From: a virus
Reading direction: 5' to 3' (one strand)
Virus record (IMG/VR): IMGVR_UViG_3300008459_000170
Coordinates: 1-35,056 of that record
DNA: 35,056 bases
Shown here: in pieces, positions 1 to 35,056 of the stretch
Numbering within the stretch: position 1 is the stretch's first letter
How the letters are laid out: each line of letters begins with the position of its first letter
Translations under genes and position numbers: made by a program
Notes under the pieces: model-generated
What the model was told of the DNA's origin: nothing
The model's input: only the letters and a program-made list of their open reading frames with translations
Databases searched by the model: none

Positions 1-35
1 ACAATAATTAACGTTAATTTTTTGAATTATCATTG

Positions 36-43
36 TATTTATA
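36..43 (+). promoter_or_regulatory. TATTTATA box, candidate phage late promoter
   Basis: An exact TATTTATA lies 34 bases before the ATG at 78, in a non-coding AT-rich leader. The same octamer recurs before many virion genes in this window. Its role as a late promoter read by the gp55-like sigma is inferred from position and recurrence. Confidence 0.5.
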
Positions 44-77
44 GGTTAAGAATAAGCCAATTTAATTTTATTAAAAA

Positions 78-1085
78 ATGGGAGAATACAAACCACTAGG
101 TAGTGAGAAATTAGCAGGAGACGAAAAATTAAAAAGAATCCTCGAACTCACATACTACAAAACAAACAATAATAAACCATCTGATTCTAAAGTACAAGTA
201 GTAAAAGAATCTAATAATGGTGTTTACGGAATCGTAAAAGAGAAGGATGGATATTATGTAAAGAAAGGTTTGAATGAAAGTTCACTCGATTATATCGGTG
301 GATTATTCATGAAAAATAAAAATAAATTTAGTTCATATGCGGAAGCGTTGAAAAGACTTGAATTATTAAAAGGTCAAGAAGAATTACAAGAAGCCACCAA
401 ATATGTATTAAAACAAAAATCTGAAGGTTCCTCTGAAGAACCATCTAGTGATGGAACTGTACCTCCTTTTCCTCCTCCAGCACCTTCTACTGAAATGACT
501 CCTCCTCCACCTCCATCAGGTGAAGAAATGACACCGCCACCACCAAGTGAAGAAATGGGTGGTGAAGAAATGCCATCAGAAGAACCTGAAATGAGTGGTC
601 AAGAAGGTTCCAAACCATCGGATTATATGGCTGAAATTCAAAAATTCGCAGGTAAATTAGGTCAAGAATTAAGAGACCAAAAACAAAAAATGGAAAGTGA
701 CGATATTAAATATGTTTTAAACATGGTCATATCTGCGGTTGATTTGGAGAAATTAGAAGAAGATGATTTAGACGATATTGCGAAAAAATTTGAACCTAAA
801 GAAGAAGGTGAAGAATCCCCATCAGAAGAACCTGAAATGGGTGATGAAGAAATGCCGTCAGAAGAACCTGAAATGGGTGGCGAAGAATCTGAATTAGGTG
901 AAACTATGGACAAACTAGAAAGTTTTATTAATACACCAATTGCTAATTATGGTGAAATTGATTTGAGTAAGTACGCTGATTTAGGTAATGAAGGTAAATC
1001 TGATATTCAAGAATTAGATTTGGATGAAATAAAGAGAGATATTAATGATTCGATAAATAAAACTTTGAGTAAATATTTCAAATAA
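78..1085 (+). CDS. Acidic, proline-rich probable virion protein
   Basis: The 335-residue product is of unknown function. The first 120 residues look folded and basic to mixed. Residues 120-175 are a low-complexity linker of Pro runs and Glu-Met repeats. A helical block (about 180-240) is followed by a second Glu-rich stretch that repeats a P-S-E-E-P-E-M unit, and a helical C-terminus. The ATG at 78 follows an A-rich leader without Shine-Dalgarno and a TATTTATA box. It heads a tightly packed run of four genes leading to the terminase, so a head or packaging role is likely. The E-E-P-E-M unit also occurs in the scaffold protein at 9929, hinting at a shared prohead environment. Function is inferred from context only. 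Confidence 0.8.
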   Translation: MGEYKPLGSEKLAGDEKLKRILELTYYKTNNNKPSDSKVQVVKESNNGVYGIVKEKDGYYVKKGLNESSLDYIGGLFMKNKNKFSSYAEALKRLELLKGQEELQEATKYVLKQKSEGSSEEPSSDGTVPPFPPPAPSTEMTPPPPPSGEEMTPPPPSEEMGGEEMPSEEPEMSGQEGSKPSDYMAEIQKFAGKLGQELRDQKQKMESDDIKYVLNMVISAVDLEKLEEDDLDDIAKKFEPKEEGEESPSEEPEMGDEEMPSEEPEMGGEESELGETMDKLESFINTPIANYGEIDLSKYADLGNEGKSDIQELDLDEIKRDINDSINKTLSKYFK

Positions 1086-1087
1086 TA

Positions 1088-1489
1088 ATGAAATTAATCT
1101 ATGTCAATGAAATTGGTTCAGATTACAAGGGTCAGAAACAATATGAGTTCATTTTCAGTAAGAGCTCAGAATTTGACATGGATGAATGGTTTGTAATTCC
1201 TGCATCTTTATCTACAGGACAAAAATCACCAAACGTTGAATATATTGATTTGGTTGGTTTGTTAAAAGATACCAACCTGAATTTAGAACTGATTCAAAAC
1301 TCCGATTATTTCGGAGTTATTGATGCTGTAGATGGTGTAATTTCATTAGCTTGGGAAAAATTTGATATTGATTCCGAAGATGAAAGATTGACATTTAAAT
1401 TTGGTGAGACATTAGATAACGTAACCAAAAAATTAAAAGTAAGAGGTTACTTACTTATTAACGAAGAAATTAAATTCAAAACAATATGA
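1088..1489 (+). CDS. Unknown protein, probable virion or packaging factor
   Basis: This 133-residue protein is not recognised. It is acidic, rich in beta-prone stretches and aromatic residues, with no signal peptide, membrane segment or obvious catalytic motif. It starts two bases after the preceding stop, and its TGA overlaps the next ATG (ATGA), so it is translationally coupled within the operon that precedes the large terminase. It is too small and not helical enough to be called a small terminase with any confidence. A structural or assembly role is inferred only from its neighbours. Confidence 0.75.
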   Translation: MKLIYVNEIGSDYKGQKQYEFIFSKSSEFDMDEWFVIPASLSTGQKSPNVEYIDLVGLLKDTNLNLELIQNSDYFGVIDAVDGVISLAWEKFDIDSEDERLTFKFGETLDNVTKKLKVRGYLLINEEIKFKTI

Positions 1490-2682
1490 CAAGAGTTGAA
1501 ATGGTAAGAAGACTTTTAGGTGAAGGTCTTTCCAGAAATACATTAGTAAATTTAACAGATAAACAACTTAATTCTTTATGTGAAAGAATGTTAAATGAGG
1601 AGTTGACTAAGCAAGTTAAGGTTTATAGCATGAATAACCCAAAGGACGCTGAGGCTATCAATACAATAATTAATGACCCAAAAAAAGTTGCGGATATTTC
1701 TAAACAAGGTCATATACAAGTAACAAAAGAAGAAAAAACTAAACCAACAAAGAAACAATTATCCGCTTTAGACAAAAATAAAAATGGTAAAATAGATAAA
1801 GAAGATTTCAAATTACTTAGAAGTAAAAAAACTGAAATGAAAGAAGGTGAAATGAGTCCTGTCAAAAAAGTGATTAATCGTATCTTTAAAAAACACGAAC
1901 TGAAACCATATAAAACAATTACAACAGGTGTTAGAGGTTTTACAAAATCTGAAGGAACGGGATATAAATACGAATATGCGGGATTAGTTAGTTTTCGTGG
2001 AGTTTCAGAAGAACTTGTGAATCAAATGGCGAACGAGATGAAAGAAGAAGGTGTAATTGTTGGTGCTGTCAGAAAATCAGGTATTGAATTTAACGCTTAT
2101 AAATTATCAAATGAAGATAATGTGGTTAATGAAAATGATAAAAAATGGATTCAAAAAGCGTTACATCCTTCCAAAAAAGGTTCATTAAAAAAGGCGTTAG
2201 GTGTAAAAAAAGACGAAACAATTCCTGCAGGTAAATTGAAAGCAGCTGCAAAAAAAGGTGGTAAATTAGGTCAAAGAGCAAGACTTGCAAAGACACTTAA
2301 AAATTTAAAAGAAACTAAAGAAATTAGAAATTGGGTTGAAGATATTGTGGAAAATAATTATCATCCATTTACATCTAAAAATGAAATTATGGAGTTAATT
2401 AAAACAAAACTTAACGAGGTTGAAACAGCTGCGATTCCAATGCCATCAACTAAGGCTAAAAAAGGACATAATGGTGTTCCTGAATTTATGACATATGACT
2501 CAATTATGAGTTCAAGTGAAACAAAGGAAAAACCGGCACCAACTGAAACACCTGTAAGAGAAAAACCTATACCAACTCCGGGAGAAAAACCAAAAAAACC
2601 GTCTTACATACCAGGTCCCGGACCGGATCATAAACCAAAAGCGTTATCCGAGAAAAAAAGTTTGAAAAATGGAAATAAGTAA
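1486..2682 (+). CDS. Multi-motif probable internal head protein with an EF-hand loop
   Basis: The 398-residue product has several parts. The N-terminal helix contains L-G-E13/G14, which fits the (L/I)-x-E rule of T4 gp21 cleavage. Residues 96-107 form a textbook EF-hand loop (D-x-N-x-N-G-x-I-D-x-x-D), so calcium binding is plausible. Residues 221-274 hold a basic W-I-Q-K-A block ending in K-L-G-Q-R-A-R-L-A, which I recall as a small motif found in many phage structural proteins. The C-terminus is a Pro/Lys-rich tail. The ATG overlaps the previous stop by 4 bases, and the gene's own end overlaps the next gene by 14. The combination suggests a capsid-associated protein, but its activity is unknown. 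Confidence 0.8.
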   Translation: MTRVEMVRRLLGEGLSRNTLVNLTDKQLNSLCERMLNEELTKQVKVYSMNNPKDAEAINTIINDPKKVADISKQGHIQVTKEEKTKPTKKQLSALDKNKNGKIDKEDFKLLRSKKTEMKEGEMSPVKKVINRIFKKHELKPYKTITTGVRGFTKSEGTGYKYEYAGLVSFRGVSEELVNQMANEMKEEGVIVGAVRKSGIEFNAYKLSNEDNVVNENDKKWIQKALHPSKKGSLKKALGVKKDETIPAGKLKAAAKKGGKLGQRARLAKTLKNLKETKEIRNWVEDIVENNYHPFTSKNEIMELIKTKLNEVETAAIPMPSTKAKKGHNGVPEFMTYDSIMSSSETKEKPAPTETPVREKPIPTPGEKPKKPSYIPGPGPDHKPKALSEKKSLKNGNK

Positions 2683-3988
2683 AAAAAATTTGTTATCTTT
2701 CATCAAAGAAAACATAGAAGAAATGGCAATGGACTTTGATACGGAAGATAGACCAAGTCCCGACATCCAAGCAAAATTGGCTGCCGGTGATACTCCTTTA
2801 AAAAAGGTACCGTTACCTAAAACAGGTGACGAACCAAACAAAAACTTTCAGGAGTTGCTAGCGTCTGAAAGATATAAACAAGTAATTCAAAAAGTTAGAC
2901 AATATACTGGTGTTAATACTCCTTTGAGAACTATGGGTGATTTAGGTCCATTGACTCAAATGATGATGGGTGCTCATAATCAAATTGTTCAAACTGAAAG
3001 AGCACACAGAGACGCATTAGAAAAATTAGGTATTGAATTAGTTATGAAAGAATTTTCAATACCTGAAGGTGCTGTTGAATTTGATGCAAAAATTGTTGGT
3101 TTAGGAGAAATAGATGCTAGTGATTTTAATAGAGAAAATCAAGGACAACAAAACGCTCCTGAAGTTAATTTAGAAGTTGAAGAAGATTTAGCAAACGATT
3201 TACAAAATTTAGATTTAGAAAAGGCTAAAAGAAGATTAATAAACAATATAATTCAAGGAGCATCAAAAAGGGGTCATTACATGTACCATTATGTTGCTGA
3301 TAAAATAAGAGAAATTACCGGTTCTGAAAATTTAATTAATCAATATGGTGTGTTAATGTCAATTAATGATACTCTATATTGGCAATTAGGTGATGACCAA
3401 ATGCAGATGATGATGGGAGGTGGAGGTGGAGAACCTATGGTTGGTGGTAAAGAGTCCGTTGATAGAAATTCTGATCCACCAAAGATTACTGTGAGAGCAA
3501 TAAACTTCCCTGTATTAGTTCATGAATTAATTAAAGGTTGGTTAGAATTATTGTCGCATCATGGTGACCCAAGTGATGAAGAAACATTTAGTGCGGTACA
3601 AGCGTCTGAAGATACATTAGAAAAAGAAATGTGGGATTTAAGATTAGGTCCAGCTATTTGGGACAGAATTAGACAACAATTCCCTGAAGAAATTTTAACT
3701 GATACGGATAAATACGAATTACAGAATTATTTAATTGCGGAAATATTCAAACTACCAGCAAGAAATTTCTTAGTATTTGCTAAAGAGGTCATAGGTGGTA
3801 CTGATAAAGGTAAAAGACTTATGAATGAGTTAATGGATGGTATTGAAAAAATGTTAAAAGACGAAGAATTTGAACAAGCGGTTCAACAGTTCGAAAGTGA
3901 TTTAGACGATATCACGGATGATACTGACGATGATGATTTACGAGATTTTCTTGGTGGTTTAGGTATAGACATGCCAAGTGATAATTAA
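2669..3988 (+). CDS. Probable virion protein of unknown function
   Basis: The product has 439 residues. A short helical N-terminus containing I-K-E14 and I-E-E18 precedes an extended linker, then a mostly helical acidic body with a Met/Gly-rich loop (near residues 245-260) and a very acidic Asp-rich C-terminus. No enzymatic motif is visible. The N-terminus resembles a T4 capsid-targeting leader cleavable by the gp21 protease, which is an inference. The gene overlaps the preceding one by 14 bases and is followed directly by a strong intrinsic terminator, so it ends the first transcription unit. Its place before the terminase suggests a head function. Confidence 0.8.
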   Translation: MEISKKNLLSFIKENIEEMAMDFDTEDRPSPDIQAKLAAGDTPLKKVPLPKTGDEPNKNFQELLASERYKQVIQKVRQYTGVNTPLRTMGDLGPLTQMMMGAHNQIVQTERAHRDALEKLGIELVMKEFSIPEGAVEFDAKIVGLGEIDASDFNRENQGQQNAPEVNLEVEEDLANDLQNLDLEKAKRRLINNIIQGASKRGHYMYHYVADKIREITGSENLINQYGVLMSINDTLYWQLGDDQMQMMMGGGGGEPMVGGKESVDRNSDPPKITVRAINFPVLVHELIKGWLELLSHHGDPSDEETFSAVQASEDTLEKEMWDLRLGPAIWDRIRQQFPEEILTDTDKYELQNYLIAEIFKLPARNFLVFAKEVIGGTDKGKRLMNELMDGIEKMLKDEEFEQAVQQFESDLDDITDDTDDDDLRDFLGGLGIDMPSDN

Positions 3989-3992
3989 TACG

Positions 3993-4018
3993 AAAAGGTG
4001 GTTTTACCACCTTTTTTT
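3993..4018 (+). terminator. Rho-independent terminator
   Basis: A perfect 10-bp stem (AAAAGGTGGT / ACCACCTTTT) with a TTT loop runs into a T tract, four bases after the stop at 3988. It separates the first operon from the terminase gene, whose TATTTATA box begins two bases further on. Confidence 0.9.
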
Positions 4019-4019
4019 G

Positions 4020-4027
4020 TATTTATA
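4020..4027 (+). promoter_or_regulatory. TATTTATA box before the terminase gene
   Basis: An exact TATTTATA is sandwiched between a terminator and the ATG at 4031, leaving only three bases (TGT) before the start codon. If this is a -10 type element, the transcript must be leaderless or nearly so. The terminator just upstream means the terminase needs its own promoter, which supports a promoter role. Confidence 0.55.
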
Positions 4028-4030
4028 TGT

Positions 4031-5809
4031 ATGAATAGTAAAATTGAGCAGTTAAAAGAATATGCTCGTATTATCAAAGATGCTCCATATGCTCTCAAAA
4101 CATATCTAACAACTTATGATAATACACAAAAGAAATTTGTTCCTTTAGAATTATTCCCTGACCAAGTTCAGTTAATTAAAGATTACGAAACTTATAATGA
4201 GAATATAACAAGGAAATATAGACAGGCGGGTGTGTCAACAGTTACCGCTGCATGGATATCAAAGAAACTTCAGACAGCAAAACCCGAAAATCCTGAAAGG
4301 GTTTTGATTATTGCAAACAAGAGAGATACCGCAATTGAAATGGCCAATAAGGTTAGACATTTCTTAGACCAATGGCCTGAATGGATTAATGTTGGTTTTC
4401 ACCCGGATAAAAATTCAGAAAGTAGATTTAGATTAAACAATGGTTGTGAAGTAAAAGCGGTAGCAACATCTGCGGATGCGTTACGTGGTTATACTCCAAC
4501 AATACTTGTATTTGATGAGGCTGCTTATATTGAAGCAGGAGAAGATTTTTGGGCGGCGTCTATGGCGTCATTGTCTACCGGTGGTAAGATTATTCTTATT
4601 TCAACACCAAATGGATATGACCCAATTTATTATGGTGTTTATGATCAGGCTCTACGTGGTATAAATGATTTTCATATTACTGATTTAAGATGGTTTAAAG
4701 ACCCAAGATATACTAAGGATTTAAGGTGGATTAAATGTGCTGACATATGTCATTACATGTTGAATAGAGAACAATATAATGATGATGAAGTTGTTATGTA
4801 CGATTTTGATATTGAAAAATATCGTGAGTATGAAGAACAAGGATACAAACCTTTTTCTTCTTGGTTTGAATCTATGTCTAAAAAATTCAAATATGATAGA
4901 CGTAAGATTGCTCAGGAATTGGAATGTGACTTTTTAGGTTCAGGTGATGGTGTTATTCCAGGTGAAATACAAGAGAATATTGCAAAGAATATGGTTAGAC
5001 AACCGATTGAAAAGTATATGCAAGGTACTCTTTGGCAATGGAAAGAACCTATTGTTGGTCACCGATATATTATGGGTGTTGATGTGAGTAGAGGTGATAG
5101 TGAAGATTTTTCAGCAATCAATATAATTGATTTTGATGATAGAGAACAAGTTTTAGAATATATAGGAAAAATTCCTCCAGATGATTTGGCGTCAATCGCA
5201 TATAAATGGGGTATTCTTTATGGTAATTCATTTATTGTTACAGATATAACTGGTGGTATGGGAATTGCTACATCAAGAAAACTTCAAGAAATGAATTATA
5301 AAAATTTATATATTGAAGGTATTAATACACAAAATATTTGGGAATATAATAGAAAAGTAATGGATAAAATTCCCGGTATAAATTTTAATAACAAAAGAAC
5401 TCAAATTGTTGCTGCATTTGAAGAACAAGTTAGAAAAGGATTCTTAATTAGATCGAATAGATTATTAAATGAATTAAACACGTTTGTTTATATTAATGGT
5501 AGACCTGACCACATGAAAGGTGCTCATGACGATGCAATTATGAGTATATCTATGGCGTTATATGCTGGTGATATATGTTTTAACCAACTTCAAAGAAATG
5601 AATCGGCAAATAAAGCCATGTTAGAGTCTTGGACAGTAAGTGAAAGAACATATGAACCTAATAAATCATTTTATTCATACGGAACGTCTTTTGATCCGGT
5701 TGGTTTAACTCAAATGGATAATCCAGGATTAAATTCTAATATGAATAATATATCATCAAATAAAGACGCATATCAAGAATATTCGTGGTTATTTGGTACT
5801 AAGAAATAA
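4031..5809 (+). CDS. terL: Terminase large subunit (T4 gp17-like packaging motor)
   Basis: This is the ATP-driven DNA packaging motor and headful nuclease of the prohead. The ATPase part shows a deviant Walker A, R-Q-A-G-V-S-T (residues 64-70), Walker B I-L-V-F-D-E (158-163) and a coupling motif S-T-P-N-G (191-195). The RNase H-like nuclease part shows G-V-D-V-S-R-G (Asp351), V-T-D-I-T-G-G (Asp405) and H-D-D-A-I-M (Asp500/501), matching the acidic triad of T4 gp17. The length of 592 residues fits the family. I chose the ATG at 4031 because an upstream GTG at 3998 lies inside the terminator. The usual P-loop lysine is replaced by valine. Other phage terminases also have unusual P-loops, so activity is probably kept. 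Confidence 0.95.
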   Translation: MNSKIEQLKEYARIIKDAPYALKTYLTTYDNTQKKFVPLELFPDQVQLIKDYETYNENITRKYRQAGVSTVTAAWISKKLQTAKPENPERVLIIANKRDTAIEMANKVRHFLDQWPEWINVGFHPDKNSESRFRLNNGCEVKAVATSADALRGYTPTILVFDEAAYIEAGEDFWAASMASLSTGGKIILISTPNGYDPIYYGVYDQALRGINDFHITDLRWFKDPRYTKDLRWIKCADICHYMLNREQYNDDEVVMYDFDIEKYREYEEQGYKPFSSWFESMSKKFKYDRRKIAQELECDFLGSGDGVIPGEIQENIAKNMVRQPIEKYMQGTLWQWKEPIVGHRYIMGVDVSRGDSEDFSAINIIDFDDREQVLEYIGKIPPDDLASIAYKWGILYGNSFIVTDITGGMGIATSRKLQEMNYKNLYIEGINTQNIWEYNRKVMDKIPGINFNNKRTQIVAAFEEQVRKGFLIRSNRLLNELNTFVYINGRPDHMKGAHDDAIMSISMALYAGDICFNQLQRNESANKAMLESWTVSERTYEPNKSFYSYGTSFDPVGLTQMDNPGLNSNMNNISSNKDAYQEYSWLFGTKK

Positions 5810-5849
5810 CCTTTAAACTATTGATATTTTAGTTTATTTTAAACAAAAG

Positions 5850-5857
5850 TATTTACT
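5850..5857 (+). promoter_or_regulatory. TATTTACT variant box before the portal gene
   Basis: TATTTACT ends three bases before the ATG at 5861, the same spacing as the exact TATTTATA at 4020. The first six bases match the window-wide box. The same variant recurs at 12971. Its status as a promoter is less sure than for the exact matches. Confidence 0.35.
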
Positions 5858-5860
5858 TAT

Positions 5861-7657
5861 ATGGATAATCAAAATTTAACGGTATTTCAGAAACTCACTA
5901 AGATGTTTGGGTTTCCGGGTCAATCAAAACCTGAAGAAAAACAATCATTTACATTTAGTAAGGATGAGTTACTGAAAACGGATAGTAAAGAAGAATACGA
6001 AAACGCATTACTTCAAGCACAACAAAGTACATATATCGCAGATAAATGGGCTAAATTAGATCAATCACTATATAATCAATCAGTATATTATGAACCAAAT
6101 AGATTAGCAGCATACTATGATTATGAATCTATGGAGTTTACTCCGGAGATATCTGCTGCTTTAGACATTTACGCTGAAGAATCAACAACAATGTCAGAAA
6201 AAGGTGAAATATTAACGATATATTCAGAATCAACCAGAGTTAAAAATATTTTAGAAGATTTATTTAGTAACAGATTAGACATAAACACAAATTTACAAAT
6301 GTGGGCTAGAGGATTATGTAAATATGGTGACAATTTTATCTATCTCAAAATAAATCCCGAAAAAGGAATTATTGGTTGTCAACAGTTACCAAATATTGAA
6401 ATAGAAAGATTGGAAGGTGTTTCATCAAAAACACCCAATCAAAATCCTGAAATGAAAATGCCAACTAGAGAATTGAGATTTCAATGGAAAAATAAAGACA
6501 TGGAATTTCAATCATGGGAAATTGGACATTTTAGATTATTAGGTGATGATAGAAAATTACCTTATGGTACATCAATGTTAGATAAAGTTAGAAGAATTTG
6601 GAAACAACTACTTTTAGCCGAAGACGCTATGTTAATTTATAGAACATCAAGAGCACCGGAGAGACGTGTGTTTAAAGTCTTTGTTGGTAATATGGATGAT
6701 AAGGATATTGAAGCTTACGTACAAAGGGTTGCGAATAAATTTAAAAGACAACCTATTGCTGACCCTAAGAATGGACAAATTGATATGAGATATAATCAAA
6801 TGGCGGTAGACCAAGATTATTTTATTCCTGTTCGTGATCCAGCTGCGACTAACCCTATTGAAACATTAGCAGGTGCTCAAAACTTAGGTGAAATCGCCGA
6901 TATAGAATATATTCAAAAGAAATTATTAGCTGCATTGAGAATACCTAAAGCTTTTTTAGGGTTTGAAGATGCTGTGGGTGACGGTAAGAATCTTGCACTA
7001 ATGGATATACGTTTTGCGAGAACAATTAATAGAATTCAAAAATCATTAATTCAGGAATTAAATAAAATTGCGTTAATTCATTTATACTTATTAGGTTTAG
7101 AAGATGAATTAAATAATTTTCAATTATCTTTAACTAACCCATCTTCTCAATCAGAATTATTAAAGATTGAACAATGGAAAGAAAAGATAACTCTTTATAA
7201 GGATGCAACATCTGACCAATCTCAAATAGGTATTTTACCTGTTTCTCATACATGGGCTAAGAAAAATATTCTTGGTATGAGTGATAATGAAGTTATTCTT
7301 GATTTACAGCAACAAAGACTTGAAAGAGCTATTGGTTTTGAGTTAACTAACACACAAAATGTTATTAAACGTTCAGGAGTATTTGATAATGTAGACAATA
7401 AGTACGGTATACCCGAAAAAGAAAGAGAAGCAAGTGCGGGTGCTCCAGGTGAATCTCCCGGTGGTATGGGTGGTGAATTGGGTGGTGGTTCTCCTCCTCC
7501 ACCACCTCCAACAGGTGGTGGTGAAGCTCCTTTAAGTGAATCAAAAAAATTAAAAATAACAGAAATGTTAGATGAAAATGAAGAATTTGATTTTAATAAG
7601 GCGCAAGAGAATATTTATGAAATAGAAAATAAATTAAAAGACATATTAAACGATTAA
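5861..7657 (+). CDS. 20: Portal vertex protein (T4 gp20-like)
   Basis: This is the dodecameric portal at the capsid vertex through which the terminase pumps DNA. The 598-residue length and the central portal core fit T4 gp20: the D-I-Y-A-E-E region near residue 100, a W-x-x-G-H-F-R-L block near 220, a clip/stem region with R-A-P-E-R-R-V-F near 270, and K-A-F-L-G-F-E-D-A near 365. Position directly after the terminase supports the call. The C-terminus carries a Gly-rich and hexa-proline stretch (about 525-555) followed by a charged helical tail of about 43 residues, which I would not expect in a minimal portal and which may lie inside the capsid. Confidence 0.92.
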   Translation: MDNQNLTVFQKLTKMFGFPGQSKPEEKQSFTFSKDELLKTDSKEEYENALLQAQQSTYIADKWAKLDQSLYNQSVYYEPNRLAAYYDYESMEFTPEISAALDIYAEESTTMSEKGEILTIYSESTRVKNILEDLFSNRLDINTNLQMWARGLCKYGDNFIYLKINPEKGIIGCQQLPNIEIERLEGVSSKTPNQNPEMKMPTRELRFQWKNKDMEFQSWEIGHFRLLGDDRKLPYGTSMLDKVRRIWKQLLLAEDAMLIYRTSRAPERRVFKVFVGNMDDKDIEAYVQRVANKFKRQPIADPKNGQIDMRYNQMAVDQDYFIPVRDPAATNPIETLAGAQNLGEIADIEYIQKKLLAALRIPKAFLGFEDAVGDGKNLALMDIRFARTINRIQKSLIQELNKIALIHLYLLGLEDELNNFQLSLTNPSSQSELLKIEQWKEKITLYKDATSDQSQIGILPVSHTWAKKNILGMSDNEVILDLQQQRLERAIGFELTNTQNVIKRSGVFDNVDNKYGIPEKEREASAGAPGESPGGMGGELGGGSPPPPPPTGGGEAPLSESKKLKITEMLDENEEFDFNKAQENIYEIENKLKDILND

Positions 7658-7659
7658 AC

Positions 7660-8403
7660 ATGAACAGTTTTGGTAAATTAAAATCAAAATTACTGACAAG
7701 AATATCTGAATCGTATTCTGAAAAAAACATGACAGATGTAAAATCTATTATGGAAATCATAAAAGAGAATAAAAGTTTCAAAGAATTATATCTATTTTAT
7801 GAAGAAATAGAAAACAAATATTTTGAAGATAAAAATGTTGCGAAAGTATACGTTGAAAGTATAATTAATCTATTAAAAGATAAGACTAAAGAATTATATA
7901 AATTTAACAAAACACTTTACGAACATATTCAAGATTATAACTGTGATAACAATCAAGTATATGAATACTTAGATATTTTATCAGAGGATGATAGTTTGTT
8001 AAACATAGATAAAAAAGTATTAGCGAAGGATAATTTAATTAAGTTTTTAACAACTAAAAAAGAATCTGTAAAACTTGAGGAATCGGAAACATTAATACCA
8101 AATTTAGGTTTATTAAATGCAGTACTTGTCAATAATTTCAATGTTTTATATAATGATTCATTAAATGAGAATCAGAGAAAAGAATTAAAGGACATTTTAT
8201 CATTTAATGACGAAGATTTAAAAGAAAAAACAAAAGAATTAAAAGAAGATATCAATCAAAAAATCAATGGTATCTTATCTGAGTCAAAATACATACAATC
8301 AGATGTTATATCAAAATTAGAATCTGTTAAAAAAGAAGTGGATTCTATGGAAATTTCAAAATACAATTATTACAAACTTAAAGAATTAAAAAATGGTCTT
8401 TAA
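7660..8403 (+). CDS. Lys/Glu-rich helical protein of unknown function
   Basis: The 247-residue product is almost entirely charged and helical, rich in Lys, Glu, Asn and Ile, with probable coiled-coil stretches and no recognisable domain. It begins two bases after the portal stop and lies where T4 has small prohead core genes (67 and 68) between genes 20 and 21. A prohead core role is therefore reasonable, but it rests on position and composition alone. Its stop codon lies in the loop of a hairpin shared with the convergent bS21 gene, and the two coding sequences overlap by four bases. Confidence 0.75.
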   Translation: MNSFGKLKSKLLTRISESYSEKNMTDVKSIMEIIKENKSFKELYLFYEEIENKYFEDKNVAKVYVESIINLLKDKTKELYKFNKTLYEHIQDYNCDNNQVYEYLDILSEDDSLLNIDKKVLAKDNLIKFLTTKKESVKLEESETLIPNLGLLNAVLVNNFNVLYNDSLNENQRKELKDILSFNDEDLKEKTKELKEDINQKINGILSESKYIQSDVISKLESVKKEVDSMEISKYNYYKLKELKNGL

Positions 8404-8417
8404 TTAAGACCATTTTT
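8388..8417. terminator. Bidirectional terminator between convergent genes
   Basis: An 8-bp stem (ATGGTCTT / AAGACCAT) is flanked by A5 on one side and T5 on the other, so it works as an intrinsic terminator in both directions. Both convergent stop codons (TAA at 8401-8403 on +, and at 8402-8400 on -) lie within it. Confidence 0.85.
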
Positions 8418-8591
8418 CATTTTATTTTTAAATTTAGCTTTTAATATAATTTCTCTTTTAACTACAGAGGGTTTCACGTATTCTTTTCTCTCTTTCAATT
8501 TTTGAATTTGTTTAATTCTATTCACCTTGTTTTTATAGTTTTTCAACGCGGTTTCAATATTTTTTTCTTTTGTTACATCAATAATAATCAT
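8400..8591 (-). CDS. rpsU: Phage-encoded ribosomal protein bS21
   Basis: This 63-residue basic protein has the bS21 pattern. A short beta strand M-I-I-I-D-V is followed by A-L-K-N-Y-K-N-K (residues 15-22), then L-K-E-R-K-E-Y-V-K-P-S (32-42) and a Lys-rich helical tail, matching the family's A-L-(K/R)-x-(F/Y)-K and R-x-x-(F/Y)-x-K-P-S/T signatures. bS21 sits on the 30S platform next to the 16S 3' end. The start at 8591 is chosen over an in-frame ATG at 8666 because homology begins there and the extra 25 residues look like AT-rich leader. No Shine-Dalgarno precedes it. It is inverted inside the capsid gene block, so it is probably an acquired cassette with its own timing. Confidence 0.85.
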   Translation of the reverse strand: MIIIDVTKEKNIETALKNYKNKVNRIKQIQKLKERKEYVKPSVVKREIILKAKFKNKMKNGLN

Positions 8592-8623
8592 AAAAATAAG
8601 TATTTGAAAAAAATATAAAAAAA

Positions 8624-8655
8624 TTTGTTTTTTACTAAAAATTATATTATATTTT
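8624..8655 (+). promoter_or_regulatory. Possible Bacteroidota-type promoter for the gene at 8692
   Basis: TTTG (8624-8627) and TATATTTT (8648-8655) are separated by 20 bases. This matches the Bacteroidota housekeeping promoter (-33 TTTG, -7 TAnnTTTG) except for the last base. Transcription would start near 8660, ahead of the genes at 8692 and 9154. In such AT-rich DNA one mismatch lowers confidence. Confidence 0.3.
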
Positions 8656-8691
8656 ATTAACACCATAAAAATATTATAACATGAAAAATTA

Positions 8692-9117
8692 ATGAAAACC
8701 GGTAAGTTTATTCCATTAGGAATTTACAATGATGTAAAAATTGGATATGGAACAGTAGATTCTAAAAATTTAAAAACAATTTATTTAAAAATTAATTCTT
8801 GGGTTCAACCAAAAAACGAAAATGAAGATTTTGATTTTACTATTTTGAAATCAAGAAGATTAATTAAAGAAATAATTTCTAATCTCAAATTAGAATATTT
8901 TAAACCACAATCTATAGTTGATTTAGACATAAGGACAAAAGGAATTAAAAAAGAAAAAAAATCCTTTATGAATTTAGAGGTTACTTTATACGTAGAAAAA
9001 AAGTTTGATGTTAAATCAAAAGAAATAAAGTCAACTATAAAATATATTACAGAAACCATTATCGATAATGGTTTATCTGACAAAAATCTATTTAATTTCT
9101 CTAAAAGTAAAAATTAG
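8692..9117 (+). CDS. Unknown protein between portal and prohead protease genes
   Basis: The 141-residue product is basic, with alternating strands and helices and no motif I recognise. The ATG at 8692 overlaps by one base the stop of a three-codon reading frame (ATG AAA AAT TAA, 8681-8692), an arrangement that could couple translation. It follows a possible Bacteroidota-type promoter rather than the TATTTATA box used by its neighbours, so it may be expressed earlier than the capsid genes. Function is unknown. Confidence 0.7.
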   Translation: MKTGKFIPLGIYNDVKIGYGTVDSKNLKTIYLKINSWVQPKNENEDFDFTILKSRRLIKEIISNLKLEYFKPQSIVDLDIRTKGIKKEKKSFMNLEVTLYVEKKFDVKSKEIKSTIKYITETIIDNGLSDKNLFNFSKSKN

Positions 9118-9129
9118 TAAATATCTAAG

Positions 9130-9137
9130 TATTTATA
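9130..9137 (+). promoter_or_regulatory. TATTTATA box before the prohead protease gene
   Basis: An exact TATTTATA lies 16 bases before the ATG at 9154 and 12 bases after the previous stop. This spacing leaves room for a short untranslated leader. Confidence 0.5.
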
Positions 9138-9153
9138 GTATTAATAGCTATAA

Positions 9154-9840
9154 ATGAAGATATTAGGTCCCAATGATATTGGTGTAAAAGGTTACCTCAT
9201 CGAATACGATGCAGGATACGTTTCCGCAGAAGATAATAAAGGAATAATTTCAGAAATGAAGGATATGGACTTTTCAAAAGACCTTATCCTTTATGCTGTT
9301 TTACAGAAATACGACACACCAAACAAAAATGGTAGAATTTATCCTGAAACCATTTTAAAAAGAGAAAACGAAAAATATCAAACAATTATAAAAAAAGGTG
9401 GGGCATTAAATGAATTAAATCACCCATCATCTTCTCTTATTGACTTAGACAGAGTTTCTCACTCAATTTTAGAAACATGGTGGGATGGTAAAATGTTAAT
9501 GGGTAAAATCAAATTGTTTACTTCTCCCGGTTGGAAAAAAATGGGAATAGTCAGTACTAAAGGTGACCAAGCAGCAATGTTAATAATGAATGGTGCGACT
9601 TTAGGTATTTCATCTAGAGGAGTTGGTTCTTTAAAAAATATAAAAGGTCAAAACGTTGTACAAGAAGATTTTGAATTGGTCTGTTTTGATTTAGTGTCGT
9701 CTCCGTCTACTCCTGGTGCATATGTATTTAGTGACCCATCAGAGAGAGAACAGTATCAAGAGTCTATAGAAGAACCAAAGGTCGATACTGACAAAATGAA
9801 AAGTCTAATGGGTCGACTTGATAACTTCTTATCAAAATAA
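9154..9840 (+). CDS. 21: Prohead core protease (T4 gp21-like)
   Basis: This serine protease of the herpesvirus-assemblin type matures the prohead by cutting scaffold, capsid and internal proteins after Glu in (L/I)-x-E sites. The sequence shows the expected core: K-N-G-R-I-Y-P near 58-64, the catalytic His in N-E-L-N-H-P (His90), and the catalytic Ser in G-I-S-S-R-G (Ser153/154). A D-L-V-S-S-P-S-T-P-G block follows near 190-200. The length of 228 residues is close to T4 gp21 (212). It sits immediately before the scaffold gene, as in T4, and its likely substrates are encoded in this same window. Confidence 0.93.
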   Translation: MKILGPNDIGVKGYLIEYDAGYVSAEDNKGIISEMKDMDFSKDLILYAVLQKYDTPNKNGRIYPETILKRENEKYQTIIKKGGALNELNHPSSSLIDLDRVSHSILETWWDGKMLMGKIKLFTSPGWKKMGIVSTKGDQAAMLIMNGATLGISSRGVGSLKNIKGQNVVQEDFELVCFDLVSSPSTPGAYVFSDPSEREQYQESIEEPKVDTDKMKSLMGRLDNFLSK

Positions 9841-9895
9841 TCAATTTTTTCCCGATAAACATATAATAAAACTGAATTTTTTATAAAATTCATAG

Positions 9896-9903
9896 TATTT
9901 ATA
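9896..9903 (+). promoter_or_regulatory. TATTTATA box before the scaffold and capsid genes
   Basis: An exact TATTTATA lies 25 bases before the ATG at 9929. No box precedes the capsid gene at 11175, so this element probably drives scaffold and major capsid together, up to the terminator at 12943. Confidence 0.55.
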
Positions 9904-9928
9904 GAATAATAAAACTAAATAAAGAAAA

Positions 9929-11146
<1,218 letters not shown>

Positions 11147-11174
11147 ATAATAAAAAAATAAAACCAATTTAAAA

Positions 11175-12923
11175 ATGGGAGCATTATTAGAATCAGGTAT
11201 GGTTGGTAACATCGGTCTTAAGCACCTTCGTGTTATCAAAGAAGATACCATCAGAAAATGGGATGACCTCGGATTCCTTGAGGGTCTTGACGGTCACATG
11301 AAAGATAACATCGCGCAGTTGTATGAAAACCAAGCGTCTTATTTGATAAACGAAGCAGCAGTATCTGATGCTTCAGGTTCATTTGAGACTGTGGTATTTC
11401 CTATCATCAGACGTGTGTTCTCTAAATTATTAGCTAACGACATCGTGTCTGTACAAGCTATGAACTTACCAATCGGTAAATTATTCTATTTCGTACCAAA
11501 AATTCAAGATAGAACTGGCGGAAATGGTCACTATCAACCATATGGTATTCCAGGTGGTGGAGGTGGTACAAGTGCATCTACTGGATACACAGGTATTAAC
11601 CTTTATGATCGTTTCTATGAGTCAAACGATGACGCAACTTCAGGATTGTATGATTACTCTAAAGGAGGTTTCACTACAGTTAGTTTAACAGGTAATAGTC
11701 TTGTTACTTTCTCTAACGGAGCTGTTACTTATGGTGTAACTTATCCAATTAATACATCTTTATCAAGTGTAGTTGTTGCACTTAGTGGTTTCTCTAGACC
11801 AGGTCAAGGTAAATTAGCTGGTCCAGACGGTAACGAAATGGATACAGAAGAATTCTTGGCTTCATTATCTGTTGTGACTAACGCGGTTAGTATTTCAGGT
11901 ATATCAACAGGAAATTTACCATTCAATATCGTTACACAGAAATATGGTAAAGGAATTGTTAATTACGGTGTTAAAGCATTTGATTCTGCTAATGGTCTTG
12001 GTTATCAAGATATTTGCGATGAGAATGGTACTATATTCATCCAAGTTGATTTACAAACTTATTCGTCAACTGCAGGTTTCTCTAATTACACAGTAGCAGG
12101 TGGTGCTTTAGATGGTACTGACTTTATCTTTACTTATCGTAGATATGCTACTTTGGAATTTGAAGATGAAATCGGTGAAGTTTCTTTCGATCTTGAGTCA
12201 GTAACAGTTTCTGTAACTGAAAGAAAATTGAGAGCTAGCTGGTCTCCTGAATTAGCACAAGACGTTAGTGCGTTCCACAACATCGATGCAGAAGCTGAGT
12301 TAACAGCGTTGTTATCTGAGCAAATCGCTGCTGAGGTTGACCGTGAAATTTTACGTGACCTTAGAAAAGGTGCAGCATGGTCATTGAAGTGGGATTACAA
12401 CGAATGGAAATATGGTGGTAATGCAGGTGCTACTCTTCAGGGTTACACTCAAAAAGATTGGAACCAAACATTGTTAACCAAAATTAACCAATTGTCTGCT
12501 CAAATCCACAAAACTACTTTGAGAGGTGGTGCTAACTGGATCGTTGTTTCTTCAGAAGTTTCTGCAGTATTCGATGATTTGGAATATTTCCACGTATCAA
12601 ACGCTGCTCCTGAGCAAGATCAGTACAACATGGGTATTGAGAAAGTTGGTACATTAGCAGGTCGTTACCAAGTATATCGTGACCCTTACTTCCCAGCAGG
12701 AAAAATCTTGATTGGACACAAAGGTAAGTCATTGTTAGACGCTGGTTACATTTACGCACCATACGTACCATTACAGTTGACTCCAACAATGTATAATCCT
12801 TTCAACATGACACCGATTAAAGGTATCATGACAAGATACGCAAAGAAAATGGTTAACAACCGTTACTTCGCAACTATCGATGTGAGAGGTCTTCAAACAT
12901 TTGATTTGAACACTTTAAGATAA
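11175..12923 (+). CDS. 23: Major capsid protein (T4 gp23-like)
   Basis: This is the hexamer-forming shell protein with the HK97 fold. The C-terminal half is clearly gp23-like: V-T-E-R-K-L-R-A-S-W-S-P-E-L-A-Q-D near residue 345-360, then A-E-L-T-A-L-L-S-E-Q-I-A-A-E and the R-Y-A-K-K-M block near the end. The first 60 residues form a delta-type leader, and L-I-N-E60/A61 matches the gp21 cut rule (T4 cuts after Glu65). At 582 residues it is longer than T4 gp23 (521). The extra length lies mainly in a Gly/Ser/Thr-rich beta region (about 125-290), which may be an inserted surface domain. Codon use is visibly more GC-rich than that of its neighbours, as expected for the most highly expressed protein. 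Confidence 0.95.
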   Translation: MGALLESGMVGNIGLKHLRVIKEDTIRKWDDLGFLEGLDGHMKDNIAQLYENQASYLINEAAVSDASGSFETVVFPIIRRVFSKLLANDIVSVQAMNLPIGKLFYFVPKIQDRTGGNGHYQPYGIPGGGGGTSASTGYTGINLYDRFYESNDDATSGLYDYSKGGFTTVSLTGNSLVTFSNGAVTYGVTYPINTSLSSVVVALSGFSRPGQGKLAGPDGNEMDTEEFLASLSVVTNAVSISGISTGNLPFNIVTQKYGKGIVNYGVKAFDSANGLGYQDICDENGTIFIQVDLQTYSSTAGFSNYTVAGGALDGTDFIFTYRRYATLEFEDEIGEVSFDLESVTVSVTERKLRASWSPELAQDVSAFHNIDAEAELTALLSEQIAAEVDREILRDLRKGAAWSLKWDYNEWKYGGNAGATLQGYTQKDWNQTLLTKINQLSAQIHKTTLRGGANWIVVSSEVSAVFDDLEYFHVSNAAPEQDQYNMGIEKVGTLAGRYQVYRDPYFPAGKILIGHKGKSLLDAGYIYAPYVPLQLTPTMYNPFNMTPIKGIMTRYAKKMVNNRYFATIDVRGLQTFDLNTLR

Positions 12924-12942
12924 TCTTTACGACTATCTATAT

Positions 12943-12970
12943 AAAAACCCTCGAGAAATCGGGGGTTTTT
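12943..12970 (+). terminator. Strong terminator after the major capsid gene
   Basis: A 12-bp stem pairs AAAAACCC with GGGTTTTT, continues as T-G, C-G, G-C and A-T pairs, and closes on a GAAA tetraloop. It runs into a T tract 20 bases after the capsid stop, ending the scaffold-capsid unit. Confidence 0.92.
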
Positions 12971-12978
12971 TATTTACT
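12971..12978 (+). promoter_or_regulatory. TATTTACT variant box after the capsid terminator
   Basis: TATTTACT follows the terminator directly and repeats the variant seen before the portal gene at 5850. It lies 39 bases before the small gene at 13018. The terminator-then-box order mirrors 3993-4027. Confidence 0.35.
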
Positions 12979-13017
12979 TATTGTCCTTTAAAATCTATAT
13001 TAATTAAAATATAATTT

Positions 13018-13167
13018 ATGAATACAATTAAATGGAATTTAAATAGGACCGGTTTTGTACTAACATTTGAAAACGGTACTAAAGAAACATATTGTGAAAA
13101 ACCGTCTTCAAACACTACATATGTAAAAATTAACGGTGTTAGATATTGGTTATGTAAAGTAAATTAA
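13018..13167 (+). CDS. Small unknown protein of 49 residues
   Basis: An intact ATG-to-TAA frame of 49 codons lies between two transcription signals. The predicted peptide is basic, with a Trp/Phe-rich beta-like pattern (I-K-W-N-L, F-V-L-T-F-E-N-G, Y-V-K-I-N-G-V-R-Y-W), suggesting a small beta barrel or sheet. Support comes from its balanced composition, which differs from the surrounding AT-rich non-coding DNA, and from a variant box upstream. No family is recognised and its reality is only moderately certain. Confidence 0.55.
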   Translation: MNTIKWNLNRTGFVLTFENGTKETYCEKPSSNTTYVKINGVRYWLCKVN

Positions 13168-13168
13168 T

Positions 13169-13199
13169 TTTGTTATTTCAAAACATTTTACTATTTTTG
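13169..13199 (+). promoter_or_regulatory. Bacteroidota-type promoter (TTTG-N19-TATTTTTG)
   Basis: TTTG (13169-13172) and TATTTTTG (13192-13199) are 19 bases apart, a full match to the Bacteroidota primary-sigma promoter (-33 TTTG, -7 TAnnTTTG). The ATG at 13204 is only four bases further, so the transcript would start at or very near the start codon. This suggests expression by host polymerase, independent of the late system. Confidence 0.6.
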
Positions 13200-13203
13200 T
13201 ATA

Positions 13204-13530
13204 ATGAATGAAACTACAGATTACGAAAAGTTAAGATTGGATGTCCTTCAGCAAATGATTGAAATACGTTCAATACCATTCAAAGTTTATAAAAAGGACA
13301 CTGACACCAAAAAAGGTATAATTGAACTTTTACTTTTAGACGACCAAGGGAAATATATAAGGGAAACAACACATGAAAAAAGTGAAGGTGGATATATTAT
13401 TGGTATAGATTTTAATAATAAAAAACACATGTCAGATATCTCTAAGTTGATTGAGAAAAAGGACGCGTATAAATTAAATAGGTATTGTGATAATAGATTA
13501 CAGTACTGGTCAAATCAAAAATTACTATAA
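13204..13530 (+). CDS. Unknown protein under a host-type promoter
   Basis: The 108-residue soluble protein has an N-terminal helix, several strands in the middle and a helical C-terminus, with no motif I recognise. It is preceded almost directly by a full-match Bacteroidota promoter and followed by an intrinsic terminator, so it forms a single-gene unit. That isolation, and the promoter type, suggest early or constitutive expression rather than a virion role, and perhaps a host-interaction function. This is inference from context. Confidence 0.75.
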   Translation: MNETTDYEKLRLDVLQQMIEIRSIPFKVYKKDTDTKKGIIELLLLDDQGKYIRETTHEKSEGGYIIGIDFNNKKHMSDISKLIEKKDAYKLNRYCDNRLQYWSNQKLL

Positions 13531-13535
13531 ACAAC

Positions 13536-13561
13536 AAACCCACCAATTACGGTGGGTTTTT
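13536..13561. terminator. Terminator between convergent operons
   Basis: A 9-bp stem (AAACCCACC / GGTGGGTTT) with a 6-base loop is followed by T residues on the + strand, 5 bases after the stop at 13530. On the - strand it is followed by a T-rich but interrupted stretch, so it may also end the leftward operon whose last gene stops at 13594. The bases between (13562-13593) are locally GC-rich with no gene seen. Confidence 0.85.
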
Positions 13562-13593
13562 GTCTGGGTGGCGTGCGAGGTGTGCCTATAATT

Positions 13594-14325
13594 TTACCAT
13601 GTTCTACATGCCCAATATCTCGGTTTCCAACGAGGTCCCGGATTATCACAATTGTGTCTTGCTCTAAATGATTTTCTTCTTTGTGGGTTATTCTTTTTAA
13701 TAACCATTCTTTTTCCTTTTGCGGATTTACCACCAAACCCAAAGTTTACTTTAACTACTTTTCCTTTATCATTTTTAACATAAACTTTGAATTTCTTAAT
13801 GTCTCCTTGCATGATTTTACCTAACTGAACTTTACGTCCTTGATATTCCGCTTCATTCAATAAATCGTCTGCAATAAATTCAGTTTCTTCAACAGAACCG
13901 AATTCATCTTCATATAGAATACTAGTGTGTTTTAAACTGTTTATTTCTTCTAAAACTAAATCAGTTAGTTTTGATATTCTTTCTTCGTTATAATGTGTCA
14001 TTTTTGGTTTATTTCCTGTTCCTGATTTATTATGTGTTTTCTCCGCTTTTCTCTTTTGTGTTGTCATTGCTTTCTTTTCTTTTGCGGAATACGAACCAGC
14101 GGTTTTAGGTGTTTCTTTGGATATTTTCTTTTTAGGTCTACATTTAGGGTATCCTTTATCTGTTGCTTTCTTTCTACCACAAGGAGGATGTTTACCATCA
14201 ACTTTTCTACTAACATCAACCCATTTTTCTTTAAACCATCTTCTTAAATCTTCTTGTAAAACTTCACCGGTTTGAATGGATTCTTGAACGTATTTTAAAT
14301 CCTCTTCACTTAATCTTATTTTCAT
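13594..14325 (-). CDS. Cys/basic-motif phage protein, probable capsid-associated
   Basis: The 243-residue product has a helical N-terminus, then a K-W-V-D-V-S-R block followed by P-P-C-G-R and Y-P-K-C-R-P (residues about 33-65), which I recall from a DUF5872-like family in phages and large viruses. A Lys-rich linker and an acidic helical section follow. The C-terminal 80 residues have a beta part and end in R-R-K-S-F-R-A-R-H-N-C and W-K-P-R-Y-W-A-C-R, a terminal signature I associate with T4-like cyanophage proteins. The paired Cys residues could bind metal. It starts 3 bases after the upstream stop and is the last gene of its operon. Biochemical function is unknown. Confidence 0.82.
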   Translation of the reverse strand: MKIRLSEEDLKYVQESIQTGEVLQEDLRRWFKEKWVDVSRKVDGKHPPCGRKKATDKGYPKCRPKKKISKETPKTAGSYSAKEKKAMTTQKRKAEKTHNKSGTGNKPKMTHYNEERISKLTDLVLEEINSLKHTSILYEDEFGSVEETEFIADDLLNEAEYQGRKVQLGKIMQGDIKKFKVYVKNDKGKVVKVNFGFGGKSAKGKRMVIKKNNPQRRKSFRARHNCDNPGPRWKPRYWACRTW

Positions 14326-14328
14326 ATT

Positions 14329-14805
14329 TTACTTTTTTGACTTTCTCCATCCACCACCATGTTTTTTATACCATTTAGCAGCCCATCCGTTTGCATAAGC
14401 TGAAGGGTAGACCTTAAATTTGGATTTAGCCATAGATTTTGCTCTCGCCCATAGTTTAGGATTTGTTGGTTTGTTTTTACTTTCATCAATTTGTTCTTCT
14501 TCATTTAAACTAAATTGACTCAAATCTGATTTAACGTCAGTTATACCTTTTTCCATTTCTTTAGTTTTGTTCATAAAGAAATCGAATACTTGATCCATGT
14601 TATTCTTTGCTTCAGATACATGGTCATCAGCCCAATCGTGACCATCCTGAATAATAGAATCCAACATCTTCGGGTCCATTTTAAGTAACATTTCACATTG
14701 TCTCTTAATTTGTTCTAGATTACTGAAAAACATGTAGTTTTCCATACCTTCATTTTCTGTTAGACTTCTTAATTGTCTTTTAATAATTTCTTCTATATTT
14801 TTCAT
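14329..14805 (-). CDS. Probable internal head protein with a PSAYANG motif
   Basis: The 158-residue product starts with a short amphipathic helix ending S-L-T-E17/N18, an (L/I)-x-E site like those cut by gp21 in T4 internal proteins. The middle is helical and acidic. The C-terminus holds K-P-T-N-P-K-L-W, then V-Y-P-S-A-Y-A-N-G-W-A and K-K-H-G-G-G-W-R, a small motif I have seen as a stand-alone or C-terminal element in many phages. The ATG at 14805 is used rather than an upstream TTG at 14841, because it sits three bases after an exact TATTTATA box. A head-internal role is inferred. Confidence 0.82.
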   Translation of the reverse strand: MKNIEEIIKRQLRSLTENEGMENYMFFSNLEQIKRQCEMLLKMDPKMLDSIIQDGHDWADDHVSEAKNNMDQVFDFFMNKTKEMEKGITDVKSDLSQFSLNEEEQIDESKNKPTNPKLWARAKSMAKSKFKVYPSAYANGWAAKWYKKHGGGWRKSKK

Positions 14806-14808
14806 ATC

Positions 14809-14816
14809 TATAAATA
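14809..14816 (-). promoter_or_regulatory. TATTTATA box, three bases before the ATG
   Basis: Read on the - strand the sequence is TATTTATA-GAT-ATG, identical over 14 bases to that before the gene at 20230. It starts three bases after the upstream stop. Such close spacing implies a leaderless transcript if this is the promoter. Confidence 0.55.
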
Positions 14817-14818
14817 TT

Positions 14819-16192
14819 TTACTTTTCTGATACAATCTCAAATTTTAATATATCATTATGGAAAATTTCCTCTGTGTGAGTTTTTGCTTTTATTTCGATA
14901 AAATATTCTCTTGGAATCATATAGGACGTGTCTAAAACAAAAGAGTTCTCATTAGTCACATCTAATAGGGTCCAATCGTGAATATTAACCTCAGTACGAC
15001 CTTCTTTTATGTACATTCTATAATATACTTGGTCAAATAAAACAATGTTCTGAACATCAATAGATTTCAAATTAACAACTACTTTTCTGAGTTCACCTCT
15101 CTTTATTTTCTCATTCAATTTTATTCCATAATATTGAACAATATACCTTTGATATTCAGTTGGATTTTCACCTATTGTATATTGTGTATTAAATAATTTG
15201 GGAACAAATTTTTGTTTTACATCTGCTAATGATACACCATCTATTTCAATACCCTTCCATTTATCAAAAAAGAACCTTCTACCGTCACATAAAGTACCAT
15301 CTATACCAAAATTAACCACGTATACACCTTTTCTAACTTTAGTGGTTGTAAGGTCATTTAAACCCGGAATTATGGAGTTTGTGTGATCAAGTATATCAAC
15401 TGTAGGTTCTATATCTAAATCGTAGTAATTACCACCTTTAGTTACGTATAAGTAGAGGTTTTGGTATACATTACCAACAAAATTGTGTCTGTTGTCGTTT
15501 ATTCTATCTTCGAAGAAAGATTCGACGTAAGGTTCAAAAAAGGTTTGAGTGTATTTTGTAAAAAACGCCACGGATTGATACACGGAGTCGACAACAGTTT
15601 CATAAGGAATATCAAACGCTAATCCAAGTCCGTAATTCGTGTTTCCATCAACAATGATACCATTTACATATTCAGTAATATCAACCTTTAAATCTTCGTT
15701 TCCGTTATCAAAATGTATTGTATCAATTATTATCGGTGTTCCTGAATATATACCTGAAGTCGTCCACGCATTTAATGTTGTTGCACTAAACCAGTTTGAT
15801 GGTCTTTCATCATAAATTTTATTCATTAAATTGAAATCGTACTCATTTCTTTCATAATCGAATCCAACACCTTCATCCCAATCTTGGTCTAATTCAAATA
15901 AAATTAAGTCAAATGAAGTTGCTCTTCTCTTATCGTTATTTTTGAGAATACCCATAAGAGCCTCATCACCAAATATGGTGTTTTTCATGTTGAGATAATG
16001 GCTTGTGTTATTATCCACAACTAAATCACCATTATCTAATTTTTGGATTAAATCGGTAAAATCTACCTTGAAGATGAATTTTGAAAAACCTGAACCATAG
16101 TAAATTTCGGTATTTGGGTTTTTAGCACTATTTGCGTGAGAATTCTTAATTATAGTATTATTCTTCTCGAAATATGAACGGTAATATGACAT
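14819..16192 (-). CDS. Probable baseplate or tail structural protein, beta-rich
   Basis: The 457-residue product is rich in aromatic and beta-forming residues with no membrane segment. Residues about 20-250 resemble a jelly-roll with an L-I-L-F-E-L-D-Q-D-W-D-E-G pattern reminiscent of DNRLRE-type sandwich domains, and a second beta region follows to the C-terminus (about 260-457). I see no catalytic signature. It lies between the gp5-like hub gene and capsid-associated genes, under its own box (16203), which suggests a virion protein of the baseplate or tail. The domain resemblance is by eye and weak. Confidence 0.75.
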   Translation of the reverse strand: MSYYRSYFEKNNTIIKNSHANSAKNPNTEIYYGSGFSKFIFKVDFTDLIQKLDNGDLVVDNNTSHYLNMKNTIFGDEALMGILKNNDKRRATSFDLILFELDQDWDEGVGFDYERNEYDFNLMNKIYDERPSNWFSATTLNAWTTSGIYSGTPIIIDTIHFDNGNEDLKVDITEYVNGIIVDGNTNYGLGLAFDIPYETVVDSVYQSVAFFTKYTQTFFEPYVESFFEDRINDNRHNFVGNVYQNLYLYVTKGGNYYDLDIEPTVDILDHTNSIIPGLNDLTTTKVRKGVYVVNFGIDGTLCDGRRFFFDKWKGIEIDGVSLADVKQKFVPKLFNTQYTIGENPTEYQRYIVQYYGIKLNEKIKRGELRKVVVNLKSIDVQNIVLFDQVYYRMYIKEGRTEVNIHDWTLLDVTNENSFVLDTSYMIPREYFIEIKAKTHTEEIFHNDILKFEIVSEK

Positions 16193-16202
16193 CTTTTTAT
16201 TT

Positions 16203-16210
16203 AATAAATA
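16203..16210 (-). promoter_or_regulatory. TATTTATT variant box
   Basis: TATTTATT on the - strand lies 10 bases before the ATG at 16192 and 4 bases after the stop of the upstream hub gene. One base differs from the exact box. Confidence 0.4.
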
Positions 16211-16214
16211 TCAA

Positions 16215-17744
16215 TTAGTTGATTCTAATTGAATTATTAAGGATATCATTTTTTAGTGTTTCGAATTTTTGTTTTAAAACTTGATGTTCGTCAAAACCGT
16301 TTGTTGTGTATACTTTATTAATATTATGTTTATGACCTAAAAATGCATTATATAACGCTTCTAAAAACTCCACTAATTTTTCACCTCTAACTGACGCGAA
16401 TGTAAAATCTTCGATTTTTTGAACATAGTCGTCTTGAGTTAATTCATACTTATCAAATTCTTCAAATTTTATTCTTTGAATATCATTAGTATCGGTGGAT
16501 AGAAAATATATTTTATCTGATTTTACCGTCGCAAAAGTTTGTTCTGGTGAGTCAAATTGTTCTTTTAATTCATCAACAATAACATCAATAAGTTTAGGTT
16601 TATTTTTCATTTGAGTACTCTGCCACACCAATCCTGAACCGGGACCAATACCCGTAACCAATTTAAAATTGAAAATTTTATCCTTAATTTCTTCTTGTGT
16701 AGTGTTTGTGGGGATATAATTTTTCATCTGTTGTGTGGGTCTAAAATAGAAAGGGTGAATGTCTTCATTTGGATAACTTGTATAATCTAAATTAGTTATA
16801 TTTTGTTTCCTAATAGTTTCTATTAGATAATCTTCGTGCAATGAAAATATAATTGTTCTTATTTGGGTTGTGACTTGATTGATATCAGTTATTGGTACTG
16901 TAAAAGTTGGTGTAGATGAGGTACCGTCAGTATTGATTAATTTAATATTTGCGTAAGATAATGGTGTATTTTCATTGAAGAAATCAGATTGGTATGTTTT
17001 ACCTATTGACTTTACAACTTTGTATACAAAAAAATTAATGTTACTTGGTGAGGATAAAGAATCTATTTCAAATTCGATAACATATTTTAGTGGTTGTACT
17101 TCAATAATTTCTTTCTTTGTTAACTTCTGTGTTTTAACTAATTTTTTTGGAAACTTTTTTAAATAAATGGAACTTGATTTTTGCGTCATTAGTGGGTAGA
17201 CTAACATTTTTTTTCTGTTAGTTCCACTTGCAGCTTGTTTTGATAATAATTTACCACCTCTTAATTGTAATCCATTTTCGGTGAACACAATGTCTGAACC
17301 GGATTTACCATAAATTGCAAAATCTTTTTCTTTTGCAAAGACACCTTCAGATTTATCCTCTATAAATTTTCCTGTTTCTTTATTGTAAATGTCAGGTGTG
17401 TTTTTAAATTGAACACCATATGACGTGTTTTCAACTTGTTGTGAGAATGTTTGAGAATTAAAATCAAACATTGTTGTAAAAGGACCAGCAATGTACTCTT
17501 GGTTTACATGGTCTTTGTCTGAATTGTAATTTATAATTTTTACCGCTTGACCAATTTCAGGAATAAAATTAATATTTGGTGGTAAAAATGGAATAGCAAT
17601 AAACATATCTTTATCGTCCCATTTTTCATATGTCACCGCCTTTTCTTTTTCGCCCACATAATCAGAATATCTAACACATCTAATTCTACCTATTCCTTTG
17701 GGGTCCAAGTTATCGACACAAACACCAATATCAATTATTTTCAT
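16215..17744 (-). CDS. Baseplate hub protein, gp5-like N-terminal OB fold
   Basis: The first 110 residues fit the OB-fold domain of T4 gp5 and related hub proteins: I-D-I-G-V-C-V-D-N-L-D-P-K-G-I-G-R-I-R-C-V at the N-terminus, then I-A-I-P-F-L-P-P near 50 and G-Q-A-V-K-I-I near 65. The rest (about 120-509) is a large beta/alpha region without a lysozyme domain, and the C-terminus (about 450-509) is helical with a G-H-K-H-N motif and no long beta-helix needle. It would thus be a hub lacking the built-in muralytic domain of T4 gp5. The ATG overlaps the upstream stop by one base (TAATG). The hub assignment is moderately sure. Confidence 0.7.
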   Translation of the reverse strand: MKIIDIGVCVDNLDPKGIGRIRCVRYSDYVGEKEKAVTYEKWDDKDMFIAIPFLPPNINFIPEIGQAVKIINYNSDKDHVNQEYIAGPFTTMFDFNSQTFSQQVENTSYGVQFKNTPDIYNKETGKFIEDKSEGVFAKEKDFAIYGKSGSDIVFTENGLQLRGGKLLSKQAASGTNRKKMLVYPLMTQKSSSIYLKKFPKKLVKTQKLTKKEIIEVQPLKYVIEFEIDSLSSPSNINFFVYKVVKSIGKTYQSDFFNENTPLSYANIKLINTDGTSSTPTFTVPITDINQVTTQIRTIIFSLHEDYLIETIRKQNITNLDYTSYPNEDIHPFYFRPTQQMKNYIPTNTTQEEIKDKIFNFKLVTGIGPGSGLVWQSTQMKNKPKLIDVIVDELKEQFDSPEQTFATVKSDKIYFLSTDTNDIQRIKFEEFDKYELTQDDYVQKIEDFTFASVRGEKLVEFLEALYNAFLGHKHNINKVYTTNGFDEHQVLKQKFETLKNDILNNSIRIN

Positions 17745-17944
17745 TACTTAATATTTCTCTTTTCTAATTCGTTATTCGCTTTATTATACATTTCTTCAAC
17801 TGTATCTAAATGACGAGTTAAATCAATTATTAAATTTTTAGTTTTATAAAATTCTTCGTGTAAAAAATTAACAACTTTAGTCAAATCTTTATTTGATTTA
17901 TTTTCTACTTCACTTACAATTTCTATAATTTTTTCTTTGTCCAT
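17744..17944 (-). CDS. Small coiled-coil protein
   Basis: The 66-residue product is almost wholly helical with heptad-like spacing of Ile/Leu/Val and many Lys/Glu, so a coiled coil is likely. It sits one base after the stop of the large structural gene and overlaps the start of the hub gene, inside a translationally coupled virion operon. It may be a small tail or baseplate accessory protein or assembly chaperone. No family is recognised. Confidence 0.7.
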   Translation of the reverse strand: MDKEKIIEIVSEVENKSNKDLTKVVNFLHEEFYKTKNLIIDLTRHLDTVEEMYNKANNELEKRNIK

Positions 17945-17945
17945 C

Positions 17946-19850
17946 TTATTGTATTTTACCTGAACTATTTAATAAACCCGGTGGAATTACAATTGGTCCA
18001 ACAGGTGTGGGGATTGTCATTTTTTTGTTTGAAACTTTAACAAAACCATTTGTATCCATTTCTTCCGTATGACCATCAATAATACCTTTAATTACACTAA
18101 CTAAATCATTTGAATCACCGTATATTGGTCCCATGGGTACTCCCGCCTTTTCTAATCTTTCTGTTATGTTTAATAGTGCTCTATCCTGACTATATCCGGG
18201 TAATACAGTATCTGATAACCCAAGTAATATACCTGGTATACTAAATGACTTAGTTCCTGCTAATGACGCTTCGATTGCTGCGGTTATTGCTTCAAATAAT
18301 GTTGAACAGTTATCAAAGTTGGGTATGGTTCTAAGTCTACTTAAAAAATTAATAAGTGACTTTATGATTGTCACATACCTTTTATATTTGTTTTTCAATA
18401 TTTTAGCAACTAATTTTCTTAAAAAATTAATCAAATCTCTTTTAATAAACTGCCAGAATTCTCTTAAAAATCTCCAAAATAATTGTTTTACTATAACCCC
18501 AAATAGCTTTGATAATTTTCTCATCAGTTCTTTAACGTCAAGTTGAGCTAATGCTGATTTAAATAATTTATATATTATTACTATCGGTAAAAATATTTTT
18601 GGGGATAATAAACTCCCTATTAGTGCTTTTGGTAATTGTAAAATGAAATTGTTTAATAATGACAAATTCAAATTAATTAATGGTAAATCAGATTGTTCTG
18701 CGGCGTCTTTTGCCGCTTTTCTTAATGTATTATCAACAACATTGTTTATATTATTACTAGTCGAGGATAGATATACAAAATCTTCTATATTATCTGTATT
18801 AACAGGTATTTCAAAATTATCACAATCTCTAAATTTTAACACACCTCTACTTATCGCGTCTTCATCATCTAAATCAATACCTTCAACATCATTAAAATCA
18901 AAATAAAACTCTAATACTTCATCATTTTCGTCAAACAAGTCAACCGCGTTTTGATTTGCTACTGAGTTTCTATTTGTTTCTGAATTACACAATGCAAATA
19001 ATTTTTGTAATAATCTATTCAGATTTTTCATTCCATCTTTGAATAAAACACTTTCACTACCATCACCTTGTATTGTCATTAACATGGCTGTTTTTGTGAT
19101 TCCTGTAATATCCGGTAATTCTATATTGGAATAATAATCATTAAAAAAATCTTCAACCTTAACGGGGTTTAAACCACCTTGAGTTAATCCACTTATATTA
19201 AATTGTTGACTTCCGGAATCCCAAGTGGATGTAAATAATGTTAAATTATTGTTCGTGTCAAATTGATAAGGACCGGAATTAAATGAATCGTATAATGATC
19301 TATTGACTTTTTGTTTACCAATACTTGGACTTTGTGGTTCGTACATTATTTTACCACTATTACTTGAAGGGTCCAAAGTCAACATATTTAAAAAATCTAT
19401 TTCCTTAGGTTTTATTGTGATAGTGTCAATTGGCATGCTACTGTTCGCACCACAAATACCTTCACCTTCAAAAAATACTTTTTTAACGCTTTCCAATATA
19501 ATTGGTTTGGCGTTTTCTAAAGTTATTCTACAAGAATCAATTGCGTATTTTTTAATTTTACCTTTGCTAAATAATTTATCCGAACCTTCAACTTTACTAT
19601 TATTTGAACCTAAAAACCCTTCAGCAATATCCATTAATTCGCTGAAAATATCTTTTTTGTTTTCTTTTTTTCTTTTTCTTTTTTCTAAAAATGAGTCGAG
19701 TTTATTACCAAATAGTTTATCTGTACTTGGTAAATCTTTCAAATACGCGTCAAATATATCATCCGTAGCTTTTTTGGGGTCATCATTAATTTTTTTAATG
19801 GCCTCAAGTTTGGCTTTAATTTTTTTCTTTTTATCCTTAACTTTACTCAT
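17946..19850 (-). CDS. Large probable baseplate or tail protein with hydrophobic helices
   Basis: The 634-residue product begins with a Lys-rich segment (1-70), continues with a mixed region containing many Asn/Ser/Asp residues, and has a run of hydrophobic and amphipathic helices at about 395-510. The C-terminus (about 560-634) is soluble and ends with a P-T-P-V-G-P-I-V-I-P-P loop. Its size, hydrophobic helices and place beside the hub gene are compatible with a baseplate component or a short tape-measure-like or membrane-interacting tail protein. I do not recognise its family. It overlaps the upstream stop by one base. Confidence 0.75.
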   Translation of the reverse strand: MSKVKDKKKKIKAKLEAIKKINDDPKKATDDIFDAYLKDLPSTDKLFGNKLDSFLEKRKRKKENKKDIFSELMDIAEGFLGSNNSKVEGSDKLFSKGKIKKYAIDSCRITLENAKPIILESVKKVFFEGEGICGANSSMPIDTITIKPKEIDFLNMLTLDPSSNSGKIMYEPQSPSIGKQKVNRSLYDSFNSGPYQFDTNNNLTLFTSTWDSGSQQFNISGLTQGGLNPVKVEDFFNDYYSNIELPDITGITKTAMLMTIQGDGSESVLFKDGMKNLNRLLQKLFALCNSETNRNSVANQNAVDLFDENDEVLEFYFDFNDVEGIDLDDEDAISRGVLKFRDCDNFEIPVNTDNIEDFVYLSSTSNNINNVVDNTLRKAAKDAAEQSDLPLINLNLSLLNNFILQLPKALIGSLLSPKIFLPIVIIYKLFKSALAQLDVKELMRKLSKLFGVIVKQLFWRFLREFWQFIKRDLINFLRKLVAKILKNKYKRYVTIIKSLINFLSRLRTIPNFDNCSTLFEAITAAIEASLAGTKSFSIPGILLGLSDTVLPGYSQDRALLNITERLEKAGVPMGPIYGDSNDLVSVIKGIIDGHTEEMDTNGFVKVSNKKMTIPTPVGPIVIPPGLLNSSGKIQ

Positions 19851-20230
19851 TATAACGAATAATTTTCTGACCTACCTTGGTTATCATTACCGTCATTAAC
19901 TAATTTATCAAGTAATTCTCTATCTTCATCAGACAAACTTAATTTACCCATAGGTGCTCCTTTACCTCCTCCGCTAGTTTGCTTGAGTAATGCTCCTTGT
20001 AATTTCACTAATGATATCTTTTTCTCAGTACAATCGTTAAGAATTTTTTGTTGTTCTTTAATGACCGGACCAATGACACTCATATCCTCAGCGTCTTTCA
20101 TAAAAGTCAACATTTTTTTAGTAATTAAAGACGCTGTGTTTTTTTGTTCAACAATGTCATTATAGATTTCTTGCATTAAAGCCAATGCGGAATCCACATC
20201 TAAGGAGATTATGTTTCTTTTATCTTTCAT
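19850..20230 (-). CDS. Helical protein heading the baseplate operon
   Basis: The 126-residue product is largely helical with a short Gly/Pro loop near residues 88-95 and an Asp/Asn-rich C-terminus. It begins three bases after an exact TATTTATA box and overlaps the next ATG by one base, making it the first gene of a four-gene virion operon (20230-16215). It may be a baseplate wedge, tail chaperone or tail assembly protein, but nothing specific is recognised. Confidence 0.75.
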   Translation of the reverse strand: MKDKRNIISLDVDSALALMQEIYNDIVEQKNTASLITKKMLTFMKDAEDMSVIGPVIKEQQKILNDCTEKKISLVKLQGALLKQTSGGGKGAPMGKLSLSDEDRELLDKLVNDGNDNQGRSENYSL

Positions 20231-20233
20231 ATC

Positions 20234-20241
20234 TATAAATA
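20234..20241 (-). promoter_or_regulatory. TATTTATA box heading the baseplate operon
   Basis: The - strand reads TATTTATA-GAT-ATG, matching the arrangement at 14809. It falls in the 14-base gap between the sigma gene stop and the ATG at 20230, so it marks the change from the regulatory block to virion genes. Confidence 0.55.
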
Positions 20242-20244
20242 GAT

Positions 20245-20943
20245 TTAATCTAAAAATCTACCTAATATACCCTCGTATAGTTTTTTGTATTTTTTAAGTG
20301 AAACTCTGATTTCTTTTGTTGATAGAGAAGTCATTTCTCTTAGTGAGAGTAGTATTAGGTTTTTATTGAATTTATTACCTTCACCATTTTGAAATATTTT
20401 TTCAAAATTGTTAAAGATTTCTAATAGTGCATAACCTAATTTCTTTTCATTGTCTGATAAATCTTTCTTTTCTATAAAATCTTCAAGTTCGATACTTAAT
20501 TTGATTATCACATCTCGATAATCTAAAACATCTTCTTCAATAGTGTATGATAAATCGGGTCTATCTTCTAAATCTGATGAGATGTCATCGTATGAAACAC
20601 TTCTATTTGTTTCTTTTGTATCTTTCTGAATCGCCCCCATAAGATAATTCTTACATATTGTACCAAAGTAAGAGTATGCTTTATGGTTTTTTGTATGGTC
20701 AAACTTATTGATTTTGGTTATCAAAAATGACATAGTATCAGTATGCACATCTTCGTACTCAAAATCTTTTCTGTATAATTTATAACGGCGGATAATACTT
20801 TCCACCATTATTTTAAGGGGTTCTCTTAAATATTCATTGAATATCTTATTCTTTTCGTTCTCGGATTCAGATTGTAGATATCTTATTACCGCTTCTTCTT
20901 GAGCCTCCCCAAAATAAATTTTTTGGGTTCTCTTTCTTGGCAT
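20245..20943 (-). CDS. 55: Late-transcription sigma factor (T4 gp55-like)
   Basis: gp55 replaces the host sigma on RNA polymerase to read late promoters. The 232-residue product has a sigma region 2: Y-E-D-V-H-T-D (about 63-69), F-D-H-T-K-N-H-K-A-Y-S-Y-F-G-T (81-95), and N-Y-L-M-G-A-I-Q-K (99-107), corresponding to the F-D-x-(x)n-A-F-A-Y-Y-T-T element of T4 gp55. Region 4 is not apparent, as in gp55. It ends with a basic helical tail. It overlaps the upstream glycosyltransferase stop by one base and lacks a TATTTATA box of its own, which fits expression before the late genes. Confidence 0.88.
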   Translation of the reverse strand: MPRKRTQKIYFGEAQEEAVIRYLQSESENEKNKIFNEYLREPLKIMVESIIRRYKLYRKDFEYEDVHTDTMSFLITKINKFDHTKNHKAYSYFGTICKNYLMGAIQKDTKETNRSVSYDDISSDLEDRPDLSYTIEEDVLDYRDVIIKLSIELEDFIEKKDLSDNEKKLGYALLEIFNNFEKIFQNGEGNKFNKNLILLSLREMTSLSTKEIRVSLKKYKKLYEGILGRFLD

Positions 20944-21728
20944 TAATTTTGGGAATATGTTACATCTCGTTTATTTTTAAAGAAAAATTCTTTTTTTGCG
21001 GTATCTACCCAAAATTTAATTTCTGATTCGTCCATTTTACTATTTTCATCTTCTTTATAATTCCAAAACAAAGAATCTTCTCTGAAATTAACGTGTTGAT
21101 ATCCAATTTTTGGTACTGTCATAATTTTTGTACCATTATGTGTAAGTCTTAATAAAAATTCATAAATGAATGTTAGTTTAATATTTTCTTTAAATTTTCC
21201 ATTTTCTTTTACTACACTGGTTTTATATAAACCTCCGCTAGTTTGATAATTTTGAAATTCGATTAATGTTTCATTATCTAAAAATCCTTGGGTTTCACAA
21301 AATCCATACGCCCACACGGATTCATTAGTAAAACTTAAAAATTTACCTTCTGTATTAATATCTTTTACGATTGGTAATAGTACGTCAACTTCAGGAAAAC
21401 CAACAACATATTCAGTCATTGATTTTAACCAATTTGAACTAAATTCATCATCGATTTCTAAAATACTAAACCAACTTGTTTTAACATTTTCAATACCCAA
21501 ATTTATTTGAGAACAGAAATCTGTTTTACCTTTATTTGGTATTACTTCAATATTTAATTTATCAGATAAATTATCCAAATCTTTACTAATTGATTCCGGA
21601 CAAATAACCATTAAATTAACATCGTTATAAAATTGTTCAACTGATTTAACAGCGTTATCCAACATTTCTTTATAATCACCGTCTATTTTATGTACTGGCA
21701 ATAAAATTGTAATATTCATTTCTTTCAT
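20943..21728 (-). CDS. Glycosyltransferase, family 2-like
   Basis: The 261-residue GT-A type protein transfers sugar from a nucleotide donor. It shows the N-terminal I-L-L-P-V-H nucleotide-binding strand (8-13), a K-T-S-W-F-S-I-L-E-I-D-D-E segment with a metal-binding-type I-D-D (92-94), and a later W-A-Y-G-F region. Start and stop overlap both neighbours (4 bases with the upstream glycosyltransferase, 1 base with sigma), so it is expressed with them. The acceptor could be virion protein, host surface or modified DNA. The window does not say which. Confidence 0.82.
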   Translation of the reverse strand: MKEMNITILLPVHKIDGDYKEMLDNAVKSVEQFYNDVNLMVICPESISKDLDNLSDKLNIEVIPNKGKTDFCSQINLGIENVKTSWFSILEIDDEFSSNWLKSMTEYVVGFPEVDVLLPIVKDINTEGKFLSFTNESVWAYGFCETQGFLDNETLIEFQNYQTSGGLYKTSVVKENGKFKENIKLTFIYEFLLRLTHNGTKIMTVPKIGYQHVNFREDSLFWNYKEDENSKMDESEIKFWVDTAKKEFFFKNKRDVTYSQN

Positions 21729-22789
21729 ATTTTTTGTTCTTCTTTTAATTTTTCTGATGCTTGTTTAAGCGAGATTAGTCTTTGTGAAACAAAACTATTA
21801 AATACTCTTTCTATGTTATTTTCTGTTACTGATGTCATATATGGTAAAAGAGTTTCTTTCATTTTATCTTTTACTTCCATATTAAGTTCAACACCCTCTA
21901 ACCAAGCCAAAATATATGTCCCTAAAATTTCAACAAGTTTAGATTCGTCATATGTCCACATTCCATTTTCTGATAACCAATCAGGTTCAGTATCTGGTAT
22001 TTTACCAACAACAGGAACACCACATTTCATAGATTCCAATGGAAATGTTCCAAAAGTAGATTCATCATCTAACCATAAAGAAACCATAGATTCTTTAAGT
22101 CCATTTGAAAAATCTTCATATGTCATTTGTACCATGTCTCTAAAAGTAATCCAACGTAATTGAGGAAATTTCAAATAAAATTCTGAGATAATTTTCTTTT
22201 GTACTGATCTATTTCTACAATGAATTGAAACAAACGGTTTGACTGGTTTTTCTGAAGGACTAAAATTATCTCCAATAATTGGTGGGATAATAAAAGTTAA
22301 CATTTCAGGAAAGATTTCTTGAACGTATTTTTTTAATTTTTCTGTTGTTACAATAGCTCTATCAAATCCATAATCTGACCATCTACTACCCATAGGTAAT
22401 GTTTCAAAAATGTACTCTTTTTGTTGTATCAACATAATTTTAGTACATCTAATGTTTGCCAATTGTTGTAGTACATTCGAATAAAATTCAGGTACTACCA
22501 TAATGTCATCAACATTAATTTCAATTTTGTCAGTTTTAATTGATACAACACTTAATTCATCATATGTGTCTCCTAACCATCCTTTTACTCCGGTATAACT
22601 ACTATCTTCAACTAAAATTTTAGAGTTATACCCATTTCTTTTAAGAGTCAGCGCAATATCATAGATATGTTTTACCGCAGCTCTTGGATTATTTTTTGTG
22701 TCATAAGTTAAAAAATAAATGACACTTTGTTTGTTTTCTAGTCTACCAATCGCAGACTCTAGTCTTTCTAAATTTTCTTGATTATTCAT
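21725..22789 (-). CDS. Glycosyltransferase, GT4/GT-B-like
   Basis: The 354-residue GT-B type enzyme has a C-terminal half with F-G-T-F-P-L-E-S-M-K-C-G-V-P-V-V-G (246-262), the usual nucleotide-sugar binding loop of family 4 glycosyltransferases with a conserved Glu. The N-terminal half has a Rossmann-like strand (V-I-Y-F-L-T-Y, 23-29) followed by A-V-K-H-I-Y-D-I-A. It overlaps its neighbours by 4 and 8 bases. With the genes at 20943 and 25601 it makes three glycosyltransferases in one region. The acceptor is unknown. Confidence 0.82.
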   Translation of the reverse strand: MNNQENLERLESAIGRLENKQSVIYFLTYDTKNNPRAAVKHIYDIALTLKRNGYNSKILVEDSSYTGVKGWLGDTYDELSVVSIKTDKIEINVDDIMVVPEFYSNVLQQLANIRCTKIMLIQQKEYIFETLPMGSRWSDYGFDRAIVTTEKLKKYVQEIFPEMLTFIIPPIIGDNFSPSEKPVKPFVSIHCRNRSVQKKIISEFYLKFPQLRWITFRDMVQMTYEDFSNGLKESMVSLWLDDESTFGTFPLESMKCGVPVVGKIPDTEPDWLSENGMWTYDESKLVEILGTYILAWLEGVELNMEVKDKMKETLLPYMTSVTENNIERVFNSFVSQRLISLKQASEKLKEEQKI

Positions 22790-23084
22790 CTTCTTCTTCG
22801 ATTATTATTCCGTATTTTATTAATGTATTAAACGCAATTTTAAATGACATTGGTGTTTTTTCTTTTCCAAAAACTCCCATTGATTCATCATCTTCTTCGT
22901 ACTCTGATAAAACTCTTTCAATACACATTTTAATCATTTCGTACTTAAAAATGTTTATTTCAATTGACCCTTCAGAATTTTCGGTTTCATCAGTATCGTC
23001 ATCGTTTTTTACTGATTGTGTTGTTCTGCATTTGTCTGTGATTCCGTCAATGTCAATGTAGTAGTTTTTTCCAAACAGTTCCAT
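22782..23084 (-). CDS. Small acidic protein of unknown function
   Basis: The 100-residue product begins with a beta-like Y-Y-I-D-I-D-G-I segment with one Cys, has an Asp/Glu/Thr-rich linker (about 25-42) and a helical second half ending in an acidic tail. It overlaps the glycosyltransferase start by 8 bases and the end of the upstream HAD-like gene by 76 bases, unusually long for this genome. The next in-frame Met is at residue 50, so a shorter start would cost half the protein. Function is unknown. Confidence 0.65.
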   Translation of the reverse strand: MELFGKNYYIDIDGITDKCRTTQSVKNDDDTDETENSEGSIEINIFKYEMIKMCIERVLSEYEEDDESMGVFGKEKTPMSFKIAFNTLIKYGIIIEEEDE

Positions 23085-23656
23085 GGTTCTTGTATTTCTG
23101 ATAATTTAGTTATTTCTTTTTTATTAGTAAAGAATTGATTATAAATTGTATTAAATTTTATTACTGACTTTTCATTTGGACAGGAATCAATAATTCTTTT
23201 ATCATCGGTAATCCAAAAATCACATTTTTCCCAAATGTTATTTATTTCATTTGATTTGATAAACTTTATATCATTCCCTAAAAATCCATTTTTAGATAAA
23301 AAGAATAGTGTTGCCGGTTTAGATTTTCCGAATTGATCTAAACCAACAACAGTAAAATTATGTTCAGGATTATTATGTATTAGATTATTTAAATCTGAAA
23401 TGGCAGTTGAGTAACTTAGTCCGGCGTGACCAAAAATTTCTATTGGATATTCAATAAATAAAAAATAGTCAAATTCTTCTTTTGACTGAAATTTATATGA
23501 ATCTAATAAATTATTATTTTGAATTGGTTCTATTATTCCATATTCAAAATTATTTTCACTCTCAAATTCAGAATCAAAAAAACTGTCTTTGTAATGATAA
23601 TCAAATTTTTGAATTGTGTTTCTTAAAACACCATCAATACTAACGAATATTTCCAT
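23009..23656 (-). CDS. HAD-like protein lacking the catalytic Asp
   Basis: The 215-residue product starts M-E-I-F-V-S-I-D-G-V-L, which mirrors HAD motif I (D-x-D-G-V/T) but has Ser6 where the Asp nucleophile should be; Asp8 is kept. A motif II-like strand lies near 101-106, and W-I-T-D-D (148-152) is placed like the acidic motif IV. Phage HAD proteins of this size are often deoxynucleotidases or polynucleotide phosphatases. This one is probably catalytically impaired or has a binding role. The assignment is by motif order only. Its 3' end overlaps the next gene by 76 bases. Confidence 0.65.
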   Translation of the reverse strand: MEIFVSIDGVLRNTIQKFDYHYKDSFFDSEFESENNFEYGIIEPIQNNNLLDSYKFQSKEEFDYFLFIEYPIEIFGHAGLSYSTAISDLNNLIHNNPEHNFTVVGLDQFGKSKPATLFFLSKNGFLGNDIKFIKSNEINNIWEKCDFWITDDKRIIDSCPNEKSVIKFNTIYNQFFTNKKEITKLSEIQEPWNCLEKTTTLTLTESQTNAEQHNQ

Positions 23657-23693
23657 AAAAGAAATATACTATTAGATTGATTATAAGTAAACC

Positions 23694-24455
23694 TTAATCT
23701 TCATATCTTTTTAAGATATGACTTATTAATGGATTTCTAACAATGTCTTCATTACCAAATTCAAATATACCAATATCGTGTGACCCGTGTAATCTTTTCT
23801 TAGCGTCGTATAAACCAGACTTTGTTTTGTCTTTGTATTTATCTGATTGTTCTAAATCACCTGATATAAAAAATTTAGAATTAAACCCTATTCTTGTTAA
23901 TAATAACTTTATTTGTTGTGGAGTTGCGTTTTGTGCTTCTTCAAAAACTAATATCGTATTATCAACGTTCCATCCACGCATATACGCCAACGCAGCCACT
24001 TCAATAAACCCTTCATCTTTCAAAGTTTCTCTGGCTTCTTTACCAATTATTTTATTAAGTAGATAATATGAAGGATAAATGTATGGGTCTAGTTTTTCTT
24101 CCAAACCTCCTGGTAAACTACCAAGTTTTTCCTCAGCTTCAACCGCCGGTCTAACAATAATAATTTTCTCGTACTTATTACTATCGTCCCAAAGTAAATC
24201 AACCGCTTTTTTCATTGCAATGTATGATTTACCAACACCCGCAGGTCCAAAACATAAAGTAATTTGATTATCACCCAAAATGTTCCAATACTCTTCTTGA
24301 GATTTAGTTAAGAACTTTTCTTTTGGTTTTTTTATGACCTCACGAATTCTTTGTTTGTTATTTATCTTTTTTTCTTCGAATGTTATAGGTGCTTTTTTTT
24401 CTACTGTGGGTCTACCTTTTTTAGGTTCAGATGTTTTTGGTTTTCTTTTTAACAA
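23694..24455 (-). CDS. phoH: PhoH-like P-loop ATPase
   Basis: PhoH-like ATPases are common in T4-like and marine phages, and their role in infection is unsettled (RNA metabolism and phosphate stress have been proposed). Walker A is G-P-A-G-V-G-K-S (70-77) and Walker B is I-L-V-F-E-E-A-Q-N (168-176), with V-R-P-A-V-E-A near 101 and I-S-G-D-L-E-Q after Walker B. The first 48 residues are a basic Lys/Pro-rich extension. No ATG exists in frame before Walker A, so the start is taken as the TTG at 24455; an in-frame stop lies just upstream. An ATG at 24475 is in another frame. A TATTTATT box precedes the gene. Confidence 0.9.
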   Translation of the reverse strand: MLKRKPKTSEPKKGRPTVEKKAPITFEEKKINNKQRIREVIKKPKEKFLTKSQEEYWNILGDNQITLCFGPAGVGKSYIAMKKAVDLLWDDSNKYEKIIIVRPAVEAEEKLGSLPGGLEEKLDPYIYPSYYLLNKIIGKEARETLKDEGFIEVAALAYMRGWNVDNTILVFEEAQNATPQQIKLLLTRIGFNSKFFISGDLEQSDKYKDKTKSGLYDAKKRLHGSHDIGIFEFGNEDIVRNPLISHILKRYED

Positions 24456-24485
24456 AATTTAAAATTTAACAACATTTATTATTCT

Positions 24486-24493
24486 AATAAATA
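24486..24493 (-). promoter_or_regulatory. TATTTATT variant box before phoH
   Basis: TATTTATT on the - strand starts 3 bases after the dUTPase stop and lies about 30 bases before the TTG start of phoH. It is a one-base variant of the window-wide box. This is the only such element within the metabolic block, so it may be chance. Confidence 0.25.
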
Positions 24494-24496
24494 TCT

Positions 24497-25114
24497 TTAA
24501 TTACCTGTTGATCCAAATCCACCAGTATTTCTTTCTGTATCTGACAATTCGTCAGATTCAATAAATTGTACTTTAGGGTAAGGTAAAACGATAATTTGTG
24601 CAGCTCTCTCATTTGCACCATAATAATTAAAAGTACCTTCAGTCTTTTTGAACGTTGCTTGTATTTCTCCTCTATATCCACTATCTATAACACCAACTGC
24701 GTTCGTTAACAACATGTCATATTTTCTTATTGATGATCTTGGAAATACTAACCCTACATATCCTTTTGGAATCTCAAGCGCAATTCCAAAACCATATGTA
24801 ATATCGGTCATGGTTTCTGAAATAATATGTGTTACAGTTAAATCTAAACCAGCGTCACCATCTTTAGAATATTTTGGAATAACAGCGTTTTCCCTTAATT
24901 TTTTAATCTTTACACTTAATGGTGAAAAATCCATTTCATAATCAGTTTTATCGATTTGTTGAGATTGTGTTTTTACAATATCATCATTAAGTACATTTAA
25001 TAAATTATTCAATTCATTTATGAGTGTTGGGTCAAAATTTTCATCATCACCACTCATAGTTGAGTCAAATTTTTTTAATCTTTCGATATAATCGTCAATT
25101 TTTTCCTTATCCAT
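24497..25114 (-). CDS. dut: dUTPase (trimeric type) with an N-terminal extension
   Basis: The enzyme hydrolyses dUTP to dUMP and pyrophosphate, keeping uracil out of phage DNA. All five trimeric dUTPase motifs are visible: I D-A-G-L-D (87-91), II P-R-S-S (125-128), III G-V-I-D-S-G-Y-R-G-E (141-150), IV E-R-A-A-Q-I (169-174) and V R-N-T-G-G-F-G-S-T-G (195-204). The core is normal in length, but the first 65 residues are an extra acidic helical extension. It overlaps the upstream gene by 8 bases. The catalytic residues are intact, so activity is expected. Confidence 0.95.
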   Translation of the reverse strand: MDKEKIDDYIERLKKFDSTMSGDDENFDPTLINELNNLLNVLNDDIVKTQSQQIDKTDYEMDFSPLSVKIKKLRENAVIPKYSKDGDAGLDLTVTHIISETMTDITYGFGIALEIPKGYVGLVFPRSSIRKYDMLLTNAVGVIDSGYRGEIQATFKKTEGTFNYYGANERAAQIIVLPYPKVQFIESDELSDTERNTGGFGSTGN

Positions 25115-25343
25115 TTGGTATAGATTTTTTTTCTTCTATTTTTTCATTAATCCATTTATCTAAAGATTTGATTCTTTTTTTTAAATCATCGTCTGATGGT
25201 CTTAAACAGCATTCAACAAAAATGTCGGTAATTCTTTGTAGTTCTTCTACAGTTACTTGAACATTAAGTGAATTAAGATACTCTAAAACCATTTTACTTT
25301 GTGACTGACGTAAAATTTGAATGTCTCTACTATGGAATTGCAT
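25107..25343 (-). CDS. Small helical protein upstream of dUTPase
   Basis: The 78-residue product is charged and helical, with two Cys (residues 45-46) in the middle and no recognised family. Its end overlaps the dUTPase start by 8 bases, so translation is probably coupled. The conserved-looking leader and coupling support a real gene. The function is unknown, possibly regulatory or nucleotide-metabolism related by association only. Confidence 0.68.
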   Translation of the reverse strand: MQFHSRDIQILRQSQSKMVLEYLNSLNVQVTVEELQRITDIFVECCLRPSDDDLKKRIKSLDKWINEKIEEKKSIPNG

Positions 25344-25357
25344 CGTGTTTCTTTTTA

Positions 25358-25588
25358 TTATTTATAATATTCCGGAGTGTTTTTTTTATCAATGATACAT
25401 TCAATTGGCATTTTAACAATTGAAATACTTTCACTTGACCTTACGTCTCCCGCTCTGTATTTTGATGCAACAATTGTTGCTTCTTCAACACTTTCAGCTT
25501 CAACGATGTACTTTAATTTTTGTAAACGAGGATTTCCGTTTCTGTCCATTTGTTCGGTTTCATAACCGATAGTTACTAAATAATGCAT
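25358..25588 (-). CDS. Small beta-alpha protein, DUF4494-like pattern
   Basis: The 76-residue product opens with a strand Y-L-V-T-I-G-Y-E, continues with Y-I-V-E-A-E-S-V-E-E-A (about 27-37), a typical strand-helix unit, and finishes with strands. This layout recalls the Bacteroidota DUF4494 family, but I cannot confirm it without alignment. The gene lies 14 bases before the start of the next small gene in the same operon. If the family match holds, it supports a Bacteroidota host. Confidence 0.68.
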   Translation of the reverse strand: MHYLVTIGYETEQMDRNGNPRLQKLKYIVEAESVEEATIVASKYRAGDVRSSESISIVKMPIECIIDKKNTPEYYK

Positions 25589-25600
25589 GTTTTTTTGTTT

Positions 25601-26827
25601 TTATTTATTAATAATTGATTTTATAAATTCAACTCTATCTTTACAAACTTTACGTAAAGAATATTTGTCTTTTACTGTTTCATATAATCTATTACCCAAA
25701 TCTTCAATCATGTTTGGATTTTCATATAATTTTTTCATGTGTTGTGTCCATTGTTTATGGTTTCTGTTTGGTGAAACCAATAACGCATTACCCTTACTAT
25801 TAAATTTACCATCATCAACACCTGAAATCAAATCTATAGTGTACGGGTTTATTTCACTAGCAATTAATGCCTTTTTATGAAATCCCGCTTCAATAACTTT
25901 TAATTGTGATTTATTAGTGTTAAATTCTGAATCAACTATCGGTGCTAAAGATACGTCAAAATAATTGTAATTATTCGCGTATTTACTAACTTCTCTAGTC
26001 CATCTTCTTACGTATGGTTTATCTTTATCCACATAATTACCTTCTGTAAAAGTCATTAAATAATTTTTATATTCTTCATCAAGTACATTGTAATTATCTG
26101 TGAAAATTTGTTCGTATTTGTACCAAACAGTTTCCATAGGTTGAATTGGTCTTTGTGTTACTTGATTTGTTTCTTTGTTTATTTCATTAACCGAACCTCT
26201 CGTATCGAACCCACATAAAACAAATTGTATTTTTTCACCGTAAGCACTATAAACAGATGAGATACCATTTCTTAACAATTCTAAATCGTGTAAGTGAGAT
26301 GAACCACCTAACCAACCAAATCTAATTTTTTCTGATTCAATTTTATTTGGTTGAAATTGTTGTTCTTCATCGTTAACGGCATTCGGGAAAACTAACACAT
26401 TTTTTATACCCAACTTTGTTTTTATTGTGTTTGCGAAAACCGGTGTGGTTGTTGTGACATAATCCGATAACCTCATCAATTCAACTTTCTTTTCACTAAC
26501 TTTGTTAAAAAGGATTTGATGATACATTGGATGTCTCTGATCAACTTTCCAATGGTCATCAATATCCATAATCACTTTAATTCCTTGATTTTTTAACCAA
26601 TTAATTCTCGCGATATTCGCTTCGTGAGGTAATTTGTGTATAAAACTATGAAACACAACAATATCATAATTTTTAAAAAAATCATGATTATCTTCTGTGT
26701 TAAATGCTATATCAACATGAATTTCATCTGAGTAGTTATCACCAATGTATTTAAATGGATCTAAGATTCTGAATTTACCCACACCAAATGTATCGGATGG
26801 GATTACTAATACTTTAATTTTTGACAT
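25601..26827 (-). CDS. Glycosyltransferase, GT-B fold
   Basis: The 408-residue product has the two-domain GT-B plan. The N-terminal domain contains I-V-V-F-H-S (56-61) and an I-M-D-I-D-D-H-W motif (86-93). The C-terminal domain starts with F-G-W-L-G-G-S-S-H-L-H-D (170-181) and has the nucleotide-sugar loop L-K-V-I-E-A-G-F-H-K-K-A-L-I-A-S (309-324), with the Glu typical of family 4. It is the third glycosyltransferase of the region and is separated from the other two by phoH and dut. A degenerate TATTCATTA-GAT-ATG precedes the start. The acceptor is unknown. Confidence 0.85.
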   Translation of the reverse strand: MSKIKVLVIPSDTFGVGKFRILDPFKYIGDNYSDEIHVDIAFNTEDNHDFFKNYDIVVFHSFIHKLPHEANIARINWLKNQGIKVIMDIDDHWKVDQRHPMYHQILFNKVSEKKVELMRLSDYVTTTTPVFANTIKTKLGIKNVLVFPNAVNDEEQQFQPNKIESEKIRFGWLGGSSHLHDLELLRNGISSVYSAYGEKIQFVLCGFDTRGSVNEINKETNQVTQRPIQPMETVWYKYEQIFTDNYNVLDEEYKNYLMTFTEGNYVDKDKPYVRRWTREVSKYANNYNYFDVSLAPIVDSEFNTNKSQLKVIEAGFHKKALIASEINPYTIDLISGVDDGKFNSKGNALLVSPNRNHKQWTQHMKKLYENPNMIEDLGNRLYETVKDKYSLRKVCKDRVEFIKSIINK

Positions 26828-26875
26828 ATCTAATGAATATGTCTAAAGTATAAACAAAAATTTTGAAAAAAGAAA

Positions 26876-27469
26876 TTATTTAGCTTTATTTACGCCTGTT
26901 ATTTTTCCTTTAAACACGGAATCACCAACTTTTAATACAAGATTTTCATTGATAGACGCGGTTTGATGTGCGGTTAAAATCTGATTTAGTTTTCTGTCAA
27001 CTATTTCATCTAAAGTTTTCCTAATTATGTTTTCAATAATTGGTGTTAATTTTTCCGCGATATCTGATGTATTTGATTCTGAAAGATATGTTTTGATTAC
27101 TTGATTTGAAGACCCTGATTTTTTAGATGTTAAACCTTCTTGTTCCATCAATCTTTTTGCATTTTTAACAAAATTCATGTCCAAACTATCATTTAAAGAA
27201 ATTTGTGGAATTGGGTTTTCAATCATCGCTTTTTTAATTGCATCAGGTAATTTTGAATTTTGTATTTTATCTACAGTTGGTGTTGGTATTTGTTTAGTTA
27301 CTGTTGATGGTGATTGCATTTCCATAATTTCTTCTGGAGGTGATGTTAGTATTCTTTCGTTTACATTACCTCTTTCAAAATTTCCTGAGTCAACTTTATT
27401 CATTACTTTTTTAGCTTGGACTAATTTCATCATTAAATCATTAGTCGATATTGTTCCTTGTCCTGACAT
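26876..27469 (-). CDS. Probable structural protein of unknown function
   Basis: The 197-residue product has a helical N-terminus, a Pro/Thr-rich middle (about 45-75), an I-P-Q-I-S-L-N-D-S linker, then a long helix pair and a small beta C-terminus L-K-V-G-D-S-V-F-K-G-K-I-T-G-V (about 178-192) that could be an SH3-like or similar barrel element. No family is recognised. It follows the WYL-like gene by 21 bases and shares its operon, so a virion role is inferred. Confidence 0.72.
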   Translation of the reverse strand: MSGQGTISTNDLMMKLVQAKKVMNKVDSGNFERGNVNERILTSPPEEIMEMQSPSTVTKQIPTPTVDKIQNSKLPDAIKKAMIENPIPQISLNDSLDMNFVKNAKRLMEQEGLTSKKSGSSNQVIKTYLSESNTSDIAEKLTPIIENIIRKTLDEIVDRKLNQILTAHQTASINENLVLKVGDSVFKGKITGVNKAK

Positions 27470-27490
27470 AGTATTTTTATTTAATTATAA

Positions 27491-28204
27491 TTAAAAACTA
27501 TAGGAAATTAAAGATTTAAATCTTACTATTCCTTCTTGTAATTTATTTTTTTCCTTTTCAGGGTTTTCTTCAGAATTAGGTTCCTCTTTTTTTTCTGGTT
27601 CCTTAAGTTCAGGTTTAGTTGGTTCAACCTCTTTTTTTGGTGGTTCAGGTTTCTTTTCAGGTTTTGGTTGAGGTAATTCTTCAGGTTTTACCGGTTCATC
27701 TTTCTTCGGTTCTTCCGGTTTTGTTTGTTTTGGTGTTTCTTTTGGTTTGACAGGTTCTACTGGTTTTGGTGTTTCTTTTGGTTTGACAGGTGGTGTTGAA
27801 GTCCACGATGATTTGACATATGTTACTGTCATGGATTTATCGTCACCTTCTTTATATCCTGGTCTTTTAACATCAAATGTCTTGTCATCGAATACAGTAA
27901 TACTACTCATTCTATTTACAATAAATGTTCTCCAATTTCCTTTATTAAAACCTGTTTTAGTTCTTGATGGAGGTTCGACCCACGCCCTGACAATTAAATT
28001 ACCTTTTTTACTCAAACCCATTGCAACAATTTCAGCCCTAAATCTACCACCCGCAACCACACTATCTTTTTTAGGGTTTCTTGGTCCCGAATAATAAAAC
28101 GTCACCGGATTTCTATTTTTTATTGCATTCACTAATGGTTTTGATTTTGCATCAAAACTTGGTTGTTCCAATAGTATGTCAAAAATAATATTATTAATTT
28201 TCAT
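27491..28204 (-). CDS. WYL-like domain protein with a Pro/Lys/Glu repeat tail
   Basis: The N-terminal 18 residues form a hydrophobic helix ending L-L-E13, an (L/I)-x-E site. Residues 20-115 look like a WYL-type Sm-like barrel (A-I-K-N-R-N-P-V-T-F-Y-Y, then a basic loop and R-A-W-V-E-P-P, ending I-T-V-F-D). WYL domains usually bind nucleic acid or nucleotides and occur in regulators. Here there is no DNA-binding helix-turn-helix. Residues 135-215 are a low-complexity P-K-E-T-P / E-P-K-K repeat. The leader suggests a capsid-internal protein with a WYL-like module, perhaps touching DNA or delivered with it. The gene sits 2 bases before the 47-residue repeat gene. Confidence 0.78.
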   Translation of the reverse strand: MKINNIIFDILLEQPSFDAKSKPLVNAIKNRNPVTFYYSGPRNPKKDSVVAGGRFRAEIVAMGLSKKGNLIVRAWVEPPSRTKTGFNKGNWRTFIVNRMSSITVFDDKTFDVKRPGYKEGDDKSMTVTYVKSSWTSTPPVKPKETPKPVEPVKPKETPKQTKPEEPKKDEPVKPEELPQPKPEKKPEPPKKEVEPTKPELKEPEKKEEPNSEENPEKEKNKLQEGIVRFKSLISYSF

Positions 28205-28206
28205 TT

Positions 28207-29289
28207 TTAAAAGTCAGGATATTGTCTTGTTTCTCCATAATAATTTCTACCTCTATTATCGATTCTCGTTAGAATATCAGTTTGTCCACCAACACTACCA
28301 TTGTTCTCACCTTTACCTGGTTCATCACCATCAGATAACGCCCTTGTGTTTACTGATGAATATTGATTGTTAGGGTTATAAATATTTCTACCAGTATTAT
28401 CAATTCTTGTAAAAATATCAGTTTGTCCTCCAATACTACCATTGTTCTCACCTTTACCTGGCTCGTCACCATCAGATAACGCACGAGTATTGATGGAAGA
28501 ATATTGATTATTTGGTGAATATATATTTCTTCCGGTATTATCAATTCTAGTCAATATGTCGGTTTGACCTCCGATACTACCATTGTTCTCTCCTTTACCT
28601 GGCTCATCACCGTCAGATAATGCTCGAGTATTAATACTTGAATACTGATTGTTAGAGTTATAAATGTTTCTACCGGTGTTATCAATTCTTGTTAGAATAT
28701 CAGTTTGTCCACCAATATTTCCGTTATTTTCTCCCTTACCTGGTTCGTCACCATCAGATAACGCCCTTGTATTTACTGATGAATATTGATTATTTGGTGA
28801 GTATATATTTCTTCCTGTGTTATCAATTCTTGTGTTAATATCCGTTCTACCCCCGATATTTCCGTTATTTTCCCCTTTACCTGGTTCATCACCATCAGAT
28901 AACGCTCGAGTATTGATGGAAGAATACTGATTATTAGGATTGTAAATATTTCTACCAGTATTGTCAATTCTAGTCAATATATCTGTTCTTCCTCCGATAT
29001 TACCATTGTTTTCCCCCTTACCTGGTTCATCTCCGTCAGACAATGCTCGAGTATTTACTGATGAATATCCGTTATTTGAAGAATATGTATTTCTTCCAGT
29101 ATTATCGATTCTTGTTAAAATATCCGTTTTTGAACCAATACTTCCATTATTTTCTCCTTTACCAAATTCATCACCATCGGATAATGCGTTAGAATTTTCA
29201 GAAGAATATTTTTTTTCTGACTCGTATTTGTTTCTGGCTATATGTTCTATTCTTAATTTTTCTGCAATTTGTTCTAACTGTGTTGCCAT
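28207..29289 (-). CDS. 47-residue tandem-repeat protein, probable virion component
   Basis: The 360-residue product is almost all repeat. Six full 47-residue units and a final unit of 45 residues follow an N-terminal half-unit. Each unit has two parts: A-L-S-D-G-D-E-P-G-K-G-E-N-N-G and T-D-I-L-T-R-I-D-N-T-G-R-N-I-Y, then a variable linker ending Q-Y-S-S-(I/V)-N-T. Even the first 33 residues match the second part (R-I-E...R-N-x-Y...Y-S-S). Copies differ at many synonymous sites, so the protein pattern is selected. The ATG at 29289 is preferred to an upstream in-frame TTG. I recall single copies of the S-D-G-D-E-x-G-K-G pattern in other phage structural proteins. Function is unknown. Confidence 0.85.
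   Translation of the reverse strand: MATQLEQIAEKLRIEHIARNKYESEKKYSSENSNALSDGDEFGKGENNGSIGSKTDILTRIDNTGRNTYSSNNGYSSVNTRALSDGDEPGKGENNGNIGGRTDILTRIDNTGRNIYNPNNQYSSINTRALSDGDEPGKGENNGNIGGRTDINTRIDNTGRNIYSPNNQYSSVNTRALSDGDEPGKGENNGNIGGQTDILTRIDNTGRNIYNSNNQYSSINTRALSDGDEPGKGENNGSIGGQTDILTRIDNTGRNIYSPNNQYSSINTRALSDGDEPGKGENNGSIGGQTDIFTRIDNTGRNIYNPNNQYSSVNTRALSDGDEPGKGENNGSVGGQTDILTRIDNRGRNYYGETRQYPDF
28210..29190 (-). repeat. Seven tandem coding repeats of 141 bp
   Basis: Unit starts on the - strand fall at 29190, 29049, 28908, 28767, 28626, 28485 and 28344. The last unit is 135 bp and diverges after R-I-D-N. The repeats encode near-identical 47-residue units, with variation concentrated at third codon positions and in the N-P-N-N / S-P-N-N / N-S-N-N linker. 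Confidence 0.95.
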
Positions 29290-29290
29290 A

Positions 29291-29788
29291 TTAGTAGTCA
29301 ATTAATTTTTTTATTTTTTCAACTTCTTCAAATAATCCTAATGATGTTATTGGTGTAATTGATGATTTATGTGAATTACTTTTAATTAAATTAACAGGGA
29401 TTTTGAAACTAAATCTTTTCTTGTGTTTTTTTAAATGACTATTTTTTCTTTCTCCTGTGATTCCTCCCATACTATCCGCATTTTTTTTAGAATCTTTTCT
29501 GTTAATTATCAACTGTCTTTCATTATCTAAAAATTGTTTAGCCCATTTTTCCATTAAATCACCACCACATAAATCGTATTTGGTTCTGTCTTTTATTTTA
29601 TCAATATTTTGTATGTCATGAATAATTCTTTTTAATTGACCATATTTTACTTTTTTGTCGTTCAATAGTTTTTTTGCTCGTTGAATCCCACGAACATTTT
29701 CACCTTGTAAACAAGTTACTGTATGATTAATTTTATCTAAGATATTTTGTGGTATATCAAAATATCTACTTTTTAATTCACTATTCAT
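29291..29788 (-). CDS. Basic protein of unknown function
   Basis: The 165-residue, Lys/Arg-rich, mainly helical product has a central C-G-G-D-L-M-E-K-W-A segment (about 76-85), a basic stretch N-R-K-D-S-K-K-N and K-K-H-K-K-R, and an acidic C-terminal helix. It overlaps the upstream ATG/stop junction by one base (TAATG) and is directly followed by the repeat gene. The basic nature suggests nucleic-acid contact or packing inside the head, but no motif is recognised. Confidence 0.72.
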   Translation of the reverse strand: MNSELKSRYFDIPQNILDKINHTVTCLQGENVRGIQRAKKLLNDKKVKYGQLKRIIHDIQNIDKIKDRTKYDLCGGDLMEKWAKQFLDNERQLIINRKDSKKNADSMGGITGERKNSHLKKHKKRFSFKIPVNLIKSNSHKSSITPITSLGLFEEVEKIKKLIDY

Positions 29789-30534
29789 TATTTTTTTAAT
29801 TCTTTGGTAACATCATTAATAGTCAAATTATATGTATTCATTGTATTTTTTAATGATTTTAATTGTTTTTGTACAATACTTGGGATTTCTTTAGTTTCTT
29901 CTGTTTCATCTGTTTCTTTTTGAACTAAGTCATTTTCCAAAGTTTTTTTATAAATTATACTTTCAATATAATCTGACATGAATTTTTTTGGGTTTTCTAT
30001 CAATCTTACTTTATCTTTTGGTAAATTTTTATCATAACCCATTTTACTTAATCTTTCTTCAGCTTCTGGCTCATCTAAATTTAATTCATCTTCAAAATGT
30101 TCTTCAGCATCTTCGTAATCTTTATCTTTTCCCAAGGTTTCTTTGTAACCTAAAGTTTTACTCATGTCCGCTTCCGCCCAATATCTTAAAGAAGTATGTG
30201 TACCATGTACGCCATGAGTACCCATAGATCCCGACCCACTTTTTACAACTTCATCACTCATAGAATTTGATGTAATTCCTTTTGTGTTAAAGTTTTTAGG
30301 TTTTTTATTTCTACTTATGTTACCGAAATCGTCAACTATTTCGTCTACTTCTTCTTTTTTCTTTTCTGGTAATTTTTCAAAATCCGTATCTGCTGAAAAT
30401 TCTTGAGCCCATTTCTTCCATTTTTTTCTTTCTTTAGGTGAAATGGATTTATCAGAAGATTTAGCATAAAACAATCTTTGTTGTTTTTTTGACGCAAATT
30501 TTTCTTCAATTACCTGTTTTATGAAATTATTCAT
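29788..30534 (-). CDS. Probable internal head protein with an ASKxQQR-type motif
   Basis: The 248-residue product starts with a short helix M-N-N-F-I-K-Q-V-I-E-E-K, containing I-E-E, a plausible capsid-targeting leader and gp21 cut site. It continues at once with A-S-K-K-Q-Q-R-L-F-Y-A and W-A-Q-E-F-S...L-P-E-K-K (residues 14-58), a motif common in phage proteins (DUF3008-like as I recall). A Gly/Ser/His loop (about 95-112), an acidic section and helical C-terminus follow. It is the first gene of the leftward operon under the divergent promoter at 30552. A head-internal role is inferred. Confidence 0.8.
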   Translation of the reverse strand: MNNFIKQVIEEKFASKKQQRLFYAKSSDKSISPKERKKWKKWAQEFSADTDFEKLPEKKKEEVDEIVDDFGNISRNKKPKNFNTKGITSNSMSDEVVKSGSGSMGTHGVHGTHTSLRYWAEADMSKTLGYKETLGKDKDYEDAEEHFEDELNLDEPEAEERLSKMGYDKNLPKDKVRLIENPKKFMSDYIESIIYKKTLENDLVQKETDETEETKEIPSIVQKQLKSLKNTMNTYNLTINDVTKELKK

Positions 30535-30551
30535 GATAACTTAGGTTTTTA

Positions 30552-30559
30552 TATAAATA
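30552..30559 (-). promoter_or_regulatory. Leftward TATTTATA box of a divergent pair
   Basis: An exact TATTTATA on the - strand lies 17 bases before the ATG at 30534, the longest spacing on this strand. It would drive the leftward operon beginning at 30534. A rightward box starts 17 bases away. Confidence 0.55.
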
Positions 30560-30576
30560 TCAAACGAAAGGAAAGA

Positions 30577-30584
30577 TATTTATA
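30577..30584 (+). promoter_or_regulatory. Rightward TATTTATA box of a divergent pair
   Basis: An exact TATTTATA lies 5 bases before the ATG at 30590. With 30552 it fits two outward-facing promoters into a 55-base intergenic region, so both boxes being used is likely. Confidence 0.55.
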
Positions 30585-30589
30585 AATTA

Positions 30590-33106
30590 ATGAATAGTCA
30601 GAATATTTTAAAATATTACGGGTCTAAATTAGACGTTAAATTAGATACCTCAGAATTATATGATTACGAACTATCAAAAGTTGACGATGATTATTATTCG
30701 GATGTATTAGATTTAGATAATTTAATTACATATACCGGATTAACAATAGATACTTCTATGAATCAATTTGGTTGCGTTAGAGATAATGTAATTCTAATTG
30801 AATATGATAACAGAATCAATGATTTGTCTTACCCATATTCGGGATATAGTATTTTTTTAAATTACAATGATTTTGTTAATCATTTTGGTAACACATATTC
30901 AAATACAATATTGAATAACCATGTTTACACTTATACAAATCCAGACGGAGAAACTCATTATTTTATTATTTCTGCATTTACTGAAAGTATACAATTGAAT
31001 TTAAATGCTCAAATTACCCCCGGTTCAATAGTTTTAAATTATTATTTGAATAGTAATCAACCGGTACAAGACAACATTACAGTCAATTTTACACACAAAC
31101 TAAACACAACAGGTGATACAATAGAAATTATTACAGGAATAACAATAAACGCTGGTGAAAGTAGTTCTAATTTAACAATCACTTTAGATGAGTCTTTTGA
31201 TATCCTTACTCAAGAAAATGTATTTGAGGATATCGTTTTACCATCAAATATCCCATACACAGGATTTAAAATAGAACCTGATGTGGTATTTATTGAACCA
31301 ACACCGACACCTACACCAACACCTACACCAACACCTACACCAACACCGACCATTACTCCGACACCTACATCAAGCCCAACACCAACTATTACACCAACAC
31401 CGACACCAACTAACACCCCTGAACCACCAGAACCAACACCTGAACCAGTTGCTCCTCAAGTACTATATAGAATTGATGTAAATAACTCATCATCATATTC
31501 AGGTACAGGTAACACAATTACTGATTTGGCGTTTTCAGCAACAACCACAATTTATAATAATCCAACTTATTCAAGTGATTATTGTGTCGATTATTTGGAA
31601 TTTAATGGTACTTCTAATTACGGTTTTGTTAATAATATTTCACAATCATTTGTAAGTAATAAATTATCTGTATTTACATGGGTTTATCCGATATCAAATG
31701 GAATAGTCCTTAATGAGATGTCTGGTGGACTTTCAGGTGATTGGCATTTATCAATAATAGAATTAGTTAGTGGTTATTTCCACTTTGGTCTGTGGAATGG
31801 TTCAAGTATAGATTTTGTTGCAAATCCTAAACCTGTTCAATTTAATAGATGGTACTATGTTGGTTTTACATATGACGGAACGGAAATAGTTGCATATGTC
31901 GATGCAATTGAAGTTAATAGAACATTTGTTAATAGAATTGCTCCTCCAAATTATCAATTAGGTATAGGATTACTTGACATAGTCAATATGGGTAATGGTG
32001 GTCCGGGTAATTTTAGAATAGGTACTATAGAAATTTGGAATCAAAACATATCTTCTGGATTGATAACCGGTAATTATAATACATATCTATCGACATACGT
32101 TTGTCCTACACCGACACCAACAAATACACCAACACCAACGCCGACACCAACGTCAACTAATACACCAACACCAACTAATACACCAACCCCGACACCAACA
32201 TCAACTAACACACCAACACCAACACCGACGCCAACTAATACCCCAACACCGACTAATACACCTATTCCACCAACACCAACACCAACATCAACACCGGTTT
32301 CAACAAATACACCAACACCTATCCCTGCAACTGCGACACCAACACCAGTTCCAACAAATACACCAACACCAACACCAGGATGTCCAACAGATTTGATTAG
32401 ATTTAATTATGACGCAACGGGTGACGCATCAATTACTGGTCTTTTAGGTCCAAATTCTTTTATTAACTCATTTATAACTGGTTCTTTCCCTCTTGATAGT
32501 ACAACAACATTAATTGAAGCAACTCGTAATAATGAAGAAGGTGATGAGAATTTGATTATTAGTTATGTGGGAGATAGTACTCTTGATAAATCAGTTAATA
32601 TCGACACAAATTGTGGTAGAACTGCGGAATTCCACATATATGCTGGTAGTTTAACGGGTTCTTTTATACTTGATAGAACACCAATACCATCCTCAGATTA
32701 TTTAGTTATAACGGTTGTAAATGGTTTCCGTTTAATTCGAGATACAGGTAGATTAATAGTTTCTAATAATACAGATAGAGAGGCGAGTCCAGGTTTGGTA
32801 ATAAACAACGTTGAGTTGCTGTCTGGTCTTGACGGTCCGGGTTATAGTGTTATTGATGGTTCAAATACTATACCGTTAAGTGCTAGAGATTGTCTTGTGG
32901 CGACACATACAAATAATAGTTCGAGTACTATTCTTGTTGAAATAACTAATGGTATAAAACAGGATCACACAGTTAAATTATATATAAATAGTGTTTTACA
33001 AGATTCACTTCTTGTTCAAGGAGATAGTACGAATACGTACTATTTTACTCATGATTCATTTGTGGTGGAAGACACTATAGAAATAGTTGTTGTACCTAAT
33101 GTGTAA
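30590..33106 (+). CDS. Tail fibre or adhesin with a LamG-like lectin domain and Thr-Pro linkers
   Basis: The 838-residue product is modular. An N-terminal region (1-235) is Asn/Tyr/Thr-rich and beta-type. Residues 237-289 are a Thr-Pro linker. Residues about 290-505 form a concanavalin/LamG-type beta sandwich (Y-L-E-F-N-G near 335, [11 protein letters not shown] near 423-433), typical of carbohydrate-binding phage decoration or fibre domains. A second long Thr-Pro linker covers 506-597. The C-terminal 240 residues are a further beta region with a T-G-S-F / D-S-T-T pattern. It probably contacts sugars on the host surface. The linkers act as spacers. It is the first gene of the rightward fibre operon. 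Confidence 0.85.
31298..31457 (+). repeat. In-frame hexanucleotide Thr-Pro linker repeat 1
   Basis: Low-complexity ACACC(A/T/G)-type repeat in frame with Thr-Pro dipeptides, interrupted by Ile-Thr and Ser-Ser. The period of 6 means slippage changes linker length without a frameshift. Confidence 0.9.
32105..32380 (+). repeat. In-frame Thr-Pro linker repeat 2
   Basis: A longer repeat of the same kind, with recurrent [12 protein letters not shown] modules. Its DNA is similar to linker 1, so recombination between the two could delete the LamG-like domain in frame. Confidence 0.9.
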
Positions 33107-33121
33107 ATCTAATTAAAATAC

Positions 33122-33129
33122 TATTTATA
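33122..33129 (+). promoter_or_regulatory. TATTTATA box between fibre genes
   Basis: An exact TATTTATA lies 12 bases before the ATG at 33142 and 15 bases after the previous stop, so the second fibre gene may have its own late promoter. Confidence 0.5.
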
Positions 33130-33141
33130 TAGAAAAGATAA

Positions 33142-34185
33142 ATGTCAATTGATTTACAAATTCCTGTATCTGATTTATCCTCCGAAATTATTAATTGTGT
33201 CGGAAAATTAGAAAGTTCAGATAATTGTTGTGACCAAGCACCAAGTTTACAAAATAAACCTTGGGCATATAAATTTGACACAGGAAGTGGTATCGATAAT
33301 TGTTCACCAATATTTTCAAGTAGACATGAAAAAGGTTGGAGTTTGGAATTTGTTTTTAATAAAAATGGGTTGGATTGGTCCGATGGTAGTGTATTTTATT
33401 ATATAGGTACAAGAGGTGAAGATGATCCACAAAAATACGCCGATAATAATTTATCTTTTCAATTTACTTCAGATGGTAGAATCAGATGGGTTACAATAAG
33501 ATATTCAGGTGATACAACAAATTGTGATTCGGGTTACACTAGAAATTATTATGTTTCAAGTGGTCAGACACCTACACTCCACATTTGTGAAGAAACTAAA
33601 GATTTTCACGTTGCAATAGTTTTTGATAGGTACAAATATTATACTGATTGTGATTTATTAAATGAAGGTGGTGTCAATGATTTAATTACCGGGTCAACAG
33701 TATTAAACCCATATGATGTCTTAACCGGAGCTACACCAATTTATGAAGAAACTCAAATACTAAACCCAAGATGGGATGAAGAAAGAGATAGAAGATTAGG
33801 TGTTCTAAAAATATATCTAAATGGTAGACCAATATATAAAATAATTAATTGGGAAGAAATTATACCAAGGGATGGTGATAGTGTTCAACCATTTATACAA
33901 TCTTGGGGTGGTGGAACAGGATTAATGAACAACGTACACGATGGTGTTTGTTGTTTTGATATTAAAAAAATAAGATATTATACAGAACCTCTAAGTTTTG
34001 TGTATGTAAAATATAATTTTTTAATTCTTACTGAGACATATGATTTATGTGTTTATAACACTAATGAATGTGACTATATTGACGCGAATGGGGTTAATAA
34101 TATAATAAGTTTGATAAATAATGGATTATTGGCCGAGGATGGAAAAAATTTATTAACAGAAAATGATAATCTATTGATTATTTAA
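33142..34185 (+). CDS. Probable fibre or structural protein, LamG/ConA-like
   Basis: The 347-residue product has a beta-sandwich pattern like a LamG or concanavalin fold: W-S-L-E-F-V-F near 71-77, G-R-I-R-W-V near 112-117, F-H-V-A-I-V-F-D-R-Y (about 155-164), and L-K-I-Y-L-N-G-R-P-I-Y (about 223-233), the typical N-G turn of these domains. Many Cys residues (over ten) are unusual for this phage. The N-terminal 40 residues are a linker. It follows the modular fibre gene and probably belongs to the same host-binding apparatus. The glycan-binding idea is inference from the fold. Confidence 0.8.
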   Translation: MSIDLQIPVSDLSSEIINCVGKLESSDNCCDQAPSLQNKPWAYKFDTGSGIDNCSPIFSSRHEKGWSLEFVFNKNGLDWSDGSVFYYIGTRGEDDPQKYADNNLSFQFTSDGRIRWVTIRYSGDTTNCDSGYTRNYYVSSGQTPTLHICEETKDFHVAIVFDRYKYYTDCDLLNEGGVNDLITGSTVLNPYDVLTGATPIYEETQILNPRWDEERDRRLGVLKIYLNGRPIYKIINWEEIIPRDGDSVQPFIQSWGGGTGLMNNVHDGVCCFDIKKIRYYTEPLSFVYVKYNFLILTETYDLCVYNTNECDYIDANGVNNIISLINNGLLAEDGKNLLTENDNLLII

Positions 34186-34187
34186 AA

Positions 34188-34195
34188 TATTTATG
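34188..34195 (+). promoter_or_regulatory. TATTTATG variant box, three bases before the ATG
   Basis: TATTTATG-TAA-ATG repeats the three-base spacing of 4020, 14809 and 20234 with one mismatch in the box. It starts two bases after the previous stop. Confidence 0.35.
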
Positions 34196-34198
34196 TAA

Positions 34199-34567
34199 AT
34201 GTCAGGTATAAAAATATCACTACTTCCAAATTTAACGACTCCAAGTTTAACCGGCGTAACCGCTATTGTTCAAAATGGTGTTACATATAAAGTAACATTT
34301 GATTATTTACGTAATTTGTTGACCCCATTTATATATAATCAAACAAGAACAGGTTATACAAGTACAATTGAAGAATATCAAGTAATATATAATCATTCTA
34401 ATTTAACTGTAAACCAAAATACTGTATTTATTATAGAACAAAATGCTGAATATTTTGTGCAAGGTAATTTAACTAATAATGATTCGATTATTGTTGATGG
34501 TACACTTAAAATTGGTGGAGCACTAATAAATAATGGGTCTATAACAGGTTCAGGAATAATAATTTAA
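34199..34567 (+). CDS. Small tail fibre-type protein
   Basis: The 122-residue product opens with a short I-K-I-S-L-L-P-N-L motif and a V-T-Y-K-V-T-F-D-Y-L-R-N-L segment (residues 3-41), a pattern I know from the N-termini of tail fibre and baseplate-attached proteins. The rest is beta-helix-like with repeated N-N-G-S-I / D-G-T-L turns (about 90-122), suggesting a short trimeric fibre or its cap. It ends 12 bases before the next fibre gene. The exact role is unclear. Confidence 0.75.
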   Translation: MSGIKISLLPNLTTPSLTGVTAIVQNGVTYKVTFDYLRNLLTPFIYNQTRTGYTSTIEEYQVIYNHSNLTVNQNTVFIIEQNAEYFVQGNLTNNDSIIVDGTLKIGGALINNGSITGSGIII

Positions 34568-34579
34568 AAAATAAATAAA

Positions 34580-35056
34580 ATGCCAAGTTACATACAATTA
34601 CAAAAACAAAATAAAAACAATATTCCGACATCAAGTGGTAATACGTATAACCTATTCGTAGATTCAAGTGACGGGTTTTTTAAATTTAAAAATGATTCAG
34701 GTAATACATTTAATCTTTCAAACGACTATGAAAGTGTTACTTATTCTGAATTAGTCAGTAAAATAACAGGTAAAACGCTTACCGCTGGTAAATCATATTT
34801 AATAACCAACTATAAAACGTGTTACGATCAACCAGATTTTTTAATTAATGGTCAACCTGTTACTGGTAATACAACTTATAAACAAGGACCTATTGAACCA
34901 ATTATTGTTTTTGCTTTAAGTGCAAATACAATTAGTTCAGACGGATATCAACCTAAATACCCTAAAGACAAAATCAAATATGACTATACTTTCAGTACTA
35001 CTGAAAAAACGGGTGGTCAGGCGTTTGGAAGAATTATAGAAAGAATTGATGAATAT
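34580..35056 (+). CDS. Fibre-type structural protein, 3' truncated by window end
   Basis: The ATG at 34580 opens a frame with no stop for at least 159 residues to the window edge. The first 45 residues are a basic leader followed by a repeated D-S-S-D-G-F-F-K-F-K / D-S-G-N-T-F-N-L pattern. The next part has T-Y-S-E-L-V-S-K-I, then L-T-A-G-K-S-Y-L-I-T-N-Y-K-T-C-Y-D (about 65-85), which I recall as a recurring module of phage tail-fibre and structural proteins from Bacteroidota-related phages. It is in an operon with the two preceding fibre genes. The full length cannot be known here. Confidence 0.78.
   Translation, partial: MPSYIQLQKQNKNNIPTSSGNTYNLFVDSSDGFFKFKNDSGNTFNLSNDYESVTYSELVSKITGKTLTAGKSYLITNYKTCYDQPDFLINGQPVTGNTTYKQGPIEPIIVFALSANTISSDGYQPKYPKDKIKYDYTFSTTEKTGGQAFGRIIERIDEY

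Follow-up and report, generated by a model that had tools for sequence, protein, structure and literature searches.

What does a phage gain from its own copy of ribosomal protein bS21, placed in reverse among its head genes and started without a Shine-Dalgarno (SD) sequence? The locus lies in a 35,056-base stretch of viral DNA from IMG/VR, referred to here as the window, which sits at 99.997% identity within the 141,857-base viral contig IMGVR_UViG_3300032050_000019. Among the ribosomal proteins encoded by phages, bS21 is said to be the most frequent by a wide margin (PMC9976891), and the host gene, rpsU, is reported to be autoregulated through SD-based feedback (McNutt 2023, PMC9976891). An earlier sequence-only reading of the window proposed that the phage gene escapes this feedback, and that its product replaces host bS21 in the 30S subunit and biases it toward phage mRNAs that also lack SDs.

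Identity and setting of the phage bS21 gene

The 63-residue product passes the Pfam threshold for Ribosomal_S21 (PF01165, E 9.7e-9, 35.2 bits with a cut-off of 27) and falls about 1 bit short of the NCBIfam equivalog TIGR00030 (27.9 bits, cut-off 28.95), the family match being otherwise clear. The nearest solved protein is F. johnsoniae bS21 (7jil_z, E 2.3e-9), to which residues 1–62 align without gaps. The N-terminus, MIII- or MLII-, is common to relatives and hosts and backs the choice of position 8591 as the start. Structure prediction, proposed as a check by the sequence-only reading, yielded an AF2 model with two helices (residues 12–35 and 41–59; pLDDT 88.1, pTM 0.48), as expected of a two-helix bS21 of ~60–70 residues; a Foldseek search of the PDB with this very small model returned no match. 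In the gap-free alignment to the F. johnsoniae protein, residue 54 is Phe. Bacteroidia-type bS21 is recognized by an aromatic residue at this position, which stacks on A1534; the window protein is of this type by its sequence, and the stacking itself is predicted. Among the phage proteins of the second scan described below, residue 54 is Tyr in 77 of 79 and Phe in two, L183 and L184, whose bS21 is identical to that of the window (L184 is the window's parent contig); it is His in a few other relatives (L032). By the Pfam match, the solved homolog, the alignment and the model, the strand, coordinates and identity originally assigned to this ORF are correct. The gene encodes a genuine bS21 paralogue; the phage is a T4-like myophage, and its hosts are probably Bacteroidota, judging from the affinity of the bS21 and the composition of the start sites.

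The Pfam assignments of the flanking portal and prohead protease genes (Table 1) bear out the initial placement of bS21 as an inverted gene within the head block. No Pfam family matched the convergent neighbour. For the divergent neighbour, a fold search with an AF2 model (pLDDT 82.4, pTM 0.78) gave nothing credible (best E 0.035), nor did comparison with Pfam (best E 0.0016, to DUF3194, with 5 of 15 members matching) or with PHROGs (best E 0.018). It is possibly a partner or a prohead core protein. A tRNA scan of the window found none. Elsewhere in the window, positions 28207–29301 on the minus strand hold near-identical repeats of ~47 residues (ALSDGDE..GKGENNG..GG.TDI.TRIDN), in tandem in the DNA, and positions 30590–33106 on the plus strand encode a large protein, putatively a tail or fibre component, that contains long TPTPTPT linkers.

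Table 1 Features of the window in the order of their coordinates.
Feature	Coordinates	Strand	Remarks
Hairpin and T-tract upstream of terminase	3993..4018	+	just 5' of the likely terminase start
Terminase large subunit, T4-like	3998..5809	+	PF03237; likely start 4031
Box TATTTAT	4020..4026	+	4 nt upstream of the terminase start codon (4031)
Portal protein, gp20-like	5861..7657	+	PF07230, E 6.1e-78
Convergent neighbour, 247 aa, no assigned function	7660..8403	+	4-nt overlap with bS21; C-terminus KNGL
Palindrome over both stop codons	8387..8419		hairpin on either strand, bidirectional-terminator-like
Phage bS21 gene	8400..8591	-	63 aa and stop; Phe at position 54
Promoter-like box TACTTAT	8596..8602	-	ends 4 nt before the bS21 AUG
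TATATTTT, window form of conserved TATATTTG	8610..8617	-	host-type TAHHTTTG -7-like element
Divergent neighbour, 141 aa, no assigned fold	8692..9117	+	constantly adjoins bS21
Prohead protease, gp21-like	9154..9840	+	PF03420, E 1.6e-23
Major capsid protein, gp23-like	11175..12923	+	PF07068, E 7.9e-73
Putative late sigma factor, gp55-like candidate	20245..20943	-	phrog_234, E 0.0015; Sigma70_r2, E 2.2e-4, under the Pfam cut-off

A first scan of viral contigs identified 47 loci with a bS21 relative, among them the contig containing the window (L002). In 43 of these loci the gene occupies the same head block and is likewise inverted; the DNA examined around bS21 in L041, L044, L045 and L046 showed no match to the window head genes. 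A second scan, seeded by the 141-residue divergent neighbour, covered the best 80 of 442 relatives, included the parent contig as L184, and overlaps the first in its loci. There, bS21 and this neighbour lie on opposite strands in 79 of the 80 loci; at the other locus the sequence at that place spans only 27 nt. The two start codons are 100–107 nt apart in all 79 testable loci. A collection of phage records contained only four distant bS21 matches (41–44% identity), all uncultured or unclassified. The phylogeny recommended by the sequence-only reading was run as a quick tree on a weak data set (77 rows by 64 columns); the 26 phage bS21 sequences form one clade (SH-aLRT 99) inside the group holding Flavobacterium-type bS21, and the window protein lies on a long terminal branch (0.44). 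Because place and orientation are kept across the lineage, the idea that the gene was acquired separately can apply at best to an ancient event, and recent acquisition by this phage alone is ruled out by the conserved gene order and orientation in the relatives. L155 (genome G042, contig 27; host phylum), one of two bS21-like genes, is SD-less and has phage-like ends (MIIVDV and KAVYRQKK); its contig may be a phage contig binned into a host genome.

Shine-Dalgarno sequences in phage and host leaders

Leaders were paired with the 16S tail from a Flavobacterium genome, CTGGAACACCTCCTTTCT. The window bS21 leader is A/T-rich and SD-less, as the sequence-only reading had it, with a best duplex of +1.9 kcal/mol, and thus does not carry the extended SD of autoregulated rpsU. 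An extended SD is present, in contrast, in all 80 Flavobacterium-type rpsU leaders (-19.0 to -20.9 kcal/mol with a 13-nt tail), which are the best 80 of at least 547 confirmed loci and include a few binned genomes with other labels. In the wider host phylum, 23 of 30 rpsU loci reach -7 kcal/mol or stronger within 30 nt of the start, these being the 30 top-scoring loci among 102 matches from 99 genomes, two of them with identical leaders. The distinct phage bS21 leaders number 22 in the first scan, 38 in the second and 57 combined. None of the 57 pairs at -4 kcal/mol or stronger with an 11-nt 16S tail, and a single one does so with the 13-nt tail (L258, -7.1 kcal/mol, through GGTGT). The SD counts stay the same whether the search runs from position -22 to -4 or takes in the full 30 nt before the AUG.

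The scarcity of SDs extends to the rest of the phage genome. With gene starts taken from a simple longest-ORF caller, individual calls of which may be wrong, an SD at -7 kcal/mol or stronger precedes 1 of 137 genes of the parent contig, as compared with 7 at a mock position. The corresponding counts are 2 of 193 genes in a second phage (G005; mock 10) and 6 of 149 in a third (G004; mock 6), whereas a control phage record, LR756511, whose host is not known, does show SDs (18/52 genes, mock 5). Host genes near rpsU are also poor in SDs, with 3 of 329 distinct genes at -7 kcal/mol or stronger and 10 at the mock position. Because host mRNAs are nearly all SD-less, a missing SD cannot set phage messages apart from those of the host. 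The SD is thereby ruled out as the discriminator between them, and the proposal that bS21 biases the 30S subunit toward SD-less phage mRNAs is weakened. What SD absence can do is remove the phage bS21 gene from the SD-based feedback on rpsU, and escape from that feedback fits better than a bias toward SD-less phage mRNAs. The absence need not have been selected for escape, SD-less starts being the default in this phage.

Start-site box and shared 3' hairpin

A box of the form TA[TCA]TTAT lies 2–6 nt upstream of the bS21 AUG in 16 of 22 and 36 of 38 distinct leaders of the two scans, or 49 of 57 combined, many of which are closely related and hence not independent. Shuffling of the 38 second-set leaders gave the box in 1.6 on average and in 6 at most. 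The stricter TA[TC]TTAT is found in 11/22 and 34/38 leaders. Eight of the 57 leaders have no box at this distance, and the near box is missing at bS21 in the lineages L033/L034/L035 and L042/L043/L047.

The box recurs throughout the phage genomes. Among genes that encode at least 60 residues and lie 8 nt or more from the gene upstream, TA[TC]TTAT occurs on the sense strand in the 40 nt preceding the start for 29 of 80 genes of the parent contig (shuffled mean 6.4, maximum 13; antisense 8), 58 of 126 genes of G005 (shuffled mean 10.0, maximum 19; antisense 14) and 31 of 88 genes of G004 (shuffled mean 5.4, maximum 14; antisense 11). Its position across phage genes peaks sharply 4–6 nt before the AUG. 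TATTTAT is rare ahead of genes that abut the upstream gene (3/51 and 3/47) and common ahead of genes with a gap of at least 15 nt (21/69 and 50/114). This scarcity, together with the occasional location of TATTTAT 3' of a hairpin and T-tract, disfavours a signal for translation only; coding constraint in the upstream gene could account for part of the scarcity. The putative late sigma factor is a candidate reader of the TA[TC]TTAT box. Two genomes rule out the box as a feature common to bS21 phages in general: G003, which has bS21 in another context, lacks it (3/148 genes, with a mean of 4.2 in shuffles), and the Flavobacterium phage immuto, which has no bS21 match, carries it in 20 of 70 genes in the 98 kb examined, with 3 of the 20 boxes at 4–5 nt. 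In the T4-like immuto (loci L152 and L283), TATTTAT is mostly 11–31 nt from the AUG, and a separate motif, TTTAGGTAT, is enriched.

At the terminase gene, the terminator and box upstream point to 4031 as the likely start. The succession of hairpin and T-tract, box, and AUG 4 nt farther on is seen in three phages (the window, G005 and G004). Because the hairpin and T-tract adjoin the box, an intact terminase message must start in the gap between hairpin and AUG or come by read-through. This is strong anatomy for a leaderless mRNA, with predicted transcript starts. In contig G005, terminase and portal matches fall in separated blocks (~68232–72322 and 73282–76097), as though insertions interrupt them.

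The bS21 leader contains a further element. In the relatives, TATATTTG is located 16–18 nt before the AUG; the window copy, TATATTTT, is damaged and has lost the final G. TATATTT[GTA] is present at this distance in 37 of 38 distinct second-set leaders. The host -7-like consensus is TAHHTTTG (PMC6847099), and host rpsU has a -7-like element 28–31 nt before the AUG in 80/80 loci and a 25-nt leader (PMC9976891). Among genes with a near box, the host-type element is found in 0/10, 2/26 and 2/12, bS21 being one of each of the last two pairs. This suggests that the bS21 leader combines a host-read promoter with a late promoter, an arrangement particular to bS21 that is predicted from the motifs rather than read from transcript ends. 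If host promoter geometry applies, a box at 4 nt from the start codon would yield a bS21 mRNA that is leaderless or nearly so. Leadered mRNAs predominate in the likely hosts of these phages (PMC6847099). The bS21 leaders follow the adenine preferences of F. johnsoniae only in part, position -3 being T in 20 and A in 17 of the 38 distinct leaders, a poor fit to the leadered rule of the host.

At its 3' end the gene shares a palindrome with the convergent neighbour. The fold has z scores of -4.2 and -5.1 on the two strands, and a terminator scan calls it on both, with T residues partly inside the stem; termination is predicted. Each of the 32 distinct second-set junctions forms a fold of no fewer than 9 pairs and of -8 kcal/mol or better, an energy reached by 2.7% of shuffled sequences. 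Covariation was assessed on 21 rows, namely 20 of 23 distinct 45-nt junctions and L017, a set that omits the window form, L225 and L260, whose loops differ in length. The score was 0.184, compared with 0.103 (sd 0.011) in shuffles, and there were 12 double changes, compared with 3.4 in shuffles and none in slid registers. An earlier test on 15 poorly aligned rows was weak, whereas this larger gap-free set is clear. The hairpin is missing in L033/L034. Window bS21 and the convergent protein both end in KNGL, within the palindrome. Chen et al. suggest that the conserved C-termini of phage bS21 may matter for ribosome substitution (PMC9723584). The palindrome offers a competing or further cause, such that these C-termini may reflect a constraint on DNA or RNA rather than ribosome binding. 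Against such a constraint, host bS21 has KDSL where the phage protein has KNGL, so that the C-terminal end is partly ancestral.

Function of the phage protein and relation to known systems

The mechanism that we consider most likely, with a probability of about 0.55, is that an SD-independent and feedback-exempt supply of bS21 would keep the 30S subunit SD-blind while host rpsU stays repressed. The phage protein would replace host bS21 in host 30S subunits. Because residue 54 is aromatic, anti-SD sequestration is expected to be kept, and the ribosome would remain SD-blind and fit for SD-less messages. Host rpsU, with an extended SD read mainly by bS21-poor ribosomes, would remain repressed, and the phage gene, being SD-less and with little or no predicted leader, would stand outside the feedback. 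By displacing host bS21, the phage protein would keep the 30S subunit complete during late protein synthesis, and its N-terminal changes (loop at ~residues 25–30) may alter mRNA handling. It has been reported that bS21 mutation or loss favours rpsU and that truncated bS21 disfavours SD-less mRNAs (PMC9976891), and that phage bS21 is expressed late, its transcription accompanying that of structural genes (PMC9723584).

A published hypothesis, which we regard as possible on tentative grounds, holds that phage bS21 retargets the ribosome, its changed N-terminal helix and loop making the 30S subunit prefer phage late mRNAs. Phage-specific changes are described at residues 21, 23, 25 and 28, as is expression with structural genes (PMC9723584), and the same region differs here, host KTGTVRQL corresponding to KTKQIQKL in many head-block relatives and to RIKQIQKL in the window. 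However, SD absence does not separate phage from host mRNA, the bS21 proteins of L044 and L045 have a host-like loop (GTVREL), and the very short predicted leaders are the only phage-only message feature found here. Such leaders would give a ribosome a tangible means of favouring phage messages where the SD cannot serve. A version built on them is doubtful: phage messages, that of bS21 included, would often be leaderless or near-leaderless, bS21 with its altered loop would retune the 30S subunit to such starts, leader length rather than the SD would separate host from phage, and host bS21 would be shut off by its own SD feedback.

It is similarly unlikely that the phage protein serves only to replenish a loosely bound subunit, keeping bS21 stoichiometric once host rpsU stops, with neither specificity nor escape under selection. 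bS21 is described as late-binding and exchangeable (PMC12186496), F. johnsoniae ribosomes with C-terminally truncated bS21 are reported to be poor on SD-less mRNAs (PMC9976891), and the retained aromatic residue 54 is in keeping with simple replacement; yet the separation of the 26 phage proteins from those of the hosts (SH-aLRT 99 on 64 columns) is more divergence than a plain copy needs. A role outside the ribosome, such as one in the virion or prohead, appears very improbable in view of the retained core bS21 residues and aromatic residue 54, and of the four bS21 phages (L041, L044, L045 and L046) with no head-gene match around the gene. The head-block location in 43/47 loci and the linkage to the divergent neighbour in 79/79 would suit such a role, and packaging into virions is raised as a possibility in PMC9723584. 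For the favoured mechanism, a feedback-exempt supply of bS21, the SD contrast between the 80/80 rpsU leaders with an extended SD and the phage copy without one makes "ribosome hijack" directly testable with reporters in F. johnsoniae, for which rpsU mutants and reporters are already in print.

In identity and setting the window bS21 is ordinary and published in kind. The freshwater Bacteroidetes myophages of Chen et al. 2022 (PMC9723584; clades a–e) are described with an inverted bS21 between two hypothetical families, surrounded by terminase, portal, protease and capsid genes as in the window, and they share with it a Bacteroidetes-type bS21 with aromatic residue 54, Phe in one case. The substitution idea, the inverted placement, the Bacteroidetes hosts and the aromatic residue are thus already in that paper. 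Chen et al. also report an opposite-strand neighbour whose evolution tracks bS21 (PMC9723584), which could be either neighbour in the window. A term search of the main text of PMC9723584 returned no passage on promoters, leaders or autoregulation; the SD and leader analysis, the promoter box and the shared hairpin are given here and were not found in that text. A literature search on phage bS21 with SD or autoregulation, on leaderless messages and on Flavobacterium phage promoters, with most subscription papers outside its coverage, turned up neither a title nor an abstract dealing with leaderless late messages or with phage bS21 starts that lack an SD. As far as these searches reach, the measured host–phage SD contrast, the box near the AUG and the shared hairpin are new.

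The host of pelagiphage HTVC008M belongs to a different phylum from the probable host of the window phage. The HTVC008M bS21 is also phage-encoded, and its incorporation into E. coli ribosomes has been reported (Mizuno et al. 2019, PMC6375957). Host Flavobacterium bS21 (PMC9976891; structure 7JIL) is of the same family as the window protein, 62 residues of which align gap-free to 7jil_z; the Flavobacterium rpsU gene is described with a 25-nt leader and an extended SD, whereas its phage counterpart is SD-less and carries a box 4 nt upstream of the start codon. The TA-led leaderless genes of bacteria (PMC3160421) are characterized by a TA-like signal ~10–12 nt 5' of the start codon, a distance at which TACTTAT is found in the window. 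They differ from the present case in that the box here is TATTTAT or TACTTAT, occurs in phages, and marks a leaderless start that is predicted.
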